DNA of 64,000 nucleotides. It comes from Daejeonella sp. H1SJ63 (GTDB lineage Bacteria; Bacteroidota; Bacteroidia; Sphingobacteriales; Sphingobacteriaceae). Positions 1-64,000 of the stretch are shown one piece after another. How positions within the stretch are numbered: position 1 is the first letter of the stretch; every line of letters begins with the position of its first letter. Under the pieces are notes generated by a model. That model saw only the letters and a list, made by a program, of their open reading frames with translations, was not told where the DNA came from and made no database searches. The position numbers and the translations under genes were made by a program. Location of the stretch: assembly GCF_029360775.1 (NCBI RefSeq), contig NZ_JARKMZ010000002.1, positions 124,001 to 188,000 of the forward strand. Direction: 5' to 3'.

Positions 1-2
1 AT

Positions 3-2213
3 TTAAAGAAGGTGAATTTTTTCTTTGGATATAATGGTTCAGGTAAATCAACAATTGTTAAATATCTATATAATCTAAGCCTTGAAGAAAATCTTAAAGC
101 CCAGCAATACAATGACTGCTCACAAATTGGTTATGATGAGACTACTCATCAAATAATAGTTTTTGATGAGAACTTTACTGAAGTTAATTTCAATAGAAAC
201 CCTGTATTAAAGGGAGTATTCTCATTAAACCAAACGAATGCTATTATTGATGGACAAATTGCAACCGAGGAAACTTCAATAAATGAATACAATGAATTAA
301 TCCGAAAGAAATCCATCATTATTGAAAATGTAGCCACTGATAAACGGCAAAACCAAAATGCATTATTAGAACACTGCTGGAGACAAAGAAACTTATTTGC
401 AACGTTTACAAAAATCAATCTGATTCATTCAGGAAGCAAACCAAACAACTTACAGGAAATAAAAAACAAACTGACTAATCCTCCTGCTACAGTTCCAACA
501 ATTACACAACTATCTGAACGCTATCAATTACTTTACGAAACAGAATTAAAACAAATTAATCAAAGTGTCAATTCTAATCTTTACAAAGAGTTAAGACTAA
601 TTGAAATAAAGTTACAGAAGTTACTGCAAGAAGTTATTGTCGGTAATGAAGATGTAGATATTGCCGCTTTGATTGTGAAAATAAATGCAAGAAGTTGGGT
701 TGAAACAGGTGTTCAGTATGTAGACAAAACCGATGGTATTTGTCCATTTTGCCAACAGGATACAATAGATGATAATTTGAAGGAGCAATTCAATAAGTAT
801 TTTGATTTGACCTACAAAGAAAAAATTGGTGAATTGGTCGCATTACAAACAGATTACAAACAAAAATCAGAAGCATTTTTATCAAATATTATTAGCGTCC
901 AGAATGAATTCAACCCTAATAATTTGGTGTCAAATATTTATCTCAATCTGCAAAGTCATTTTAATAATAACTTTATAACAGTTGCAAATAAAATTGAAAA
1001 ACCTAACGAGAGGAAAAGCCTAGTTCCCCTTAATTCTTTCCAAAATGACCTTTCAAGTATTGTAAAGGAGATTAAAGAAAACAATAAAACATTTTCAGAA
1101 CTAAATACTAATAGAACAAATTTGACTTCTGATATATGGCATTTTATGGCTTCAAAGTGCAAATCAGAAATTGATGAACTGGCATCAAAGGAATTAAAGT
1201 ATCAGAGCATAACCAACTTGGCAAATGTTTTAATTGCAGACTACAAAGTAAAAATTAATGCATCAAAACAATCCATTGAAATACTCAGAAGCCAAACTGT
1301 AAATACGAAAGAAGCTGTAGACAACATCAACCTTATTTTAAGAAACGCTGGTTTTGACGGTTTTGAAATTGGCGAAAAAGATACAGTAAATAATATTTCA
1401 CAGTATTATCTGAAACGACAAAACACTGCGGACGGCAATCCGATTTTTAAAAGTTTGAGCGAAGGAGAAAAGAATTTTATTTCGTTCTTGTATTTTTTTC
1501 AACTCTGTATTGGAACAGATGACATTCAGAACAATGGCAACAAGAAAAAAATAATAGTTATTGACGACCCTGTTTCAAGTTTAGATAGTCAGGCTTTGTT
1601 TGTTGTTTCAACTTTGATTCACAATTTGATTTTAAGAAAAGGAGATAATCCGAAAGCAGACAAAAAGCTTCTGAAAAATGATAAAATTTCGCAGGTCTTT
1701 ATTTTCACTCATAACCTTTATTTCTATAAAGAGGTATCATTTGATAAAAGACCCATTTGTGCGGACTATTGGCATCTTAGAATAATTAAGATAAACAACA
1801 AAACATCAATAAAGGGCGAATACAACAAAACTATTTATGACGACTATTCATTGCTTTGGAACACGATTAAAGAATTGAAGGCAAACATTCCAACCACTAC
1901 TTCTTTGAACATTGTAATTGCAAATTCAATGAGACGAGTTATTGAGAGCTATGTTAACTTTATAGGTTATGGTAAAGACTCTTGGGCTTCTCTTTTTAAT
2001 TATAATCAAAATGATCCTTCCTATTATATTAAGTGTGCTTTCATTTCTACTATAAATGATGAAAGTCACAAAATTACAGCATTGGACAGTGTCTATTATC
2101 AAAAAATAATTAATGAACAGCCCCAAATTTTATTTGACGTGTTTGTAGAAATATTTAAGTCAATTGGCAAGGAACATTATGAATTAATGATGGACGAACA
2201 AATTCAGCCATAA
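3..2213 (+). CDS. RloC/PrrC-like ATPase, candidate anticodon nuclease (5' truncated)
   Basis: Large AAA_13-type ABC ATPase whose reading frame runs into the left edge, so the N-terminus is missing; the first in-window GTG is at 12 (used for numbering here). Seen: Walker A GYNGSGKST (residues 6-14), a long helical middle with a CPFC zinc-hook-like motif (C244/C247), ABC signature SLSEGEKN (481-488), Walker B IIVIDDP (514-520), and H-loop His567. The C-terminal part carries R641-x3-E645 and H686 in a NDESH context, resembling the Arg-Glu-His anticodon nuclease triad of PrrC/RloC. ABC ATPase plus zinc hook plus triad is the RloC layout. Known family role: tRNA cleavage as phage defence or stress response. 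A type I restriction locus, common beside such genes, would lie outside the window. The ATPase call is firm; nuclease activity is inferred. Confidence 0.75.
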   Translation, partial: LKKVNFFFGYNGSGKSTIVKYLYNLSLEENLKAQQYNDCSQIGYDETTHQIIVFDENFTEVNFNRNPVLKGVFSLNQTNAIIDGQIATEETSINEYNELIRKKSIIIENVATDKRQNQNALLEHCWRQRNLFATFTKINLIHSGSKPNNLQEIKNKLTNPPATVPTITQLSERYQLLYETELKQINQSVNSNLYKELRLIEIKLQKLLQEVIVGNEDVDIAALIVKINARSWVETGVQYVDKTDGICPFCQQDTIDDNLKEQFNKYFDLTYKEKIGELVALQTDYKQKSEAFLSNIISVQNEFNPNNLVSNIYLNLQSHFNNNFITVANKIEKPNERKSLVPLNSFQNDLSSIVKEIKENNKTFSELNTNRTNLTSDIWHFMASKCKSEIDELASKELKYQSITNLANVLIADYKVKINASKQSIEILRSQTVNTKEAVDNINLILRNAGFDGFEIGEKDTVNNISQYYLKRQNTADGNPIFKSLSEGEKNFISFLYFFQLCIGTDDIQNNGNKKKIIVIDDPVSSLDSQALFVVSTLIHNLILRKGDNPKADKKLLKNDKISQVFIFTHNLYFYKEVSFDKRPICADYWHLRIIKINNKTSIKGEYNKTIYDDYSLLWNTIKELKANIPTTTSLNIVIANSMRRVIESYVNFIGYGKDSWASLFNYNQNDPSYYIKCAFISTINDESHKITALDSVYYQKIINEQPQILFDVFVEIFKSIGKEHYELMMDEQIQP

Positions 2214-2250
2214 GTGAAAAGGAAAAAGCATATAATGATTCAGAAGTCAA

Positions 2251-2390
2251 TAACGCCAGCAGGTAACAGCAGCTACAAGAAATTGGCGGTTCAGTGGTTA
2301 AATGAAGCTTTGTGCTTCGTATCAAGTTCAGTTGTGGCAGACAGTTTTCGTCTTCGAAATCGCCAACTTCTTGTAGCTGCAAAACGTTAG
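2251..2390. repeat. Imperfect inverted repeat, integron attC-like
   Basis: Arms GCAGCTACAAGAAATTGGCG (2269-2288) and its complement at 2361-2380 pair at 19 of 20 positions around a 72-nt centre. The outer ends are TAACG (2251) and CGTTAG (2385-2390), the sort of inverted core found at integron attC ends. It sits exactly between two accessory genes. Function is inferred; a MITE or a transcription-termination structure are alternatives. Confidence 0.45.
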
Positions 2391-2427
2391 TGTTTATGCT
2401 AAAAGACAAAAAACAAATGATCTACAA

Positions 2428-2919
2428 ATGGAAAACTATTTACAAATAACTGATCATTGGGTGACAATAGTTTCCGGGACATTTACTATCATCTTGACAT
2501 TAATTGCGACTTGGCTCGCGTGGAAAACATTTTATTTATCCCAAAAAGACCAACAAAAGACAATAGCCATTAATGAGCTTAGGACACAGACCAAGCATCT
2601 AGAAGATCTATTGTTATATCAAATCCAACCTCGATTTACAACAGAAATGAGATCGAGTGACTATATGGACATAGTTAATATTGGAGGGGACTGTTACAAT
2701 TTACAAATTACCTCAGAAGAAGAAACATTTGGTAAACATGGAAATCCATTTGAAAAAATGGACAATTTTTTTTCTTCATCAACAAAAAGGGCAATAAATT
2801 ATTCAATACATGGAGACAGAAATTTCATATTTACATTCGAGGACAAGTTTGGGAATAAAATGAGACAAACTCTCCATACATCCAAAAGAAAGTTCTCGAA
2901 TCTTGAAATTTTAAAATGA
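2428..2919 (+). CDS. Hypothetical single-pass membrane protein
   Basis: A 163-residue protein I do not recognise. One hydrophobic segment lies near the N-terminus (about residues 10-32), followed by a short charged, probably helical stretch (about 35-60) and a soluble C-terminal domain of about 100 residues rich in Asn, Phe and Ser. This predicts a membrane-anchored protein with a cytoplasmic domain. The gene is AT-rich, stands alone, and lies between CGTTAG at 2385 and CGCTAAC at 2930, so it looks like one mobile cassette. The start is the ATG at 2428, just past the repeat. Function unknown. Confidence 0.6.
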   Translation: MENYLQITDHWVTIVSGTFTIILTLIATWLAWKTFYLSQKDQQKTIAINELRTQTKHLEDLLLYQIQPRFTTEMRSSDYMDIVNIGGDCYNLQITSEEETFGKHGNPFEKMDNFFSSSTKRAINYSIHGDRNFIFTFEDKFGNKMRQTLHTSKRKFSNLEILK

Positions 2920-2929
2920 AAGCACAAAA

Positions 2930-3055
2930 CGCTAACAAGGGGTTTGCAATAACCGACACCTGAACATGGCAAAGCTAGGATCCTGGCGAAAATATCTCAA
3001 GCCCTTGGACTAAATTTGATTTGGTTGAAGCCTGTTTTTTTATCAATACGCTAAC
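2930..3055. repeat. CGCTAACAA direct repeat pair, degenerate attC-like site
   Basis: CGCTAACAA occurs at 2930-2938 just after the stop of the small membrane protein gene and again at 3049-3057. The first copy continues into AGGGGTTTGC, but I find no matching complementary right arm, so this would be a broken site. The same CTAAC core closes the element at 2385-2390 in inverted orientation. Confidence 0.3.
2953..3054 (+). pseudogene. Possible remnant of an XRE-type HTH regulator
   Basis: Between stops in the frame of 2953, the translation includes ILAKISQALGLNLIWLK, which resembles the last helices of an XRE/HTH_3 domain (pattern LAKIAxALGVSLDxLLK). There is no start codon and no upstream half. 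It lies inside the degenerate repeat region. The match is short and could be chance. Confidence 0.25.
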
Positions 3056-3251
3056 AACTAATCGGCCAATTACGAGATTGTTTATTTTAGATTACCGGAA
3101 CTTTTATTTTCATGAAAACAATTATCTTGGGTGAGAGAAATTTGTCCAATTTGAGCAACAACTGATTATAGTCGCCAACAGTTACTTGCTCTACTAACTC
3201 AACCTAAATCAAAAACCTCTTAACCCCCTTCTCTCATAAATCCCAAACAAA
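3056..3251. other. Intergenic spacer, no recognised feature
   Basis: About 200 nt of AT-rich sequence before the creatininase-family gene. I see no coding frame of note, no clear TAnnTTTG promoter and no strong hairpin. Confidence 0.5.
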
Positions 3252-4019
3252 ATGATCAGACCCTACATTTTAGCAGAAACAAACTGGAAATCTGTAAAAG
3301 ATTCAAATTATGACCTGGCAATCCTTCCCTGGGGGGCTACAGAAGCGCATAATTATCATTTACCCTATTCGACGGATGTGATTGAGGCAGACCATATCGC
3401 TGCTGAATCTGCCAGGATTGCCTGGGAAAGTGGTGCGAAGATCATTGTTTTGCCTACCATCCCTTTTGGAGTTAATACTGGTCAGGCGGATATAAAATTG
3501 GATTTAAATATTTATCCAAGTACCCAGCTGGCAATTTTATGTGACCTCATTGAGGTGCTTCAAAGGTCGAATATTTTTAAGCTTTTGATTTTGAATGGTC
3601 ATGGGGGAAATGATTTTAGAACAATGATCAGAGAGTTGGGACTAAAATACCCAAAGATGTTTCTTAGCACCTGCAATTGGTTTCAGGCCGTAGACAAAAT
3701 GGAATTCTTTGAACATGATGGAGACCATGCAGACGAAATGGAAACAAGCCTGATTTTACACCTGGCTCCGGATTTAATGCGTCCTTTAGATGAGGCAGGA
3801 GATGGGAAAGAAAAAAAGCATAAAATTAAAGAGTTTTCAGAAGGTTGGGCATGGGCAGAACGCAAATGGTCGCAGATTACGAAAGATACAGGAGTAGGAA
3901 ACCCCGAATTAGCCACGAAGGAAAAAGGAGAGAAGTATTTTAAGGCGGTAACTGCAAAAATTTCGAAGTTCCTTGTCGAATTGTCGAAGGCGGATGTGAA
4001 TGATCTGTATGAAGATTAG
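3252..4019 (+). CDS. Creatininase-family amidohydrolase
   Basis: A 255-residue cytoplasmic protein of the creatinine amidohydrolase fold (PF02633), a metal-dependent hydrolase family acting on cyclic amides. Family motifs are present: a glycine turn followed by E31-A-H33 and HLPYSTD ending at D42 (metal-ligand region), N115-G-H117-GGN, and H159-A-D161-E162-M-E. Length is normal for the family. No signal peptide. Flanked by spacers on both sides, so probably monocistronic. The substrate cannot be read from the sequence: members include creatininase, a mycofactocin-pathway peptidase and formamide hydrolases. No creatine or mycofactocin genes are nearby. Confidence 0.85.
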   Translation: MIRPYILAETNWKSVKDSNYDLAILPWGATEAHNYHLPYSTDVIEADHIAAESARIAWESGAKIIVLPTIPFGVNTGQADIKLDLNIYPSTQLAILCDLIEVLQRSNIFKLLILNGHGGNDFRTMIRELGLKYPKMFLSTCNWFQAVDKMEFFEHDGDHADEMETSLILHLAPDLMRPLDEAGDGKEKKHKIKEFSEGWAWAERKWSQITKDTGVGNPELATKEKGEKYFKAVTAKISKFLVELSKADVNDLYED

Positions 4020-4068
4020 CTTGAAAAGCCGAATAAATTCTATTTAGAGGATACTATCCTCCCCCTAA

Positions 4069-4085
4069 CCCCCTCTGAGAGGGGG
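4069..4085. repeat. C-rich intergenic palindrome
   Basis: CCCCCTCTGAGAGGGGG is an 8-bp perfect stem around one base, preceded by CCCCCTAA. A related but weaker C-rich palindromic spacer occurs at 59464-59510, which suggests a dispersed intergenic repeat family. Confidence 0.5.
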
Positions 4086-4155
4086 ACGGTATGTCGCCTA
4101 TTTTCCTGCTTAATACAGATTTCATTTTTACTTCAGGTTCCTAGGCGTTATGCTG

Positions 4156-4173
4156 TCTCCCGCCGGCGGGAGA
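4156..4173. repeat. Perfect 18-bp GC-rich palindrome
   Basis: TCTCCCGCCGGCGGGAGA is perfectly self-complementary. Together with 4069-4085 it may form one REP-like unit of about 130 bp. It could act as a terminator for the upstream gene but has no T-run. Confidence 0.55.
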
Positions 4174-4385
4174 ATCAAAGAGGGTGGATGGCGCATAATT
4201 TAGTTTTCTTACTCAACATATCTACCAGCACGTTGATTCAATTGGATCCAGCGGATTTTGGAACCTCCTTTACCTATTCTTACACCCTACCGCAAGCAAC
4301 ATAATCCTGCAAAGAGAACAATCCTGCCTTCAACATCATATGGATTTTATATCTTCATAACTCTAATGAACTACCGGATCTGATA

Positions 4386-6806
4386 ATGAAAAGTCAAAAA
4401 CCTATTTTTTTGAGGATATATTCATTCAAAATCATTTGTCTGATGCTACTTTTAGGTAGTACGGCAATAGCCTTTGCCGAAAGGAAAGTAAATCATAGAA
4501 TCCTCAATACAACTATACAATCAGACACTGCAAAACGAAAGGCTGATCTGAACAGGATTTTGAAGGTCTTGCCGGAAGATCGTATCTCTAATGGCAGACT
4601 TTCTTTTCAGGATGAAACATTTAAAGACTGGTTAAAAAGAACCGGAGAGCTGCCACCTGATTTTGATCGGATGCCATCCATACCTTTTCTTCCGGATCCT
4701 CTTATGGAAGACGAGGGTGGCAAAAATATTCCGATTAGCTCGGCTGGACAGTGGAATAAGAAACGTCAGTGGATGAAGGAGCAGTTGGAATATTACATTA
4801 CCGGAACCTATCCGAAATCTCCGGGTCCTTTTAAGGTAAAGGTTCTCAGCGAAAAAATTGAAGGATCAACAACTCTGCGTACAGTCGAGCTTTCATTCGG
4901 TCCGCAGGAACAGGCTAAACTGACTATTGAATTAATGATTCCACAGGGCAAAGGCCCTTTTCCGGTGTTTATGGCTCAGTGGAATCACAGAGGCTGGGCA
5001 CAAATTGCAGTAAGAAGGGGTTATATGGCCTGTGTTTATGCAGCATCGGATGCGAAGGACGATACTGAGAAATATGCTGAAATATGGTCTGAGAAGTATG
5101 ATTTCACCCGTCTGATGCGGAGGGCTTTTGGAACTTTCAGAGCTGTCGATTATTTGTACAGCCTTCCGATGGTGGACAAAGAAAAAATTGCTTTGACCGG
5201 TCATTCCAGAAACGGCAAGCTGGCGCTGATGGCTGCTGCATTTGATGAGCGTATTAAGGCGGTTATTCCCAGTAGTGGGGGTTCGGGAGCAGAAGTTCCC
5301 TGGCGATATGCCACTCAGCAATACGATGTGGAGGATATCGCCCTCTTATCTGCTGCACAACCGGCCTGGCTGCATCCACGTTTACGGTTTTTTATTGGAA
5401 GGGAAAATAAGCTTCCGGTGGATCAGAACCATTTTATGGCACTGATAGCACCCAGGGCACTGATGCTGAGTACTGCAAAGAATGAGGGAGCAAGCAATCC
5501 ATGGGGCATTGAGCAGGCATACAGTTCTGCACAAAAGGTTTATAAGTTCCTTAATGCACCAAATAATCTGGCCATACGAATCCGGGAAGGAGAACATGGT
5601 ACACATGCAGAAGACATTGAAGCCTATATCGATTTCTTTGATTATGTGTTTAAGCGCAGCAAGCATAAGCCGGAAAACAAACTGTTGTACAATTATTCCT
5701 TTGAACGCTGGAAGGAGCAGGTTAAGGAGCATATCAATCCATTGGATTATCCTTCTAAATTGGCGAATGTAGGGGCCTTGTTCAGTGGGAAAGATCCTTC
5801 AAAGCAAAATTTGGAGTCAGGGAAGTTGGCATTAAGAAAGCAATTGAAATGGATACTGGGTGATGAGCCTCCCGGCTTAACTAACCCCGGTCCGCAAAGT
5901 CTGGAGAACGGCGGTGCAGGGGAGGATTATTTTGGGACTGTTCTGAAACGACCGACGGTAACTCCAAGAATGGGGCGCATGGCGATTACCCCTTATAAAG
6001 AGTTTGGCGATTACCTGTATGGCTATGTGTACTATCCTAAGGATAAATCAGGAAATATAAAGTCCGGTAAACTGCCGGCTTTGATTTATCTGCATGAATA
6101 TGATTATTCAAAGGGTCTTTCATCCTACCATAATCTGCAATCCTTCTTTGAGGGAATGACGGATCTGGGCTATGTCGTTTTTTCCTATGATATGATCGGT
6201 TTCGGCAATCGTATTGAAGAAGGAACACACTTTTATGAACGCTATCCGCATTGGTCGAAAATGGGAAAAATGGTGGCAGATGTCAGGGGAGCAGTGGATG
6301 CACTCACCCGAATGGATTTTGTGGATCAGACAAAGATCTTTGCGGGAGGTTATGCCTTAGGAGCCACGGTCAGTCTGTATACTGCTGCATTGGATGAAAG
6401 AATTGCCGGAGTGATTTCTGTGAACGGGTTTAGTCCACTGCGCTCCGCAAGCTTTGACAAGGGCCTGGAAGGTATAAAAGCATTTTCTCATTTGCATGGT
6501 TTGATCCCGCGACTTGGTTTCTTTGTTGGTCATGAGGACCGTATTCCTTATGATTATGATGAAATTATAGGAGCTATCGCTCCGCGACCGGTATTGCTGA
6601 TTGCTCCCCAACTGGATCATACTGCTAATCTTCAGGATATCAGAACATCTGTTGCTGAAGCCGGAAAAACGTACAAATTGTCAGGAGCTTCTGATCAGCT
6701 TATACTGAATACCCCCGATGATTTTAACAGGTTCAGCACAGAGATGCAGAAAACTATTTATGATTGGGTTGCCCGTCAACATGAAATACAGCTCCGGGTA
6801 AAATAA
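4386..6806 (+). CDS. Secreted CE15-like esterase with a second, degenerate hydrolase domain
   Basis: An 806-residue exported protein with a signal peptide (about 1-31, ending AFA). The first alpha/beta-hydrolase domain (about 100-430) resembles glucuronyl/acetyl esterases: nucleophile motif G272-H-S274-R-N-G-K and a C-terminal His in EGEHGTH (H404 or H407). The second domain (about 530-795) follows the same order (DERI, GFFVGHED, IAPRPVLL parallel DERI, RFFIGREN, IAPRALML), but its elbow is G-G-Y656-A-L-G with Tyr in place of Ser, and no His lies at the expected end. One active plus one non-catalytic copy is the simplest reading. Likely role: removing esters from plant glycans in the periplasm or outside. 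No glycan-utilisation partners are adjacent. Confidence 0.75.
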   Translation: MKSQKPIFLRIYSFKIICLMLLLGSTAIAFAERKVNHRILNTTIQSDTAKRKADLNRILKVLPEDRISNGRLSFQDETFKDWLKRTGELPPDFDRMPSIPFLPDPLMEDEGGKNIPISSAGQWNKKRQWMKEQLEYYITGTYPKSPGPFKVKVLSEKIEGSTTLRTVELSFGPQEQAKLTIELMIPQGKGPFPVFMAQWNHRGWAQIAVRRGYMACVYAASDAKDDTEKYAEIWSEKYDFTRLMRRAFGTFRAVDYLYSLPMVDKEKIALTGHSRNGKLALMAAAFDERIKAVIPSSGGSGAEVPWRYATQQYDVEDIALLSAAQPAWLHPRLRFFIGRENKLPVDQNHFMALIAPRALMLSTAKNEGASNPWGIEQAYSSAQKVYKFLNAPNNLAIRIREGEHGTHAEDIEAYIDFFDYVFKRSKHKPENKLLYNYSFERWKEQVKEHINPLDYPSKLANVGALFSGKDPSKQNLESGKLALRKQLKWILGDEPPGLTNPGPQSLENGGAGEDYFGTVLKRPTVTPRMGRMAITPYKEFGDYLYGYVYYPKDKSGNIKSGKLPALIYLHEYDYSKGLSSYHNLQSFFEGMTDLGYVVFSYDMIGFGNRIEEGTHFYERYPHWSKMGKMVADVRGAVDALTRMDFVDQTKIFAGGYALGATVSLYTAALDERIAGVISVNGFSPLRSASFDKGLEGIKAFSHLHGLIPRLGFFVGHEDRIPYDYDEIIGAIAPRPVLLIAPQLDHTANLQDIRTSVAEAGKTYKLSGASDQLILNTPDDFNRFSTEMQKTIYDWVARQHEIQLRVK

Positions 6807-7068
6807 ACCTTGCCGGAGGAGGTAGCTTCCGGCTATAATTAATTTGAATCTGAACGATATTTTTTGCCGGAACTACTCCGGAGGAAAGGGCTGAACCATC
6901 CTATAGAACACAGGTATTGCTTTTCAAAAGCAAATGATTATGATTTCTGAGTATTATCTGACTATTTATAACCCTGTTAAATCAACCATAATTTAGAAAT
7001 AGAGGAATACTGCATCATGCTTCAACACTCCGTTTTCTAAATAAATTTCCCTTCCCAATTCAAAGCAA
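6807..7068. other. Spacer with short inverted repeats
   Basis: The gap after the esterase gene contains GCCGGA/TCCGGC just after the stop (6812-6833) and a second CCGGA-rich imperfect repeat at about 6868-6885, possibly a weak terminator without a T-run. The rest is AT-rich. No gene seen. Confidence 0.4.
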
Positions 7069-7100
7069 TTTGCTTCATACCCTAAAGAAGGGTAGTTTTG
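7069..7100 (+). promoter_or_regulatory. Bacteroidota-type promoter for the DHS-like gene
   Basis: TTTG at 7069-7072 and TAGTTTTG at 7093-7100, separated by 20 nt, match the Bacteroidota sigma factor consensus (-33 TTTG, -7 TAnnTTTG). The ATG is 18 nt further on. This is the best two-part match in the window. Confidence 0.6.
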
Positions 7101-7117
7101 CGGCTTAATATAGAATT

Positions 7118-8098
7118 ATGAGTATTGAAAGAGGACCGATTTCTCAATTTATTGAAAAAAATTACCTGCATTTTAATTCTGCCGCTCTGGTAGATGCAGC
7201 AAAAGGATACGAAACCCATCTGGATGAAGGGGGTAAAATGATGATCACCCTTGCAGGCGCTATGAGTACTGCTGAACTGGGCATTTCCCTGGCAGAAATG
7301 ATCAGACAGGATAAAGTTTCTATCATTTCCTGTACAGGTGCAAACCTTGAGGAGGACATCATGAACCTTGTAGCTCATTCGCATTATAAGCGCGTCCCTC
7401 ATTACCGCGATCTTAGTCCGCAGGATGAGTGGGATCTGCTCGAGAATCATTATAACCGTGTTACTGATACCTGCATTCCCGAAGAGGAAGCTTTCAGGAG
7501 ATTGCAGAAACATATCCATAAGCTCTGGAAGGATGCCGATAATGTAGGAGAGCGTTATTTTCCTCATGAGTTTATGTATAAGATGCTTCTAAGTGGTGTA
7601 CTTGAGCAGTATTATGAAATTGATCCGAAAAATTCCTGGATGCTGGCAGCTGCAGAGAAAAACCTGCCTATTGTTGTTCCGGGATGGGAAGACTCAACCA
7701 TGGGTAATATTTTTGCTTCTTATGTGATGAAGCAGGAGCTGAAAGCAACTACTATGAAGAGTGGAATTGAATATATGGGCTGGCTCGCTGATTGGTATAT
7801 TGCGAATTCAGGCGGTAAAGGAGTTGGCTTTTTCCAGATTGGCGGAGGTATTGCCGGAGATTTCCCTATTTGTGTTGTGCCAATGCTTTACCAGGATATG
7901 GAAATGGAAAATATTCCTTTCTGGAGCTATTTCTGTCAGATTTCAGATTCTACAACTTCCTATGGTTCTTATTCAGGAGCTGTTCCGAATGAGAAAATTA
8001 CCTGGGGCAAACTGGATATTCATACACCGAAGTTTATTGTCGAATCAGATGCTACAATTGTTGCACCGCTCATCTTTGCATGGGTGTTGAAGCAATAG
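7118..8098 (+). CDS. Deoxyhypusine synthase-family protein
   Basis: A 326-residue cytoplasmic protein homologous to deoxyhypusine synthase (PF01916), an NAD- and spermidine-dependent aminobutyl transferase. The C-terminal block SGAVPNEKITWGK-(V/I) aligns with the eukaryotic active-site stretch and keeps the catalytic Lys as K298 in WGK. A Gly-rich GGGIAGDF segment near residue 245 belongs to the NAD site. Bacteria lack eIF5A, the normal substrate, so the likely job is polyamine synthesis (transfer of aminobutyl to putrescine or a related amine). This role is inferred from bacterial homologues. No polyamine genes adjoin. It has its own promoter and no operon partners. Confidence 0.85.
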   Translation: MSIERGPISQFIEKNYLHFNSAALVDAAKGYETHLDEGGKMMITLAGAMSTAELGISLAEMIRQDKVSIISCTGANLEEDIMNLVAHSHYKRVPHYRDLSPQDEWDLLENHYNRVTDTCIPEEEAFRRLQKHIHKLWKDADNVGERYFPHEFMYKMLLSGVLEQYYEIDPKNSWMLAAAEKNLPIVVPGWEDSTMGNIFASYVMKQELKATTMKSGIEYMGWLADWYIANSGGKGVGFFQIGGGIAGDFPICVVPMLYQDMEMENIPFWSYFCQISDSTTSYGSYSGAVPNEKITWGKLDIHTPKFIVESDATIVAPLIFAWVLKQ

Positions 8099-8259
8099 TA
8101 AATCTTTTGACTGATGGAAATGTCTGAATTGCCGAAAAATCAATACAAAGTGTCAAAAAGCTGAAAAGAATTCAGATACAGAGGGTTACGGCTTAATTTA
8201 GAATGATTATAAATTGATAAAATAGGTCATGTTAATGTCATGTATAATTTTATAAAGCA

Positions 8260-8267
8260 TACTTTTG
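8260..8267 (+). promoter_or_regulatory. Candidate -7 element upstream of actA
   Basis: TACTTTTG fits TAnnTTTG and lies 79 nt before the actA ATG in a 247-nt spacer, so it probably starts the respiratory operon transcript. A convincing -33 TTTG is not present at the right distance. Confidence 0.4.
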
Positions 8268-8345
8268 TCAACTGAAAATATTGATGGGCAGATTCTGTCA
8301 AGTTTTTAATTATACGTTTCAAATTTTAAGAATTAAATACTCAAT

Positions 8346-9623
8346 ATGAGAAGCATCTCATTGTTTTTTAGAAATGTTGCAAAATCACTGATACTGGTTT
8401 CTTTCCTGAGTTCGGCAGCTGTTTCATCGGCCAGTGCTCAGGATGCTAAAGCCGGTGCGGCGATTTTTAAGCAAAAATGTACCGCTTGCCATGCCATTGA
8501 TAAAGCGGTAGTTGGTCCGGCCCTTAAAGGCGTAGACACAAAGTATGATGAAGCCTGGTTGGTCAAATGGGTCAAAAATGCTCCGTCTTTAATTGCTTCA
8601 GGCGATGCTCAGGCAGTTAAAGCAGCCGGGTTTTCTCCTGCGATGATGTCAGCTTTCCCTGAGCTTTCAGACGATGATGTAAAAAACATTATTGCTTATG
8701 TAAAGGTTGGTGATGTGAAGCCTGCGGCAGCAGCAGGTGCAGCCGGAGCTGCAGCAGAAGGAGCGGCCGCTTCAGAGCAGGGGGTTAGTAACTTCATGCT
8801 TTTTGGCTTGCTTGCTGTTATCATTATTGCTTTCATTGTAATTCTTGTTTTAAACCGTGTGATCTCAACTCTGGAGCGTGTAATGCTGCAGAAAAAAGGA
8901 ATCGCTGTTGAAGATGAGGAGGCTGAAAGCGCAGATCGTTTTGCAGGATTAAAGAAGTTATCCAAGAACAAAAAGTTCATTCTGTTTATTGTACTTCTAT
9001 GTATCATTTTCCTTGGCTCTGCCGGATGGAAAGGTATGTGGGAAACAGGCGTTCACACTGGCTATCAGCCGGTTCAGCCAATCAAGTTTTCGCACCAGTT
9101 ACACGCAGGGGTTAACAAAATTGACTGTCAGTACTGCCATTCAGGTGCAGCTACCTCTAAGAATGCTTCAATTCCATCTTTAAATGTTTGTATGAACTGC
9201 CATAACTATGTTACGGCTTCTGAAAAATATGATGGAAAGACCTCTCCTGAGATCATGAAAATTTATTCTGCTCTTGATTACAATGAAGAAACCAAGCAGT
9301 ATGGAAACAATACTAAGCCGGTAGAATGGATCAGAATCCATAATCTTCCTGATCTGGCTTATTTCAACCACTCACAGCACGTTTCAGTTGCAGGTATCGA
9401 ATGTCAGAAATGTCACGGTCCGATTCAGACCATGGAAGAGGTATACCAATATTCACCACTTACCATGAAATGGTGTATTAATTGCCATAAACAAACTGAA
9501 GTTAATCATAAGGATAACCCTTACTATGACAAACTTATCGCAGCACATGATAAGCTGAAAAAGGGTGAGAAAGTTACAGCTGCCGTTTTAGGTGGTTTGG
9601 AGTGTGCGAAGTGCCACTATTAA
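8346..9623 (+). CDS. actA: Alternative complex III subunit ActA with extra monohaem cytochrome domain
   Basis: A 425-residue multihaem cytochrome c of the quinol:cytochrome c oxidoreductase (Act). After a signal sequence comes a class I cytochrome c domain (C45-T-A-C48-H49, with a Met-rich ligand region near 99), an Ala-rich linker, a membrane helix (about 150-170), a second helix (about 207-225), then the five ActA haem motifs at C261, C282, C353, C377 and C420. That makes six CxxCH in one chain, where the core family protein has five. The added haem may shorten electron transfer to or from the oxidase. First gene of act-cox; actB follows 46 nt later. Confidence 0.93.
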   Translation: MRSISLFFRNVAKSLILVSFLSSAAVSSASAQDAKAGAAIFKQKCTACHAIDKAVVGPALKGVDTKYDEAWLVKWVKNAPSLIASGDAQAVKAAGFSPAMMSAFPELSDDDVKNIIAYVKVGDVKPAAAAGAAGAAAEGAAASEQGVSNFMLFGLLAVIIIAFIVILVLNRVISTLERVMLQKKGIAVEDEEAESADRFAGLKKLSKNKKFILFIVLLCIIFLGSAGWKGMWETGVHTGYQPVQPIKFSHQLHAGVNKIDCQYCHSGAATSKNASIPSLNVCMNCHNYVTASEKYDGKTSPEIMKIYSALDYNEETKQYGNNTKPVEWIRIHNLPDLAYFNHSQHVSVAGIECQKCHGPIQTMEEVYQYSPLTMKWCINCHKQTEVNHKDNPYYDKLIAAHDKLKKGEKVTAAVLGGLECAKCHY

Positions 9624-9669
9624 TTAGAATAATTTTAAGATAACATACGTATACAGTTATATAGCTTAA

Positions 9670-12600
9670 ATGGAAAGCAATAAAAAATACTGGAAAGGTT
9701 TAGAAGAGCTGCAGAACACCAAAGATTTTGTTGAAAAGAACAAAAACGAGTTCGCTGAACCAATTCCAATGGAAGAAGTTCTGAATGAGGCAGGTTTAAG
9801 TACCGTAGCCCCTCGCCGCGACTTTTTAAAAGCGCTTGGTTTTGGTTTAGGTGCAGTAACTCTCGCTGCTTGTCAGAAAACCCCTGTTCACAAATCAATT
9901 CCTTACCTGATTAAACCTGAAGAAATAGTTCCGGGTATTCCTAACTATTATACTTCAACTTATAACGGTAACAGCATATTAGTTAAAACCCGCGAAGGTC
10001 GTCCGATTAAGATTGAAGGAAATCCAAACTGTATTATCAGTAAAGGAAGTATGGATGCAAAGGGTCAGGCTTCAGTCCTTGATCTTTATGATGTTTCCAA
10101 ACTGAAATCACCTGTGCTGAATGATTCAGAAGTTAGCTGGGATAAGGTTGATGAATTTGTAAAAGGAGAACTACAGAAAGTTAAAGCAGGGGGAAAGGGT
10201 ATCCGTATCGTATCTTCTACTATTAACAGTCCTTCTGCAAAAGCAGCTATTGCTGATTTTACTGCTCAGTATCCGTCTGCCAGACTTGTTCAGGTAGATG
10301 CTGTTTCCTATACAGGTATAATTAAAGCTAATGAAAACAGTTTCGGGAAGGCAGTACTTCCAAGATATCGTTTTGACAGAGCTGATCTGATTGTAAGTTT
10401 TGGTGCAGATTTTCTGGGTACCTGGATTTCACCACTTGAATTCAGTCGCGCTTATGTTTCGAAAAGAAATAATGCTGCTCTGGAAAGCAAGAAGATGTCG
10501 CGCCATATTCAGTTTGAGGCCGGAATGAGTGTTACCGGTACCAACGCTGATACCCGTCTTCCTTTGAAACCATCTGAAGAGGGTATTGCATTATTAAACT
10601 TATATGCGGCATTGGGTGGTGTTGTAACTGGTAATAAACCTCTTGCAAATAATCCGAATGCTGATAAAGCTATCGCAATTGCTGCAAAAGAGCTTCTTGC
10701 TGCAAAAGGACGTTCTTTAGTTGTTAGTGGTTCTAACGATGTTTCAGTTCAGATCCTTGTAAATGCCATCAACTCACTTATCGGAAGTTATGGTACTACA
10801 ATTGATCTTGATAATCCTTCTTACCAATACCAGGGAAATGATGCTGACTTTGTTTCATTAATTAATGAAATGAATCGTGGCGAAGTTGATGCGGTATTCT
10901 TCCTGAATACAAATCCGGCTTACGAGTATGCTGATTCAAAAGCATTTACAGATGCGCTGGCAAAAGTGAAACTGCGTGTTTCCTTTGCTGACCGTAAGGA
11001 TGAAACTTCATCATTATGTCAGGTTATTGCTCCAAATCTTCATTTTCTGGAGTCATGGGGTGATTCAAATCCTGTAGAAGGTTATTATACCATTGCACAG
11101 CCAACCATTAATCCTGTTTATAATTCACGAAGTGCAGAACAGGGATTATTAATCTGGTCTGAGAATCCGGTTACCGATTATTATCAGTATGTTCAGAATA
11201 CTTGGGCAAAATCAATTTTGCCTCAGGCCGGTATCAGCTGGAAAGAATTACTTCAGAAAGGTTCAGTTACATTACCTGAGCGTTCTGCCGGAGCATATAC
11301 TTTTTCCCGTGAATTAAATTCGGTAGTACAGACTATTATCGCTGAGAGCAATAATCTTGCAAAAGCTGGTGATAATGCTGTGGAACTTCATGTTTATCAG
11401 AATGTAGCTATTGGTGATGGTAAATCAGCCAATAACCCATGGTTGCAGGAGCTACCTGATCCGGTATCAAAGGTAACCTGGGATAACTTCGCTGCTATCA
11501 GTCCGAAATATGCCGAAAAACTTGGAATTTCTGAAAGAGATATGGTAGAAATTAAGGCTGATAAATACAGTGTTATTTTACCGGTATTACTTCAGCCTGG
11601 TCAGGCATTCGGAACTGTTTCTGTTGCTCTTGGATATGGCAGGACCAAGGCAGGTAAAGCAGGTTCTGAAGTAGGTAAGAATGCTTATCCATTCCTTCGT
11701 CTGGTAAATGCTACATTACAAAATACTTCTGCTGCAAGCATCAGTAAGGCCTCAGGTACTTATGAGCTTGCCCAAACTCAAACTCACCACTCAATTGAAG
11801 GCAGAAATATTGTTCGCGAAACAACTCTTAAGAACTATCTGAAGGATCCTAATTCAGGAACAGGCCATGCTCATGTTAACAAATATGATTTGTGGAATGA
11901 ATATGAAAGGCCTGGTCACAATTGGGTTATGGCTATTGATCTGAATGCATGTACCGGATGTGGTGCTTGTGTGGTAGCTTGTAATGCAGAAAATAATATT
12001 CCGGTAGTAGGACGCGATGAGGTTCGCCGTCGTCGTGAAATGCACTGGATCAGAATTGACCGTTATTATTCAATCAATGATAAAGGGAACTCTGTAACCA
12101 AAGAGAAAGAAATCGAGAAGCTTGAGAATATGGATAATGTGTCTGTAATACATCAGCCAATGATGTGTCAGCACTGCGACCATGCTCCTTGTGAAACTGT
12201 TTGTCCTGTTCTGGCAACTGTTCACTCATCCGAAGGTTTAAACCAAATGGCATACAACCGTTGTATAGGAACACGTTATTGTGCAAATAACTGTCCGTAT
12301 AAAGTGCGTCGCTTCAATTGGTTTAACTACTGGAATGATTCTCGTTTTGATAATTACCTGAACAACGAGTTTACTCAGCTGGTTCTAAACCCTGATGTTA
12401 CAACCCGTTCAAGAGGGGTAATGGAAAAATGTTCAATGTGTGTTCAGCGGATTCAGGCTGGAAAACTCCAGGCTAAATTAGAGAAACGTACATTGAAAGA
12501 CGGTGATGTTAAAGTTGCCTGTCAGCAAACATGTCCAACAAATGCTATCATCTTTGGTGATGCAAATGATCCGGAATCAGCAGTGTCTAAAGCACTGAAG

Positions 12601-12690
12601 AGTGAGCGTACATTCTATGTACTGGAAGAGATCAATGTAAAACCAGGTGTTGGATATCAAACAAAAGTTAGAAATACTGTAGAGGTTTAA
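9670..12690 (+). CDS. actB: Alternative complex III subunit ActB (molybdopterin-like/iron-sulfur protein)
   Basis: A 1006-residue fusion of a molybdopterin-oxidoreductase-like domain and a ferredoxin-like FeS domain, the family architecture. The N-terminus has a Tat-type R49-R50-DFLK followed by a lipobox LAAC (C68), so it is probably Tat-exported and lipid-anchored. Cys clusters sit at C761 (CTGCGACVVAC), C833 (CQHCDHAPCETVCP), C865 (CIGTRYCANNCP), C921 (CSMC) and C951 (CQQTCP), enough for several FeS clusters. In characterised ACIII no molybdenum cofactor is bound. It relays electrons within the complex at the periplasmic face. Confidence 0.95.
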   Translation: MESNKKYWKGLEELQNTKDFVEKNKNEFAEPIPMEEVLNEAGLSTVAPRRDFLKALGFGLGAVTLAACQKTPVHKSIPYLIKPEEIVPGIPNYYTSTYNGNSILVKTREGRPIKIEGNPNCIISKGSMDAKGQASVLDLYDVSKLKSPVLNDSEVSWDKVDEFVKGELQKVKAGGKGIRIVSSTINSPSAKAAIADFTAQYPSARLVQVDAVSYTGIIKANENSFGKAVLPRYRFDRADLIVSFGADFLGTWISPLEFSRAYVSKRNNAALESKKMSRHIQFEAGMSVTGTNADTRLPLKPSEEGIALLNLYAALGGVVTGNKPLANNPNADKAIAIAAKELLAAKGRSLVVSGSNDVSVQILVNAINSLIGSYGTTIDLDNPSYQYQGNDADFVSLINEMNRGEVDAVFFLNTNPAYEYADSKAFTDALAKVKLRVSFADRKDETSSLCQVIAPNLHFLESWGDSNPVEGYYTIAQPTINPVYNSRSAEQGLLIWSENPVTDYYQYVQNTWAKSILPQAGISWKELLQKGSVTLPERSAGAYTFSRELNSVVQTIIAESNNLAKAGDNAVELHVYQNVAIGDGKSANNPWLQELPDPVSKVTWDNFAAISPKYAEKLGISERDMVEIKADKYSVILPVLLQPGQAFGTVSVALGYGRTKAGKAGSEVGKNAYPFLRLVNATLQNTSAASISKASGTYELAQTQTHHSIEGRNIVRETTLKNYLKDPNSGTGHAHVNKYDLWNEYERPGHNWVMAIDLNACTGCGACVVACNAENNIPVVGRDEVRRRREMHWIRIDRYYSINDKGNSVTKEKEIEKLENMDNVSVIHQPMMCQHCDHAPCETVCPVLATVHSSEGLNQMAYNRCIGTRYCANNCPYKVRRFNWFNYWNDSRFDNYLNNEFTQLVLNPDVTTRSRGVMEKCSMCVQRIQAGKLQAKLEKRTLKDGDVKVACQQTCPTNAIIFGDANDPESAVSKALKSERTFYVLEEINVKPGVGYQTKVRNTVEV

Positions 12691-12711
12691 TACAAGAAAT
12701 TTAATAAAGAT

Positions 12712-14190
12712 ATGTCATCTCATCACGAGTCTATACTTAGAGAACCCTTAGTAACCGGTGAAAATATTACCTACTCCAGGGTCACCGAAGAAATATTGGT
12801 TCCTGTAGAAAATAAACCAAATAAAGCCTGGTGGATAGGCTTCATTGTATCTGTACTTGGTGCGGGACTTTGGGTATTTGCTGTTAGCTGGACCTTCTGG
12901 TTCGGTATCGGTGAATGGGGATTAAATAAAACTGTTGGCTGGGCATGGGATATTACCGGTTTCGTATGGTGGGTAGGTATCGGTCATGCCGGAACTCTTA
13001 TCTCAGCGGTATTATTACTGTTCAGACAAAACTGGCGGAATTCCATTAACCGTTCGGCAGAAGCAATGACCATTTTTGCCGTTATCTGTGCTGCCACTTA
13101 TATTATTTCTCACATGGGTCGTCCATGGTTATTTACCTGGGCGCTTCCCCTGCCAAATCAGTTCGGGTCATTATGGGTGAACTTTAACTCACCATTGGTA
13201 TGGGACGTATTCGCGATCTCAACTTATTTCTCGGTTTCTTTAGTATTCTGGTATACAGGTTTACTTCCTGATATCGCAACTATCCGCGACCGTGCAAAAG
13301 GTACCCGCCGCCGTGTTTATTCTATTTTATCTTTCGGATGGAATGGATCTGTTAAAACCTGGCAGCGTTTTGAATTGGTTTCGTTAATCCTTGCAGGTGT
13401 TTCTACCCCTCTGGTACTTTCTGTACACACGATCGTATCTATGGACTTTGCAACTTCAGTTATTCCGGGATGGCATACAACCATTTTCCCTCCATACTTT
13501 GTTGCAGGTGCGATCTTCTCAGGATTTGCAATGGTTCAGACTTTATTGCTGGTAACACGTAAAGTAATGAATTTCGAAAACTACATTACGATGTTCCATA
13601 TTGAGTCGATGAATAAGATTATCATCGTTACCGGTTCTATCGTGGGTGTGGCTTACCTTACTGAGTTATTCATTGCCTGGTATTCTGGTGTTGAATACGA
13701 GCAATATGCATTCTTAAACAGGGTGAGTGGTCCGTATGCCTGGGCTTACTGGATCATGATGACCTGTAACGTGATCTCTCCCCAGTTATTCTGGTTCAAG
13801 AAGATCCGTACAAGCATTGCTATTTCATGGATATTATCTATTGTAGTAAACATCGGTATGTGGTTTGAGCGTTTCGTAATTATCGTTACCTCACTTCACC
13901 GTGATTATCTTACTTCAAGCTGGGTTATGTTCTACCCAACCTGGGTTGATGTGGCTATATTCATTGGATCAATAGGTGTATTCTTTACCTTATTCCTTCT
14001 GTTCCTGCGATTCTTACCTGCTATTGCAATGGCTGAGGTTAAATTATTGCTGAAGAGCTCAAGTGATCAGGCTAAGCAAAAACTGATCCGCGAAAAAGCA
14101 GTAGATCAAGTTCATGCTGAATATTATCTGGAATCTCTGGAAAAATATGATAGTGTTTCACCTAAAGTTGCTGAATTCCAAAAAGTTTAA
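12712..14190 (+). CDS. actC: Alternative complex III subunit ActC (NrfD/PsrC-like)
   Basis: A 492-residue polytopic membrane protein of the NrfD/PsrC family with about ten helices, rich in Trp and Phe at helix ends. In ACIII this subunit binds the quinol and is a candidate for proton translocation. It starts 21 nt after actB and ends 2 nt before actD. The C-terminal tail of about 40 residues is charged and cytoplasmic. Confidence 0.93.
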   Translation: MSSHHESILREPLVTGENITYSRVTEEILVPVENKPNKAWWIGFIVSVLGAGLWVFAVSWTFWFGIGEWGLNKTVGWAWDITGFVWWVGIGHAGTLISAVLLLFRQNWRNSINRSAEAMTIFAVICAATYIISHMGRPWLFTWALPLPNQFGSLWVNFNSPLVWDVFAISTYFSVSLVFWYTGLLPDIATIRDRAKGTRRRVYSILSFGWNGSVKTWQRFELVSLILAGVSTPLVLSVHTIVSMDFATSVIPGWHTTIFPPYFVAGAIFSGFAMVQTLLLVTRKVMNFENYITMFHIESMNKIIIVTGSIVGVAYLTELFIAWYSGVEYEQYAFLNRVSGPYAWAYWIMMTCNVISPQLFWFKKIRTSIAISWILSIVVNIGMWFERFVIIVTSLHRDYLTSSWVMFYPTWVDVAIFIGSIGVFFTLFLLFLRFLPAIAMAEVKLLLKSSSDQAKQKLIREKAVDQVHAEYYLESLEKYDSVSPKVAEFQKV

Positions 14191-14192
14191 AG

Positions 14193-14729
14193 ATGAGTAA
14201 TATAAAATATATTTTAGGCCATTTTGAAGATCCGGACGATCTGATGCATGGAATAGATAAGCTTCAGGAGAATAATGTAGATATTTATGATGTCTATACT
14301 CCTATGCCTATTCACGGTATTGAAGATAAATTAGGTATCAAACGTTCGCGTTTGGGTAAAGTAGCTTTTGGCTTCGGTATGACCGGTACAATAACAGCCA
14401 TCTCGATGATTACCTATATGCTGGTTATAGACTGGCCTATGAATATCGGAGGAAAGCCTCATTTTGCATTCCCTGATTTTATTCCGATCATGTTCGAGTT
14501 AACTGTCCTTTTCGCTGCCTTTGGAATGGTAGGGACCTATTTCTTTGCTAACCATTTAGCTCCGGGGCGTGCTCCCAGAGTGATGGACCTGAGAGCTACA
14601 AATGACAGGTTTGTTATTGCAATTGATGCAAAGACCAATACAGCACATGACCAAATTGACAACATTTTAAAAGAAGCCGGTGCTGTTGAAGTAAAGCACA
14701 ACGAAAGGAAATATGTTAGTTATGAATAA
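14193..14729 (+). CDS. actD: Alternative complex III subunit ActD (DUF3341)
   Basis: A 178-residue protein of the DUF3341 family with two membrane helices (about 62-82 and 100-122) and soluble ends. The N-terminal YILGHFEDPDDLM segment is typical of the family. It is a structural subunit of ACIII without cofactors. Its stop codon lies inside the start region of actE, giving an 8-nt overlap if actE begins at 14722. Confidence 0.92.
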   Translation: MSNIKYILGHFEDPDDLMHGIDKLQENNVDIYDVYTPMPIHGIEDKLGIKRSRLGKVAFGFGMTGTITAISMITYMLVIDWPMNIGGKPHFAFPDFIPIMFELTVLFAAFGMVGTYFFANHLAPGRAPRVMDLRATNDRFVIAIDAKTNTAHDQIDNILKEAGAVEVKHNERKYVSYE

Positions 14730-15306
14730 GCTCCTAATAATTTGTACCGTTTTCTTAACTGTTGCAGCTGCTTCAGTTATTTCATCCTGTTCAGATAACA
14801 GAAGTACCGGGTTAGAGTTTGCCCGTAATATGTATGATCCGATTGCTTATAACCCGGATCAGGCCAATAAAAACTTTAAAGACGGTAAAACAGCTCAAAC
14901 TCCTCCTGCCGGAACTATGCCTGTAGGATTTGATAAAATTGATGCTTATCCGAATACTCCTGAAGGTTATCAGTCTGCAGGAGCATCTTTAAGCAATCCG
15001 CTTCCTGTAAGTGTTAAAACATTGGAAGAAGGTAAGTCTCTTTATTTAACAATGTGTTCTCATTGCCACGGACTTGAAGGAAAGGGTGATGGTTCTATAG
15101 TAAAACTTGGTAAGTTCCCGGCTCCTCCATCTTATGGAACAGGTAACTCTTCAAGAGGTGGATTAATGAAGGATCTTACAGATGGTAAGATTTACCATAC
15201 AATCACTTATGGTGTTAACTTAATGGGTTCGCATAAATCTCAATTATCTCCTGCTCAAAGGTGGAAAATTGTTATGTACGTTCACGAATTACAAAAATTA
15301 CAATAG
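14722..15306 (+). CDS. actE: Alternative complex III subunit ActE (monohaem cytochrome c lipoprotein)
   Basis: A monohaem cytochrome c of about 194 residues with a lipoprotein signal (SSC lipobox near residue 26). The haem site is CSHCHG (C112/C115/H116), with a later Met ligand candidate in NLMGSH. I chose the ATG at 14722 because it places the hydrophobic signal directly at the N-terminus; an in-frame ATG at 14713 would add three residues. It likely hands electrons from ActA toward the oxidase or a soluble cytochrome. Confidence 0.92.
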   Translation: MNKLLIICTVFLTVAAASVISSCSDNRSTGLEFARNMYDPIAYNPDQANKNFKDGKTAQTPPAGTMPVGFDKIDAYPNTPEGYQSAGASLSNPLPVSVKTLEEGKSLYLTMCSHCHGLEGKGDGSIVKLGKFPAPPSYGTGNSSRGGLMKDLTDGKIYHTITYGVNLMGSHKSQLSPAQRWKIVMYVHELQKLQ

Positions 15307-15323
15307 TCAATTGCTAAAACCAG

Positions 15324-16544
15324 ATGGGAAATCATAATCATACTCATAATTTCACTGAACAATTCGAATTTTCGGGAAAATTAAAAACCTGGACTTTAAT
15401 AGCAATGGTGGTTGGAATTCTTGCTATAGCCTTCGGTTTACTTACAGGTCAGCAGGAGCGTACTTACGCCAATCTGCTTTTAATGGCTTATTATTTTACT
15501 TGTGTATGTGCAGCGGCTTTGTTCTTTATAGCACTGCAGTATGTTGCACAGGCTGGTTGGGCCATAGGTCTGATTAGAATACCTCAAGCTATGTCAAGAG
15601 TTTTGCCAATTGCAGCGCTGGTTCTTGTAATCGTTAGTGCTTCAGGTTTATTAACTCATAACTTATATCATCACTGGAATGCTGAAGGTTTGTCAGATCC
15701 CGCAAGCCCGCACTATGATAAAATCATTGCAGGCAAGTCAGGTTTTCTGAATGTTCCTTTCTTTTTAGCCAGATTGGTAATATTCCTTGGAGTTTACTCT
15801 TACTTTGCCTCCTTATTTGCAAAATACGCAGAGCGTGAAGAGATGGAAGGCGGATTGGTATTCTACGATAAGAGTTTTAAATGGTCATCTCTATTTCTGG
15901 TGATTTTTGGATTCACTACTCCAATCTGGGCTTTTGATACAATCATGTCGCTTGAGGCGCATTGGTTCTCTACCATGTTTGGATGGTATAACTTTGCTGC
16001 AATGTGGGTGAGCGGAATTTGTACAATCACACTGATCGTTATCCTTATGAAAAAAGCAGGATACCTTTCATGGGTTAATGAAAACCACCTTCACGATTTG
16101 GGAAAATTCATTTTCGCTTTCTCAATATTCTGGACTTATGTTTGGTTCTCTCAGTTTCTGTTAATTTATTATGCAAACATGCCTGAAGAAACAGTTTATT
16201 TCTACAAGCGCTGGGAGCCTGAATATCTTCCATGGTTTTGGTTGAATATCATCATCAACTTTGTTGCACCATTGCTTATTCTGATGGCAAGAGATTCAAA
16301 ACGCCAGATGAACAGATTAATGGTAGTTTGTATCATTCTTCTATGTGGACACTGGCTTGATTACTATATGATGATCATGCCGGGTACAGTTGAGTCACAC
16401 AGAGGTTTTGGAATAATTGAAATAGGAGTAGCGGTAGGTTTTGTAGGATTGTTTACCTACTTAACACTTAACCAGCTAAGTAAAAGATCTTTGGTGTCTA
16501 AAAATCATCCGTTCCTGGAAGAGAGTATTAACCACCAGATTTAA
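15324..16544 (+). CDS. actF: Alternative complex III subunit ActF (quinol:cytochrome c oxidoreductase membrane subunit)
   Basis: A 406-residue polytopic protein distantly related to ActC, with about ten helices and a His-rich N-terminus (HNHTHN). In ACIII structures ActF mirrors ActC and does not clearly bind quinone. It closes the act genes: coxB begins 40 nt downstream, which suggests co-transcription with the oxidase and fits the ACIII-oxidase supercomplex found in this phylum. Confidence 0.92.
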   Translation: MGNHNHTHNFTEQFEFSGKLKTWTLIAMVVGILAIAFGLLTGQQERTYANLLLMAYYFTCVCAAALFFIALQYVAQAGWAIGLIRIPQAMSRVLPIAALVLVIVSASGLLTHNLYHHWNAEGLSDPASPHYDKIIAGKSGFLNVPFFLARLVIFLGVYSYFASLFAKYAEREEMEGGLVFYDKSFKWSSLFLVIFGFTTPIWAFDTIMSLEAHWFSTMFGWYNFAAMWVSGICTITLIVILMKKAGYLSWVNENHLHDLGKFIFAFSIFWTYVWFSQFLLIYYANMPEETVYFYKRWEPEYLPWFWLNIIINFVAPLLILMARDSKRQMNRLMVVCIILLCGHWLDYYMMIMPGTVESHRGFGIIEIGVAVGFVGLFTYLTLNQLSKRSLVSKNHPFLEESINHQI

Positions 16545-16584
16545 TCACAGTTCTTAATAGCAAAAAGAAAATACTACGAATAAA

Positions 16585-17913
16585 ATGAGGTTAAGAGAAA
16601 TTTTTAATATCAGAACTGTAGCTGCACTGCTTACTATATGCACGCTGACTGCACAGGCAGGTAAATTGTTTGCCCAGACGCAGGATTCTACAGTTAGCTC
16701 TACAACAGCTGTAATTGATACAGCTATTAAAGCTTCCGAAGCCCTTGCTCCATCGTCTTCACCACTGATCAGCACTGCAGTTGATACTGTAGAGTACTAT
16801 AAGAACAGACAGCCGCTTGAAGCAGTAACAACAGACTTTGCCGCTGCTTACAAATCAGGTACTTATTACCTGCTTATGTTCATTCTTATTTGCATATTCA
16901 TTGCAGTTATCGGCAAGATACTGAAGGTGTATGAGTTAAGTAAGGAAATGCAGGGTAAAAAGACCGGCTCAGATGGAAGAAGAATCCATGGTGTTCTGTT
17001 TGGAATATTCCTTCTTTTTGGTCTTTACGGAGTTTACTGGTCTTACTCTGTTCAGGGCCCGATGAGTATGCACGAATCAGCATCAGTTCACGGACTTGAT
17101 ATTGACTTTATGTTTAAAGTTACCCTGATTCTGACAACAATTGTTTTTGTTCTAACACACATTGCCTTGTTCGGATTTACTTTCAAGTACAGAGGTTCTG
17201 AAAACAGAAAGGCATACTTCTATCCGCACAACAATGCTTTGGAAAGAATCTGGACTATTATTCCTGCTATAGCTTTAACAATTCTGGTATTGTTAGGATT
17301 CTTTACCTGGAGAGGTATTACCAATGTTTCTCCTGAGGATCAGAAGAAAGCAATCAGTGTTGAAGTAACTGCAGAGCAGTTTAAATGGACTCTGCGTTAT
17401 GCCGGTGCTGATAATCAGGTTGGTAAGCGTAATTATAAATTAACTACTCCAACTAATGGTCTTGGTATTGATTTCAAAGATCAAAAAAGCTGGGATGATA
17501 AATTGGTGAGTGAGATAGTACTTCCGGTTAACAGACCGGTAAGGTTTACCATTAACTCAAAAGATGTATTGCACAGTTTCTATCTTCCTGATTTCAGGGC
17601 TCAGATGAACGCTGTTCCTGGTATGCCAACTCATTTCCAGTTTACTCCTCGTTTAACTACTGCACAGGCAAGGGAAGAACGTAATAATCCTGAATATGAT
17701 TATGTACTTCTTTGTGCTAAAATTTGTGGAGCCGGACACTACAACATGCAGGTTAAAGTTACTGTAGTTTCAGAAGCTGAATATACCGCATGGTTGGCTA
17801 AACAGCCACTTTACTACAACGACGATGTAAAGAAAGAGCTTCAGCTTGCAGATAACAGCAAGACCGGAGAGAATAATACTATTGCTTTAAATTCTAATAC
17901 TATCATAAAATAA
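16585..17913 (+). CDS. coxB: Cytochrome c oxidase subunit II
   Basis: A 442-residue subunit II with a complete CuA site: a His in DVLHSF, then C377-A-K-I-C381-G-A-G-H385-Y-N-M388. A signal peptide is followed by four hydrophobic segments (about 92-112, 133-153, 170-195, 222-245), two more than the usual hairpin, which accounts for the extra length. No cytochrome c domain is fused at the C-terminus, so electrons must come from ActA/ActE or a soluble cytochrome. Starts 40 nt after actF; coxA follows 2 nt after the stop. Confidence 0.93.
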   Translation: MRLREIFNIRTVAALLTICTLTAQAGKLFAQTQDSTVSSTTAVIDTAIKASEALAPSSSPLISTAVDTVEYYKNRQPLEAVTTDFAAAYKSGTYYLLMFILICIFIAVIGKILKVYELSKEMQGKKTGSDGRRIHGVLFGIFLLFGLYGVYWSYSVQGPMSMHESASVHGLDIDFMFKVTLILTTIVFVLTHIALFGFTFKYRGSENRKAYFYPHNNALERIWTIIPAIALTILVLLGFFTWRGITNVSPEDQKKAISVEVTAEQFKWTLRYAGADNQVGKRNYKLTTPTNGLGIDFKDQKSWDDKLVSEIVLPVNRPVRFTINSKDVLHSFYLPDFRAQMNAVPGMPTHFQFTPRLTTAQAREERNNPEYDYVLLCAKICGAGHYNMQVKVTVVSEAEYTAWLAKQPLYYNDDVKKELQLADNSKTGENNTIALNSNTIIK

Positions 17914-17915
17914 TT

Positions 17916-19820
17916 ATGGCAAGCACTGCATTACACGATACAGCCGTACTTCACCACGACGATCACGGTCATGATCACGGACATCATAAAGAAACATTTT
18001 TAACTAAATATATCTTTAGCCAGGATCATAAAATGATCGCAAAGCAATTCCTGATTACAGGGATTATTATGGCTGTTGTTGCTATGATATTATCTATCCT
18101 GTTCAGGTTACAATTAGCCTGGCCGGATAAAAGTTTCCCGCTTTTAGAGACTTTTTTAGGCCCTAAATGGGCAGAAGGTGGCCGGATTAAACCTGATTTT
18201 TATCTTGCTATCGTAACAATACACGGTACAATGATGGTATTCTTTGTATTGACTGCCGGACTTAGCGGTACTTTTAGTAACCTGCTGATTCCTTTGCAGT
18301 TAGGCGCAAGGGATATGGCTTCACCATTTCTGAACATGATTTCATACTGGTTGTTCCTTACTTCCTGTGTAATTATGATGTGCTCTTTCTTTGTTGAGAG
18401 CGGACCTGCAAGTTCAGGCTGGACGGTTTATCCTCCGTTATCTGCCTTACCTAAAGCAATCAGCGGTTCAGGAACAGGTATGACATTATGGTTAATCAGT
18501 ATGGTATTATTCGTTGCATCTTCTCTGATTGGTGCCCTGAACTATATTTCTACCATTCTTAATATGCGTACCAATGGAATGGACATGTGGAAAATGCCTT
18601 TAACAATCTGGGCATTCTTCTTAACAGCTATCGTGGGTGTGTTGTCATTCCCTGTACTGGTTTCTGCAGTAGTACTTCTGATCTTCGATCGTAGCTTTGG
18701 AACCAGTTTCTACTTATCAGATATTGTTGTTGCCGGACAGATTCTTCCAAATCAGGGAGGTAGCCCGGTATTATGGCAGCACTTATTCTGGTTCCTTGGT
18801 CACCCTGAGGTTTACATTGTAATTATGCCTGCTTTGGGTATTACTTCTGAAGTTATTGCTACTAATTCAAGGAAACCAATTTTCGGTTACCATGCAATGG
18901 TTTACTCGCTGATTGGTATTACAGTATTGTCATTTATCGTATGGGGACACCATATGTTTGTGACAGGAATGAATCCTTTCCTTGGTGGTGTATTTATGAT
19001 CACTACCTTGATTATTGCAGTACCTTCTGCCGTAAAGACATTCAACTATCTGGCAACTATCTGGCGTGGTAATCTTCGCTTTACTCCTGCTATGTTGTTT
19101 GCAATAGGTTTAGTTTCTTTCTTCATCTCTGGAGGTCTAACAGGTTTATTCCTTGGAAATGCTGCTTTGGACATTAACCTGCATGATACATACTTTGTTG
19201 TTGCTCACTTCCACCTTGTAATGGGTTGTGCAGCTATTTTTGGGATGTTATGTGGTGTTTATCACTGGTATCCTAAGATGTTTGGACGTATGTTGGATGA
19301 GCGTTTAGGTTATCTTCACTTCTGGTTAACATTTATCGGAGCTTATCTGGTATTCTTCCCAATGCACTTTATGGGTATTGATGGTGTGCCACGTCGTTAC
19401 TATGCATTCACTGAATTTGCATTTATGCAAGAGTGGTTAACAGTTAACGTATTTGTAACCTGGGCAGCTATTATTTCTGCACTTGCTCAGGTAGCATTCC
19501 TTTGGAACTTCTTTTATTCTATTTTCTACGGGAAAAAGGCTACTCAGAATCCTTGGCATTCGAACACTCTGGAATGGACAGCGCCTGTTGAGCATATTCA
19601 TGGTAACTGGCCGGGAGAGATTCCTTCGGTTTATCGTTGGCCATATGATTACAGTAAGCCTGGTCATCATACAGACTTTATTCCTCAGACAACTCCGTTC
19701 TCTGAGACAATGAGTTCAAATCTCCATCATGATTTTGAAGACAATCCTGAAGCTGTTAGAATTCAGGAGGAATGGGAGAAAGCAAATCCATCCCAGACCA
19801 GAGCTTCAGAGCATGTTTAA
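17916..19820 (+). CDS. coxA: Cytochrome c oxidase subunit I
   Basis: A 634-residue haem-copper oxidase catalytic subunit with about 12 helices. Hallmarks: HGTMMVFF (haem His), GHPEVY (CuB His crosslinked to Tyr, plus the D-channel Glu of A1-type enzymes), GHHMF (two CuB His), and HDTYFVVAHFHLVMG (haem ligands). It reduces O2 to water and pumps protons. The N-terminus is strikingly His/Asp-rich (HHDDHGHDHGHH), a possible metal-binding tail. A hairpin follows the gene. Confidence 0.96.
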   Translation: MASTALHDTAVLHHDDHGHDHGHHKETFLTKYIFSQDHKMIAKQFLITGIIMAVVAMILSILFRLQLAWPDKSFPLLETFLGPKWAEGGRIKPDFYLAIVTIHGTMMVFFVLTAGLSGTFSNLLIPLQLGARDMASPFLNMISYWLFLTSCVIMMCSFFVESGPASSGWTVYPPLSALPKAISGSGTGMTLWLISMVLFVASSLIGALNYISTILNMRTNGMDMWKMPLTIWAFFLTAIVGVLSFPVLVSAVVLLIFDRSFGTSFYLSDIVVAGQILPNQGGSPVLWQHLFWFLGHPEVYIVIMPALGITSEVIATNSRKPIFGYHAMVYSLIGITVLSFIVWGHHMFVTGMNPFLGGVFMITTLIIAVPSAVKTFNYLATIWRGNLRFTPAMLFAIGLVSFFISGGLTGLFLGNAALDINLHDTYFVVAHFHLVMGCAAIFGMLCGVYHWYPKMFGRMLDERLGYLHFWLTFIGAYLVFFPMHFMGIDGVPRRYYAFTEFAFMQEWLTVNVFVTWAAIISALAQVAFLWNFFYSIFYGKKATQNPWHSNTLEWTAPVEHIHGNWPGEIPSVYRWPYDYSKPGHHTDFIPQTTPFSETMSSNLHHDFEDNPEAVRIQEEWEKANPSQTRASEHV

Positions 19821-19835
19821 TTAAAATATAAATAA

Positions 19836-19868
19836 CAGGCAGGCAGTATTAAAAGTACTGCCTGCTTG
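19836..19868 (+). terminator. Hairpin after coxA
   Basis: GCAGGCAGTA (19839-19848) pairs perfectly with TACTGCCTGC (19856-19865) around a 7-nt loop, and the stem can be extended by three pairs including one G-T. There is no strong T-run, so it may be a processing or 3'-stabilising structure instead of a classic terminator. It ends the act-cox block. Confidence 0.6.
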
Positions 19869-20243
19869 ATTAATAGAGGTACCTGATCTCTGTAGCCGGA
19901 TATAATGTTCGGAAGAACTCTTTAAATATTCTTACAGTGATCCATTCTTTTCTCTTTTGATGTTCTGGGAGTTTTGAATTGAATGGTACAATTTTAGGAT
20001 TGGGAATTTTTTAGCTTAAACATTTTAATTGTTATCCTTAATATGTTTAAGGAATTGTTTATAGAATATCATTTGTGACTCAATCGCTGAGATATAAGAC
20101 ATTAGATACTGCTTAAAACATTTTTCATTGTAATTTTGCACCTTCTTGTGCATTTCAACTTAAGATGTTTTGCCTGAGCTAAAGAAATAAACAAAATGCT
20201 TTTGCTAAACAAGTAATCAGGCATTTATTGATATAGAATAAAG
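19869..20243. other. 375-nt AT-rich spacer
   Basis: No gene. It contains a candidate -7 element at 20131-20138 and a small hairpin just after it (GCAC/GTGC, 20139-20152). The rest is unremarkable. The break separates coxBA from ctaB and the subunit III genes. Confidence 0.5.
20131..20138 (+). promoter_or_regulatory. Candidate -7 element upstream of ctaB
   Basis: TAATTTTG matches TAnnTTTG and would give an untranslated leader of about 100 nt before the GTG start at 20244. No clear -33 TTTG. Confidence 0.35.
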
Positions 20244-21128
20244 GTGAGGAATTTCATATCCGACTTCAATAAATTAATCAAGTTAAGACTAACCCTTACA
20301 GTAGTTTTTTCGGCTTCTATCTGTTTTTTAATGGGAAGCAGGATACAGGGGGATATTAACTGGATTAACTGGATTATACTTACAGTTGGAGGCTTCCTCG
20401 TAACCGGTGCTGCAAATGGTTTTAATGAGATCATTGAAAAGGATCTCGACAGATTAATGAAACGCACAATGGACAGGCCAATACCTTCAGGTAAGATGAC
20501 AACCGGACAAGCCCTTGTTCTTAGTCTGATTATGGGTATTTCGGGTACAATGCTTTTAGTAAGGCTTAATTTCCCTACCGGTGTTCTGGCTGTATTCTCG
20601 ATATTCTTATATGCTTTTGTATATACACCAATGAAGCGTAAATCACCTATAGCTGTCTTTATAGGGGCTTTTCCAGGTGCTTTGCCACCACTAATTGGTT
20701 ATTTTGCGGCATTCAATGAGCCAAGGATTTCATGGATTCCTGTCATATTGTTTTTGATTCAGTTTGTCTGGCAGTTTCCGCATTTCTGGGCAATTGCCTG
20801 GGTATTGGATGAGGATTATAAGCGCGCAGGTTTTCGCTTGCTCCCAACAACCTTTCAGGACAAAACAAGTGCAGTTCTTACCTTTGTCTCAACCATAATT
20901 TTAATACCGGTAAGTTTGATGCCTACTTATCTGTTTAATCCTTCAGGACAAGCTTTTGGAGGAACTATTTATATGATTGTAGTATCAGGAATGGGTTTAT
21001 ATTTTGCTTTGCAAGCCTATAAATTATTGAAATCGCGGGATGTGCCATCAGCAAAGCGCTTAATGTATGCATCATTTTTCTACCTTCCGGTATTACAGCT
21101 AACCCTATTGTTTGATTTTATTGCATAA
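20244..21128 (+). CDS. ctaB: Protoheme IX farnesyltransferase
   Basis: A 294-residue UbiA-superfamily membrane enzyme that converts haem B to haem O for the oxidase next door. The first Asp motif region N58-GFNEIIEKD67-LDRLMKRT-x-RP is typical of CyoE/CtaB, and about nine helices follow. The start is a GTG; the residues after it match the usual N-terminus, and no ATG lies upstream in frame. A haem A synthase (CtaA) is not in the window. Confidence 0.93.
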   Translation: MRNFISDFNKLIKLRLTLTVVFSASICFLMGSRIQGDINWINWIILTVGGFLVTGAANGFNEIIEKDLDRLMKRTMDRPIPSGKMTTGQALVLSLIMGISGTMLLVRLNFPTGVLAVFSIFLYAFVYTPMKRKSPIAVFIGAFPGALPPLIGYFAAFNEPRISWIPVILFLIQFVWQFPHFWAIAWVLDEDYKRAGFRLLPTTFQDKTSAVLTFVSTIILIPVSLMPTYLFNPSGQAFGGTIYMIVVSGMGLYFALQAYKLLKSRDVPSAKRLMYASFFYLPVLQLTLLFDFIA

Positions 21129-21137
21129 TAAACAGCT

Positions 21138-21719
21138 ATGGAAACTGAAAATATTCTTACTGAAGACAAACAGAATTTAAAAGCTAAAAAGTTTTTAATG
21201 TGGCTTTTTATCATTTCATCATTTATGATGTTTGCAGCATTAACCAGTGGTTTTATTGTTTATACTGAGGGGAATGTTGAACGTGGGATCAAGGTATTAC
21301 TGCCCAAAGCATTTATGTACAGTACAATGCTTATTATATTAAGCAGTATCACTGTTCATCTGGCTCAGGATTCTGCCAGAAAGTTGCAATTCGATAAGCA
21401 AAAGCTGTACATACTTGTAACAATATTGTTGGCTGCGGGTTTCTTCTACAGCCAGATTACTGCATGGAAAGTTCTTTATGAGTCGGGGGCATATTTTGTA
21501 AACTATAATGCCTCACAGTCATTTATTTATGTATTTACTGGAGCCCATTTGCTACATATTTTAATGGGGGTATTTTTCCTGATTTATGCATTTTTAGGTA
21601 AACTGAGGAATATTTCTCAGGCGCGTAATCTGTTCAGGATGGAAGTTGCTTCCATTTTTTGGCATTTTATAGATATCCTATGGATTTATCTATATGTTTT
21701 CTTACTTTTGAATCAATAA
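21138..21719 (+). CDS. Cytochrome c oxidase subunit III-like protein (short)
   Basis: A 193-residue, five-helix subunit III family protein. The C-terminal FTGAHLLHILMGVFFL and EVASIFWHFIDILWIYLYVFL segments match the last helices of COX3. Lies 9 nt after ctaB and 23 nt before a second, longer subunit III gene. Two tandem COX3 paralogues are a recurring arrangement in Bacteroidota; whether both enter one complex cannot be read here. Confidence 0.88.
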   Translation: METENILTEDKQNLKAKKFLMWLFIISSFMMFAALTSGFIVYTEGNVERGIKVLLPKAFMYSTMLIILSSITVHLAQDSARKLQFDKQKLYILVTILLAAGFFYSQITAWKVLYESGAYFVNYNASQSFIYVFTGAHLLHILMGVFFLIYAFLGKLRNISQARNLFRMEVASIFWHFIDILWIYLYVFLLLNQ

Positions 21720-21742
21720 CAAATCATAATACTGTCATTTAA

Positions 21743-22432
21743 ATGAGTACTACTGTATCAAAACTTGATGAAATAAAAACTGACGCCTGGAGTGGCGGAA
21801 AGTCACCTTTTGCTGTAGAATATGGAAAAATCATGATGTGGTTTTTCTTATTATCTGATGCATTCACATTCTCTGCATTTCTGATTTATTACGGAGCTCA
21901 GCGTTTCAGTAAAATCAGCTGGCCTGATCCGGATGTAGTATTCCAGTCAATCCCCGGGATTGCTGATCATGGATTCCCTCTTGTTTTTGTGGGTATCATG
22001 ACCTTTATTCTGATCATGAGTTCTGTAACTATGGTACTTGCTGTTGAGGCTGGTCACCGTAATTCTAAAAAAGAAGTTGTATGGTGGATGATCGCTACGA
22101 TTGTCGGAGGATTTATGTTCCTTGGTTGCCAGGCTCTTGAGTGGTCTCACCTTCATCATGAAGGATACTGGTGGGGAAGTTTCCCGGCTTCATATACCGG
22201 TGTTGATACCGTTGGTGCCTTACAGTTTTCCAACCTTTTCTTTACAATTACAGGATTTCACGGATTCCACGTATTTACGGGAGTACTGATCAATATAATC
22301 ATCTTATTAATGGTTATTAGTAATGTTTTCCAGAAAAGCGGATCTTACCTGATGGTTGAAAAAGTTGGCCTTTACTGGCACTTCGTTGACCTTGTTTGGG
22401 TATTCGTTTTCACATTTTTCTATTTAGTTTAA
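21743..22432 (+). CDS. coxC: Cytochrome c oxidase subunit III
   Basis: A 229-residue subunit III with conserved C-terminal elements FHGFHVFTGVLINI and GLYWHFVDLVWVFVFTFFY and about five helices. Likely the main structural subunit III of the aa3-type oxidase. Sits between its short paralogue and the subunit IV gene, which starts 20 nt later. Confidence 0.92.
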   Translation: MSTTVSKLDEIKTDAWSGGKSPFAVEYGKIMMWFFLLSDAFTFSAFLIYYGAQRFSKISWPDPDVVFQSIPGIADHGFPLVFVGIMTFILIMSSVTMVLAVEAGHRNSKKEVVWWMIATIVGGFMFLGCQALEWSHLHHEGYWWGSFPASYTGVDTVGALQFSNLFFTITGFHGFHVFTGVLINIIILLMVISNVFQKSGSYLMVEKVGLYWHFVDLVWVFVFTFFYLV

Positions 22433-22452
22433 TATTCTGATTATCTCATAAA

Positions 22453-22794
22453 ATGTCAGCAGAACACACACACGAAGAACATGCTCATGAGCATGAAGGA
22501 ATGACCAAATCAAAGATCTGGCAGGTTTTCTTTTACCTTTTAGGAATTACCACTGTAGAATTTTTCATAGCTCTTTATATGATTCCGAAAGGATTGATTG
22601 GGCATGGAATTGGTAATTTTGCGTACATCATTTTAACACTTGTTAAAGCTTATTATATTGTTGCATATTTTATGCACCTGAAATTTGAAAAATATGCGTT
22701 TAAAACAGGTATAGTTTTATCTCTGATTTTCATCGTTTATTTTATCATCTTAATGTTAACTGAAGGATCTTATCAGTTCCTTCATGTAAATTAA
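22453..22794 (+). CDS. Cytochrome c oxidase subunit IV
   Basis: A 113-residue, three-helix prokaryotic subunit IV (PF03626). A His/Glu-rich N-terminus (EHTHEEHAHEHE) parallels the His-rich start of subunit I. Assembly or stability subunit. Its stop overlaps the next start by one base (TAATG), indicating translational coupling with the Sco gene. Confidence 0.88.
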   Translation: MSAEHTHEEHAHEHEGMTKSKIWQVFFYLLGITTVEFFIALYMIPKGLIGHGIGNFAYIILTLVKAYYIVAYFMHLKFEKYAFKTGIVLSLIFIVYFIILMLTEGSYQFLHVN

Positions 22795-23501
22795 TGAGTT
22801 CAACCTCATTCAAGATAAAAAAGATCCTGGTACTGTTGATATTACTTGCAGTACCGGGAACTTTATATTACCTCCTCAAAGAAAAAGGTCAGAATCGCTA
22901 CAGACCTCTCCCTATTTATGGGAATAAGCAAGTTGCTAATACTTTTCATACCCGATTTGGTAAAAAGATTCCTGATACTATTTATCATGTAATAAGGGAT
23001 TTTAAATCTCTTAATCAAAATGCCGATTCGGTAAAGTTTCCTGCTGATAGTAATCAGATCACTGTTTTTAATTTCTTTTACACACGTTGTCCTTCGGCAT
23101 GTACAGCAATGAACAGGGAAATGGAAAAGGTAGCGGGACAATATGCCAATAACAGGTTAATGAGATTTATTTCCATTAGTGTTGATCCTGAATACGACAA
23201 TCCTGAAGTGCTGTCTAAATACAGTAAACAGTTTACTGCAATCAACAAAAAGTGGGATTTTGTTAGTGCTGATAAGGACTTAGTGTTTTCAATGGCAAGA
23301 GAAGACTTCCTGGTTGATGCTATAGCTGATACGTCTCAAAAGCTTAATATTATTCATAGCCCTATGCTTATCCTCGTTGACCCTCAAAAAAGGATAAGAG
23401 GGTATTATGATTCCAGCAGAGGGAATGAGCAAACTGCACTTCTGATTGATGAAATAAAGGTTCTTATAACAGAGGAGCTTAGGAACGTAAAAGACCGTTA
23501 A
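22794..23501 (+). CDS. SCO1/SenC-family copper chaperone
   Basis: A 235-residue membrane-anchored thioredoxin-fold protein with one N-terminal helix (about 7-27). Copper/thiol motif C99-P-S-A-C103 and H188 are the three expected ligands. It inserts copper into the CuA site of subunit II. Coupled to the subunit IV gene; DUF420 follows. Confidence 0.92.
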   Translation: MSSTSFKIKKILVLLILLAVPGTLYYLLKEKGQNRYRPLPIYGNKQVANTFHTRFGKKIPDTIYHVIRDFKSLNQNADSVKFPADSNQITVFNFFYTRCPSACTAMNREMEKVAGQYANNRLMRFISISVDPEYDNPEVLSKYSKQFTAINKKWDFVSADKDLVFSMAREDFLVDAIADTSQKLNIIHSPMLILVDPQKRIRGYYDSSRGNEQTALLIDEIKVLITEELRNVKDR

Positions 23502-23535
23502 AATAAATTCTGATTTCTCTGCGTTATTATTTTTT

Positions 23536-24075
23536 ATGAACGATAAACTTACTTCACGCATTATCACAATAATTTCAATAGTAGTATTAATTGTTGTAGT
23601 AGTATTACAATCTAAAATTCTGAATGTTTTTCCTGATAAAGGATCCATTCCATCCTGGGTATTTTCGCTTCCAAAATTGAATGCAATTCTTAATGGAACT
23701 TGCAGCGTTTTGCTTTTGCTCTCTCTCTATTTTATAAAGAAGAAGAATATTCAGGCACATAAAAAGGTAAATATTTTAACATTTATACTCTCTTCACTTT
23801 TTCTTGTATCCTATATCATTTTTCACGCTACCGGTATAAAAACTACTTATGGTGGTGAGGGTAGCATTCGTATAGTCTATTATTTCATCCTGATCACTCA
23901 CATCATACTTGCAGCTATAGTGCTTCCATTAGTATTGTTCAGTTTTCAAAAAGGAATTCAGATGCAGGTTGAGAGTCATAAGAAGCTTGTACGCTGGACT
24001 TATCCGATATGGTTGTATGTTACCATTACCGGTGTGATTGTCTATGTGATGATCTCGCCCTATTATAGTTTTTGA
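23536..24075 (+). CDS. DUF420 membrane protein (YozB/CtaM-like)
   Basis: A 179-residue polytopic protein with about five helices, DUF420 family. Homologues sit in oxidase operons, and CtaM of Firmicutes is needed for oxidase maturation, so a role in oxidase biogenesis is likely. His residues in FHATG and ITHIILA are candidate metal or haem contacts. Confidence 0.85.
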   Translation: MNDKLTSRIITIISIVVLIVVVVLQSKILNVFPDKGSIPSWVFSLPKLNAILNGTCSVLLLLSLYFIKKKNIQAHKKVNILTFILSSLFLVSYIIFHATGIKTTYGGEGSIRIVYYFILITHIILAAIVLPLVLFSFQKGIQMQVESHKKLVRWTYPIWLYVTITGVIVYVMISPYYSF

Positions 24076-24151
24076 TCAGAGTTTTAAGCCGGAAGAGCAG
24101 AATGAAATTCCGATTGCCCGTTATTGATATGTTTAATTATCGTAAATAGCG

Positions 24152-24159
24152 TATCTTTG
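24152..24159 (+). promoter_or_regulatory. -7 element giving a nearly leaderless transcript
   Basis: TATCTTTG ends 5 nt before the ATG at 24164, so transcription would begin at or next to the start codon. GTTTAA at 24131 is a weak -33. Confidence 0.45.
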
Positions 24160-24163
24160 TGCC

Positions 24164-24439
24164 ATGAGATCTCTTAAAGTCTTTTTTGTAAGTTTATTAT
24201 TGATCTTTTTCTCTCTGAGCTACCCGGAAGTAGCTGCTCAATGTTCAATGTGTACATTAAATGCTGAAAATTCTGTTCAGAATGGCAATACTGAAGGGAA
24301 TGGATTAAATAATGGTATACTTTATCTTTTGGCAGCTCCTTATCTGGCAATAGCAGGTGTTGGCTTTCTTTGGTATAAGAAGTACAGACGTAAGAATGTC
24401 AATATGAATGTCAGAGGTGGTAAGATTAATCTGAATTAG
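24164..24439 (+). CDS. Small secreted or membrane protein with CSMC motif
   Basis: A 91-residue protein of unknown function. A signal peptide (about 1-25, ending AAQ) is followed at once by C-S-M-C, an Asn-rich stretch, one membrane helix (about 50-68) and a basic tail. The CxMC beside the mature N-terminus suggests copper binding or a thiol pair. Its place between DUF420 and DUF983, at the end of the oxidase-assembly genes, supports a respiratory or metal-handling role, by inference only. Confidence 0.7.
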   Translation: MRSLKVFFVSLLLIFFSLSYPEVAAQCSMCTLNAENSVQNGNTEGNGLNNGILYLLAAPYLAIAGVGFLWYKKYRRKNVNMNVRGGKINLN

Positions 24440-24487
24440 AATTTCTATTTCAGAAGTTTTTCGTTCCTGTTATTAAAAAAATTATCA

Positions 24488-24895
24488 ATGGCTAAGACTT
24501 CCGTGCTATCCGCTGTTCTGCAATCCAAATGCCCAAGATGCAGAAGGGGCAAAATTTTTTCTGGCTCACTTTACGGGTTTAATTTCCAGAATACTAATGA
24601 TAACTGCTCACATTGTAATATGAAATTTGAGATTGAGCCGGGCTATTTTTACGGAGCAATGTATGTTAGTTATGCCTTTGTAGTTGGCGAAATGCTTACT
24701 ATAGGTCTTTTAACATATCTCATAACAGGTAATGATACCTCGCCATGGCTCTATATTGGAGTAATTTTGTCAGCAGTATTAATACTCAGCCCTATTAATT
24801 ATCGTTATTCCAGAGTGTTGCTTCTTCATTTTCTGACACCTAAAGTGAAATATAATCCGGAATACGATACAGATGATAAAGGTAGAAACATTTGA
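24488..24895 (+). CDS. DUF983 family protein
   Basis: A 135-residue DUF983 protein: an N-terminal zinc ribbon (CPRCRRG ... CSHCNMKF, residues about 15-46) followed by two membrane helices. Function unknown; often found near oxidase genes. Overlaps the next gene by 23 nt, so the two are probably translated together. Confidence 0.85.
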   Translation: MAKTSVLSAVLQSKCPRCRRGKIFSGSLYGFNFQNTNDNCSHCNMKFEIEPGYFYGAMYVSYAFVVGEMLTIGLLTYLITGNDTSPWLYIGVILSAVLILSPINYRYSRVLLLHFLTPKVKYNPEYDTDDKGRNI

Positions 24896-25535
24896 TTTTT
24901 TAAATGACCTTGCTTGTAATAATGAGCGTAACTGGTTTCATCTGAATAAAGCAAGACATGATGCTGCACGTAAAGATGTACTGAATTTTACTGCTGAGCT
25001 GATACAGCATCTTTCCCAAATAGATCCCTTAATTCCAGAGAGTCTTGATCCCGGAAACTGTGTCATGAGAATTTATCGTGATATACGCTTCAGTAAGGAT
25101 AAAACGCCCTATAAAGAGAATTTTGGCGCCGGTATCAGTCCCAATGGTAAAAATTTTATTGGCCCGGGATATTACCTGCACATTCAGCCGGATAAATGTT
25201 TTATAGCCGGAGGTTGCTGGATGCCTGAGCCTGAATTACTTCGTTCAATCAGGCAGGAGATCGACTATAATGGAGCAGATCTTCATACAATTATTGATAA
25301 TTCAGCTTTTAAAGGATATTATGGTGTACCCGAAAGCGATTATAAACTCAAAACAGCTCCAAAAGGATATGACGCTGATCATCCTGATGTTGAATTACTG
25401 AAACTGAAAAGTTTTACGTTCAGCCATAAGTTAAGTGATAAGATTTTGATGAGTCCGGATGCCATTAAAGAAGTTGTAAATGGCTTTCAGATATTACATC
25501 CGTTTATTGCATTTTTGAGAAATGCTGTTTCCTAA
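24873..25535 (+). CDS. DUF2461 (TIGR02453) family protein
   Basis: A 220-residue soluble protein of DUF2461 with characteristic RIYRDIRFSKDKTPYK and a GPGYYLHIQPD segment. The family has no assigned activity. The frame overlaps the end of the DUF983 gene; later in-frame starts would cut into conserved sequence, so I keep the first ATG. Confidence 0.87.
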   Translation: MIKVETFDFLNDLACNNERNWFHLNKARHDAARKDVLNFTAELIQHLSQIDPLIPESLDPGNCVMRIYRDIRFSKDKTPYKENFGAGISPNGKNFIGPGYYLHIQPDKCFIAGGCWMPEPELLRSIRQEIDYNGADLHTIIDNSAFKGYYGVPESDYKLKTAPKGYDADHPDVELLKLKSFTFSHKLSDKILMSPDAIKEVVNGFQILHPFIAFLRNAVS

Positions 25536-25545
25536 ACTGATTTCT

Positions 25546-26382
25546 ATGAAGAGCCTTTTTGCGCCTGTATTTATTGTTTTAATTACCAGTTTCAGTTCAT
25601 GTGTAATTACTTCACCTAAGAAGTATAATGCCCTGCTGGCACAAAAAGATTCACTTTCACTTGGCTGGGAAGCTGCCAGAGTGAAGATAGAATCTCTGGA
25701 ACAGGAAATTGCAAAACTGAAGACTGATACTTCAGTACTAAGCGCCCGAATTTCTGATCTCAGTTCCATGATAAAGAAACTGGATGACAGCTATACTTCA
25801 CTGCGTTCAAACACATCATCAGAAATCACTAAATTATCTGCAGACCTGCAAAGAAGAGAAGCGCGCTTGAAAGAGGTAGAGGATATTTTGAAAAAGAGAG
25901 ATGAAGCAACCAATGCACTTAAGAATAAATTGCAAAAGGCACTGCTTGGCTTTCAGCAAAGCGGACTTAGTGTGGATATCAGAAACGGGAAAGTATATGT
26001 TTCTCTGACTGATAAATTATTGTTCAGCAGTGGCAGCATTATAATTGATGATAAAGGGAAACTCGCGCTACAGGAACTTGCCAAAGTGCTTAAGACACAA
26101 CCTGAAATTAATATTTCTGTTGAAGGACATACTGATAATCAGAAAGTGGTAAACCTTGGACAGATAAAGGATAACTGGGACCTGAGTGTTTTACGTGCAA
26201 CCTCGGTTGTAAGATATCTTACTGAAACTGAGAAAATAGAGAACAGTCGTCTTACGGCAACGGGAAAAGGGGAGTTCCAGCCTGTTGAAGAAGGGACAAG
26301 CCCCGAAGTCAGAAGCCGTAACCGGAGGATTGAGATCGTTCTTTCTCCTAAACTTGATGAGCTTTACAATCTGATCAAATAA
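25546..26382 (+). CDS. OmpA-family lipoprotein
   Basis: About 278 residues. Lipoprotein signal with lipobox SSC near residue 19, a coiled-coil region (about 40-140), then a C-terminal OmpA/MotB peptidoglycan-binding domain (VEGHTDNQ ... RSRNRRIEIV). It would tether the outer membrane to the wall. I use the ATG at 25546; an upstream ATG at 25522 would put charged residues before the signal and overlap the previous gene. Confidence 0.85.
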   Translation: MKSLFAPVFIVLITSFSSCVITSPKKYNALLAQKDSLSLGWEAARVKIESLEQEIAKLKTDTSVLSARISDLSSMIKKLDDSYTSLRSNTSSEITKLSADLQRREARLKEVEDILKKRDEATNALKNKLQKALLGFQQSGLSVDIRNGKVYVSLTDKLLFSSGSIIIDDKGKLALQELAKVLKTQPEINISVEGHTDNQKVVNLGQIKDNWDLSVLRATSVVRYLTETEKIENSRLTATGKGEFQPVEEGTSPEVRSRNRRIEIVLSPKLDELYNLIK

Positions 26383-26390
26383 GAGGCCGG

Positions 26391-26942
26391 TCAGAAAGGA
26401 CTTTTAACCTCGCTGAATAAAGGTAAAACTTTGTCTTTTTCTGATAGGATAACCTCATCAGGACTGATACCCCAGTTAATATTCAGCTCAGGATCGTTCC
26501 ACATTACTCCTATCTCGGATGTTTTGTTATATAGTCCTCCGGATACCTTGTAGGTAAATATCGTATTGTCTTCAAGAGTAACGAAGCCATGTAAGAAGCC
26601 GGGAGGGACCCAAAGCATTCGATGATTTTCGCCACTTAATTCGATGGCAACATGCTCGCCGTATGTGTCAGAATCTTTTCGGAAATCAACAGCAACGTCA
26701 ATAACTTTTCCGTTAATAACCCTTACAAGCTTTCCCTGCGCAAATGGTGGGGTTTGGGCATGCAATCCTCTTAAGGTTCCTTTCTGTGACAGGGATTGAT
26801 TGTCCTGAACGAAGCTGGCCTGAATGCCTGCTTCGTCAAATGATCGCTTGCTGTAACTTTCATAGAAGTATCCGCGCTCATCCTTCCAGATCTTTGGTTC
26901 AACAATGTAAAGATCTTTTATTTTGGTTTCTATAAAGTTCAT
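26391..26942 (-). CDS. rfbC: dTDP-4-dehydrorhamnose 3,5-epimerase
   Basis: A 183-residue cupin-fold epimerase making dTDP-4-dehydro-L-rhamnose for surface polysaccharide. Motifs: YSKRSF, GTLRGLHAQ (catalytic His), KVIDVAVDFR, LWVPPGFLHGFVTLED. Length is normal. The rest of the rhamnose pathway (rfbA, B, D) is absent here. The start overlaps the DUF4286 stop by 4 nt (ATGA), so these two form an operon. Confidence 0.93.
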   Translation of the reverse strand: MNFIETKIKDLYIVEPKIWKDERGYFYESYSKRSFDEAGIQASFVQDNQSLSQKGTLRGLHAQTPPFAQGKLVRVINGKVIDVAVDFRKDSDTYGEHVAIELSGENHRMLWVPPGFLHGFVTLEDNTIFTYKVSGGLYNKTSEIGVMWNDPELNINWGISPDEVILSEKDKVLPLFSEVKSPF

Positions 26943-27247
26943 GGCTTGTCTATAAATTCCATGCTGGTAGCAAACAGAACAAACTTATTCAGAAATTGTT
27001 CCGGAAAATCTGATTGTATAGCATCAGCGTGTTTTTGCTGATATTCATTTATCTGTTCTAAGGTATCTGCAATGTACTGAACACAATAGGTCACTCCTTC
27101 ATTTGGAGAATCAAGAACCTTAAGCAAACGGTTTGAGATAAAGTATCCGGTGTTCATCACATTGGGGATATGCTCAGATCTCATCCAGTTCAACCATTCA
27201 TTATGAATACTTTCGTCCAGAATTATGGTGACATTATATAAAATCAT
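26939..27247 (-). CDS. DUF4286 family protein
   Basis: A 102-residue soluble protein of DUF4286, small alpha/beta, common in Bacteroidota and of unknown function. On the minus strand it precedes rfbC with a 4-nt overlap. A -7-like TATATTCG ends just before its start, suggesting a very short leader. Confidence 0.8.
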   Translation of the reverse strand: MILYNVTIILDESIHNEWLNWMRSEHIPNVMNTGYFISNRLLKVLDSPNEGVTYCVQYIADTLEQINEYQQKHADAIQSDFPEQFLNKFVLFATSMEFIDKP

Positions 27248-27283
27248 GCTGCGAATATAGGAATAGCTTTTAATATCTGCGGT

Positions 27284-29089
27284 TTAGCCTAATTTGTCGC
27301 CGCGCAGTTGCCGGAATCTTTTTCTGGCCTCAATCACAAAAATGCTGCCGGGATAATCACTTATAATTTTCTGAAAAAGTTCGCGGGCCTTTTCAGGCTG
27401 CTCCAGCCGGGTCTCATAAATATCCGCAAGCATGAATATTGCATCATCTCCCCAAAGTTCAGTGCTGTAATTATCAAGAATCTCCTGAAGTTCAGCAACT
27501 GCCTTTTGCAGTTCATTATTTTTAATGAATATTCTTGCTTTGGCCATTAATACATCGTCTGCAAGAGAGTTATTAGGGAATATTATATGCAGACTATCCA
27601 GTGATTTTATTGCGGCCTCGGATTCATTTTTTAAGATGAACAGATCAGCCTTTGCATATTTTATAAGTGCTGCAGTGTCTGTTTCATTTTGCAGGTTATC
27701 AGAAATAAGCAGACTGAGATCGAGTGCATCATTTGCAATCAGTTGCGATGTTGAGCTTTTTAAGACATCCAGCTGAGCCTTCGACCATGTAAAGTCGCCC
27801 TGGAAGTAAGCAAGTTTCGCATTTTTAAAGCGAGCTTCCTGACCAAGTATGTCATTTGTAAAAGCTTTTTCAACCTGACTATACAATAAAGCGGCCTCCC
27901 ACATTTCTTCGCTAATCAGGTAGATATCAGCAAGTTCTGTTTTGGCTTCGCCAATAACGAGTGGAGGGATGCCATTCAGTTCAATTAGTTTTTGGAGCTG
28001 TTCTGCTGCTTCTTTGGGCTTATTCAGATAATAAGCCTGCAGCTTTGCAAGCTGTCTGATTGCGAAGGTAGTTCCTGCATTTCGTCCAAATTCATTTAAT
28101 AATGACAGATAATCGCCCTCAAGTTTTTCCAGATCGGGTTTACTTAATTTTACTGATTTAAGCTGCTGAGCTCTGACATTTAGGAGGTCAACTCTTGCAG
28201 GGATGTAGTATCTGCCCTGTTGCCCTTTAGCCTTTAGATAGTTCAGAACCTCAATGGCCTGCTCATAAGCCTGATTTGCAATCAGAAGTCTGGATAATTC
28301 ATAGATTCTCCCCCCGTCTTCTTTTAATCTGCGATCAAGAGCCAGGCTTTGCCGTACAGCCATATCAAAATCTTTTTGCTGTACATATTGCCAGGTTAAA
28401 AACTCAGTCATAACCACATTCTGCGGATCTTTCTGAAGCTTTCTTAAAATAGCAGATTTCAGGATGTCATAATCATTTCTGTCTTCAAGGATGCCGCCAA
28501 GCACATTTTGAGCCTGTTGTAGCGTCTGAGGATTGATACCTAAAAGCAGAATGTACTCCTGAATCAGCATGGTTTTATCTTTCCTGAACCTGTACAGGCT
28601 CAGAAGATCGTAGATAAAGGCATTTTCATTATTAACCAGTTTTCTGCCGGTAATCAGGGTCTTTATTGAAAAATCATAGGCTTCAGCACGGTAAAAAGTA
28701 ATTGCCAGATCTTTGACAGCGAATTCATTTGCAGGCAGGTTTCGAATCAAATTGTTAAACCATTCTGAAGATTTAGATTCTTCACCCTTTTCCAGATAAA
28801 CCCGTCCTATATCAACACTATAGGTAAACACTTCAGGATGGCTTTTCATCTGAGTCCGGGCCAGCTTTTCGGCCTCATTGTATTGCCTTGTTTTTAGCAG
28901 GCTATTGAAGTATGGATCGTAAAAACTTAAATTTTTAGTACTGTTGAATAATTTCTCATAAATGACAGCAGCTTTTTCGAAATCACCGGTCTGATAGTAC
29001 TGAACGGCCAGAGCTTCTTCTGTACTTAACTGAGCTTTTGTGCTTAGTGATGTCATAACTATGAAAAGAAATAAAAGAGTTTTTTTCAT
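27284..29089 (-). CDS. Exported tetratricopeptide repeat protein
   Basis: A 601-residue protein with a signal peptide (about 1-19, ending KAQ) and TPR/Sel1-like helical repeats along its length. The C-terminal part (ELWGDDAIFMLADIYETRLEQ ... YPGSIFVIEARKRFRQLRGD) resembles YbgF/BamD-type repeats that scaffold envelope complexes. Role unknown; probably periplasmic or outer-membrane-associated. 37 nt upstream of DUF4286 on the same strand. Confidence 0.78.
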   Translation of the reverse strand: MKKTLLFLFIVMTSLSTKAQLSTEEALAVQYYQTGDFEKAAVIYEKLFNSTKNLSFYDPYFNSLLKTRQYNEAEKLARTQMKSHPEVFTYSVDIGRVYLEKGEESKSSEWFNNLIRNLPANEFAVKDLAITFYRAEAYDFSIKTLITGRKLVNNENAFIYDLLSLYRFRKDKTMLIQEYILLLGINPQTLQQAQNVLGGILEDRNDYDILKSAILRKLQKDPQNVVMTEFLTWQYVQQKDFDMAVRQSLALDRRLKEDGGRIYELSRLLIANQAYEQAIEVLNYLKAKGQQGRYYIPARVDLLNVRAQQLKSVKLSKPDLEKLEGDYLSLLNEFGRNAGTTFAIRQLAKLQAYYLNKPKEAAEQLQKLIELNGIPPLVIGEAKTELADIYLISEEMWEAALLYSQVEKAFTNDILGQEARFKNAKLAYFQGDFTWSKAQLDVLKSSTSQLIANDALDLSLLISDNLQNETDTAALIKYAKADLFILKNESEAAIKSLDSLHIIFPNNSLADDVLMAKARIFIKNNELQKAVAELQEILDNYSTELWGDDAIFMLADIYETRLEQPEKARELFQKIISDYPGSIFVIEARKRFRQLRGDKLG

Positions 29090-29384
29090 AAGTATGCGTT
29101 TATTAAAGTTGCCATATCCATAAAGTTAATGCTAATACATTGAAAACTATACAGCTGATGGATATATTGTCTGGTTTCAAAATTGTTGTTGATTTTGCCG
29201 AATGAACGTGTAGTTTAAATGTTACGATAAGATCGGTATGATTTTAAATGAATTTATTACCTTGAGTTCTTAGTATTAACCAAGGTCTCATTTTACTTCT
29301 TTTTAGGTAAGTATATGTAGTTGCAGCATCAATTAATGATGTTGATTGTAAAATTTTGGGCTTGATTTTATATAGAACCGGAGA
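29090..29384. other. 295-nt divergent spacer
   Basis: AT-rich region between the minus-strand TPR gene and the plus-strand S9-like operon. It must hold both promoters, but I see no convincing TAnnTTTG in the right place on either strand. No small gene seen. Confidence 0.45.
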
Positions 29385-31268
29385 ATGTCATTTAATAAAA
29401 ATTATTTTTTCTTTTTATTTATTCTGATACTGATTTCCTGCTCAGGTGAAAAGGCTGCGAAAAGAATACCAATAGAGAATTTCTTTAGCGTGCCCATTAA
29501 GAATAATTATCTGGTATCACCGGATGGAAAATTTATTTCTTATCTCAAACCTGACAATAATCGTATTCATATTTATGTAGAGACCTGGGATGGGAAAAAT
29601 ACAACACAGCTTACCTGCGATACCAACAGGAGTATCTCTGGTTATTTCTGGGCAAATAATCAGGAGATTGTTTATTTGAAGGATGGTTCAGAAGAAAAGG
29701 ATCCCAGCCTGTTTGCAGTAAGATTTGATGGCACGAATAAAAGGGAGCTTGTTACTTTTAAAAATACTAAGATCAAGTTAATAACTACAGGTCAGGTTCA
29801 CGATGATCATGTTCTGCTAGCCCTGAATAAACGTGATTCTACAGTTTTTGATGCCTACCGATTAAATATCCAAACCGGGCAACTTTCATTACTATTGAAG
29901 AATCCTGGAAATATAACCAAATGGTTCTCGGATCCGGCTGGTAAGCTGAGAATGGCAGTAGCCAGCGATGGTGTAAATGAAACGATATTATACCGGGATT
30001 CAGAGAATCAGAAATTCCGGGCGGTATTAACCAACAATTTTAAAACCAGTGTATTACCGGTTGCATTTAGCGCTGACAATAGCTGTATTTATGCATTGTC
30101 TAATCAAAACAGAGACAGAATGGCTTTGGTTGAGCTTGACTGCATTACCGGTAGTGAACACCGTATTATTTACAGTAATCCTGAGGTAGATGTTACTGAT
30201 GCAACTTATTCTGTGAAAAAAGGCAAGCTTGTTTTTGCCGATTTTGAGACATGGAAAAAAGACAGACATTACCTGGATGATACTGTGAAGAACATATTTA
30301 AACAGCTCGACAAATTGCTTCCAAATACAGAAATCAGAGTCGGCAGTTCTGATTTTGATGAAAAGAAATTCATAATCCGTAGCTATACCGACCGTAATCC
30401 GGGTTCTTTCTATCTGTACACTCCGGATGATAATAAGCTGGTAAAGTTGAGTGATGTAAATGCTACTCTGGATGTGGATGAACTTGCAGAAATGAAGCCT
30501 GTAAGTTTTATTGCCAGAGATGGATTGCTGGTAAATGGATATCTGACCCTGCCTAAGGGGAGTAAAAAGAAGAAACTTCCGGTGGTAGTGATACCTCATG
30601 GCGGCCCTGATTCAAGAAACAGCTGGGGTTATAATTCGGAAGTTCAGTTTTTGGCTAACAGAGGTTATGCTGTATTTCAAGTCAACTTCAGAGGATCAAA
30701 AGGTTATGGGAAAAAATTCTGGATCGCAGGATTTAAAGAATGGGGTGGAAAAATGCAGGACGATATTACGGATGGAGTAAGATGGCTGATTTCGGAGGGG
30801 CTTGCTGATCCAAAGCGTATTGCTATTTACGGATCAGGATTTGGTGGATTTTCTGCACTGCATGGGTTATTTACAAGGCCGGATCTCTATAAATGCGGTG
30901 CTTCTTATTCAGGATTTACAAATTTGTTTGCTTACCTGAAGGATATTCCACCATATTTCAGACCATATCTTCAGATGTATTATGAAACGGTAGGTAATCC
31001 TGAAACTGATGCCGATTATTTCAGGGCCATTTCACCGGTGTTTCAAACTGACAAAATAAAGTCACCGGTACTAATTGCACAGGGTACCAGAGATCCAAGG
31101 GTGAATATGAATGAGACTAATCAGTTTGTTAAAGAATTGAGAAAGCGAAATGTACCTGTTACATATTTATTAAAGGACGGTGAGGGGCAGATCTTCAGGA
31201 ATAGCGGGAATAGGCTGGAACTTTATAAGGAACTTGAAATATTTCTTGCAAAGAACCTTGGACGATAG
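29385..31268 (+). CDS. S9 prolyl-oligopeptidase-like lipoprotein, catalytically degenerate
   Basis: A 627-residue lipoprotein (lipobox SC19) with an N-terminal beta-propeller-like region (about 30-370) and a C-terminal S9 alpha/beta-hydrolase fold (about 390-625). The fold is well kept (HGGP, GSKGYGKKFW, GTRDPRVN with Asp570), but the nucleophile elbow reads G483-S484-G485-F486-G487-G488, with Gly where the family has Ser, and the terminal EGHGF is EGQIF, with Gln602 for His. Two of three catalytic residues are lost, so peptidase activity is unlikely. It precedes a histidine kinase by 6 nt, which suggests a ligand-sensing role. Frame is intact, so it is not a decaying gene. Confidence 0.85.
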   Translation: MSFNKNYFFFLFILILISCSGEKAAKRIPIENFFSVPIKNNYLVSPDGKFISYLKPDNNRIHIYVETWDGKNTTQLTCDTNRSISGYFWANNQEIVYLKDGSEEKDPSLFAVRFDGTNKRELVTFKNTKIKLITTGQVHDDHVLLALNKRDSTVFDAYRLNIQTGQLSLLLKNPGNITKWFSDPAGKLRMAVASDGVNETILYRDSENQKFRAVLTNNFKTSVLPVAFSADNSCIYALSNQNRDRMALVELDCITGSEHRIIYSNPEVDVTDATYSVKKGKLVFADFETWKKDRHYLDDTVKNIFKQLDKLLPNTEIRVGSSDFDEKKFIIRSYTDRNPGSFYLYTPDDNKLVKLSDVNATLDVDELAEMKPVSFIARDGLLVNGYLTLPKGSKKKKLPVVVIPHGGPDSRNSWGYNSEVQFLANRGYAVFQVNFRGSKGYGKKFWIAGFKEWGGKMQDDITDGVRWLISEGLADPKRIAIYGSGFGGFSALHGLFTRPDLYKCGASYSGFTNLFAYLKDIPPYFRPYLQMYYETVGNPETDADYFRAISPVFQTDKIKSPVLIAQGTRDPRVNMNETNQFVKELRKRNVPVTYLLKDGEGQIFRNSGNRLELYKELEIFLAKNLGR

Positions 31269-31274
31269 TTTGAA

Positions 31275-32948
31275 ATGAAAGAGTATCAGCAAAATTATCG
31301 CAAGAATTTTTCTCTGGTTATTCTTTTTTTGATCCTGATTACTACCTCAATGGGAGGTGCTTTTTTTCTTGCTTTCAATCTTACCTCAAAGTATGTTGAA
31401 AATGAATTTGTTTCACAGAAAATTGAAGTCCTCGAAGAAACAGTAAAACCTTACAATGATTTTTTTCAGAATACCATCCCTGAAATTTCTTTTTATCAGG
31501 GATATCTGGATTCTGCACAGGCAACTAAGTTCATTGATACAATATTTAACAAATTCCGGTTTGTGGATCGTGTGTTATTTTATGATGCCGGAATCAGTAA
31601 TCATAATCTCCCTGATGGAATCAGAGTTGGGAACTTTACAATGGCTCCAAAATCAGTTTACCAGTTTTCCAGAAATATTCATCCTGATTCAATAGTACTT
31701 TATAAAGAGAATCAATACAATAATGCTTTCTCGACAAAAGCCGGAGATGAATTCAATAAAATGGCCTTGAAGTTCAGTGGTTTTATTACTTCAGCAGATA
31801 CAACCAAAGTACTGAGCGATGCTGACCGTTTTAATGTATTTTACAGTATTAATTCGGGAAGGATCACTTTTATGAACATTCCCAGAAACGAAGAAATCAG
31901 AATATATAAAGACCTGATGGATAAAAATTCTTCATATTCTCCTGTTTATCAGTCTGATATGATGACATTTTATCTCAACCCCCTGCATTTGCACATCATT
32001 AATACAAATCCTGAGCTTTATGAGTATATCAGTATTAAGCCATTGGTATACGAATATCTGGAGAATAACCCTGATCTGATCAGTAATGATTTGCCTTTAT
32101 CCGGACCATTTTCAGGCTATAAACTGTATTTCAGTTCAAGTAAGGATTATTTAAGAAAAGAGATAAATTCCAGATTCAGGCCGATTGCAGGAGGGCTGTT
32201 TCTTACTTACACCATACTGGTATTTATTGCTTATCTGATATACCGGAATTTAAATATCAACAGCAAACTGTTTAAACTTCAATATGACTTTATCAATAAC
32301 CTGACCCATGAATTCAAAACCCCTGTCAGTGTAATAAAGATTGCCGGAAATAACATCAGAAGTGCAACAAAACTTACAGATCATGAACGACTTCATTACG
32401 GCAAGATTCTGGATGAAGAGGCAGAAAAACTCAATGATCTTTTGAATAAACTTTTGTCTTTTACTCAGATTGAGAACAAGGCTATTAAAATCAAACCTGA
32501 GAATATTAATCTGGAAGTGTTTTGTCAGAATCTGATAGACAGTTATCAGCTAAAATATCCGTTATTTGACATTAGTTGTAATATCAGGGATATAGATTAT
32601 CTTAAATCAGATCCAGTGCTTTTAGGCAGTATCTTTCAAAATCTGATTGACAATGCTTATAAATATTCCAGACCGGATAAGAAAATATTGGTAATTGATA
32701 TTTCAAAAGTAAAGAAGCAGGTCATTTTCAGATTTATTGATCAGGGAATCGGGATTCCGGAAGATGATATTGAAAATATATTTAAAAAGTTCTTCAGAGT
32801 TCAGAATGAATACAATCAGCAGGGGAGTGTTGGTCTCGGTTTGGCATTCTGTAAAGAACTGGTTAAATTTATGAACGGAACTATTACAGTTGAGAGTATT
32901 GAAGGTAAGGGATCTGAATTTAAAATTGAATTGCCACTCGAAATATAA
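31275..32948 (+). CDS. Membrane sensor histidine kinase
   Basis: A 557-residue class I histidine kinase: membrane helix about 11-33, a periplasmic sensor domain of about 265 residues with no family I recognise, a second helix about 303-322, then HisKA with H345 in THEFKTP, N-box NLIDNAYKYS, and G boxes DQGIGIPEDD and GLGLAF. The downstream regulator starts 2 nt after the stop, and the upstream S9-like lipoprotein ends 6 nt before the start, so the three are probably one transcript. The signal is unknown; the large sensor domain could contact the pseudopeptidase. Confidence 0.92.
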   Translation: MKEYQQNYRKNFSLVILFLILITTSMGGAFFLAFNLTSKYVENEFVSQKIEVLEETVKPYNDFFQNTIPEISFYQGYLDSAQATKFIDTIFNKFRFVDRVLFYDAGISNHNLPDGIRVGNFTMAPKSVYQFSRNIHPDSIVLYKENQYNNAFSTKAGDEFNKMALKFSGFITSADTTKVLSDADRFNVFYSINSGRITFMNIPRNEEIRIYKDLMDKNSSYSPVYQSDMMTFYLNPLHLHIINTNPELYEYISIKPLVYEYLENNPDLISNDLPLSGPFSGYKLYFSSSKDYLRKEINSRFRPIAGGLFLTYTILVFIAYLIYRNLNINSKLFKLQYDFINNLTHEFKTPVSVIKIAGNNIRSATKLTDHERLHYGKILDEEAEKLNDLLNKLLSFTQIENKAIKIKPENINLEVFCQNLIDSYQLKYPLFDISCNIRDIDYLKSDPVLLGSIFQNLIDNAYKYSRPDKKILVIDISKVKKQVIFRFIDQGIGIPEDDIENIFKKFFRVQNEYNQQGSVGLGLAFCKELVKFMNGTITVESIEGKGSEFKIELPLEI

Positions 32949-32950
32949 AT

Positions 32951-33637
32951 ATGCAAAAGGAGATAAAAATAGCAGTAGTTGAGGATGATGAAAACCTGAG
33001 GTTTTTAGTTGTTCATCGTCTTAAGACAGAAGGGTATAATGTTGTTGAGGCTTCTGATGGAATAGTTGCAGAAGAACTGATTATGACAGAACAGCCCGAT
33101 ATAGTGTTGCTTGACTGGATGCTTCCCGGAAAGCAGGGTTCAGAAGTATGTCAGAATGCAAGGAAGCTTGGTTTCGATAATATCATCATTATGATGACAG
33201 CCAAAGCTCAGGATGTAGATAAGATTGATGCCTACAACTTTGGTGTGTCTGACTATGTTGCAAAGCCATTTAATATGGATGTTCTTGTTGCCCTTATCGA
33301 AAACAAGGTAAAATATGTAATTAATAGCGAAAAATCTGAAGTTTACAGGTTTGGTAATATGGAGCATCATCCTAATACCCATTCATTAATGCGCGACGGA
33401 AAGAAGATAGAACTTACTATTCTGGAGAACCGGATTCTGCTTTATTTTCTTAAAAATGCCAATACTGTTATAAACCGCGACGAATTAATGATGGTAGTTT
33501 GGGGATATAACTCAGATGTGAACACAAGAACCCTGGATATGCATATTGTCAGACTTCGTAAGAAAATTGAAAGTAATCCTGACAGGCCACACTTTATGCA
33601 GACTGTACGGGGAGTTGGCTATAAGTTTATTATTTAG
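32951..33637 (+). CDS. OmpR/PhoB-family response regulator
   Basis: A 228-residue regulator: receiver domain (1-120) with acidic pocket VEDDE near 10 and phospho-acceptor D55 in LLDWMLPG, conserved K in AKPF, and a winged-helix DNA-binding domain (about 130-228, ending VRGVGYKFII). Partner of the kinase immediately upstream. Target genes unknown. Confidence 0.94.
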   Translation: MQKEIKIAVVEDDENLRFLVVHRLKTEGYNVVEASDGIVAEELIMTEQPDIVLLDWMLPGKQGSEVCQNARKLGFDNIIIMMTAKAQDVDKIDAYNFGVSDYVAKPFNMDVLVALIENKVKYVINSEKSEVYRFGNMEHHPNTHSLMRDGKKIELTILENRILLYFLKNANTVINRDELMMVVWGYNSDVNTRTLDMHIVRLRKKIESNPDRPHFMQTVRGVGYKFII

Positions 33638-33669
33638 CAGATTTCTTTGACAGAAGCAGTTCCTTAATG

Positions 33670-34329
33670 CTATTGCTTAATCAGCTTTTTTTCAAAGAGG
33701 GCACGCCATTCGGCAGTAAGTTCCTGCAGGTTTGCCAGACGATGCAGCCATTCTTTATTATCCGAATCATGATATCTGATATGATTAACATCCATAACAG
33801 AGATCTTTTCCGGATGGGAACAGATATGAATAAGTTTATCTGTTTTCCTGACAATACCTGGTTTTATAGTTCTCAGGTAGTAACCGGTTAAGCCGCTTTC
33901 CTGTAAATGAACAGGAAATTTTTTATAATTATATCTTATTCCAATCATATAGCAGGGACCTCTGGGCTCTGATACTTCCACAATTGCCTCGCCTAATTGA
34001 TAACGATCACCTATATAAACATTACGTTCATCAGCATTTATTCCAGATAAAGTAAGATTTTCGCCAAAGGCTGCAAACTCAAGGTCAAAGCCCAGTTCAT
34101 TTTTCCATTTTGGGAAATGATCTGCATTATAACAACATATTGCCTTATCGTTACCTCCGTGATGTTTGGTATCTGCTATAATATCTCCGGCGAAGCCTGT
34201 CATCCCCAGATCAATTAAATCTGTCTTAATTGGTCGTTTACAGAATGCTGTCATTCCTTTCTGATGGTCAGCTACCAATAGTTCAGGCTCACCAAGGATA
34301 TTCAAAGAAAGAATGGTGATATCTTTCAT
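33670..34329 (-). CDS. MOSC domain protein
   Basis: A 219-residue YiiM-like protein with the MOSC fold (GKPIKTDLIDLGMTGFAGD ... AFGENLTLSG ... EVSEPRGPCYMIG). The Cys in RGPCY is the expected conserved one. MOSC proteins handle sulfur or a molybdenum cofactor-linked transfer; the reaction here is not assigned. Its start overlaps the stop of the UbiA-like gene by 4 nt. Confidence 0.87.
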   Translation of the reverse strand: MKDITILSLNILGEPELLVADHQKGMTAFCKRPIKTDLIDLGMTGFAGDIIADTKHHGGNDKAICCYNADHFPKWKNELGFDLEFAAFGENLTLSGINADERNVYIGDRYQLGEAIVEVSEPRGPCYMIGIRYNYKKFPVHLQESGLTGYYLRTIKPGIVRKTDKLIHICSHPEKISVMDVNHIRYHDSDNKEWLHRLANLQELTAEWRALFEKKLIKQ

Positions 34330-35204
34330 AGATGTATTGTACTGAAAATGAATAAAATAAAGAACTGCAGAATCATGGTTCCGTCAAGGAACAGGAAATA
34401 ATAGTATTCGTCTTTCTCCCATTCTGATTTGAAGATAAGCCAGCCTGTTATAATCGTGGATAAAGTTAAAGCGAAATAATTGGCGTCTGGTTTATCGGTA
34501 AACATGAACAGAAGAATCAGATAAGCTGCCAGCAATGACTGACAGAACATGAGCGCTTTTTTTTCTCCAAGCACTACAGGAATTGTTCTTAAATCATTGC
34601 TTTTATCCTGAAAAAGATCTCTGATATCAAATGGTACTGTTATAGCAGCGATGAACAGGAAGCGCTTTGCAATCAGTATGATGGTGTCATTCAGGGTGAT
34701 TGCCGTTTCATTATTACTCTCCATTTCGAGAATTGGCAATAATACACAGCTTAATGACCAGATTGAGGCTATCAGAAATAACTTTACTCCGGGAATGTTT
34801 CGCAAACTATATCTTTTTTCCTGAAATGAGAATAATGGGAGGCTATAGCTTACAGACACCAATGCAAGTCCGGCGAGTAAGATTATAGATGAGCTACTCA
34901 GAAAAAAACTCAGAGGGATAATGGAAAGGATCGAAATTATCGTTAGTGTAATCGTCAGACGGTAATGTGAAAAGATCCATCTGACTCTCCTGAATGGTGA
35001 ATTTTCAGGTTTCTGAGGCTTTGACAGGAGTATGCTGAAATTGTAAAGTGCTAAAGTTGAACAAAACAGCAAGGCCAGAATATATTTATCAGGTTTTACT
35101 TGCAGAAGCTGGTATGTAACCATACCCTGCGCAACAGCACAAAGAGCAATAAAAATATTGCTGAATAACAGAAGGTCAAGAGATTGCCTTATGTATCTAT
35201 TCAT
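34326..35204 (-). CDS. UbiA-like membrane protein lacking the first Asp motif
   Basis: A 292-residue protein with about eight helices. DIRDLFQDKSNDLRTIPVVLG matches the second Asp-rich motif of UbiA/MenA prenyltransferases, but the site of the first NDxxDxxxD motif reads YNFSILLSKPQKPE, with no Asp. It may use a different substrate, or be a non-catalytic relative. It overlaps the MOSC gene start and lies 18 nt downstream of the phosphoesterase gene, so these three may be co-transcribed. Confidence 0.65.
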   Translation of the reverse strand: MNRYIRQSLDLLLFSNIFIALCAVAQGMVTYQLLQVKPDKYILALLFCSTLALYNFSILLSKPQKPENSPFRRVRWIFSHYRLTITLTIISILSIIPLSFFLSSSSIILLAGLALVSVSYSLPLFSFQEKRYSLRNIPGVKLFLIASIWSLSCVLLPILEMESNNETAITLNDTIILIAKRFLFIAAITVPFDIRDLFQDKSNDLRTIPVVLGEKKALMFCQSLLAAYLILLFMFTDKPDANYFALTLSTIITGWLIFKSEWEKDEYYYFLFLDGTMILQFFILFIFSTIHL

Positions 35205-35222
35205 AAATTATGCAATGGTTAT

Positions 35223-36488
35223 TTATGCCATCCCACTGCGCAATTCAAATATCGTAATTTCAGGTAAAACTCCAACCCTGCCCGGATAACCCAGAAAACC
35301 ATAACCAACATTAACATACAATTGTTGCTGTCCTTCCTTATAATGGCCTGCCCACTCTTTATAAACATACTGAGATGGGCTCCACTGGAATTTCTCTGTC
35401 ACAATGCCAAATTGCATGCCATGGGTATGTCCGCTGAACATGGCATCTATCTGTGGGTATTCAGGAATAACCTGAGCCCTCCAGTGTGAGGGATCATGAG
35501 AAAGCAATAGTTTTACCGGAACATCATCTGTATTAATTATGGCTTTTTCCATTTGTCCGTATTTGGCAAAGCGGCCTGCTCCCCAGTTCTCAATACCAAG
35601 AACCGCAATCTCCTCTCCATCAACACTGATTCTTCTGTTCTCATTTAATAAAAGATCCCAGCCCATATTCTTGTGGGTAAGCTTTACGTCTGCAAGATTC
35701 TTTGTTTTGGCCGGTGATGAGCCTTTGCCATAAAAATAATCGCCATAGTCGTGATTACCCAGTACGGAATAAACACCAAGAGGGGCATTCAGTTTTGTAA
35801 AGATATCCTGATAATCTCTCATTTCTGATGCCACATTGTTTACAAGGTCGCCCGTAAAGAATATTATTTCCGGTTTTTCCTTTAACAACATTTCCACGCC
35901 ACCGAGTACTGCTTTTCTATCGTAAAAGCTGCCTGAATGTATATCTGATATTTGCCCGATTGTTATGCCGTCAAATACTTTTGGAAGGTTCGGAAGATAT
36001 AATGTTCTTCTCTTTACACGGTAATCATAAGCGCTTGATACTACACCATAAGTTAGAGAGGCCAGTGGAAGAGCTGCAACCAGTGTCCCTGCTTTAATAA
36101 GAAATTCTGATCTGGGGATAGGATTTTCAGCCCCCGAAATTTCGCCGGAAACAACAGGTTTGTTGCCTTTCAGTTTTCTTTTTATCCAGATTATCCCTCT
36201 TCGGATATCGTCTGCAAACAAGAATGGTAAAATAAATATTTTGGATACAAAGGTCAGGAAGAAGACTACCAGAATGACCGAGCGAAGCATAAATTTAATA
36301 TTGAAAAATATGCTGATGAATACACCCAGAATCAGGAGGAAGGAGTAACCCCACCAGATATAGGCGAACGAAAGGTATTTGTTATCTTTCCATTTCCAAC
36401 TTACAGACCGTACAGCCTTATAAATGTATATGTCAACAATTAAAAGCAGAATGCTGATAACTATCAAGCCGATTATTCTGTCAGTCAT
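35223..36488 (-). CDS. Membrane-anchored metallophosphoesterase
   Basis: A 421-residue protein: four N-terminal helices (about 1-160 including a linker), then a calcineurin-like phosphoesterase domain with all metal motifs (SDIHSG, TGDLVNN, LGNHDYGDY, SHDPSHW, SGHTHGMQFG). Resembles YaeI-type enzymes acting on lipid or nucleotide phosphates; the substrate is not known. Active-site residues intact. Confidence 0.88.
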   Translation of the reverse strand: MTDRIIGLIVISILLLIVDIYIYKAVRSVSWKWKDNKYLSFAYIWWGYSFLLILGVFISIFFNIKFMLRSVILVVFFLTFVSKIFILPFLFADDIRRGIIWIKRKLKGNKPVVSGEISGAENPIPRSEFLIKAGTLVAALPLASLTYGVVSSAYDYRVKRRTLYLPNLPKVFDGITIGQISDIHSGSFYDRKAVLGGVEMLLKEKPEIIFFTGDLVNNVASEMRDYQDIFTKLNAPLGVYSVLGNHDYGDYFYGKGSSPAKTKNLADVKLTHKNMGWDLLLNENRRISVDGEEIAVLGIENWGAGRFAKYGQMEKAIINTDDVPVKLLLSHDPSHWRAQVIPEYPQIDAMFSGHTHGMQFGIVTEKFQWSPSQYVYKEWAGHYKEGQQQLYVNVGYGFLGYPGRVGVLPEITIFELRSGMA

Positions 36489-36520
36489 TAATTCTTTTGA
36501 GTTTATTTTTTTCTTTGTGT

Positions 36521-38029
36521 TTAGTAGCGGCTGTTATCATCATAATCCTCGTCTTCATCATCTTCAAATTCTGCATTAAACAAACTGTTGAACATATCTG
36601 CAAAACTGAATCCATTATCCAGAAAGGATTTGCTGATCAGCGAAAATTCAGCAAGTCCGTGAAGTAAAAACTCCATTAGTAAGAGCTGCTGGTTATTACT
36701 AAGACTCGGGTGGAACTGTTTTATTACACTTTTCAATCCCGGAATTGATTCAAGTGCACTTTTGTACTCCTCAAGAGAAAGGCTATCTTCTAAATTAATG
36801 GTATGTCCTGCACCAAACCAATTGATAATTTCAGCATAAGGATTAACGGCTTTTGCCTTTTTTAATTTTTCGGGATCAGGGAAATAGGTGATCATCAGAC
36901 TTTTTATAGCTTTTCCCAATAAGATGTTTGCCACTTTTGCCGGACCTTCGAGTTCGCCTTCATAGACCAATTCGATTTTACCTGTTATTGCAGGGATCAG
37001 ACCCAGAAAGTCTGAGATTCTGACAAACGTATTTTCTTCATCATTCAGAAGCATTCTTCTCTCGGCATTACTGATCAGATTTTCATATGCTGATATGGTA
37101 AGTCTGGCCGATACTCCTGATTTTTTATCAATATATTCAGACTCCCTGGCTTCAAATGCGATTTGTTCAACCAGATCCTTTACAAGTCCATCTGCTTCGA
37201 TCTGTTCTCTTTGCGACTTTGTTAACCTTGCTTCCTGCTGAGTGATCTTTCTTGAAATTTCGATGCTGCGCGGGTAATGGGTCAGGATCTGACTTTCAAT
37301 CCTGTCTTTCAGTGGGGTTACAATCGATCCGCGGTTCGTATAATCTTCCGGATTCGCAGTAAACACAAACTGGATATCCAGAGGTAAACGTAATTTAAAT
37401 CCTCTGATCTGAATGTCTTTTTCCTGAAGTATATTGAAAAGTGCTACCTGAATTCTCGCCTGAAGGTCAGGTAATTCATTGATTACAAAAATACCTCTGT
37501 GCGCGCGGGGGATTAATCCGAAATGGATTACTCTTTCATCTGAGTACGTTAACTTCATGGTTGCAGCTTTGATCGGATCAACATCTCCGATCAGGTCGGC
37601 TACGGTAACATCAGGGGTAGCCAGTTTTTCGGTATAGCGGTCTGAACGGTGCAGCCAGGCAATGGGCGTATCTTCTCCTTTAATTTCAAGGATATGATGT
37701 CCGAACCATGAAATTGGATTCAGCGGATCTTCAAATAATTCAGATCCTTCAATATAGGGCACATACTCATCCAGTAAATTAATCATCAATCGTGCAATAC
37801 GTGTTTTTGCCTGTCCGCGTAAACCAAGCAACAAAATATTATGCTGCGATAAGATAGCAGTCTGCAGATCCGGAATGACTGTATCTTCATAACCAATAAT
37901 CCCTTCCATGACTGTGTTTTTGCCTTTCAATTCACGTATCAGGTTTTCGCGTAGCTCTTCTTTCACCGTACGGGATTTGTAACCGGATTCTTTTAACTCT
38001 TTCAGAGTCTTTATGTGCAGCATATCCAT
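36521..38029 (-). CDS. MoxR/magnesium chelatase-like AAA+ ATPase
   Basis: A 502-residue AAA+ protein. Walker A region reads G69-L-R-G-Q-A74-K75-T76, with Ala in the usual Gly place before the Lys; sensor and arginine-finger region VINELPDLQARIQVALFNILQE is intact. The C-terminal tail is very acidic (EFEDDEDEDYDD). Pairs with the vWA gene 11 nt upstream, the classical MoxR-vWA chaperone arrangement for cofactor insertion or complex assembly. Its client is unknown. Confidence 0.85.
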   Translation of the reverse strand: MDMLHIKTLKELKESGYKSRTVKEELRENLIRELKGKNTVMEGIIGYEDTVIPDLQTAILSQHNILLLGLRGQAKTRIARLMINLLDEYVPYIEGSELFEDPLNPISWFGHHILEIKGEDTPIAWLHRSDRYTEKLATPDVTVADLIGDVDPIKAATMKLTYSDERVIHFGLIPRAHRGIFVINELPDLQARIQVALFNILQEKDIQIRGFKLRLPLDIQFVFTANPEDYTNRGSIVTPLKDRIESQILTHYPRSIEISRKITQQEARLTKSQREQIEADGLVKDLVEQIAFEARESEYIDKKSGVSARLTISAYENLISNAERRMLLNDEENTFVRISDFLGLIPAITGKIELVYEGELEGPAKVANILLGKAIKSLMITYFPDPEKLKKAKAVNPYAEIINWFGAGHTINLEDSLSLEEYKSALESIPGLKSVIKQFHPSLSNNQQLLLMEFLLHGLAEFSLISKSFLDNGFSFADMFNSLFNAEFEDDEDEDYDDNSRY

Positions 38030-38040
38030 ATATCGAATGT

Positions 38041-39174
38041 CTAACGTATCGTCCTTCTTCTGTTTTTAATATAATCTTCAAAAATATATTCACCCAGACC
38101 TTTGAGAGAGCTGTAGAAGGCCCTTCCTCCATTAATCTCGGTAAATTGCCTGACAAACTGCTGTAAGTATGGGTCCCGGGCAATCATAAATGTGGTGATT
38201 GGAATTCCAAGTCGTTTACATTGCGCAGCCATGTTCAGTGTTTTGTTAACCACCTTCCGGTCTAAGCCAATACTGTTCTTATAGTATTTATTACCTTCTT
38301 TAAGACAGGTGGGTTTACCGTCGGTAATCATGAAGATCTGCTTGTTGTGTGTTTTTCTTCTCCTCAGGAGGTCTACGGCGAGCTCCAGTCCGGCGTAAGT
38401 ATTGGTATGATACGGGCCCACCTGCAGGTATGGGAGATCTTTCACAGAGATTGGCCAGGCATCATTTCCAAAAACTACAATATCGAGAGTGTCTTTAGGG
38501 TATTTTGTTTTTATAAGTTCTGCCAGTGCCATAGCAACTTTTTTAGCAGGCGTAATTCTGTCTTCACCATAAAGGATCATGGAATGCGATATATCAATCA
38601 TCAGTACGGTGGAAGTAAGCGTTTTATAATCTTTTTCTTCTACCTCCAGATCTCGTTCGGTCATTGAAAAATCGCCAATACCATGACTGACCTGAGCATT
38701 ATGAATAGATGCTGTCATGTCAATCTGATCAAGACTGTCGCCAAACTGATATTCCCTGCGGTCAGCATTTTTCTCTTCACCCAGTCCGGAAATATTCGTG
38801 TTATGGCTGCCTTTTCCTGACTTCTTTAGCTTCCCAAATATTTCATCGAGTGCCGATTTTCTGATACTTTGTTCAGTCTTGGATGTAATATTGAAACTTC
38901 CGGGTTCCCGGTCATCATCTTTCAGATACCCCTTTTTCTTAAGGTCTTCAATAAAATCACCCATCCCATACTCATCGCTGGTAAGTTTGTACTGCTTATC
39001 CAGTTCATTCATCCAGGCAATGGCTTCATCAGCATCGCCGGAGGTGTAGTTAAGTAGTTCCAGGAACAGCTTCAATAATTCTTCAAAACCACCTTTCGGG
39101 AGTTCATTGGGAATATATTTGGAAAAAGAATGTCCCCGCATACAAGCTTTTGCAGATAATTGTGTGAAACGCAA
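38041..39174 (-). CDS. von Willebrand factor A domain protein
   Basis: A 377-residue soluble protein with a charged N-terminal half and a C-terminal vWA domain (about 185-375). MIDAS motif is intact: D194-I-S196-H-S198, plus a later TDGKP. Partner of the AAA+ ATPase immediately downstream, which would remodel targets bound by this domain. Co-transcribed, spacing 11 nt. Confidence 0.87.
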   Translation of the reverse strand: MRFTQLSAKACMRGHSFSKYIPNELPKGGFEELLKLFLELLNYTSGDADEAIAWMNELDKQYKLTSDEYGMGDFIEDLKKKGYLKDDDREPGSFNITSKTEQSIRKSALDEIFGKLKKSGKGSHNTNISGLGEEKNADRREYQFGDSLDQIDMTASIHNAQVSHGIGDFSMTERDLEVEEKDYKTLTSTVLMIDISHSMILYGEDRITPAKKVAMALAELIKTKYPKDTLDIVVFGNDAWPISVKDLPYLQVGPYHTNTYAGLELAVDLLRRRKTHNKQIFMITDGKPTCLKEGNKYYKNSIGLDRKVVNKTLNMAAQCKRLGIPITTFMIARDPYLQQFVRQFTEINGGRAFYSSLKGLGEYIFEDYIKNRRRTIR

Positions 39175-39292
39175 AGTTAAGGTATTAAAGAGCCAATAAT
39201 GTTATTGATATGTCAAATAAGGAGAGGTCAAAATGAATAAATTGAGTGTATTCAGGTTATTATTTGAATGAATTCTGCAATTAAGGCTAATT

Positions 39293-39555
39293 TTAAATAA
39301 TCATGTTAATCCAGCCATAGATTTTCAGTGCTGCTTCTGCAATTTCCTGAAGTGTAGCGGTCTTTTCCAGATCAAGCGAAGAACATGTACATCCAGTTGA
39401 TTCTTAATGCATTTGCGCTTTACCTGATAAAGCAATTCAGTATTTCTTGAAGAAATAATCAGTCTGGCACCCATTTTATTGAGTTCATAGCATAAAGCTT
39501 CCCCAATTCCGCCCGATGCGCCGGTAAGCCATACGATCTTGTTTTTAATATCTAT
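39293..39555 (-). pseudogene. Decayed short-chain dehydrogenase/reductase fragment
   Basis: Read on the minus strand from 39555: IDIKNKIVWLTGASGGIGEAL, the Rossmann TGxxxGIG motif of SDR enzymes, then NKMGARLIISSRN. Three lesions: the start codon is ATA; the frame breaks near 39385 after DVHVL, where shifting resumes LDLEKTATLQEIAEAALK-I-Y-G-W; and the sequence stops at 39293, before the NNAG and YxxxK active-site parts. It abuts the end of hemW and was probably once in its operon. Confidence 0.75.
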
Positions 39556-39561
39556 GGCTTT

Positions 39562-40695
39562 TTATTCTTCAATGATGAATAGTTCTGATGCAATATGATC
39601 TGCGAAAAGTTTTCCCTCAAGACTAAGATTAACTTTTGGGTCATTAATCTTCAGCCAGTTCTTATCTAAAAATACTTCTATTTCCTTTCGGATTGAATCG
39701 CTGTAATCAGAGCCGAATTTTTTTGCTATGAAATCAAGGTCTATGCCCTTGCTGGTACGCAGCGAAGTCATGATATACTCATTAATGCGGTTTACTTTGG
39801 TCAAAAACTCAGTTTCAGCAGGGATTTTATTTTGTTGGATTTCCTGTATGTAACGATGATTGTTTGCAATATTCCATTGCCGGCTTTCTCCATTAAAAGA
39901 GTGAGCAGAGGGGCCAATACCCAGATAGTTTATACCTTCCCAATAGTTTGAGTTATGCCTCGAATACATACCGGGCTTTGCAAAATTTGAGATTTCATAA
40001 TGTTCAAACCCGGCTTCAGTTAAACGACTAATCAGGGTTAAAAACTGACCGGAGCTCTGGCTGTCATTCATTGGGAGCTCTTTCCCTTTCTTAATAAATG
40101 ATGCCAGTGCTGTTTTCGGCTCTATCGTCATTGAATATGAAGAAATATGCGGGATCTGAAAATCAATCAGCTTTTGAATATTTTGCTCCCATTTTATATC
40201 GCTCAGCAGCGGAAATCCATAGATCAGATCGGCAGTAATATTTTCAAATCCTGCATCCTGAACTCTTTTAACAGAGCTTTCTGCTTCTTTTGAGCTGTGT
40301 GCCCGGTTCATCCACTTAAGATCCTCTTCAAAAAAAGACTGTATTCCGATGCTGAACCGGTTAACCGGAGTCTGGCGAAGTTCTTTCACTTTTTGTGCGT
40401 TCAAATCATCCGGATTGGCTTCCAGAGTGATTTCGGCATCGCCGGAAACTTCAAATTCTGAAGTGATATCACCAATCAGGCTGTGTATTTCATCAGCACT
40501 TAAAACAGAGGGCGTTCCACCACCAAAATAAATGGTTTCTATCTTCTCAGTGCTCAGGTATTGCTTTCTCAGTCTGATTTCATTTCGCAGCGCGTTCAGC
40601 ATTTCGTTTTTGTACTGAGGCGAGGTGCTGAAGTGAAAATCGCAATAGTGGCAAGCTTTTTTACAGAAAGGGATATGCAGATATATTCCGGCCAT
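39562..40695 (-). CDS. hemW: Radical SAM haem chaperone HemW
   Basis: A 377-residue radical SAM protein with C11-K-K-A-C15-H-Y-C18 and the following DFHF, FGGGTPS and IGIQSF motifs. It matches HemW (previously called coproporphyrinogen dehydrogenase-like) and lacks the extra N-terminal region of true HemN. HemW delivers haem to respiratory enzymes, which fits the cytochrome-rich window. Nearly leaderless promoter 4 nt upstream. Confidence 0.9.
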   Translation of the reverse strand: MAGIYLHIPFCKKACHYCDFHFSTSPQYKNEMLNALRNEIRLRKQYLSTEKIETIYFGGGTPSVLSADEIHSLIGDITSEFEVSGDAEITLEANPDDLNAQKVKELRQTPVNRFSIGIQSFFEEDLKWMNRAHSSKEAESSVKRVQDAGFENITADLIYGFPLLSDIKWEQNIQKLIDFQIPHISSYSMTIEPKTALASFIKKGKELPMNDSQSSGQFLTLISRLTEAGFEHYEISNFAKPGMYSRHNSNYWEGINYLGIGPSAHSFNGESRQWNIANNHRYIQEIQQNKIPAETEFLTKVNRINEYIMTSLRTSKGIDLDFIAKKFGSDYSDSIRKEIEVFLDKNWLKINDPKVNLSLEGKLFADHIASELFIIEE

Positions 40696-40699
40696 TTTG

Positions 40700-40707
40700 C
40701 AAATCTA
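40700..40707 (-). promoter_or_regulatory. -7 element for hemW, nearly leaderless
   Basis: On the minus strand TAGATTTG is followed by CAAA and the hemW ATG, so the start codon would lie within a few bases of the transcription start. Confidence 0.45.
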
Positions 40708-40746
40708 CGATAAATACAGGCATGGCTGAGTGAAATCAGAAAGTGC

Positions 40747-41703
40747 TCAGGAATTGGTTCTCTCAGCCAGCTTCTCCCTTCGGTATTTAGCCAGGTTGAT
40801 CAGCAAAACACTGCCCAGAATAATTACCAGTCCGGCAATCTGAATGGCCGAGATCTTTTCTCCTGCAAAAAATACAGCCAATAATACCGCTACCACCGGG
40901 TTTACATAAGCATAGGTGCTGACCTGCATTGCAGGGCGCACCTGCAGCAGCCAAACGTATGCACTGAATCCTGCAATCGACCCGAAAATGACCAGATATG
41001 CTACCGCTAACCATGCATCCGCAGGAACATCAGACCAGTTAAATCCGCCGAGTTCATTGCGGTAGACAATTCCGGGTATAAAAGCTATTCCGGCAGCCAT
41101 CATTTGCCAGGCGCTTGTTACAGTGATGGATCCCTCGGTTGATCTGTATTTTGAATAGAGAGAGCCTCCCGACCATGAAATGGAAGCTAAAAGCAGAAGG
41201 GCCATACTTCCCATACTGACATGTGCACTTTCATTTGCTGCCAGCGCTTCTGAGAGCTGGTCACTGAATAAAAGGATTACTCCAGCCAGTCCGATCAGCA
41301 TTCCTGCAATAATTGATTTACTTCTGAAATTTTCTGACCATTTTGGTTTATCCAGAAGGACGAACCATAAAGGAGCGGAAGAAACCATTATGGCAACCAT
41401 TCCACTTGGTAAACTTTGTTCTACCCATATAATAATTCCATTCCCGAAAAACAGTAATAATATTCCACTGATTGCAGCGTGCTGAACACCCTTTACCCCG
41501 AAAAGTCTTTCTCCTCTTACGATGCACCATGCCATCATTATCGCACCGGCAAGAACGAATCTCAGGGCTCCTAGAATAAAGGGAGGGAATCCCTTTACAG
41601 CGATCTGAATAAAGAAATATGTGGATCCCCAGACAATATAAACTATCGCAAAGGCAAGGATAACCATAAGTGGTGAGGCAGAATTCGTTTTGCTGGCAGT
41701 CAT
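40747..41703 (-). CDS. EamA/DMT-family exporter
   Basis: A 318-residue transporter with about ten helices and two EamA repeats (YIVWGSTYFFIQIAVKGFPP near the start; AGFSAYVWLLQVRPAMQVSTYAYVNP in the second half). Resembles YedA/RhaT-like metabolite or amino acid exporters. It starts one base after the stop of an Lrp regulator, so it is probably controlled by it. Substrate unknown; an amino acid is a fair guess from the regulator. Confidence 0.88.
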   Translation of the reverse strand: MTASKTNSASPLMVILAFAIVYIVWGSTYFFIQIAVKGFPPFILGALRFVLAGAIMMAWCIVRGERLFGVKGVQHAAISGILLLFFGNGIIIWVEQSLPSGMVAIMVSSAPLWFVLLDKPKWSENFRSKSIIAGMLIGLAGVILLFSDQLSEALAANESAHVSMGSMALLLLASISWSGGSLYSKYRSTEGSITVTSAWQMMAAGIAFIPGIVYRNELGGFNWSDVPADAWLAVAYLVIFGSIAGFSAYVWLLQVRPAMQVSTYAYVNPVVAVLLAVFFAGEKISAIQIAGLVIILGSVLLINLAKYRREKLAERTNS

Positions 41704-41704
41704 A

Positions 41705-42181
41705 TTACAGGGCTGGTATAACCAATTGTTGTTGTTCTTTTACGGTTTCAGGTACAATTGTTGTTTTGGTAGAAAGAACATTAGATATTTTACTGAGCTT
41801 GTTGCGCATCAGTTCCATAAACGATGCTGAGTCTGCTTTGCTGATCCTGACAAGATAACAGTTATCTCCGGCAAAACGATGGACTTCCTGAACCTCAGGA
41901 ACTTTTGAAAGCTCTGAAGCCTTGCTGCTGCAGCCAGATCCGTCAGCTGATTTAATAAATACATAAGCCGGCTGATTTTGTTGCAGCGCAATTGGATTTA
42001 AGCGTGCAATATACTGCAGAATGACATTCTTTTGTTCAAGCTTTTTAATCCTTTCCAGTACCGCCGAAGGAGCCATATTAAGTTTTCTGGCTATACCGGC
42101 ATTTGCGATTCTGGCATTATTCTGCATCAGACCAAGTATTTCACGGTTTATTTGGTCAGTATTGTACTCTTTTTGATGCAT
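41705..42181 (-). CDS. Lrp/AsnC-family transcriptional regulator
   Basis: A 158-residue regulator: N-terminal HTH (about 5-60, NREILGLMQNNARIANAGIARKL ... VLERIKKLE) and a C-terminal RAM ligand-binding domain. Directly upstream of a DMT exporter on the same strand, a common amino acid export pair. Probably autoregulated from the promoter at 42189. Confidence 0.9.
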   Translation of the reverse strand: MHQKEYNTDQINREILGLMQNNARIANAGIARKLNMAPSAVLERIKKLEQKNVILQYIARLNPIALQQNQPAYVFIKSADGSGCSSKASELSKVPEVQEVHRFAGDNCYLVRISKADSASFMELMRNKLSKISNVLSTKTTIVPETVKEQQQLVIPAL

Positions 42182-42188
42182 CGTTCTG

Positions 42189-42196
42189 CAAATTTA
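42189..42196 (-). promoter_or_regulatory. Candidate -7 element for the lrp-like gene
   Basis: TAAATTTG on the minus strand lies 7 nt before the start codon, so the leader would be very short. Overlapping AT-rich dyads upstream could be an Lrp site. Confidence 0.35.
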
Positions 42197-42423
42197 TCTA
42201 CAAATAGAATGAAATTTAAAAAATTAACATTTTTTAGTTTAAAATTCTGTCTTTTTAGATTTTTAATTTAACATTTCTAATGATTTAAGCATTTGTATTT
42301 CCTCAGAAAGGGCTTTAATGCAGAGGTATTTTCCAATTCCGAAAGATATTTTTAAAACAATCATAAAAAATACGGAAATTTGAGTTGCCGGAGCTTTTTC
42401 CGGATATTTGATTACTGAAAAGG

Positions 42424-43410
42424 ATGATTGAGCGGGTATTAGGTGTAATACTGATATTATTTCTGATTAATCCACAGGCTTTCGGGCAGGTTGACTCATC
42501 ACTTACAGATGCAGGAAAGCCTGGCTTTAAGCAAGCTTACTCTTATACTGACTCTGCATCATTTGTGAGATGGAAAGCTTATAAAGACTCTGTTCAGGCA
42601 GTAAGAGATTCCCTTTCGACGGCATGGATCAAAGCACCCGATCCGCAACGTCCCAATCGTTTTCTGGATAGTTTGATCAACCTTTATAAAGTTGAAAAAT
42701 TAGATTTTGTTTCCTGGGCAGCCAAATTTAAAAAGAAAGATACCAGGTACGATGAGGGCAAGCCGAGGCCATATCGTGAAACCTGGGTAATGATTGTTAT
42801 TCTGTTACTTGTTCTGTTTTTTGCACTTATACGTTACTTTTTTCCTGCAGAACTCTCAACTATAGTTCATGCATTTTACAGCAATCAAACCCTTAGCCGT
42901 ATCAATAAGGAGGATACCCTTTTCAGCTCCTGGCCTTTTGTATTTCTGTATCTTTTGTTCGGACTGGTTATCGGTCTCTACCTTTATTTATCGGGGAAAT
43001 ATCTTGAACTTTCTTATAGTAATGAGGGGTTTGAGTTATTTATTTTCCTGTCTGCAACTGTAATCGGATTGTTTACAGCTAAGATTATTGTTCTTCGGGT
43101 TCTGGGATTCTTTTTTGATGTGAACCGAATGGTCAGAGAGTACGTTTCTGTGCTTTATCTGAGCTATTTTAATGCGGCAATTTTGTTTCTGCCGGTGGTG
43201 CTTGCTTTTAGCCTTACTTCCTATCGGTTTGCGGGAATTTACAGTTATATCGGTATAGCAGGATTAATTATAATCTTTATTATTCAGTTTTTGCGGGCAG
43301 GAGCAAATATTTTATCGAATTACAAGTTTCCTAAAGTTTATTTAATTATTTACCTTTGTGCCCTCGAATTTTGCCCTTTAATAATCCTTTTTAAAGCACT
43401 TGGGTATTAA
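42424..43410 (+). CDS. DUF4271 membrane protein
   Basis: A 328-residue DUF4271 protein with a signal sequence (about 1-22), a periplasmic stretch of about 100 residues, and seven or so helices from residue 122. Function unknown, conserved in Bacteroidota beside hemD and gliding genes as here. The hemD start lies 15 nt downstream. Confidence 0.85.
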   Translation: MIERVLGVILILFLINPQAFGQVDSSLTDAGKPGFKQAYSYTDSASFVRWKAYKDSVQAVRDSLSTAWIKAPDPQRPNRFLDSLINLYKVEKLDFVSWAAKFKKKDTRYDEGKPRPYRETWVMIVILLLVLFFALIRYFFPAELSTIVHAFYSNQTLSRINKEDTLFSSWPFVFLYLLFGLVIGLYLYLSGKYLELSYSNEGFELFIFLSATVIGLFTAKIIVLRVLGFFFDVNRMVREYVSVLYLSYFNAAILFLPVVLAFSLTSYRFAGIYSYIGIAGLIIIFIIQFLRAGANILSNYKFPKVYLIIYLCALEFCPLIILFKALGY

Positions 43411-43425
43411 ACCCTTAAAAGAAAT

Positions 43426-44196
43426 ATGCAAGTACCTTCAACAGAGAAACCCAGGAAAGTAAAAAGTATTCTGGTAACCTTACCAAAGCCAGATTCGGAC
43501 AAGTCACCATATTTTGATCTGGCCAAGAAGTATAACCTGAAAATTGATTTCAGATCGTTTATTCATGTGGAAGGGGTACCTGCTAAAGAGTTTAGAAAAG
43601 AGAAGGTTAACATTGCAGATTTTTCGGCGGTAATATTTACCAGTCGTAATGCTGTTGATCACTACTTCAGGATTTGTGAGGAGATGCGGTTTGACGTTCC
43701 TGCTGAAATGAAATATTTCTGTATTTCTGAAACTATTGCCCTTTATCTTCAGAAATATATCCAGTACAGAAAGAGAAAGATATTTTTTGGCAAGCAAACC
43801 GCTGCGGATCTTGCAGATATTTTGAAGAAACATGCCACTGAGAAATTCCTTTATCCCTGCTCAGATGTGGCAGCAGAAGAAACCCAGAGATTTCTGCATG
43901 AGAACGGGTATGATTTTAAGCCCGCTGTATTGTTCCACACAGTATGCAGCGATTTATCAGACCTTGCAGAAGTTTATTATGATGTGATTGCCTTCTTCAG
44001 TCCGAGCAGTATTAACTCTCTGTTTATTAATTTTCCTGACTTTAAGCAGAATTACACAAGAATTGCTGCTTTTGGAGCAAGTACCCACAAGGCGGTTCTT
44101 GAACATGATTTAGTGCTTAATATTCCAGCTCCAACACCTGCTGCACCAAGCATGACGATGGCGCTTGAACAATATATTAAGCAGGTCAATAAGTAA
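43426..44196 (+). CDS. hemD: Uroporphyrinogen-III synthase
   Basis: A 256-residue HemD-fold protein (two alternating alpha/beta halves) with weakly conserved but typical segments: ILVTLPKP, FTSRNAVDHYF, FGKQTAADLADIL, DVIAFFSPSSINSLF, AAFGASTHKAV. Cyclises hydroxymethylbilane in haem synthesis. Downstream of DUF4271, probably one transcript. Confidence 0.85.
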   Translation: MQVPSTEKPRKVKSILVTLPKPDSDKSPYFDLAKKYNLKIDFRSFIHVEGVPAKEFRKEKVNIADFSAVIFTSRNAVDHYFRICEEMRFDVPAEMKYFCISETIALYLQKYIQYRKRKIFFGKQTAADLADILKKHATEKFLYPCSDVAAEETQRFLHENGYDFKPAVLFHTVCSDLSDLAEVYYDVIAFFSPSSINSLFINFPDFKQNYTRIAAFGASTHKAVLEHDLVLNIPAPTPAAPSMTMALEQYIKQVNK

Positions 44197-44370
44197 TTTT
44201 AGCCTTAAATTGGGCTTATTTCAAATCTTTTTTTTATTTCAGCAACTTTTCTTCGTCGGGCTACGTACTAATGAAATATTTTGTGCTAAGTAAAATAGAT
44301 GCGTTATTTCAGCGTTCTATTAGATGGCAAAAATTTCATTTTACAGGAGAATAGGCTTGTCGTGAAATAT

Positions 44371-44399
44371 TGTGTTTAAACACAGGAGGAATAGTTTTG
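44371..44399 (+). promoter_or_regulatory. Promoter with palindromic operator-like site upstream of gldK
   Basis: TGTGTTTAAACACA (44371-44384) is a perfect 14-bp palindrome placed over the -33 region of a -7 element TAGTTTTG at 44392-44399. A second, degenerate copy of the same block (ACAGGAGAATAGGCTTGTCGT, starting 44343) lies 40 nt upstream of ACAGGAGGAATAGTTTTGTCG. The arrangement suggests regulated transcription of the gldKLMN operon. Confidence 0.4.
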
Positions 44400-44475
44400 T
44401 CGTATATAATATATGTTTTTTACTATATTCGAAATTAATTTAATTGAGGTTTTTGCAAAACTCGAATCATATAAA

Positions 44476-45795
44476 ATGAGAAAAATATACTTTATCGCTC
44501 TTGCAGCTCTTGCCATTTTGGGATCCAGCTGTGGTAAAGGTGGTACCAATGGTGAGTTGGTAGGGGTAACAACGAAGAAGTTTAAGAATACTGAAGTTCC
44601 TTACGGCATGGTTTATATTCCGGCCGGAACTTTTGTGATGGGACAGACTGATCAGGATATAACCTTTGCTCAGATCTCTCAGAATAAGCAGGTAACAGTT
44701 CAGGCATTTTATATGGATGAAACTGAGATCACCAATAGCGAGTACCGTCAGTTCGTAAACTGGGTTCGTGATTCAATAGCAATTACTACTTATTTGCAGG
44801 ATGAACAATATTACCTGAAACCTAAAGGTCAGGCTGATCCAAACGATGCAGGTAAAAAATATATTAACTGGAAGAAGGTAGGTAACGGCAGTGCTATCTG
44901 GAGCAGTAAAAAAGGAGCAGCAGCGAATGCTGCTAAACTTCAGGGAATGTACTATCAGGGTGAAGACAGAGTGTTTGACCGAAATGAAATTGATGTCCGC
45001 CTGCTCAAGTACAACTTCGCGATCATGAAATTAAGGGAAGCAGCCAATAACAGAATGAATAAGAATGCAAAGCGTTCAGATTTTATTCTGAGGGATACGG
45101 TTGGGATTTATCCCGATACCCTGGTTTGGTTAGCTGACTTTGCATACGCTCAGAACGAGCCAATGGTGAAGGGGTATTTTTCACATCCTGCCTTTGCTAA
45201 TTATCCGGTAGTAGGTGTTACATGGAGACAGGCCCGTGCATTTACTGTTTGGAGAACCAGGTTTAATGAGGCATACAAAGACAGCCGTCGTTTGCCGAAA
45301 AGAGCAGATTATGATTTACCCACAGAAGCCGAATTTGAATATGCAGCACGCGGCGGAAGGGTTGGAACAAGCTATCCATGGGGTGGCCCTTATATCAGAA
45401 ATGCCAAAGGATGTCTGATGGCTAACTTCAAGCCGGGCAGAGGTAACTATATTGATGATGGCGGACCATTTACTGTAAATGTCAGAGCCTATTATCCTAA
45501 CGATTACGGTTTGTATAATATGGCTGGAAATGTTTCAGAGTGGACTTCTTCAGCATTTGATGAGTCAGCTTCTACTTTTACACATGATATGAACCCTACT
45601 TTCAGCTATGAAGCCCGTCCTGATGATCCTGAAGTTTTGAAGCGTAAAGTTATTCGCGGGGGTTCATGGAAAGATATTGGTTTCTTCCTTCAGAACTCTG
45701 CAAGCAGTTTTGAATATCAGGATACTGCAAAGTCTTATATCGGATTCCGTTGCATCACTAAGTATCAGGGACGCGATATTAAAGACAAAATATAA
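44476..45795 (+). CDS. gldK: Gliding motility/type IX secretion lipoprotein GldK
   Basis: About 439 residues: lipobox SSC near residue 19, then a formylglycine-generating-enzyme (SUMF)-like domain (YIPAGTFVMGQTDQD, TPTEAEFEYAARGG-like PTEAEFEYAARGG, GNVSEWTSSAF, GGSWKD, GFRC). GldK forms the outer-membrane ring of type IX secretion with GldN. The ATG at 44476 follows TATAAA and gives a normal lipoprotein start; an upstream ATG at 44413 would add 21 residues before the signal. Confidence 0.93.
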   Translation: MRKIYFIALAALAILGSSCGKGGTNGELVGVTTKKFKNTEVPYGMVYIPAGTFVMGQTDQDITFAQISQNKQVTVQAFYMDETEITNSEYRQFVNWVRDSIAITTYLQDEQYYLKPKGQADPNDAGKKYINWKKVGNGSAIWSSKKGAAANAAKLQGMYYQGEDRVFDRNEIDVRLLKYNFAIMKLREAANNRMNKNAKRSDFILRDTVGIYPDTLVWLADFAYAQNEPMVKGYFSHPAFANYPVVGVTWRQARAFTVWRTRFNEAYKDSRRLPKRADYDLPTEAEFEYAARGGRVGTSYPWGGPYIRNAKGCLMANFKPGRGNYIDDGGPFTVNVRAYYPNDYGLYNMAGNVSEWTSSAFDESASTFTHDMNPTFSYEARPDDPEVLKRKVIRGGSWKDIGFFLQNSASSFEYQDTAKSYIGFRCITKYQGRDIKDKI

Positions 45796-45839
45796 CTCAG
45801 CAATTTACCCCTACTTAATAATTTGTATATCACAATACT

Positions 45840-46634
45840 ATGGCTCAAAAGAAAAAATTCAAACTTGGTCTGAATACCCTGATTTCATGGGGTGCATCTG
45901 TTGTAATTGTTGGTCTGATGTTTAAAATCCTTCACTGGAAAGGAGGTGAACTCATGATCGCTGCCGGTTTGATTACCGAAGCTCTTTTATTTTTTGTTAT
46001 GGGCTTTCAGGCAGATCATAAAGATCCTGACTGGACAAGAGTGTATCCTGAACTGGATGATGATTTTAGTGGTGAACGTCCAAAGTCTTCTGCAGTTAAT
46101 ACCGGACAATCATCTACCCAAGCTCTTGATAAGATGTTGTCAGATGCAAAAATCGGTCCGGAGCTGATTGAAAGTCTGGGATCAGGTTTAAGAACTTTCG
46201 GTGATAAGGTTTCTGCAATTTCAGGAATTGCTGATACAGCAAGTGCAACAACTGAACTTACTGCAAAAGTGAAATCAGCTTCCGGAAGTTTTGATGCGCT
46301 TAGCTCTGCCTTTGAAAAGGCAACCGTTAATTTGAAGGAGATGGCTGATTCAAATATTGACTCCAAGTCTTACCATGATCAGGTTAATTCGCTGACCAAA
46401 AATATTGCAGCGCTTAATGCTGTTTATGATCTTGAGTTAAAGGAGTCCAGTGATCATCTGAAGTCAATGAATAAGTTTTATCAGAACCTGTCTCAAACTA
46501 TGCAAAACTTTAATGAATCGATGGAGGATTCAAAACAATTCAAAGATGAGGTAGGTAAGCTTGCGAAGAATCTTTCTTCTCTGAATGCTATTTATGGCAA
46601 CATGCTTTCTGCTATGAATCAGCCACGCGGCTAA
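45840..46634 (+). CDS. gldL: Type IX secretion motor subunit GldL
   Basis: A 264-residue protein with two N-terminal membrane helices (about 14-32 and 37-56) and a long helical cytoplasmic domain. E47 in LITEALLFF lies inside the second helix, where the conserved motor Glu is expected. GldL and GldM form the proton-driven rotary motor of type IX secretion. 44 nt after gldK, 45 nt before gldM. Confidence 0.93.
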   Translation: MAQKKKFKLGLNTLISWGASVVIVGLMFKILHWKGGELMIAAGLITEALLFFVMGFQADHKDPDWTRVYPELDDDFSGERPKSSAVNTGQSSTQALDKMLSDAKIGPELIESLGSGLRTFGDKVSAISGIADTASATTELTAKVKSASGSFDALSSAFEKATVNLKEMADSNIDSKSYHDQVNSLTKNIAALNAVYDLELKESSDHLKSMNKFYQNLSQTMQNFNESMEDSKQFKDEVGKLAKNLSSLNAIYGNMLSAMNQPRG

Positions 46635-46679
46635 GTGTTTTTATTGGTATAGATTTAAAATTTTAAACAGAAGAATTGC

Positions 46680-48212
46680 ATGGCTGGAGGTAAAGAAACC
46701 CCAAGGCAGAAAATGATTGGAATACTGTATCTGGTTCTACTGGGTTTGGTAGCGCTTAATGTAAGTGATTCAATCCTTGAAGCCTTCAAAAATTTAACAG
46801 ATAGCTTGAACGCTTCTACCCAAAATGTTCAGAGTGGGGTAGATGCAACATATGCTTCATTTGAGGCTACAAAGTTAAAGGATGAACCTGAACGGGCTCG
46901 TCCAATCTATGAAAAAGCAAAAAAAGCCAGCTCATATACTGCTGAGCTTGAAACTTACGTTGCCAGTCTGAAAAAGCTGATGGAGCAGGAAGGCGGTGGA
47001 TACAATGAGTCTACCGGAGATATAAGTGCAAGAGATAATTTAGATATTTCTTCCCGTTTAATGATCAATCAGAAGCGCGCTGTAGAATTAAAGAAAAAGA
47101 TCAATGAAACACGTGAAAAGCTGATTTCACTTCTTGATGAAAAGGAACGTGGCAATATTAATTTTTCACTTATTGCTGTTGATCCGCCAAACAGAGGTGG
47201 GGTAAAAAGGTCATGGGAACAATCTAATTTTGGGGATGGTATTCCTCTGACAGCTGCGATCACGGCCCTTGCAAAGATTCAGGCTGATGCAAAAAATGCA
47301 GAATCTGAGGTTGTTAAAAAAATTCTCGGAACGATGGATAGAGCGGTAGTAAACCTGGATCAGTTTTCAGCAGTGGCCGTGGCTCCAACATCTTATTTGA
47401 TTGCTGGCCAGCCTTATTCTGCCGAAGTATTTCTTACTGCATCCGATTCAAAATCAAGTCCGGATATTACAGTAGGCGGGGCCAGACTGCAGATTAAAGA
47501 TGGAAAAGGAACTTATACGGTGAATACAAGTAAGGAAGGAATCTTTAGCTGGACAGGAACGGTTCGGGTAAAGCAGACAGATGGTTCTGTTAAAACATAT
47601 ATCACTCCTGAACAGAAATATCAGGTTGCACGCCCTTCGGTTGTGGTTTCTCCTGATAAAATGAATGTATTTTATGTAGGTGTTCCTAATCCGGTTTCTG
47701 TTTCGGCTCCGGGTATTCCGAAAGAAAATTTGTCTGTTACTATCAGTGGAGGCACTATTTCCGGTTCAAATGGAAAGTATACTGTTAATGTTAGTGCTCC
47801 CGGAAGTGTAGCCAAGGTGAATGTATCAGCTAATATCAATGGGAAGGTCCAGAATATTGGTTCAAGCGATTTTCGTGTAAAACGTATTCCTGACCCTAAG
47901 GCTAAATTTGCCGGTAAGACCGGTGGAAACCTTAGTGCTGTAGTAATCAAATCACAGAGTTCTATATTTGCAATTCTGGATCAGTTTGATTTTGACGCAA
48001 AATTTGAAGTGACCAGATTCAGTCTTGTTATTGCCAGACCACGTGCTGATGTGGTTGTATTACAGGGAACGGGCAACTCATTCAGTCAGCAGATGCGTGC
48101 TGCCGTTGCAGCTGTTACTCCGGGATCCCGTGTAATTTTTGATGATATTGTTGCGGTTGGCCCTGACGGAACACAAAGACAGTTAGATCCAATGGCCTTT
48201 AAAGCAAATTAA
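46680..48212 (+). CDS. gldM: Type IX secretion motor subunit GldM
   Basis: A 510-residue protein with one N-terminal helix (about 12-32, KMIGILYLVLLGLVALNVSD) and a long periplasmic part made of a helical domain and several beta domains. It reaches from the motor to the GldK/N ring. The conserved start AGGKETPRQKMI is characteristic. gldN follows 5 nt later. Confidence 0.94.
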   Translation: MAGGKETPRQKMIGILYLVLLGLVALNVSDSILEAFKNLTDSLNASTQNVQSGVDATYASFEATKLKDEPERARPIYEKAKKASSYTAELETYVASLKKLMEQEGGGYNESTGDISARDNLDISSRLMINQKRAVELKKKINETREKLISLLDEKERGNINFSLIAVDPPNRGGVKRSWEQSNFGDGIPLTAAITALAKIQADAKNAESEVVKKILGTMDRAVVNLDQFSAVAVAPTSYLIAGQPYSAEVFLTASDSKSSPDITVGGARLQIKDGKGTYTVNTSKEGIFSWTGTVRVKQTDGSVKTYITPEQKYQVARPSVVVSPDKMNVFYVGVPNPVSVSAPGIPKENLSVTISGGTISGSNGKYTVNVSAPGSVAKVNVSANINGKVQNIGSSDFRVKRIPDPKAKFAGKTGGNLSAVVIKSQSSIFAILDQFDFDAKFEVTRFSLVIARPRADVVVLQGTGNSFSQQMRAAVAAVTPGSRVIFDDIVAVGPDGTQRQLDPMAFKAN

Positions 48213-48217
48213 TTGGT

Positions 48218-49084
48218 ATGAAAAAGATAGTTTTTGCCTTGATCCTTATTGCCGCCACACTTCGTTTGAGTGCTCAGGCCCCTAATTTAAATAATGGTAC
48301 AAAACCGAAACCGGCTGAAAGACCATTGGATGGGTATTATCAGAAGACCAATATCCTGAGTGCTAAAGTAAGTCCTTATGCAAGTCTCAGAGAATCTGAT
48401 GTCATGTTCAGAAAGCGCGTTTGGCGCGAAATTGACCTTCGCGAAAAGGTAAACATGATTTTTGCTTCTCCCAAGGCAAGATTAATTACGATTCTTACTG
48501 ATGCAATTCAGGCAGGTGAATTAACTGCTTATGATGCAAGCAGTACTAAAGATGATGTTAACGGAGATGAGTTTTCGGTTGTTTTAAAACCCGAAGAGGC
48601 GATGGCTAAATTTGCAGACAGTGTACTTGTACCTATCTTTGATAAAGATGGTAACCAGACCGGAACTGTGGTTAAAGCCGGAGAGTTCAATCCCGATAGT
48701 ATTGTTAAATTTCGTATTAAAGAAGACTGGATTTTTGATAAGCAGCGTTCAGTTTTTGAACCTCGTATTGTGGGCATTGCTCCAATGATTCGTATTTCAG
48801 CTGCAGGCCAGGCATTTGATGAGCAGCCTGCATTCTGGATTTATTTTCCTGAAGTACGCCATTTGCTGGTTACCAAGGCTGTTGTAAACAGAAATAACGA
48901 CGCGACAGGATTGAGTTATGACGATATCTTCATGAAGCGTGTTTTTGCAAGCTATATTGTTAAGGAATCAAATCCGGAGGATTTGCGGATTAAAGATTAT
49001 GCAGTTGGCATAGACAAGTTGTATGAATCCGAGAGAGTGAAGAAAGACCTGATGGACTTTGAACATGATCTCTGGTCGTTCTGA
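48218..49084 (+). CDS. gldN: Type IX secretion ring protein GldN
   Basis: A 288-residue periplasmic protein with a signal peptide (about 1-20, ending SAQ). Conserved segments KRVWREIDLREKVN and FWIYFPEVRHLL are typical of GldN/PorN, which binds GldK. Last gene of gldKLMN; the convergent uvrC stop lies 61 nt downstream, with a CCGGCAGAATG/CTTCCGGC inverted repeat between. Confidence 0.93.
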   Translation: MKKIVFALILIAATLRLSAQAPNLNNGTKPKPAERPLDGYYQKTNILSAKVSPYASLRESDVMFRKRVWREIDLREKVNMIFASPKARLITILTDAIQAGELTAYDASSTKDDVNGDEFSVVLKPEEAMAKFADSVLVPIFDKDGNQTGTVVKAGEFNPDSIVKFRIKEDWIFDKQRSVFEPRIVGIAPMIRISAAGQAFDEQPAFWIYFPEVRHLLVTKAVVNRNNDATGLSYDDIFMKRVFASYIVKESNPEDLRIKDYAVGIDKLYESERVKKDLMDFEHDLWSF

Positions 49085-49144
49085 CCATTCAGGATAAGCT
49101 CATATATAAAGATGCCGGCAGAATGTGATATTCTTCCGGCATTT

Positions 49145-50944
49145 TTATTTGAAATAACTTAGCAGGGCAGCTGCCTGACTTTTGTTTAGTACCTCCAGCA
49201 GTTCATTTTCAGTAGCTTCTTTTATTTTTTTCACTGACTTAAAATGGCGCAGCAGATTTTCTGCCGATATTCTTCCCACTCCGGGAATGTTTTCCAGTTC
49301 TGTGGCAAGAGTAGCCTTATTCCTTCTTTTTCTGTGGAAGGTAATCCCGAACCGGTGTGCTTCATCCCTTAGCTGCTGAATGACTTTCAGACTTTCAGAT
49401 TTTTTATCAAGATATAATGGATACTGATCGCCCGGATAATACAGCTCTTCGAGCCTCTTTGCTATTCCTATAACAGTTACCTGTTTGTCAATTCCCAAAG
49501 TTTTCAGACTTTTTATTGCTGATGATAACTGTCCTTTACCACCGTCAATAACAATAAGCTGGGGTAAACTTTGGCCCTCATCAAGCATCCTTCTGTATCT
49601 TCTGTAAACGGCCTCTTCCATGGTAGCAAAGTCGTTGGGGCCTTCAACGGTCTTAACATTGAAATGTCTGTAATCTTTTTTGGATGGCTTTGCATCTTTA
49701 AATACAACTATTGCTGATACCGGAAACTTTCCGTGAAAGTTTGAGTTATCAAAGCATTCAATATGCCTTGGCAGCTGATTCAGGCGGAGATCTTTCATGA
49801 TCTGGTTTAGCAGACGGTCAGTTTTTAGTCCGGGGTTAAGCTTTTCATATTGTTCCAGTTTTTCCCGTTTGAAAAAGAGAACATTCTTTTGAGACAGTTC
49901 CAGTAATTTTTTCTTTTCCCCGAGCTTGGGAATAGTGAATTTTATGCCCGAATCATCCGGTAGTTCGACCTCAAATGGAACAATGATTTCTTTAGCATGA
50001 CTTTTAAATCTTGTTCTGAATTCTGCGATTGCTATGCTTAATAACTCTTCATCGGTTTCGTCAAGGCGCTTTTTCATTTCCAGTGTCTGGGTCTGAATTA
50101 CTGTGCCGTTCATTACTTTCAGGAAATTAACAAAAGCATGTTTTTCATCAGTCGCAATACTGAAAACGTCTACATCGCTTATTGATGAGTTAACTATGGT
50201 TGATTTACTCTGGTAGCGCTCAAGAAGATCATATTTTGATTTTAAATGATGGGAAAGTTCGAAATTCAGCTCCTCTACCGATTCGTCAAGCTGTTTCTTC
50301 AGCCTCCTGATTACACCACCGGTTTTTCCATTCAGGATGTCTTTTATCTCTGCAATGCTCTGATCGTAATCTTCTTCTGATTGAAAGGCCTGGCACGGAC
50401 CTTTGCAGTTCCCTATCTGATATTCGAGGCAGATTCTGAACTTCCCGGCATCGATATTTTCCTTTGTCAAAGGCAGGCTGCATGTTCTGAGCGGATAAAT
50501 CTCTTTGATCATACCCAGAATGGTATGCATCATACTTACCGATGCATATGGACCAAAATAGGTTGAGCCATCGCGGATAATCTTTCTGGTCCAGAAGATG
50601 CGTGGAAATTTTTCATGCTTAATGATGATCCATGGATAAGTCTTATCATCTTTAAGCATGACATTATACCTTGGCTGATGCTTTTTGATCAGACTGTTTT
50701 CGAGCAGCCAGGCATCAATTTCAGTATCAACAATCGTAAAGGTGATTTTGCGGATCTTACTGACCAGTACCCTGGTTTTGGCATTTACCCTGTAATTGTC
50801 CTTATTGAAATAAGAGGAAACTCTGTTTTTAAGATTTTTGGCTTTGCCTATATAGATCAGTTCATCAGTGTCTGACCAGAACTGATAAACACCTGGTTTT
50901 TGCGGGAGTTTCCTTAACTCGGAGCGATAATCAAAGTCTTTCAT
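49145..50944 (-). CDS. uvrC: Excinuclease ABC subunit C
   Basis: A 599-residue UvrC. GIY-YIG nuclease domain at the N-terminus (GVYQF ... LIYIGKAKNLKNRVSSYF), UvrB-binding UVR motif near 200, RNaseH-like nuclease (CFDNSNFHG ... VIDGGKGQL), and C-terminal tandem HhH (LENIPGVGRISAENLLRHF). Makes both incisions in nucleotide excision repair. Normal length. Confidence 0.96.
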   Translation of the reverse strand: MKDFDYRSELRKLPQKPGVYQFWSDTDELIYIGKAKNLKNRVSSYFNKDNYRVNAKTRVLVSKIRKITFTIVDTEIDAWLLENSLIKKHQPRYNVMLKDDKTYPWIIIKHEKFPRIFWTRKIIRDGSTYFGPYASVSMMHTILGMIKEIYPLRTCSLPLTKENIDAGKFRICLEYQIGNCKGPCQAFQSEEDYDQSIAEIKDILNGKTGGVIRRLKKQLDESVEELNFELSHHLKSKYDLLERYQSKSTIVNSSISDVDVFSIATDEKHAFVNFLKVMNGTVIQTQTLEMKKRLDETDEELLSIAIAEFRTRFKSHAKEIIVPFEVELPDDSGIKFTIPKLGEKKKLLELSQKNVLFFKREKLEQYEKLNPGLKTDRLLNQIMKDLRLNQLPRHIECFDNSNFHGKFPVSAIVVFKDAKPSKKDYRHFNVKTVEGPNDFATMEEAVYRRYRRMLDEGQSLPQLIVIDGGKGQLSSAIKSLKTLGIDKQVTVIGIAKRLEELYYPGDQYPLYLDKKSESLKVIQQLRDEAHRFGITFHRKRRNKATLATELENIPGVGRISAENLLRHFKSVKKIKEATENELLEVLNKSQAAALLSYFK

Positions 50945-50992
50945 AATATATGATATGCCCGACCCCGGGATTGTTCCTGAAGATGATCTTTT

Positions 50993-53230
50993 CTAGAATC
51001 CAAGTTTTTTGTCCTGTTCTGTCTGACCCGGTTGCTGCCGGGAATATGCTCCGCAATCCAGGATCGTGGTAATTCCACCTTTAGGTAAAGGGAAATCACC
51101 TTTACTGTATTTCAATGTTGGATCTGCATATACTTTTTGCATGTAAAGGCCAAATATTGGCAGGGCAGTGTTGGCCCCCTCTCCGAATGAGGTTGTACTG
51201 AAATGAATGGCTCTGTCTTCTGCTCCGGTCCATACTCCGGTTACCAGCTCAGGGGTAATACCCATGAACCAGCCGTCGGAGTTATTCTGTGTTGTGCCGG
51301 TTTTTCCTCCAATTGGATTGGTCAGATTGTATTTCCAGCCTAATCGCACTCCGGTGCCTTCTTTTACAACCGCTTTAAGCATATCGGTCATAACGTAGGC
51401 TGTTTGTTCATCCAGAACTACTTTTACTTTAGGCCGGCGTTCATAGATCACATTGCCGTTCTTATCCTCTATACGCAACAGATAAATCGGCTCTGTCCAT
51501 ACCCCATGATTAACAAACACAGAATATGCTCCAACCATATCATAAACTGATGCATCAAATGAACCCAGACAGATAGATGGAACGGCAGGAACATCGCTGG
51601 TAATTCCCATGTTTTTGGTAAGAGTTGCTACGGCAGTCGGACCAACCTGTTTCATCATGTAGGCAGTCACATAATTTTGCGAGTTGGCCAATGCCTTCTT
51701 AAGCGTAAGAGTTCCCGGTAACGGATTGTATGCTTTTGGCGTCCAGACCGTTCCATCTCCTGCATCTATTCCTACAGGCTCATTGGCAACAGTATAACAT
51801 GGAGAGTAACCACCGTTTCCGATTGCTACAGCATAAGTAAATGGTTTGGCCGTAGAACCAACCTGCCGGGTACCCATTTTTACCTGATCGTATTTAAAAT
51901 GGGTATAATTAGTGCCACCAACCCATGCACGTATGTATCCGGTTTGTGGTTCCATTGACATAACTGCATTTCTGAGCATTAATTTATAATACTTAATAGA
52001 GTCCAATGGGCGCATCAATGTGTCAATCTCACCTCTCCAGCTGAATATGCTCATACGGGCAGGTGTTTTAAAGTTTTGCAGAATCTCTTCTTCACTCTTG
52101 CCTTCAGATTTAAGCTGCTGATAACGGTCTGAACGGCGCATGCCCTGATCAATAAGTGTCTTGGCTTCCTGAAAGTTAAACGGATCTCTGCCTTTCCATG
52201 AATTATTGAACTGAACCTGCAGTATTTTAAGGTATTCCTGCTGAGATTGTTCAGCATATTTCTGCATGCGCGAATTTATAGTGGTATAGATCTTCAATCC
52301 ATCTCTGTCAAGGTCGTATGGGGTTCCGTCAGCTTTGTAAATAGAATTTTCTTCCAGTGTTTGCTGGATATCTTTCTTTAAAACGGTTCTGAAATAGGGG
52401 GCAGATCCTTCATTATGATCTGATGGATTAAAGTCGAGTTTAAGCGGAATTTCTTTAAGGCGTTCCTTTTCTTCATCACTGATGTAGTTGGCCTTGTTCA
52501 TATTCTCTATAACCGTATTCCGTCGCAATAATGCCCGTTCAGGGTTTCTGTATGGATTATATAATGATGGCCCTTTCAGCATGCCGATAAGGATGGCAGC
52601 CTGTTCAGGTTTGAGCTTATCGGGTGTAGTGCTGAAATAGGTTCTTGCAGCCGATTTGATTCCATAAGTATTATAGGAGCCAAAGTCTACGGTATTCAGA
52701 TACATGGTAATAATCTCTTCCTTGGTATACTGGCGCTCCAGTTTGACCGCAACAATGAGTTCCTGCGATTTCTGGATCAATCGTTTCATGAAATTTCTGG
52801 AACGTCCTTCTTTCGAGAACAGGTTAAGTGCAAGCTGCTGGGTAATCGTACTTGCTCCCTGCCTGTTCCCGGCAAGGTTATAAAAAATAACAGTAAACGT
52901 ACGTTTGAAGTCAATGCCCGAATGGTTATAAAAGCGAATATCTTCTGTGGCGATCAGGGCATTAATTACGTTTGGCGATATTTCATCATAACGAACATTG
53001 GAACGGTTCTGTACATAATAGGTTCCTAAAACCACATTGTCATCAGAAATAACTTCAGATGCCTGATTACTTTTTGGATTTTCTAGAGTCCGCAGATCAG
53101 GAAGTCTTCCAAATAGTCCGAGTCCGATGCTGAAAATCAGTATAGCGCCAAAAGCAATAATTCCGATGATCCATTTCCAGAAAAGGATGGTATATCGATT
53201 TAATTCTTGCTTTGTTAAAGGGGAATTCAT
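50993..53230 (-). CDS. Class A penicillin-binding protein 1A
   Basis: A 745-residue bifunctional peptidoglycan synthase: one N-terminal helix (about 15-38), GT51 glycosyltransferase with E96 in ATEDIRFYNH and STITQQLALN, and transpeptidase with S459-T-A-K462, SQN and KTGTT. Family is MrcA/PBP1A-like. Ends with a short polar tail. 12 nt downstream of the PorW/SprE-like gene, possibly co-transcribed. Confidence 0.94.
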   Translation of the reverse strand: MNSPLTKQELNRYTILFWKWIIGIIAFGAILIFSIGLGLFGRLPDLRTLENPKSNQASEVISDDNVVLGTYYVQNRSNVRYDEISPNVINALIATEDIRFYNHSGIDFKRTFTVIFYNLAGNRQGASTITQQLALNLFSKEGRSRNFMKRLIQKSQELIVAVKLERQYTKEEIITMYLNTVDFGSYNTYGIKSAARTYFSTTPDKLKPEQAAILIGMLKGPSLYNPYRNPERALLRRNTVIENMNKANYISDEEKERLKEIPLKLDFNPSDHNEGSAPYFRTVLKKDIQQTLEENSIYKADGTPYDLDRDGLKIYTTINSRMQKYAEQSQQEYLKILQVQFNNSWKGRDPFNFQEAKTLIDQGMRRSDRYQQLKSEGKSEEEILQNFKTPARMSIFSWRGEIDTLMRPLDSIKYYKLMLRNAVMSMEPQTGYIRAWVGGTNYTHFKYDQVKMGTRQVGSTAKPFTYAVAIGNGGYSPCYTVANEPVGIDAGDGTVWTPKAYNPLPGTLTLKKALANSQNYVTAYMMKQVGPTAVATLTKNMGITSDVPAVPSICLGSFDASVYDMVGAYSVFVNHGVWTEPIYLLRIEDKNGNVIYERRPKVKVVLDEQTAYVMTDMLKAVVKEGTGVRLGWKYNLTNPIGGKTGTTQNNSDGWFMGITPELVTGVWTGAEDRAIHFSTTSFGEGANTALPIFGLYMQKVYADPTLKYSKGDFPLPKGGITTILDCGAYSRQQPGQTEQDKKLGF

Positions 53231-53242
53231 AGCTGTTTTGTA

Positions 53243-55984
53243 TTAGTAATGCTTCTTATAAAACTCAACATAGCGGTCAAGTGTTTCTTTATCACTTATC
53301 TTTTCCAGATTTTGCTGGCTTATATAGAACGTATCATATTTTGTTGCAGGTATTTTCATGATCTCTCCCATCATCGGACTGATCTTGTTATAATAATCAT
53401 CAGCAGCTGCTTTACCGGCAACAGGACCCACAAATATCAGCTGATTTTGATCAGAGATTTGTTTTAACTGATGCTTGATCACAATTCCCGGCAAATTTAC
53501 GCGGTTAAACTGTCCGATTCCAAAACGTGAGGAGCTTAAATTTACTGAAGGGTCAGAGACGTTTACGACGAAATAGAAATCACCGGATTCCGATGCTGAA
53601 AAGAATTCATTTATTGCAGGAGTCTCCATCCCTGACTGAGCGATTACAGGTCCGGTCTTTACAATAGGATCTTTCAATTCAGGTACAGGGGCGATTGCTG
53701 TTTTCTCTGCAATTGCAGATACTTCTTTAGTAGCTATAGTCTGCTCTGTCTGTGGCTCTATGATGAAACGATCTTTGTTGGGATCATGATCGATCAAAGC
53801 TGTTGTCCTTCCTGCCATTTCTGGTCTGTTAGTGTCTATAAATACCAGATGGCCTTTTACTAAAGGTACAATTAGTTTTTCATCAGGATAAGCTTTTACG
53901 ATTTCTTTGAATGCGGTTTCAAGCATGTTAAGTTTTTGAGTATGTCCCAGAGCCAGAGCTCTTAAATAATCTAATTGTGCAGACGAACGCTTATCTGTAC
54001 CTCCTGAAATAAATTTGTCGATTGAGTTGATTACTTCAACATATTTTCTTTCCGTATACCTGTCGTAGGTTTCATTGTAAAGCCGGTTAAATGCCAGTTG
54101 CTTCTCATCATTTTTTTGACTGTATTCCGGGTCAAGAATAGTTCTTGCAAACGGTGAAGCAGAGTATTGATTCAGCAATATGTTTTTATACTCATCTGAT
54201 CTTGTTTGGTTTACATTAAGATACAGACGATAAAGGTTGTAATAAACTGCCGGTTTATTCGAATTGCCGGGGAAGCGTTTCAGGAGCTGCTCGTAGGTCT
54301 TTACTGCTTCTGCGGTATCCAGTGCCACTTCTCTGTAATAGCTGGCAACATCATACATGGCAGCAGCAATCTTTTGATCAGATATACTCTTTTTCAGGGC
54401 AGTCAGAGGAACAGACTCCATGAATGACTTTCTGAGACTGTCTGTATTGATACTTACAGGGATGCTGTTTAATTGGAGGAAAGGGTCTGCGCCTCCATTT
54501 TGTTCGGGTACAGGGATATTTGCAATATCTGCAGCCGATTTCTGACTTCTCCTCCAGTTATCCTCAAGCTTCCGGCTCCCCCAGCGTTTTTTGAAGTCGA
54601 GCATCCCTTGCTTTATTGCCATTTCATTGTTGAAATAGAATTTACTGTCGCCGGTAATTCCGCTTATCTGGTTTTGGGAAGCAGGGCTGTTGTTTCCCTG
54701 TGTAAGCTTTAGCCTTGCTTTTAATTCTTCCTGTTTTAGCAGAGATTCTATTTTTAATTCTCTTTCTGATTCTGAGAGTCCGGCAATCATCTGAAGAGTG
54801 TCCTCCCTGGCAATAATTGAAAGCCTGTCGGCAAGCAGTTCCAGGTTATCAGCCTTTTTTTTGATTAATGCGTAATCCGGATGTACTTTCGGTAATGTTG
54901 TAAGGGTACTGTCGTAATATGCCTTTGCATTCAGAAAATCTGATTGCTTTAAATAGATCTCTGCCAGCTGAAGGTAAGACAAAGCCTTCTGATTCAGGTT
55001 TTTTGTACTTTTTACGACTGATATTTTATAGTTTTCAATTGCTTTTTCAGTCTGTTGTGCATTTTTAAAGCTGTTTGCAATCTGATAATAGATCTGGTCA
55101 GCAAAGTCCTTATTCTTTTCATCTTTCAATAAGGCACTGATTAATTTTGTTCTGCCGCTTGTATCTCCGCTAAGTTCAGTCTTTAAATTGATGCGGCTCA
55201 GATATGCATTAAATGCCATTTCAAATGGGGCATTGCTCTTCAGTACTTTTGAATAATTCTGTATTGCCTCATCGTGCTGCTCACTGATTTCCTGTAATTG
55301 AGCAGTCAGATAAGTCCAGCGTATTTTGTTTTGTTTTACTTTGGTATGCTGAACAGCAAGCTTAAGTAATCTTATTGCTTCAATATCCTGTTTGGCGTAA
55401 ATATGGAGTTGCGCACTAACTGCATAGATGTCGGATACTGATTTCTTTTCTGTGCGGATATATTTTAAGGCTGAATCTATTGTTGCTTCAGCTTCCTCCA
55501 ATCTGTCGGATGCGATAAGTGACCGGGCCTTCCATGCCAGAGATGCCTGACGGATTTCTTTCTGAGCCGGATAATTGCTGTATACATAGTTAAAGAACTC
55601 TACAGCATTGTAGAAGTTTGATTTAAAATGATTGGCTTTGCCGATCAGGAAATAAGCATCGTCCACATATTTGCTGTGTGACTTCTCATTGGCTATGGTA
55701 TTTGCTTTGAGAATCGCATCATCGAGTTTTTTTAATTCCGGCTGTGAAAGTATTTCCGATGGCTCCCTATAAACAGATATTACTCTGTCATAATTATCTA
55801 TGTATGCCTGTTTAATATTCCTTTCGCTCTCATTAAGCAGCTCGCCTGCATTATACAGTATATTATAATGGGCTGTAAGATTCTGCATTCCCCGACTGGC
55901 AACATTTTCCTTTTGAGTACTGCAGGAAAACATGCAGAAGCTGATAAGCAGAAAATGGAGAGTGTAAAGACTTTTAGATCTCAA
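53243..55984 (-). CDS. PorW/SprE-like TPR lipoprotein of type IX secretion
   Basis: A 913-residue lipoprotein (lipobox SC21) with many TPR repeats and the opening block NVASRGMQNLTAHYNILYNAGELL, characteristic of the SprE/PorW family required for type IX secretion and gliding. The C-terminus (YYNKISPMMGEIMKIPATKYDTFYISQ) is an SPOR-like fold. The start codon is TTG, with an in-frame stop upstream and no ATG before the lipobox. Its presence 4 kb from gldN adds to the type IX cluster. Confidence 0.85.
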   Translation of the reverse strand: MRSKSLYTLHFLLISFCMFSCSTQKENVASRGMQNLTAHYNILYNAGELLNESERNIKQAYIDNYDRVISVYREPSEILSQPELKKLDDAILKANTIANEKSHSKYVDDAYFLIGKANHFKSNFYNAVEFFNYVYSNYPAQKEIRQASLAWKARSLIASDRLEEAEATIDSALKYIRTEKKSVSDIYAVSAQLHIYAKQDIEAIRLLKLAVQHTKVKQNKIRWTYLTAQLQEISEQHDEAIQNYSKVLKSNAPFEMAFNAYLSRINLKTELSGDTSGRTKLISALLKDEKNKDFADQIYYQIANSFKNAQQTEKAIENYKISVVKSTKNLNQKALSYLQLAEIYLKQSDFLNAKAYYDSTLTTLPKVHPDYALIKKKADNLELLADRLSIIAREDTLQMIAGLSESERELKIESLLKQEELKARLKLTQGNNSPASQNQISGITGDSKFYFNNEMAIKQGMLDFKKRWGSRKLEDNWRRSQKSAADIANIPVPEQNGGADPFLQLNSIPVSINTDSLRKSFMESVPLTALKKSISDQKIAAAMYDVASYYREVALDTAEAVKTYEQLLKRFPGNSNKPAVYYNLYRLYLNVNQTRSDEYKNILLNQYSASPFARTILDPEYSQKNDEKQLAFNRLYNETYDRYTERKYVEVINSIDKFISGGTDKRSSAQLDYLRALALGHTQKLNMLETAFKEIVKAYPDEKLIVPLVKGHLVFIDTNRPEMAGRTTALIDHDPNKDRFIIEPQTEQTIATKEVSAIAEKTAIAPVPELKDPIVKTGPVIAQSGMETPAINEFFSASESGDFYFVVNVSDPSVNLSSSRFGIGQFNRVNLPGIVIKHQLKQISDQNQLIFVGPVAGKAAADDYYNKISPMMGEIMKIPATKYDTFYISQQNLEKISDKETLDRYVEFYKKHY

Positions 55985-56022
55985 ATTATTCAGAGCTTGA
56001 AATTATTATAACAGAATCTTTG

Positions 56023-56030
56023 CAAAGATA
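56023..56030 (-). promoter_or_regulatory. -7 element for the PorW/SprE-like gene
   Basis: TATCTTTG on the minus strand, about 38 nt before the TTG start. It shares a 210-nt divergent spacer with the atp promoter. Confidence 0.4.
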
Positions 56031-56169
56031 TTTTATCATAATGTATTTGTACCGATAAATATAAACTCTTTCTGCCATAATATACTTTTTGGGTCTGGCC
56101 ATTCTGATCTCATTCATGCTTCAAAGAGATGCAGGGATAATTAATTCAATAAAAGCCTTATTATTTTGA

Positions 56170-56177
56170 TAGTTTTG
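56170..56177 (+). promoter_or_regulatory. -7 element for the atp operon
   Basis: TAGTTTTG lies 17 nt before the ATG of the AtpZ-like gene, so it likely drives atp. A -33 TTTG is not visible at 19-21 nt upstream. Confidence 0.45.
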
Positions 56178-56194
56178 CAACGAAATTTTAGTCT

Positions 56195-56440
56195 ATGCAT
56201 CAGTCAGATGAAAATTCAGACAGGAAGGACGAAGCCCGGAATGAAAATCAGCCTTTAAAGAGCTATGCCAGATATACCGGTATGGCTTTTCAAATGATGG
56301 GAATTATTGCAGTATTTGCCTTTGCCGGGTATAAGATAGACGAATGGTACGGGCATAAGGTGCAATGGGTTACTGCCCTTGCTTGTGTACTGGGCGTATG
56401 TCTTTCTATATATCAGATTATCAGACAGTTAAAAGAATGA
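56195..56440 (+). CDS. AtpZ/AtpI-like F0F1 accessory protein
   Basis: An 81-residue protein with two helices (about 30-48 and 57-76), of the short AtpZ/AtpI type found in front of atp operons. Homologues aid c-ring assembly or Mg/Ca uptake. It overlaps the next gene (ATGA), so the two are translated together. Confidence 0.82.
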   Translation: MHQSDENSDRKDEARNENQPLKSYARYTGMAFQMMGIIAVFAFAGYKIDEWYGHKVQWVTALACVLGVCLSIYQIIRQLKE

Positions 56441-56826
56441 GTTTATTGCGTTTCCTGACGTATTTTATTATATTTATGCTGGTGCTTGCCATAGGGCCTT
56501 ATGTTATCTATGCGTATTACGCTGATAGTGAGCTTCTTATTCCTAAATTCTGGTCATTGTTTGCTATATTCGGAATAGTTACATTCAGCATATACATTAT
56601 TGCTTACTGGAGGATGGGGATTAGTAACAAGGCTTCGGGTCAGGCACTATTGGGAAGTGTGTCTGTGAAGCTGTTAATCTGCATGGTTATTGCCTTTATT
56701 TACCTCAATGGAAACAGTGTTGAGCCTCTTAAATTTATGCTCAATTTTTTTTATCTATATTTCTTTCATACAGTGTTTGAAATATATTGTTTGTTATGTA
56801 ACTTGCGCAACCAAAAATTTAAGTAA
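56437..56826 (+). CDS. Small membrane protein upstream of atpB
   Basis: About 129 residues with four predicted helices. It occupies the place of the AtpI-like gene between AtpZ and AtpB in other bacteria, though I see no firm AtpI signature. The ATG at 56437 overlaps the preceding stop by 4 nt; a longer frame from 56365 reads against the previous gene and gives an unlikely N-terminus. Confidence 0.7.
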   Translation: MSLLRFLTYFIIFMLVLAIGPYVIYAYYADSELLIPKFWSLFAIFGIVTFSIYIIAYWRMGISNKASGQALLGSVSVKLLICMVIAFIYLNGNSVEPLKFMLNFFYLYFFHTVFEIYCLLCNLRNQKFK

Positions 56827-56840
56827 ATTCCTTATAATAA

Positions 56841-57986
56841 ATGGATTTGAGCCATATTTTCAATTCAAAAAAAATCTTCCGCATATCTTTTTATGCAGTT
56901 TTATTTTCGTTTTTGAGTTTTGCTGCTTTCTCTGAAGAGCATGCAGCAGCAGATACTTCGCATGCAGCAGCTACTGAAGTTCATGCTGAGCCGAAAGAAA
57001 AAGATGAAGATATTTCGAAGGTTATTCTTCATCACATTGCTGATTCTCATGAGTGGCATTTTTTTGGTCATGTAGCTTTGCCTTTACCGGTAATCTTGTG
57101 GACAGATAATGGTCTGGTTACTTTTATGTCAGATAAGTTTGGCCATAATGATCATGGTACTGAGCTTATCGATGCTGATGGAACCGGTTTGGTTAACTAT
57201 CACGGTAAGTTTTATTATCCTGCTGAATCGAAGAGTGCAGACGGGACTTATATTTCTCATGATTCGAAGGGTGAGATTACAAATGGTAAGCCACTTGACA
57301 TTTCAATCACCAAGAATGTGGTTTCTTTACTGATATCAGTTGTAATACTTCTTGTGGTATTTATTGGTATTGCCAATGCTTATAAAAAGCGCGAAGGCAA
57401 AGCACCAAAAGGAATGCAGTCAATTCTTGAGCCGATTATTCTGTTTGTTCGCGATGATATTGCCAAACCGCAGTTAGGTCATAAATACAGAGGTTTCATG
57501 CCGTATTTGTTAACTGTATTTTTCTTTGTTTGGTTAAACAACCTGATGGGATTAGTTCCATTCTTTCCGGGTGGTGCAAACTTAACCGGAAACATTGCAG
57601 TAACCATGATGCTTGCTCTTTGTACTTTTGTTTTAACTACAGTTAATGGTAATAAAAACTACTGGGGTCACGTATTTACACCTCATGTTCCATGGTGGTT
57701 ATATCCATTAATGATCCCGGTTGAGATCGTTGGATTATTTGTTAAGCCTGTTGCATTAATGATTCGTTTGTTTGCGAACATTACTGCAGGACACATTCTG
57801 ATTCTGAGTTTGATCTCTCTGATCTTTATTCTGAAATCTGTTTTTGTTGCAGGTATTGCCATTCCGTTTGTGCTGTTTATCAGTGTGATCGAGCTGGTAG
57901 TAGGTTTTATTCAGGCATTCATCTTTACAATTCTGTCAGCTCTGTTTATCGGAATGGCTGTTGAAGAGTCGCATGCTGAGCATTAA
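56841..57986 (+). CDS. atpB: ATP synthase F0 subunit a
   Basis: A 381-residue subunit a, longer than the usual 240-270 residues because of an N-terminal signal sequence and a His/Ala/Asp-rich domain of about 130 residues before the helices. The essential Arg is R309 in MIRLFANITAGH. It forms the proton half-channels against the c-ring. Such N-terminal extensions are usual in Bacteroidota. Confidence 0.95.
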   Translation: MDLSHIFNSKKIFRISFYAVLFSFLSFAAFSEEHAAADTSHAAATEVHAEPKEKDEDISKVILHHIADSHEWHFFGHVALPLPVILWTDNGLVTFMSDKFGHNDHGTELIDADGTGLVNYHGKFYYPAESKSADGTYISHDSKGEITNGKPLDISITKNVVSLLISVVILLVVFIGIANAYKKREGKAPKGMQSILEPIILFVRDDIAKPQLGHKYRGFMPYLLTVFFFVWLNNLMGLVPFFPGGANLTGNIAVTMMLALCTFVLTTVNGNKNYWGHVFTPHVPWWLYPLMIPVEIVGLFVKPVALMIRLFANITAGHILILSLISLIFILKSVFVAGIAIPFVLFISVIELVVGFIQAFIFTILSALFIGMAVEESHAEH

Positions 57987-58008
57987 TATGAATTTATTTT
58001 TTGTTTAA

Positions 58009-58251
<243 letters not shown>

Positions 58252-58259
58252 AAAAAAAT

Positions 58260-58294
58260 AAATAAGGCTTGTGCGATTGGCACCGGCCTTATTT
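58260..58294 (+). terminator. Hairpin between atpE and atpF, possible attenuator
   Basis: AAATAAGGC (58260-58268) pairs with GCCTTATTT (58286-58294), with an inner GTGC/GCAC helix in the loop, and is followed by a T-rich TTATTGTTTT. It begins 8 nt past the atpE stop and could end or stabilise a share of transcripts. Confidence 0.6.
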
Positions 58295-58330
58295 TATTGT
58301 TTTGATTGATTTATTAAATAATATAACAAA

Positions 58331-58843
58331 ATGACATTACTGGCATTAAATCCATTAGTTTCTCCGGATCCGGGTTTGTTTATCTGGTCGACAGTAACTT
58401 TTCTTATACTGTTCTTCCTTTTAAGCAAATTTGCATGGAAGCCTATTGTTAAGGCCCTTGATGAGCGTGAACGTTCGATTGAGGATGCTTTAGCTAAAGC
58501 TGAAATGGCAAAAGCTGAGATGGCGAAACTGATCAGCGAGAACGAAGATCTTTTGAAAGAAGCCCGTTTGGAGCGTGATAATATTTTAAAGGAAGCAAAG
58601 GAGATCAAAGATCAGATGATCAATGATGCGAAAGATCAGGCTAAGGCTGAAGGAGCAAAGTTGATCGATAAAGCTAAGATCGAGATCACTAATCAGAAGC
58701 TTGCTGCTATGGCAGAAATCAAGAATCAGGTTTCCAGTTTATCAATAGAAATTGCTGAGAAGGTATTGCGTAAGCAATTTGAAGATCAGGGTAAACAACA
58801 GGCTCTTGTAAATGACCTGTTAAAGGAAGTTAAACTTAATTAA
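58331..58843 (+). CDS. atpF: ATP synthase F0 subunit b
   Basis: A 170-residue stator subunit: one membrane helix (about 14-35) and a long charged coiled coil. Conserved FAWKPIVKALDERERSIEDAL. Connects F0 to the delta subunit. Preceded by an 80-nt spacer with a hairpin, followed by an unusual repeat-containing spacer before atpH. Confidence 0.95.
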   Translation: MTLLALNPLVSPDPGLFIWSTVTFLILFFLLSKFAWKPIVKALDERERSIEDALAKAEMAKAEMAKLISENEDLLKEARLERDNILKEAKEIKDQMINDAKDQAKAEGAKLIDKAKIEITNQKLAAMAEIKNQVSSLSIEIAEKVLRKQFEDQGKQQALVNDLLKEVKLN

Positions 58844-58922
58844 GTTGACAATTGATAGTTGAGAATTGACAGTTTGAAAAACTCTGTAACTAACAACTAA
58901 CAACCAACAACTAACAACCACT
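58844..58922. repeat. Repeat-rich spacer between atpF and atpH
   Basis: Contains AATTGAYAGTT twice (58850-58860 and 58864-58874) and then a run of 8-9 nt units AACAACTA/AACAACCA (58888-58920) ending just before the atpH start. No gene. Confidence 0.6.
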
Positions 58923-59462
58923 ATGTCAGAAATACAAGTTGCATCGCGTTACGCTAAATCAATAATCGATCTTGCCTCTGAACAGAAAGTTCTGGAGGAA
59001 GTAAAGAACGATATTGTGGTGTTTGTCGAAACCTGCAGAGCTAATCATGAGTTGCAGGCTGTTCTTAAGAATCCGATCATCAGCCTCGACAAAAAAGCCA
59101 GCATTCTTGATGGCTTATTTTCCGGTAAGCTGCATAAAATGATTCTTTCATTTTTTCAGATTGTAATCAGGAAAGGCCGGTCTGAGATTTTGTATGCTAC
59201 AGGAAAGGAATTTATCAGCCAGTATAATATTCTTAAGAATGTGGTTAAGGCTACTGTAACATCAGCTTCTCCATTAAGTCAGGACAATATCAGTCAGATT
59301 GAGGAGGTGGTTAAGCAGGCAACAAAAGGTGAAGTTATATTAACTGCCCAGGTTGATCCTGATCTGATCGGAGGTTTTATTCTGAAGGTTGGAGATAAGC
59401 AGTTTGATACCAGTTTATCCGGCAAGCTGAGTAAACTGAAAAAGGAATTTGAACAAAATTAA
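58923..59462 (+). CDS. atpH: ATP synthase F1 subunit delta
   Basis: A 179-residue OSCP/delta subunit: N-terminal helical bundle (SRYAKSIIDLASEQ ... LKNPIISLDKK), and C-terminal DLIGGFILKVGDKQFDTSLSGKL, the family signature. Links the b stalk to the alpha/beta head. Confidence 0.95.
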   Translation: MSEIQVASRYAKSIIDLASEQKVLEEVKNDIVVFVETCRANHELQAVLKNPIISLDKKASILDGLFSGKLHKMILSFFQIVIRKGRSEILYATGKEFISQYNILKNVVKATVTSASPLSQDNISQIEEVVKQATKGEVILTAQVDPDLIGGFILKVGDKQFDTSLSGKLSKLKKEFEQN

Positions 59463-59463
59463 T

Positions 59464-59510
59464 TACCCCAAACCCTTATAAGGGCTTTTTATTGCTTCCC
59501 TATAGGGGTG
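59464..59510. repeat. C-rich palindromic spacer before atpA
   Basis: ACCCC and GGGGT flank CCCTTATAAGGG, which is followed by CTTTTTATT, and a second CCCTATAGGGG. Similar in kind to the C-rich palindrome at 4069-4085. It may be a weak terminator or a dispersed intergenic repeat. Confidence 0.4.
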
Positions 59511-59552
59511 GGAGGCGTAAGATTTACAATATAAAACTCAAAAAATACTACT

Positions 59553-61127
59553 ATGGTAGAGGTAAGACCAGATGAAGTTTCGGCGATTTTAAGACAACAA
59601 CTGTCAGGCTTTAAGTCGGAGGCTGAACTCGAAGAGGTTGGTACCGTATTACAGGTGGGTGACGGTATTGCCCGCGTATACGGTTTAACTAAGGTTCAAT
59701 CAGGAGAGCTGGTTGAATTTGATAACGGATTACAGGGTATCGTATTGAACCTTGAAGAAGACAATGTGGGTGTTGTATTACTTGGTGCTTTTGATGAGAT
59801 CAAAGAGGGTGCTACAGTAAAACGTACCAACAAGATTGCTTCCATTAAGGTTGGAGAAGGAATGCTTGGCCGTGTGGTTAACACATTAGGTCAGCCACTT
59901 GACGGTAAGGGACCAATCTTAGGTGAAACTTACGAGATGCCGCTTGAGCGTAAAGCTCCGGGTGTAATTTATCGTCAGCCGGTAACTGAGCCATTACAGA
60001 CAGGTATCAAAGCTATTGATGCAATGATTCCAATTGGTCGTGGTCAGCGTGAGCTTGTAATTGGTGACCGTCAAACCGGAAAGACTGCTGTTTGTATCGA
60101 TACCATTATTAATCAGAAAGAATTTTACGAAGCAGGAAAGCCTGTATATTGTATTTATGTAGCTATCGGTCAGAAAAACTCAACTGTAGCGCAGATTCTT
60201 AAAGTATTGGAAGAGAATGGGGCATTGCCATATACGGTGATCGTTGCTGCATCAGCATCTGACCCTGCTCCGATGCAGTTCTATGCTCCTTTTGCAGGTG
60301 CTGCTATTGGTGAGTTCTTCCGTGATACAGGTCGTCCGGCATTGATCGTTTATGATGATCTTTCAAAGCAGGCGGTTTCTTACCGTGAGGTTTCTCTGTT
60401 GTTACGTCGTCCTCCGGGCCGTGAGGCTTATCCTGGTGACGTATTCTACCTGCACAGCCGTTTACTGGAGCGTGCAGCGAAGATTAACCAGAACGATGCA
60501 ATTGCACAGTCAATGAATGACCTTCCTGAGTCTATCAGGCATATCGTTAAAGGTGGAGGTTCATTAACCGCACTTCCAATCATTGAAACTCAGGCTGGTG
60601 ACGTATCTGCATACATCCCAACTAACGTAATTTCAATTACTGACGGTCAGATTTTCCTTGAGTCTAACTTATTCAATGCAGGTGTTCGTCCGGCTATTAA
60701 CGTAGGTATTTCGGTATCTCGTGTGGGTGGTAACGCTCAGATCAAGTCGATGAAGAAAGTTGCAGGTACCCTTAAACTTGACCAGGCACAGTATCGTGAG
60801 CTTGAAGCGTTCTCTAAGTTCGGTTCTGACCTTGATGCTGCTACCAAATCAGTTCTTGATAAAGGTGCACGTAACGTGGAATTGCTGAAGCAGGCACAGT
60901 TCTCTCCTGAAACTGTTGAGAAGCAGGTTGCAATTCTATATGTAGGTACTAAAAACCTGATGAGAAATGTTCCGGTTGATAAAGTGAAAGCTTTTGAAGC
61001 AGAATTTATTCAGCAGCTTGAGCAGCGTCATCCTGAAGTTTTACAGGGGCTGAAAGCCGGTAAACTTGATGATACCATTACAACGGCTCTGGAAACAGTA
61101 GCTAAGGAGCTGGGGAATAAATATTAA
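59553..61127 (+). CDS. atpA: ATP synthase F1 subunit alpha
   Basis: A 524-residue regulatory nucleotide-binding subunit with Walker A G171-DRQTGK177-T and the family segment [19 protein letters not shown]. Normal length. The catalytic beta subunit gene (atpD) is not in this operon. Confidence 0.97.
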
Positions 61128-61140
61128 AAGATATTAGTAT

Positions 61141-61204
61141 TTAGTACATAGTATTTAGATCGTTTAAATCTAAATACTATGTACTAAGTACTTTGTACTT
61201 AGTA
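61141..61204 (+). promoter_or_regulatory. Two mutually exclusive hairpins between atpA and atpG
   Basis: TTAGTACATAGTATTTAGAT (61141-61160) pairs perfectly with 61168-61187 around a 7-nt loop. The end of that right arm, TACTAAGTAC (61182-61191), can instead pair with GTACTTAGTA (61195-61204), 4 nt before the atpG ATG. Only one can form at a time. Could be a translational switch, or a dispersed repeat that landed here. Confidence 0.5.
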
Positions 61205-61208
61205 AAAA

Positions 61209-62090
61209 ATGGCGAATTTAAAAGAAGTAAGAAATCGTATAGCATCAGTCACTTCGACTCAGCAAATCACCAAGGCCATGAAAATGGTTTCGGCAGCTAA
61301 ATTGAAGAGGGCTACCAGTGCAATTGTTCAGTTGCGTCCTTATGCTAATAAGATGAGAGATATTCTGGCTAATCTTTCAGCCAGTATGGATGGATCAAAC
61401 TCACCTTATACTCAGGAGCGTGAACCAAACAAGGTATTGATTATTGCTATCTCTTCTAACCGTGGTCTTGCAGGTGCTTTCAACATGAACGTAATCAAGA
61501 CAACCAATAATCTGATATCTGAGAAATATTCTGAGCAATACCGTAAGGGTAATGTTCATATCGTGGCTATCGGTAAAAAGGTTCAGGATTTTTATGAGAA
61601 ACGTAAATTCACTGTTATCGGGAATAACAATGAATTATTCAGCGATTTAACTTTTGAGAATACTTCGAAGATTACAGAGGAAGTGATGGCTGGTTTCGCT
61701 AAAGGGGATTACGACAGAGTAGAGCTTGTTTACAACCAGTTCAGAAATGCCGCAGTACAGATTCTTACTACTGAACAATTGCTTCCGGTTCCAAAAGCTG
61801 ATAATCTTGCTCAAAGCAGTTCTCAGATTGATTATGTTCTTGAACCTTCACAGGAAGAAATTGTAGAACAGTTAATTCCTAAATCTGTCAAAACTCAGGT
61901 TTATAAAGCAGTTCTCGACTCGCATGCATCTGAGCATGGTGCACGTATGACTGCTATGGATAAAGCAACTGAGAATGCAGGGGATCTTTTGAAAGCATTA
62001 AAGCTTTCTTACAACCAGGCAAGACAGGCTGCAATTACAACTGAGTTAACTGAGATCGTGAGTGGTGCAGCAGCATTATCTAACGGATAA
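61209..62090 (+). CDS. atpG: ATP synthase F1 subunit gamma
   Basis: A 293-residue central rotor subunit with conserved ends: MANLKEVRNRIASVTSTQQITKAMK-type start (seen in part at the N-terminus) and ATENAGDLLKAL ... NQARQAAITTELTEIVSGAAAL at the C-terminus. Last recognised atp gene; atpD and atpC do not follow. Confidence 0.96.
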   Translation: MANLKEVRNRIASVTSTQQITKAMKMVSAAKLKRATSAIVQLRPYANKMRDILANLSASMDGSNSPYTQEREPNKVLIIAISSNRGLAGAFNMNVIKTTNNLISEKYSEQYRKGNVHIVAIGKKVQDFYEKRKFTVIGNNNELFSDLTFENTSKITEEVMAGFAKGDYDRVELVYNQFRNAAVQILTTEQLLPVPKADNLAQSSSQIDYVLEPSQEEIVEQLIPKSVKTQVYKAVLDSHASEHGARMTAMDKATENAGDLLKALKLSYNQARQAAITTELTEIVSGAAALSNG

Positions 62091-62157
62091 TTAAGATTAA
62101 AATCAGTTTTATACTGTTAAATAGATTTGTAAATTTATACTTTCACAATCAAAGGAA

Positions 62158-62364
62158 ATGGAAGACTCATTAAATAATAATTCAACTGCAGAAGCGAATA
62201 ATCCTTCTCATTATACTACAATTACTTTAGGTATTATAATCGGTTTAACCGGTATATTTTTACGCTTTACCGGTGAGAGTAGTATGATTAGCATTATCTC
62301 TAACGTTCTTTGGGTCGTTGGAAGTGTAATCTGTCTGAGAGCAGTATTGAAAATCTTAAAATAA
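62158..62364 (+). CDS. Small two-helix membrane protein
   Basis: A 68-residue protein of unknown function with a polar Asn-rich N-terminus (1-20) and two hydrophobic segments (about 22-38 and 44-62). It stands alone 67 nt after atpG and may be the last gene of that transcript. Codon use looks coding. Confidence 0.6.
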   Translation: MEDSLNNNSTAEANNPSHYTTITLGIIIGLTGIFLRFTGESSMISIISNVLWVVGSVICLRAVLKILK

Positions 62365-62575
62365 GAATATTTCCTTAACAGGAAGGGGCTCATATCCGTA
62401 AGGTTATGGGCTTTTTTATTTTCCGGGCTTTATTTTCAGTTTCAGATTTATCTGCTGATTGCCATGCATATTATCATTTTACCACCCAATGCATTTAACG
62501 CTTTAAATACACAAATGGATAATTTGTTTTTCTTATTTGTAACATGTAAATTACAATACCTGAACCAATGAAAAC
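62365..62575. other. Spacer with terminator-like hairpin
   Basis: About 210 nt between the small membrane gene and the final lipoprotein gene. ATATCCGTAAGGTTATGG followed by GCTTTTTTATTTTCC at 62391-62424 looks like the end of the upstream transcript. Otherwise AT-rich with nothing recognised. Confidence 0.4.
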
Positions 62576-64000
62576 ATGTCTAAACCTTATCAGCCATTGA
62601 GCTTTTTGCTCTGTCTTTTTCTGCTCATTTCTTTTAATTCCTGTAAAAAAGATCTTCTGACTGAAGCTAAAGATGATTCCTTATTGCCCCCCCCCCTGGT
62701 CTGACATCTATTTCTTTTGATGAATTGCAAAAAAGGATCAGGCTCTCAAAATATGGTTCATACAATTCGGTACTCGCAAACAATGAATCAAAAGAAGGTA
62801 AATTTCGGTTGAGAGAAGACCTTAATTTGTTTACGGATAAAATTACAATGATTTCCAACAAGGGCGTTACAAGCTATACCATGGCAGTAGAGCAAAATTC
62901 AAAACAAAAGGCAACCTTTCAGAATGTAACTTTTGTTGAACGGAATGGGAATATTGAAACTTACTTGTTAACCTATAGAGCATCAAAAGCCTGGGCATCC
63001 CGACTTAAGATTGATAAGAAAGCGCCATTTGAGGGTTATTTTAGCTATTCTAAATTGGAAAGCAAGAAATCAAAAACGAGTGAAAATAAGGTATCTGCAG
63101 ATGGTTGTGAAACCTTTACCTATTATTATACTGTTGCACATCAATGTGAAGGCTATAATGGTGGACAGTATCATTGGCCATGGGAATCATGCCCCTGGGC
63201 GGGACAAAGTAATGGACCCGGATACTATACTTATGGGAGAAGTATCACAGTCTGCAGCGCAAGTGGGAACACCTGGGTTACCGGATTAACAGGTGACGGG
63301 TCCGGCGGCGGAAGTGGTGGTGGGACACCAACTTATCCCACATTGCCCCTTAATTATAACCCGGATTGCAATTATGGTTACTCGGGGGTCAGTTCATTAA
63401 AAAGTTCTGGCATGATTACATCGGCTGTGGGTGATGATTGTCCGTATGATGATCCCAACCCTGCAGGTTTGATTGCCAATATTAATAAGCTGACCGGTAT
63501 TCTGGGATTGGATTGGGCAAAGCAGGAATTTCTGCATAATATGGATGCTTTACAAGGCAAAACGTTGACTTTGGATTTGTTAGCCTATTTGAATGTTAAT
63601 GGGGTAACGGCGCAAAATATTGATTTTGGGAATTGGGCAGTAGATTATCTGATTTCAAATCCTTCGTATAATTATGAAGTTTTCAAAAATCAGTTTCTGG
63701 GCAAGTCTGAAGGTGTTGATGCACTCTCATACAATAGTGCATATTGGGATGATCCCGGTTTAACATTTCCAATCCAAAACTTACCAACATGGGCGGATTT
63801 CTCTGCTGCATTTCCAAAGGATAGCAATCCACTTTATGATACGCCACAGAAAATGTATAGTTCACTAGGAGGAGATATCGCAACTTATTATGTTGATGAA
63901 AGAACTAATACCTGTGCAATTAGACTATCAAAGGCTTTAAACTATTCAGGAGTCATTATACCACATTTACCCGGTCAAACTTTTATTGGCGCAGACAATA
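62576..64000 (+). CDS. Lipoprotein with C-terminal Tae4-like amidase domain, interrupted by poly-C (3' partial)
   Basis: The ATG at 62576 opens a lipoprotein signal (FNSC lipobox, then KKDLL). At 62687-62696 a run of ten C residues throws the frame: as written, it stops at 62702, but with 11 (or 8) C the frame continues without a stop to the window edge (over 430 codons). The long part has an N-terminal domain of about 190 residues, a Gly/Ser linker (GDGSGGGSGGGTP, about 63290-63330), and a C-terminal segment DERTNTCAIRLSKALNYSG (TGT at 63913), which matches the Tae4 cysteine motif of type VI amidase effectors. The catalytic His would be beyond the edge. Candidate phase-variable surface hydrolase; a homopolymer sequencing error is the main alternative. 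Confidence 0.7.

What the first reader, a model, noticed from the sequence alone, without database searches (positions are those of the whole stretch)
2251..3057. Integron-cassette-like unit: small membrane gene between attC-like repeats
A 140-nt imperfect inverted repeat (20-bp arms, 19 matched) ends in CGTTAG just before the gene at 2428; the gene ends just before CGCTAACAA, and CGCTAACAA recurs at 3049. Inverted CTAAC/GTTAG cores flanking a lone orphan gene are the geometry of a gene cassette with attC sites. No integrase is visible, so this could be a cassette array relic (CALIN) or a Bacteroidota-specific variant.
Basis: partly seen in the sequence, partly recalled or inferred. Interest (0 to 1): 0.6.

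Follow-up and report, generated by a model that had tools for sequence, protein, structure and literature searches.

The report
Bacteroidota integron cassettes, unusual integrase
The repeat is the recombination site at the end of a mobile gene cassette that carries a likely anti-phage gene, and it belongs to a little-noticed kind of integron, common in Bacteroidota, whose integrase lacks the part thought necessary for using such sites.

Summary
The hairpin at window 2259-2392 is real. It closes an upstream cassette carrying a PDC-S06/AAA_13 candidate defence gene that begins 100 nt before the window. The small gene (2428-2919) sits in a second cassette whose own attC keeps only its 5' half.

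The site belongs to a family found in 99 of 198 Bacteroidota genomes sampled. Its stem covaries strongly. Its mismatches are mostly bottom-strand G.T wobbles. Cassette starts complement the R'' box of their own attC, as expected of excisable circles.

No genome tested has an IntI above the curated cut-off. A distinct tyrosine recombinase sits beside the arrays: 13 of 17 such loci have attCs, against 0 of 20 control recombinases. It groups with IntI against Xer but lacks IntI's I2 domain, and the attCs lack extrahelical bases. The window's genome has such a recombinase; the site just downstream of it resembles the insertion site of the window's cassette and of other lone cassettes.

It works like an integron but fails the usual IntI definition, which may explain why surveys missed it. 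Recombination itself is not shown.

The parts
1..2213 (+). Gene of cassette 1: 759-aa AAA_13 / PrrC-like ATPase, PADLOC candidate defence family PDC-S06. It starts 66 nt before the window (G000:C12:123934). The cassette itself starts at G|TTACCTGC, 100 nt before the window (G000:C12:123900), directly after an attI-like site.
2259..2267 (+). R'' box GCAGGTAAC of attC-1; complements the cassette-1 start GTTACCTGC (9 of 9)
2259..2392 (+). attC-1, complete attC-like site of the Bacteroidota family (R1 124.5 bits); L'' 2269-2288, L' 2361-2380, spacer 1 nt (2268) against 5 nt (2381-2385)
2386..2392 (+). R' box GTTAGTG; predicted exchange point between G2386 and T2387
   Evidence: sequence; junction register
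2387..3050 (+). Cassette 2 (approximate right end). Its start GTTAGTGTTT complements AAACGCTAAC at 2927-2936 in 9 of 10 positions, the tenth being a G.T wobble.
   Evidence: sequence
2428..2919 (+). 163-aa orphan with one hydrophobic N-terminal stretch (read by eye); no Pfam match above cut-off and no PADLOC match
2930..2960 (+). 5' half of attC-2 (R'' CGCTAAC, L'' AAGGGGTTTGC...); the 3' half is not recognisable
3048..3057 (+). Second ACGCTAACAA; not part of an attC that folds; meaning unknown

Best explanation
The feature is the attC of an integron-type gene cassette, in a cassette system that is widespread in Bacteroidota. Cassettes of about 0.5-3.7 kb, several of them carrying defence genes, end in a hairpin-forming attC. 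The system is run by an IntI-related tyrosine recombinase that lacks the IntI additional (I2) domain. Inferred cycle: the bottom strand of attC folds; the recombinase cuts at G|TT; the cassette leaves as a circle whose R' is completed by its own start; it re-inserts at the attI beside the integrase gene, at another attC, or at attI-like sites elsewhere in the chromosome. The window's cassette 1 sits at such a remote attI-like site. Shown from sequence: hairpin family and covariation, cassette-end complementarity, arrays, recombinase adjacency, attI-like similarity, presence/absence between related species. Inferred: recombination itself, use of single-stranded bottom strands, and that this recombinase does it.
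For: Family: 24 stretches in genome contigs match the 5' motif; of these, L021 and L026 have no second arm by eye; the other 22 are titled Bacteroidota (or genera of it) or Ignavibacteria. Covariation 0.476 against 0.139 shuffled, 0 of 500 shuffles, and 0.106 or less when slid (33 hand-picked sites). Of 660 stem cells, 67 are top-strand A.C (bottom-strand G.T) and only 10 top-strand G.T; A24.C109 in 32 of 33. Cassette ends: 40 consecutive attC pairs average 5.11 of 6 complementary positions against 3.08 permuted, 0 of 10,000; 31 of 40 score at least 5. An upstream start was found for 58 of 81 attCs, 8 downstream, 11.2 with swapped R''. Recombinase: 13 of 17 loci with attC against 0 of 20 controls. 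Genome level: both 63, recombinase only 7, attC only 36, neither 92, p = 9e-18. Catalytic R, K, H, R, H, Y invariant or nearly so in 18 rows. attI-like sites in the same genome at 74-81% identity. Other cargo at the orthologous site in relatives. A published homology-independent insertion with a 140-bp attC-like 3' end in Riemerella (PMC13148043).
Against: No recombination was observed. 23 of 81 attCs had no matching start and 9 of 40 array pairs scored under 5 of 6. Four of the 17 recombinase loci had no attC: two have the integrase near a contig end (L103, L107), one is an IS91-associated type on a 3-kb contig (L104), one is unexplained (L108). 36 of 99 attC-bearing genomes have no such recombinase. 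50 of the 67 A.C cells come from two positions, and the sites are related, so that count is not independent. The recombinases are not one clade without IntI: class A needs 2 changes on the tree. The attI site is inferred from position and similarity only. R1 was built from hand-picked sites. Attribution to I2-less enzymes rests on adjacency.
Confidence: 0.84

Rival explanations
1. The cassettes are real but were made and moved by classical IntI in trans; the adjacent I2-less recombinases are bystanders such as IS91-associated or ICE integrases, and the arrays are CALIN relics.
For: CALINs are common where no intI is found (passages of PMC8618304 and PMC9668308). 36 of 99 attC-bearing genomes lack the recombinase. 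An IS91-linked integrase sits beside the own-genome one.
Against: 0 of 26 genomes, and not the own genome, have a TIGR02249 match over cut-off. The recombinases sit at the head of arrays with an attI-like junction right after the gene. Control recombinases have no attCs nearby. R1 does not recognise the attCs of a class 1 integron.
Confidence: 0.08
2. The hairpins are MITE- or REP-like repeats or terminators near gene ends, without cassette mobility.
For: Hairpins lie about 20 nt after stop codons, where terminators would lie; many sites share a similar loop region.
Against: The start-to-own-R'' complementarity across whole genes is not expected of a MITE or terminator. The full element occurs once in its genome. 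Arrays have unrelated genes. Relatives differ at the same site.
Confidence: 0.04
3. The enzyme recombines double-stranded sites like Xer; the folded-strand signature is a by-product.
For: No I2 domain (spacing 64-66 aa against 106 in IntI1); structure matches XerA and IntI4 alike. In print I2 is the gain that allowed single-strand recombination (PMC7790495, passages).
Against: Two-arm covariation, a conserved bottom-strand wobble and an asymmetric 1-nt against 5-nt spacer in 30 of 33 sites are hard to explain without folding.
Confidence: 0.2

Closest known systems
Integron (IntI, attI, attC cassettes; chromosomal or mobile)
   Same: Array of mostly single-orientation genes each ending in an imperfect inverted repeat with AAC/GTT outer cores; exchange at G|TT; integrase at the head of the array; attI-like site; cassettes of defence and resistance-type genes
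   Different: Integrase lacks I2 and is below the TIGR02249 cut-off; attC stems have no extrahelical bases; spacer 1 nt against 5 nt; many integrases have an extra N-terminal domain and lie in the same direction as the array
CALIN / lone cassettes at secondary sites (attG)
   Same: The window's two cassettes lie far from the integrase, after a site that resembles attI
   Different: One intact and one half attC, so the two-attC rule is not met; the likely cognate recombinase is on another contig of the same genome
Complete integron of Salinibacter ruber M1, the only Bacteroidetes example named in the passages read of IntegronFinder 2.0 (PMC9024848)
   Same: Phylum or sister group
   Different: Found with the IntI model; the system here is not
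Homology-independent insertion of aph(3')-IVb in Riemerella anatipestifer (PMC13148043, one section read)
   Same: Bacteroidota; gene with short 5' end plus about 140-bp attC-like 3' end inserts as a unit
   Different: Recombinase not identified there; the sequence was not compared here

Membership tests
Integron | Integrase of the tyrosine recombinase family at one end of the array | tested here: met
   16 of 20 recombinase loci have attCs; without 3 chosen because an attC was seen nearby, 13 of 17; controls 0 of 20
Integron | IntI-specific additional (I2) domain | tested here: not met
   19 of 19 recombinases have 64-66 aa between the K box and HxLR; IntI1 has 106. The predicted core shows no extra helix there
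Integron | attI next to the integrase where cassettes start | tested here: inconclusive
   Junction G|TT right after the integrase stop, by eye in 13 of 13 printed same-direction loci; similar sites in the own genome; no functional test
Integron | attC with R''/R' cores (AAC/GTT) and two-arm folding | tested here: met
   the wider RYYYAAC/GTTRRRY consensus (recalled) holds only in part
Integron | Extrahelical bases in the attC L stem | tested here: not met
   Hand-assigned 20-pair L stem without one-sided bulges in the consensus; spacer lengths
Integron | Cassette start complements R'' of the same cassette's attC | tested here: met
Integron | Recombination activity | not testable with these tools
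   needs an assay
Integron | Cassette promoter Pc | not tested
   not examined
CALIN | Two or more attCs under 4 kb apart, no integrase beside them | tested here: inconclusive
   one intact attC and one half attC in the window
MITE | Many near-identical short copies in the genome, no gene cassettes between | tested here: not met

The most novel reading that the evidence does not exclude
Bacteroidota carry a phylum-wide integron lineage, present as cassettes in about half of sampled genomes, that recombines folded single-stranded attC sites without the I2 helix and without extrahelical bases. Strand choice would be set instead by a bottom-strand G.T wobble and a 1-against-5-nt spacer, perhaps with the enzyme's extra N-terminal domain. 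It would be either an ancestral pre-I2 state or a separate solution. It would move defence genes between genera and insert them at attI copies scattered in the chromosome.
Probability: 0.5. Interest if true: 0.92.

Novelty: new variant of a known kind. Interest (0 to 1): 0.82.

Why it matters
I2 is described as the gain that turned Xer-like enzymes into single-strand recombinases (PMC7790495), and one earlier survey kept only proteins with the additional domain (PMC2426708). An I2-less enzyme paired with bulge-less attCs makes that view directly testable. If it works, integrons are not rare in Bacteroidota: the sample gives 99 of 198 genomes with sites. It also gives a candidate mechanism for the unexplained homology-independent gene uptake in Riemerella, and a route by which defence systems (PDC-S06, PDC-M48, type II R-M, Gabija) move.

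Tried and rejected
MITE/REP reading: rejected. Classical IntI in the genome: none over cut-off; the 8 matches in G000 leave the stretch between about positions 182 and 237 of the model unmatched. Rfam: one match, a plant microRNA family at 18.9 bits against a gathering score of 144; chance. Pattern search in viral contigs: 0. Recombinase relatives in viral contigs: 80 loci kept at 32-45% identity, used only as an alignment for folding. The N-terminal domain could not be named: its pLDDT was mostly under 50; a likeness to HARP domains is from memory only. blastn of one attC against plasmids found only two records. Two of the nine places (L009, L011) look like coding sequence by eye. No enrichment of defence genes was tested; the cargo list is examples.

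Literature: listings show no paper on I2-less integron integrases in Bacteroidota. The library holds only openly licensed PMC papers, no bioRxiv; supplements were not available.

Full report
Observation. The hairpin is present and folds far better than shuffles on the bottom strand. The short cores alone are not above chance. The stretch after the small gene does not fold as an attC.

What lies around it. Upstream is a 759-aa AAA_13 protein of the PADLOC candidate defence family PDC-S06, then the hairpin, then the 163-aa orphan. Searching the own genome with 2225-2400 found one more place, an exact 28-bp match on contig C21. It follows two genes of the candidate defence family PDC-M48, and its attC lacks the 3' half.

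Family. The 5' motif with up to 3 mismatches occurs in 8 of 301 family genomes. With two free positions it gave 24 stretches in genome contigs. Apart from L021 and L026, which show no second arm by eye, these are titled Bacteroidota (or genera of it) or Ignavibacteria and mostly show both arms. I aligned 33 hand-picked sites. The 20-pair L stem and 4-pair R stem covary: score 0.476 against 0.139 shuffled, and at most 0.106 when slid. Position 24/109 is A.C on the top strand in 32 of 33, which is T.G on the bottom strand; over the stem, A.C outnumbers G.T by 67 to 10 of 660 cells, 50 of the 67 from two positions. The spacer is 1 nt against 5 nt in 30 of 33.

Cassette signature. In an integron, R' is completed by the cassette's own start, so the start should complement R'' of the attC at the cassette's far end. 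For the window family, a strict form of the start motif GTTACCTGCAAGC lies upstream on the same strand in 19 of 30 loci examined (L007 and L023 are the same genome, so 18 distinct). For 40 consecutive attC pairs in arrays with many different R' boxes, the mean is 5.11 of 6 against 3.08 permuted, 0 of 10,000; 31 of 40 score at least 5. For 81 attCs, a start was found upstream in 58, downstream in 8, and in 11.2 on average with swapped R''. Within cassettes the start codon lies a median 41 nt after the start and the stop a median 20 nt before the attC.

Recombinase. No IntI over the curated cut-off in the own genome or in 26 genomes. Some recombinases scored about 80-130 bits with the model's I2 stretch unmatched. 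I fetched 20 such neighbourhoods. Three (L099, L100, L109) were chosen because an attC had been seen nearby, so I leave them out of the main count: 13 of the other 17 hold an attC at E up to 0.01. The genomes themselves had been chosen for carrying attCs. Twenty neighbourhoods of other tyrosine recombinases from the same genomes hold none at E up to 1. In an even draw of 198 genomes of the phylum, attCs (E up to 1e-5) occur in 99 and the recombinase (E up to 1e-75, a class that includes IS91-linked types) in 70; both in 63, neither in 92. Read by eye from the truncated lists: of the 24 best-scoring recombinases, 14 have a listed attC within 7 kb downstream on the same strand, one has it 1.1 kb upstream, nine have none listed; none of 67 low-scoring rows has one within 10 kb.

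Nature of the recombinase. The catalytic residues are invariant or nearly so in 18 rows. IntI1 and one phage IntI fall on the recombinases' side of a 100/100 branch against 19 Xer proteins. The spacing between the K box and HxLR is 64-66 aa, against 106 in IntI1. The predicted core (mean pLDDT 79.4; most core blocks above 90; the N-terminal 87 residues poor) matches XerA and the integron integrase IntI4. Many have an N-terminal extension of unknown role.

attI and the place of the window's cassette. In 13 same-direction loci a G|TT junction lies just after the integrase gene, by eye. In Algoriphagus lacus the first cassette start GTTAGCGG complements the following attC. In the own genome the 101-bp query from the integrase stop matches three other places at 74-81%: C12:123819-123902, directly before cassette 1 of this window, plus C21:96514 and C20:41426. 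A fourth, C21:447982, aligns too but was not found by that search. The C21:96514 site is followed by a GIY-YIG gene and an attC; C20 by an SDR gene without an attC hit. So lone cassettes of this genome sit at copies of its attI. The integron on C30 carries a type II R-M cassette, with an IS91 element inserted at the attI.

Mobility. Five same-genus genomes keep the downstream creatininase gene. None shows cassette-1 or cassette-2 genes by blastn in the stretches fetched. One of them (L231) keeps the attI-like end TATATACAAG at the same place, followed by another gene and a weak attC, 32.8 bits. A Chryseobacterium plasmid carries an integrase and six attC hits. R1 does not see the attCs of a class 1 integron.

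Print. IntegronFinder 2.0 names one complete integron in Bacteroidetes proper, Salinibacter ruber (PMC9024848, passages). The 11 taxon attC models of PMC8352920 include no Bacteroidota (passages). PMC2426708 kept only proteins with the IntI additional domain or patch (passages). PMC7790495 presents I2 as the gain that allowed single-strand recombination (passages). PMC2727003 shows that EHB removal weakens strand choice without abolishing recombination (passages). PMC13148043 (one section) reports insertion of a gene with 27 bp 5' and 140 bp attC-like 3' sequence, without homology, in Riemerella. I did not compare that sequence.

Verdict. It works like an integron. By the usual definition, which requires the IntI additional domain, it is not one. 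I call it a new variant. Recombination, bottom-strand use and the enzyme's role remain inferred.

Noticed in passing
L061 5655-7702 (G000 C30): IS91-type element (integrase 277 aa and Y2 transposase 400 aa) inserted right at the CAAG end of the own attI, between integrase and cassettes.
   Followed up: partly
L136 (NZ_CP041688.1, Chryseobacterium sp. SNU WT5 plasmid): A plasmid carries an integrase of this kind plus six attC hits, a possible mobile integron of this type.
   Followed up: partly
L004 from about 3480; L232, L233, L234: A repeat with words such as GCGCAGC...CTACGGATTA and TAAATGA occurs near several of these loci and seems to replace the 3' half of the attC on C21; MITE-like.
   Followed up: no
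window 3048-3057: Second ACGCTAACAA 119 nt after the first, at the right edge of cassette 2; not explained.
   Followed up: no
L107, L108, L110 and other class A recombinases: N-terminal extensions with a motif like RIAVYF...ARWS...WHLPD, sometimes repeated; function unknown.
   Followed up: partly
cassette proteins of alignment A3: One cassette protein matches Streptomycin adenylyltransferase (PF04439) and others match transporters, so cargo goes beyond defence.
   Followed up: no
window 61136-61192: A 25-nt inverted repeat, 96% complementary with a 7-nt loop.
   Followed up: no

What the first reader, a model, noticed from the sequence alone, without database searches (positions are those of the whole stretch)
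29385..33637. Pseudopeptidase-histidine kinase-response regulator operon
The S9-family lipoprotein keeps the whole fold but has Gly485 for the catalytic Ser and Gln602 for the catalytic His, with Asp570 kept. Its frame is intact, and it precedes a kinase (6 nt) and regulator (2 nt). A selected, non-catalytic peptidase scaffold fused by operon to a two-component system suggests a peptide-binding sensor feeding the kinase, whose 265-residue periplasmic domain is of no family I recognise.
Basis: partly seen in the sequence, partly recalled or inferred. Interest (0 to 1): 0.65.

Follow-up and report, generated by a model that had tools for sequence, protein, structure and literature searches.

The report
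Dead-peptidase lipoprotein beside a sensor kinase
Across a whole family of soil and water bacteria, one envelope protein built like a protein-cutting enzyme is always made together with the same sensor-and-switch pair, and it has lost its cutting residues about a dozen separate times without its structure degrading, which suggests that its lasting job is to assist sensing and not to cut.

Summary
ORFs at 29385-31268, 31275-32948 and 32951-33637 encode an S9-fold lipoprotein (Gly485, Asp570, Gln602), a histidine kinase and an OmpR-type regulator, with 6-nt and 2-nt gaps. The interpretation needs changing. The operon is not strain-specific: it is nearly universal in the host's family (Sphingobacteriaceae), and in 117 intact distinct copies the kinase starts -4 to +30 nt after the S9 stop. 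But 91 of 117 linked copies lack Ser and/or His, against 0 of 21 unlinked homologues. S9 and kinase trees both give 12 independent losses (at least 10 forced by well-supported branches). The dead copies stay under strong purifying selection (dN/dS about 0.04), and their hydrolase domain evolves no faster than that of intact copies. Best reading: a bifunctional ancestor joined this kinase; the conserved role is a non-catalytic accessory or sensory subunit (QseG-QseE-QseF-like, on an S9 scaffold), and peptidase activity is dispensable. Contact with the kinase is inferred; a rate-covariation test did not support it. Peptide binding is untested.

The parts
29385..31268 (+). S9-fold (beta-propeller + alpha/beta-hydrolase) lipoprotein, 627 aa, catalytically dead by sequence
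29439..29441 (+). lipobox Cys19, nearly invariant (>97% weight) in the triad-less copies
   Evidence: sequence MSFNKNYFFFLFILILISC
30837..30839 (+). Gly485 in place of the nucleophile Ser
31092..31094 (+). Asp570, triad Asp retained
31188..31190 (+). Gln602 in place of the catalytic His; the most relaxed column of the protein in dead copies
31275..32948 (+). membrane histidine kinase, 557 aa; phospho-acceptor His345, HisKA and HATPase_c intact
31374..32180 (+). periplasmic sensor domain of the kinase (about residues 34-302), family-specific, weakly dCACHE/PDC-like
32951..33637 (+). OmpR/PhoB-type response regulator, 228 aa, Asp55
29209..29225 (+). conserved promoter-region element TGTAGTTTAAATGTTAC (two TGT half-sites 11 bp apart), candidate binding site of the regulator

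Best explanation
The operon encodes a three-component envelope-sensing system. The S9-fold lipoprotein (propeller plus hydrolase domain, lipid-anchored) acts in the periplasm as a non-catalytic accessory or ligand-binding subunit that modulates the kinase through its periplasmic domain; the kinase then phosphorylates the regulator. An active, bifunctional S9 enzyme was recruited next to the kinase in the ancestor of Sphingobacteriaceae. Its regulatory role was conserved, while peptidase activity became dispensable and was lost about 12 times, usually starting with Ser to Gly. Shown: the operon, its conservation, intact triads in unlinked and some linked relatives, repeated loss, and undiminished constraint on the fold. 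Inferred: loss of activity, periplasmic localisation, contact with the kinase, and the nature of the signal.
For: S9, kinase and regulator are adjacent in every family copy checked at DNA level (gap -4 to +30 nt, median 6, 117 distinct intact copies). S9 and kinase each occur in 200 of 201 order genomes, and the one genome lacking both (G013) also lacks the regulator ortholog. Triad: linked 26 SDH vs 91 lost; unlinked 21 of 21 SDH. 12 losses by Fitch and by Dollo on both the S9 tree (catalytic columns removed) and the kinase tree; at least 10 forced by well-supported branches. Median dN/dS 0.036 for dead linked pairs vs 0.053 for intact linked pairs. Relative rate of the hydrolase domain is 0.320 on dead branches vs 0.321 on intact ones, p = 1. 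The lipobox Cys and the nucleophile-elbow glycines stay invariant while column 602 becomes the most relaxed. The kinase phospho-acceptor motif is intact in 151 of 151. Precedents: QseG lipoprotein activates kinase QseE from the same operon (PMC6075780, PMC12691602); DPP10 is an S9 protein with Gly for Ser that modulates a membrane protein (PMC4350108).
Against: Evolutionary-rate covariation between S9 and the kinase sensor is no higher than with controls (rho 0.03-0.17). One small-genome relative (G029) keeps kinase and regulator in synteny without S9, and its sensor domain is not an outlier in rate. Three single-contig genomes carry a frame-broken S9 with kinase intact, though sequencing errors are possible. 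So the kinase can persist without S9. No interaction or activity data exist.
Confidence: 0.6

Rival explanations
1. The S9 lipoprotein is a co-regulated output of the two-component system (an envelope binding or scaffold protein without contact with the kinase); the operon only ensures co-expression.
For: No rate covariation between S9 and the sensor; the kinase-regulator pair survives without S9 in G029; a conserved, possibly regulator-binding element lies in the promoter region.
Against: Invariant gene order with S9 first and near-zero spacing across the family; the whole cassette is absent together in G013; no S9 of this lipoprotein clade was found away from the kinase.
Confidence: 0.22
2. 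Catalysis matters in intact lineages (the enzyme makes or destroys a peptide ligand of the kinase) and dead copies switched to a different function, so there is no single conserved non-catalytic role.
For: 26 linked copies keep the complete triad, including 12 of the 13 copies in the window's own clade.
Against: No shift in evolutionary rate of either S9 domain after loss, loss in at least 10 lineages, and identical operon architecture before and after loss.
Confidence: 0.12
3. The dead copies retain hydrolase activity through an alternative nucleophile or base.
For: Asp570 and the elbow are retained; some relatives keep His with Gly or Arg at the Ser position.
Against: Gly dominates at the nucleophile and the His column takes about a dozen residue types; no conserved substitute appears.
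Confidence: 0.03
4. The window's gene is simply decaying (pseudogene in progress).
For: Frame-broken or missing S9 in a few relatives.
Against: The window frame is intact, its branch is not accelerated (S9 relative rates 0.33, like its sisters), and dead clades have dN/dS about 0.04.
Confidence: 0.03

Closest known systems
QseE-QseG-QseF three-component system (Enterobacteriaceae; PMC6075780, PMC12691602)
   Same: A lipoprotein encoded in the same operon as a kinase and regulator; QseG binds the kinase's periplasmic part and activates it.
   Different: QseG is not a peptidase relative; the operon is qseEGF (lipoprotein gene in the middle), and QseF acts at sigma-54 promoters. Here the lipoprotein is an S9 fold, comes first, and the regulator is OmpR/PhoB-type. 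Binding is not shown here.
Inactive S9B proteins DPP10 and DPP6 (modulators of Kv4 channels; PMC4350108)
   Same: S9 propeller-hydrolase fold with Gly (DPP10) in place of the nucleophile Ser; non-catalytic partner of a membrane protein. Sphingobacterium-group copies even share the GKG(Y/F)GG elbow of DPP10.
   Different: DPP10 keeps the His; these are eukaryotic type II membrane proteins of subfamily S9B. Here the His is lost too, the nearest solved relatives are acylaminoacyl peptidases, and it is a bacterial lipoprotein next to a kinase. Convergent.
Acylaminoacyl peptidase-type S9 peptidases (5l8s, 4hxg, 1ve6)
   Same: Closest solved sequence and fold; unlinked homologues of 33-47% identity keep Ser-Asp-His.
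   Different: Ser and His are missing in the window protein; it has a lipoprotein anchor and an operon with a kinase.
Ssd1/Dis3L2 pseudonucleases of fungi (PMC8097288)
   Same: Evolutionary pattern: a bifunctional ancestor, active site lost repeatedly (at least four times) while the second function is conserved.
   Different: Unrelated protein and function; here about 12 losses in one bacterial family, in a single-copy operon gene.

Membership tests
Active S9 serine peptidase (prolyl oligopeptidase family) | beta-propeller plus alpha/beta-hydrolase fold | tested here: met
   Pfam; model and Foldseek
Active S9 serine peptidase (prolyl oligopeptidase family) | nucleophile Ser in GxSxGG | tested here: not met
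   Gly485
Active S9 serine peptidase (prolyl oligopeptidase family) | catalytic His | tested here: not met
   Gln602
Active S9 serine peptidase (prolyl oligopeptidase family) | catalytic Asp | tested here: met
   Asp570
Active S9 serine peptidase (prolyl oligopeptidase family) | peptidase activity | not testable with these tools
   needs an assay
Three-component system with accessory lipoprotein (QseEGF-like, by working) | lipoprotein in the same operon as kinase and regulator | tested here: met
   gene order and spacing; conserved lipobox Cys (lipidation itself not tested)
Three-component system with accessory lipoprotein (QseEGF-like, by working) | kinase and regulator with intact phosphorelay residues | tested here: met
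   His345 and Asp55
Three-component system with accessory lipoprotein (QseEGF-like, by working) | lipoprotein binds the periplasmic domain of the kinase | tested here: inconclusive
   rate covariation negative; no complex model could be made
Three-component system with accessory lipoprotein (QseEGF-like, by working) | kinase output depends on the lipoprotein | not testable with these tools
   needs deletion strains
DPP10/DPP6-type inactive S9B | nucleophile Ser replaced | tested here: met
   PMC4350108
DPP10/DPP6-type inactive S9B | S9B DPPIV_N propeller | tested here: not met
   DPPIV_N 14.1 bits, below its cut-off of 22
dCACHE/PDC sensor domain (kinase) | double PAS-like periplasmic fold | tested here: inconclusive
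   Model pLDDT 79; best Foldseek hits are mostly chemoreceptor/dCACHE domains, but none has E <= 0.001

The most novel reading that the evidence does not exclude
A family-wide sensory system whose input subunit is a pseudo-peptidase. An S9 enzyme was captured as kinase co-receptor while still active; its catalytic triad has since been discarded about twelve times independently with no relaxation of the hydrolase domain, leaving extant members at every stage, from intact triad through Ser-less only to fully dead, inside one conserved operon.
Probability: 0.5. Interest if true: 0.75.

Novelty: new variant of a known kind. Interest (0 to 1): 0.62.

Why it matters
These proteins carry a strong Peptidase_S9 match and are easily annotated as peptidases, yet about three quarters of the distinct copies sampled in this operon cannot use the S9 mechanism. 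If the accessory role is real, this is a bacterial counterpart of DPP10/DPP6: an S9 scaffold recruited as regulator of a membrane signalling protein. The family also offers natural replicates, with intact, half-dead and dead copies in the same operon, for the question of whether a regulatory function precedes and permits loss of catalysis. It would give a near-universal but apparently unstudied two-component system of Sphingobacteriaceae a testable input.

Tried and rejected
Decay/pseudogene: rejected by dN/dS and relative rates. S9-sensor co-evolution by relative rates: no specific signal. Relaxed sensor in the S9-less genome G029: not seen. Regulon from the promoter element: the degenerate motif TGTA-N7-TGTTAC occurs at control frequency in the genome (7 vs 8), so no regulon could be called. 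Sensor domain outside the family: none in class-wide samples by profile, and only a marginal hit by sequence. S9-kinase fusion: not found; the 1013-aa frame in L189 is an upstream extension of the reading frame and not a fusion. Unlinked homologues next to other kinases: none found with this kinase as query. Literature searches for this operon found nothing.
Full report
OBSERVATION. The three ORFs are exactly where stated: S9 protein 29385-31268 (627 aa), kinase 31275-32948 (557 aa), regulator 32951-33637 (228 aa), gaps 6 and 2 nt. Residues 485, 570 and 602 are Gly, Asp and Gln. Against the solved acylaminoacyl peptidase 5l8s, Gly485 sits opposite the nucleophile Ser of GGSYGG and Gln602 opposite the His of EGHGF. 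Pfam Peptidase_S9 covers the C-terminal domain. An AlphaFold2 model from 19 sequences has pLDDT 86.7 and pTM 0.86 and matches 5l8s over nearly the full length, so the fold is complete. The kinase has HisKA and HATPase_c domains and a phospho-acceptor His345; the regulator has Asp55. The kinase's periplasmic part (about residues 34-302) matches no Pfam family.

HOST AND LINKAGE. Named close relatives are Daejeonella species, of the family Sphingobacteriaceae. In 60 relatives the S9 hit and the sensor-domain hit lie side by side in nearly all members of the family. In an even sample of 201 genomes of the order, 200 carry the S9 and 200 the sensor; the same genome (G013) lacks both, and it has only distant regulator homologues (33%). 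At DNA level, 117 distinct frame-intact S9 copies all have the kinase start -4 to +30 nt from the S9 stop, median 6. Outside the family the sensor domain was not found by profile in 295 genomes of the class; a search by single sequence in 247 gave only a marginal hit. Linkage is therefore an old, family-wide trait and not a strain peculiarity.

TRIAD STATES. In the same operon, the closest relatives (72-78% identical) have an intact Ser-Asp-His triad. Overall, of 117 linked copies 26 are Ser-Asp-His and 91 lack Ser and/or His; all 21 unlinked homologues (several phyla, 33-47% identical) are Ser-Asp-His. In dead copies the nucleophile column is mostly Gly (plus Arg, Asn and, in three copies, Ser); the His column takes R, N, K, T, F, D, A, Q, Y, S, M or a gap; Asp is kept in all but one full-length copy. 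Several copies have lost Ser but keep His, and the few with Ser but no His are nested in a mostly Ser-less clade, so Ser usually goes first. Gly is a natural replacement at a strained nucleophile elbow (inference from alpha/beta-hydrolase structure), and every Ser in linked copies is encoded AGT or AGC, one step from GGT or GGC.

NUMBER OF LOSSES. A tree built without the catalytic columns, rooted on the unlinked homologues, needs 12 changes of triad state, at least 10 forced by starred branches (quick method, some long branches). A kinase tree independent of the S9 sequences also gives 12; in both, unrestricted and loss-only parsimony agree. His alone was lost 7 times. The window's loss is private to its branch inside a clade of 12 intact copies.

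SELECTION. Close pairs of dead linked copies have median dN/dS 0.036 (41 pairs) against 0.053 for intact linked and 0.171 for unlinked pairs (Nei-Gojobori, so values are approximate and pairs are not independent). Relative to kinase domain, regulator and a neighbouring TPR gene, the hydrolase domain evolves at 0.320 on dead and 0.321 on intact branches (p = 1); the propeller at 0.452 and 0.377 (p = 0.15); the window branch is not accelerated. In dead copies the most relaxed column of the protein is 602, while the lipobox Cys19, His405, Asp570 and the elbow glycines 487-488 stay invariant. Catalysis could thus be dropped without loosening the fold, which argues that even in intact copies much of the constraint is non-catalytic.

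MECHANISM. The most likely scheme is a lipoprotein accessory subunit acting on the kinase's periplasmic domain, as QseG does on QseE (PMC6075780, PMC12691602), with the S9 scaffold used as binding module, as in DPP10, where Gly replaces Ser and the protein modulates Kv4 channels (PMC4350108). Sphingobacterium-group copies share the GKG(Y/F)GG elbow of DPP10, a convergence. The evolutionary course matches the bifunctional-ancestor model proposed for fungal pseudonucleases (PMC8097288, at least four losses). Contact with the kinase is inferred only. A rate-covariation test gave no specific S9-sensor signal. G029 keeps kinase and regulator in synteny with the S9 gene missing, and G142, G212 and G199 carry frame-broken S9 genes with intact kinase (single-contig assemblies, so sequencing error is possible). 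S9 is therefore an auxiliary part of the system and not indispensable.

SENSOR AND PROMOTER. The sensor model (pLDDT 79, pTM 0.68) has helix-sheet modules between long helices; Foldseek's top hits are mainly dCACHE-type chemoreceptor or kinase domains but none reaches E 0.001, so a divergent dCACHE is only suggested. Upstream of the operon a 17-bp element (TGTAGTTTAAATGTTAC, 29209-29225) is matched at 15-17 of 17 positions in most Daejeonella-group copies and many other family copies, against about 11.4 in shuffles, but is not found in the sampled copies of some other genus groups. It is the only exact match in the genome. Its two TGT half-sites lie 11 bp apart, as in PhoB-type sites (from general knowledge). 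It is absent where S9 is absent (G029). It is a candidate autoregulatory site; no regulon could be derived.

VERDICT. Novel as a variant: accessory-lipoprotein kinases and S9 pseudoenzymes are both known; I found no report of their combination in bacteria with this many parallel losses (limited open-access literature).

Noticed in passing
window 29209-29225: 17-bp element conserved upstream of the operon in many family members; two TGT half-sites 11 bp apart; possible autoregulation site.
   Followed up: partly
window 62539-62555 (- strand): Near match to that element (TGTAATTTACATGTTAC), between a small ORF (62158-62364) and a long ORF that runs off the window end (62725 onwards).
   Followed up: no
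L191 (G029) 3084-7397: Small-genome relative in which the S9 gene alone is missing from an otherwise syntenic locus; kinase and regulator remain.
   Followed up: yes
L186/L210 (G199), L211 (G142), L213 (G212): Frame-broken S9 genes next to an intact kinase gene, all in single-contig assemblies and all triad-less; real decay or sequencing error.
   Followed up: partly
L192 (G023) 3001-4797: Solitalea-group genome with a second, unlinked S9 copy (46% identical) with canonical GGSYGG/EGHGF besides its triad-less operon copy.
   Followed up: partly
window 27284-29089 (- strand): Divergent 601-aa TPR protein that neighbours the operon also in other family genomes.
   Followed up: partly
L064, L090 (record titles): MAG contigs titled Pedobacter schmidteae carry operon copies 78-82% identical to the window and group with Daejeonella copies; possible mislabelling.
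   Followed up: no
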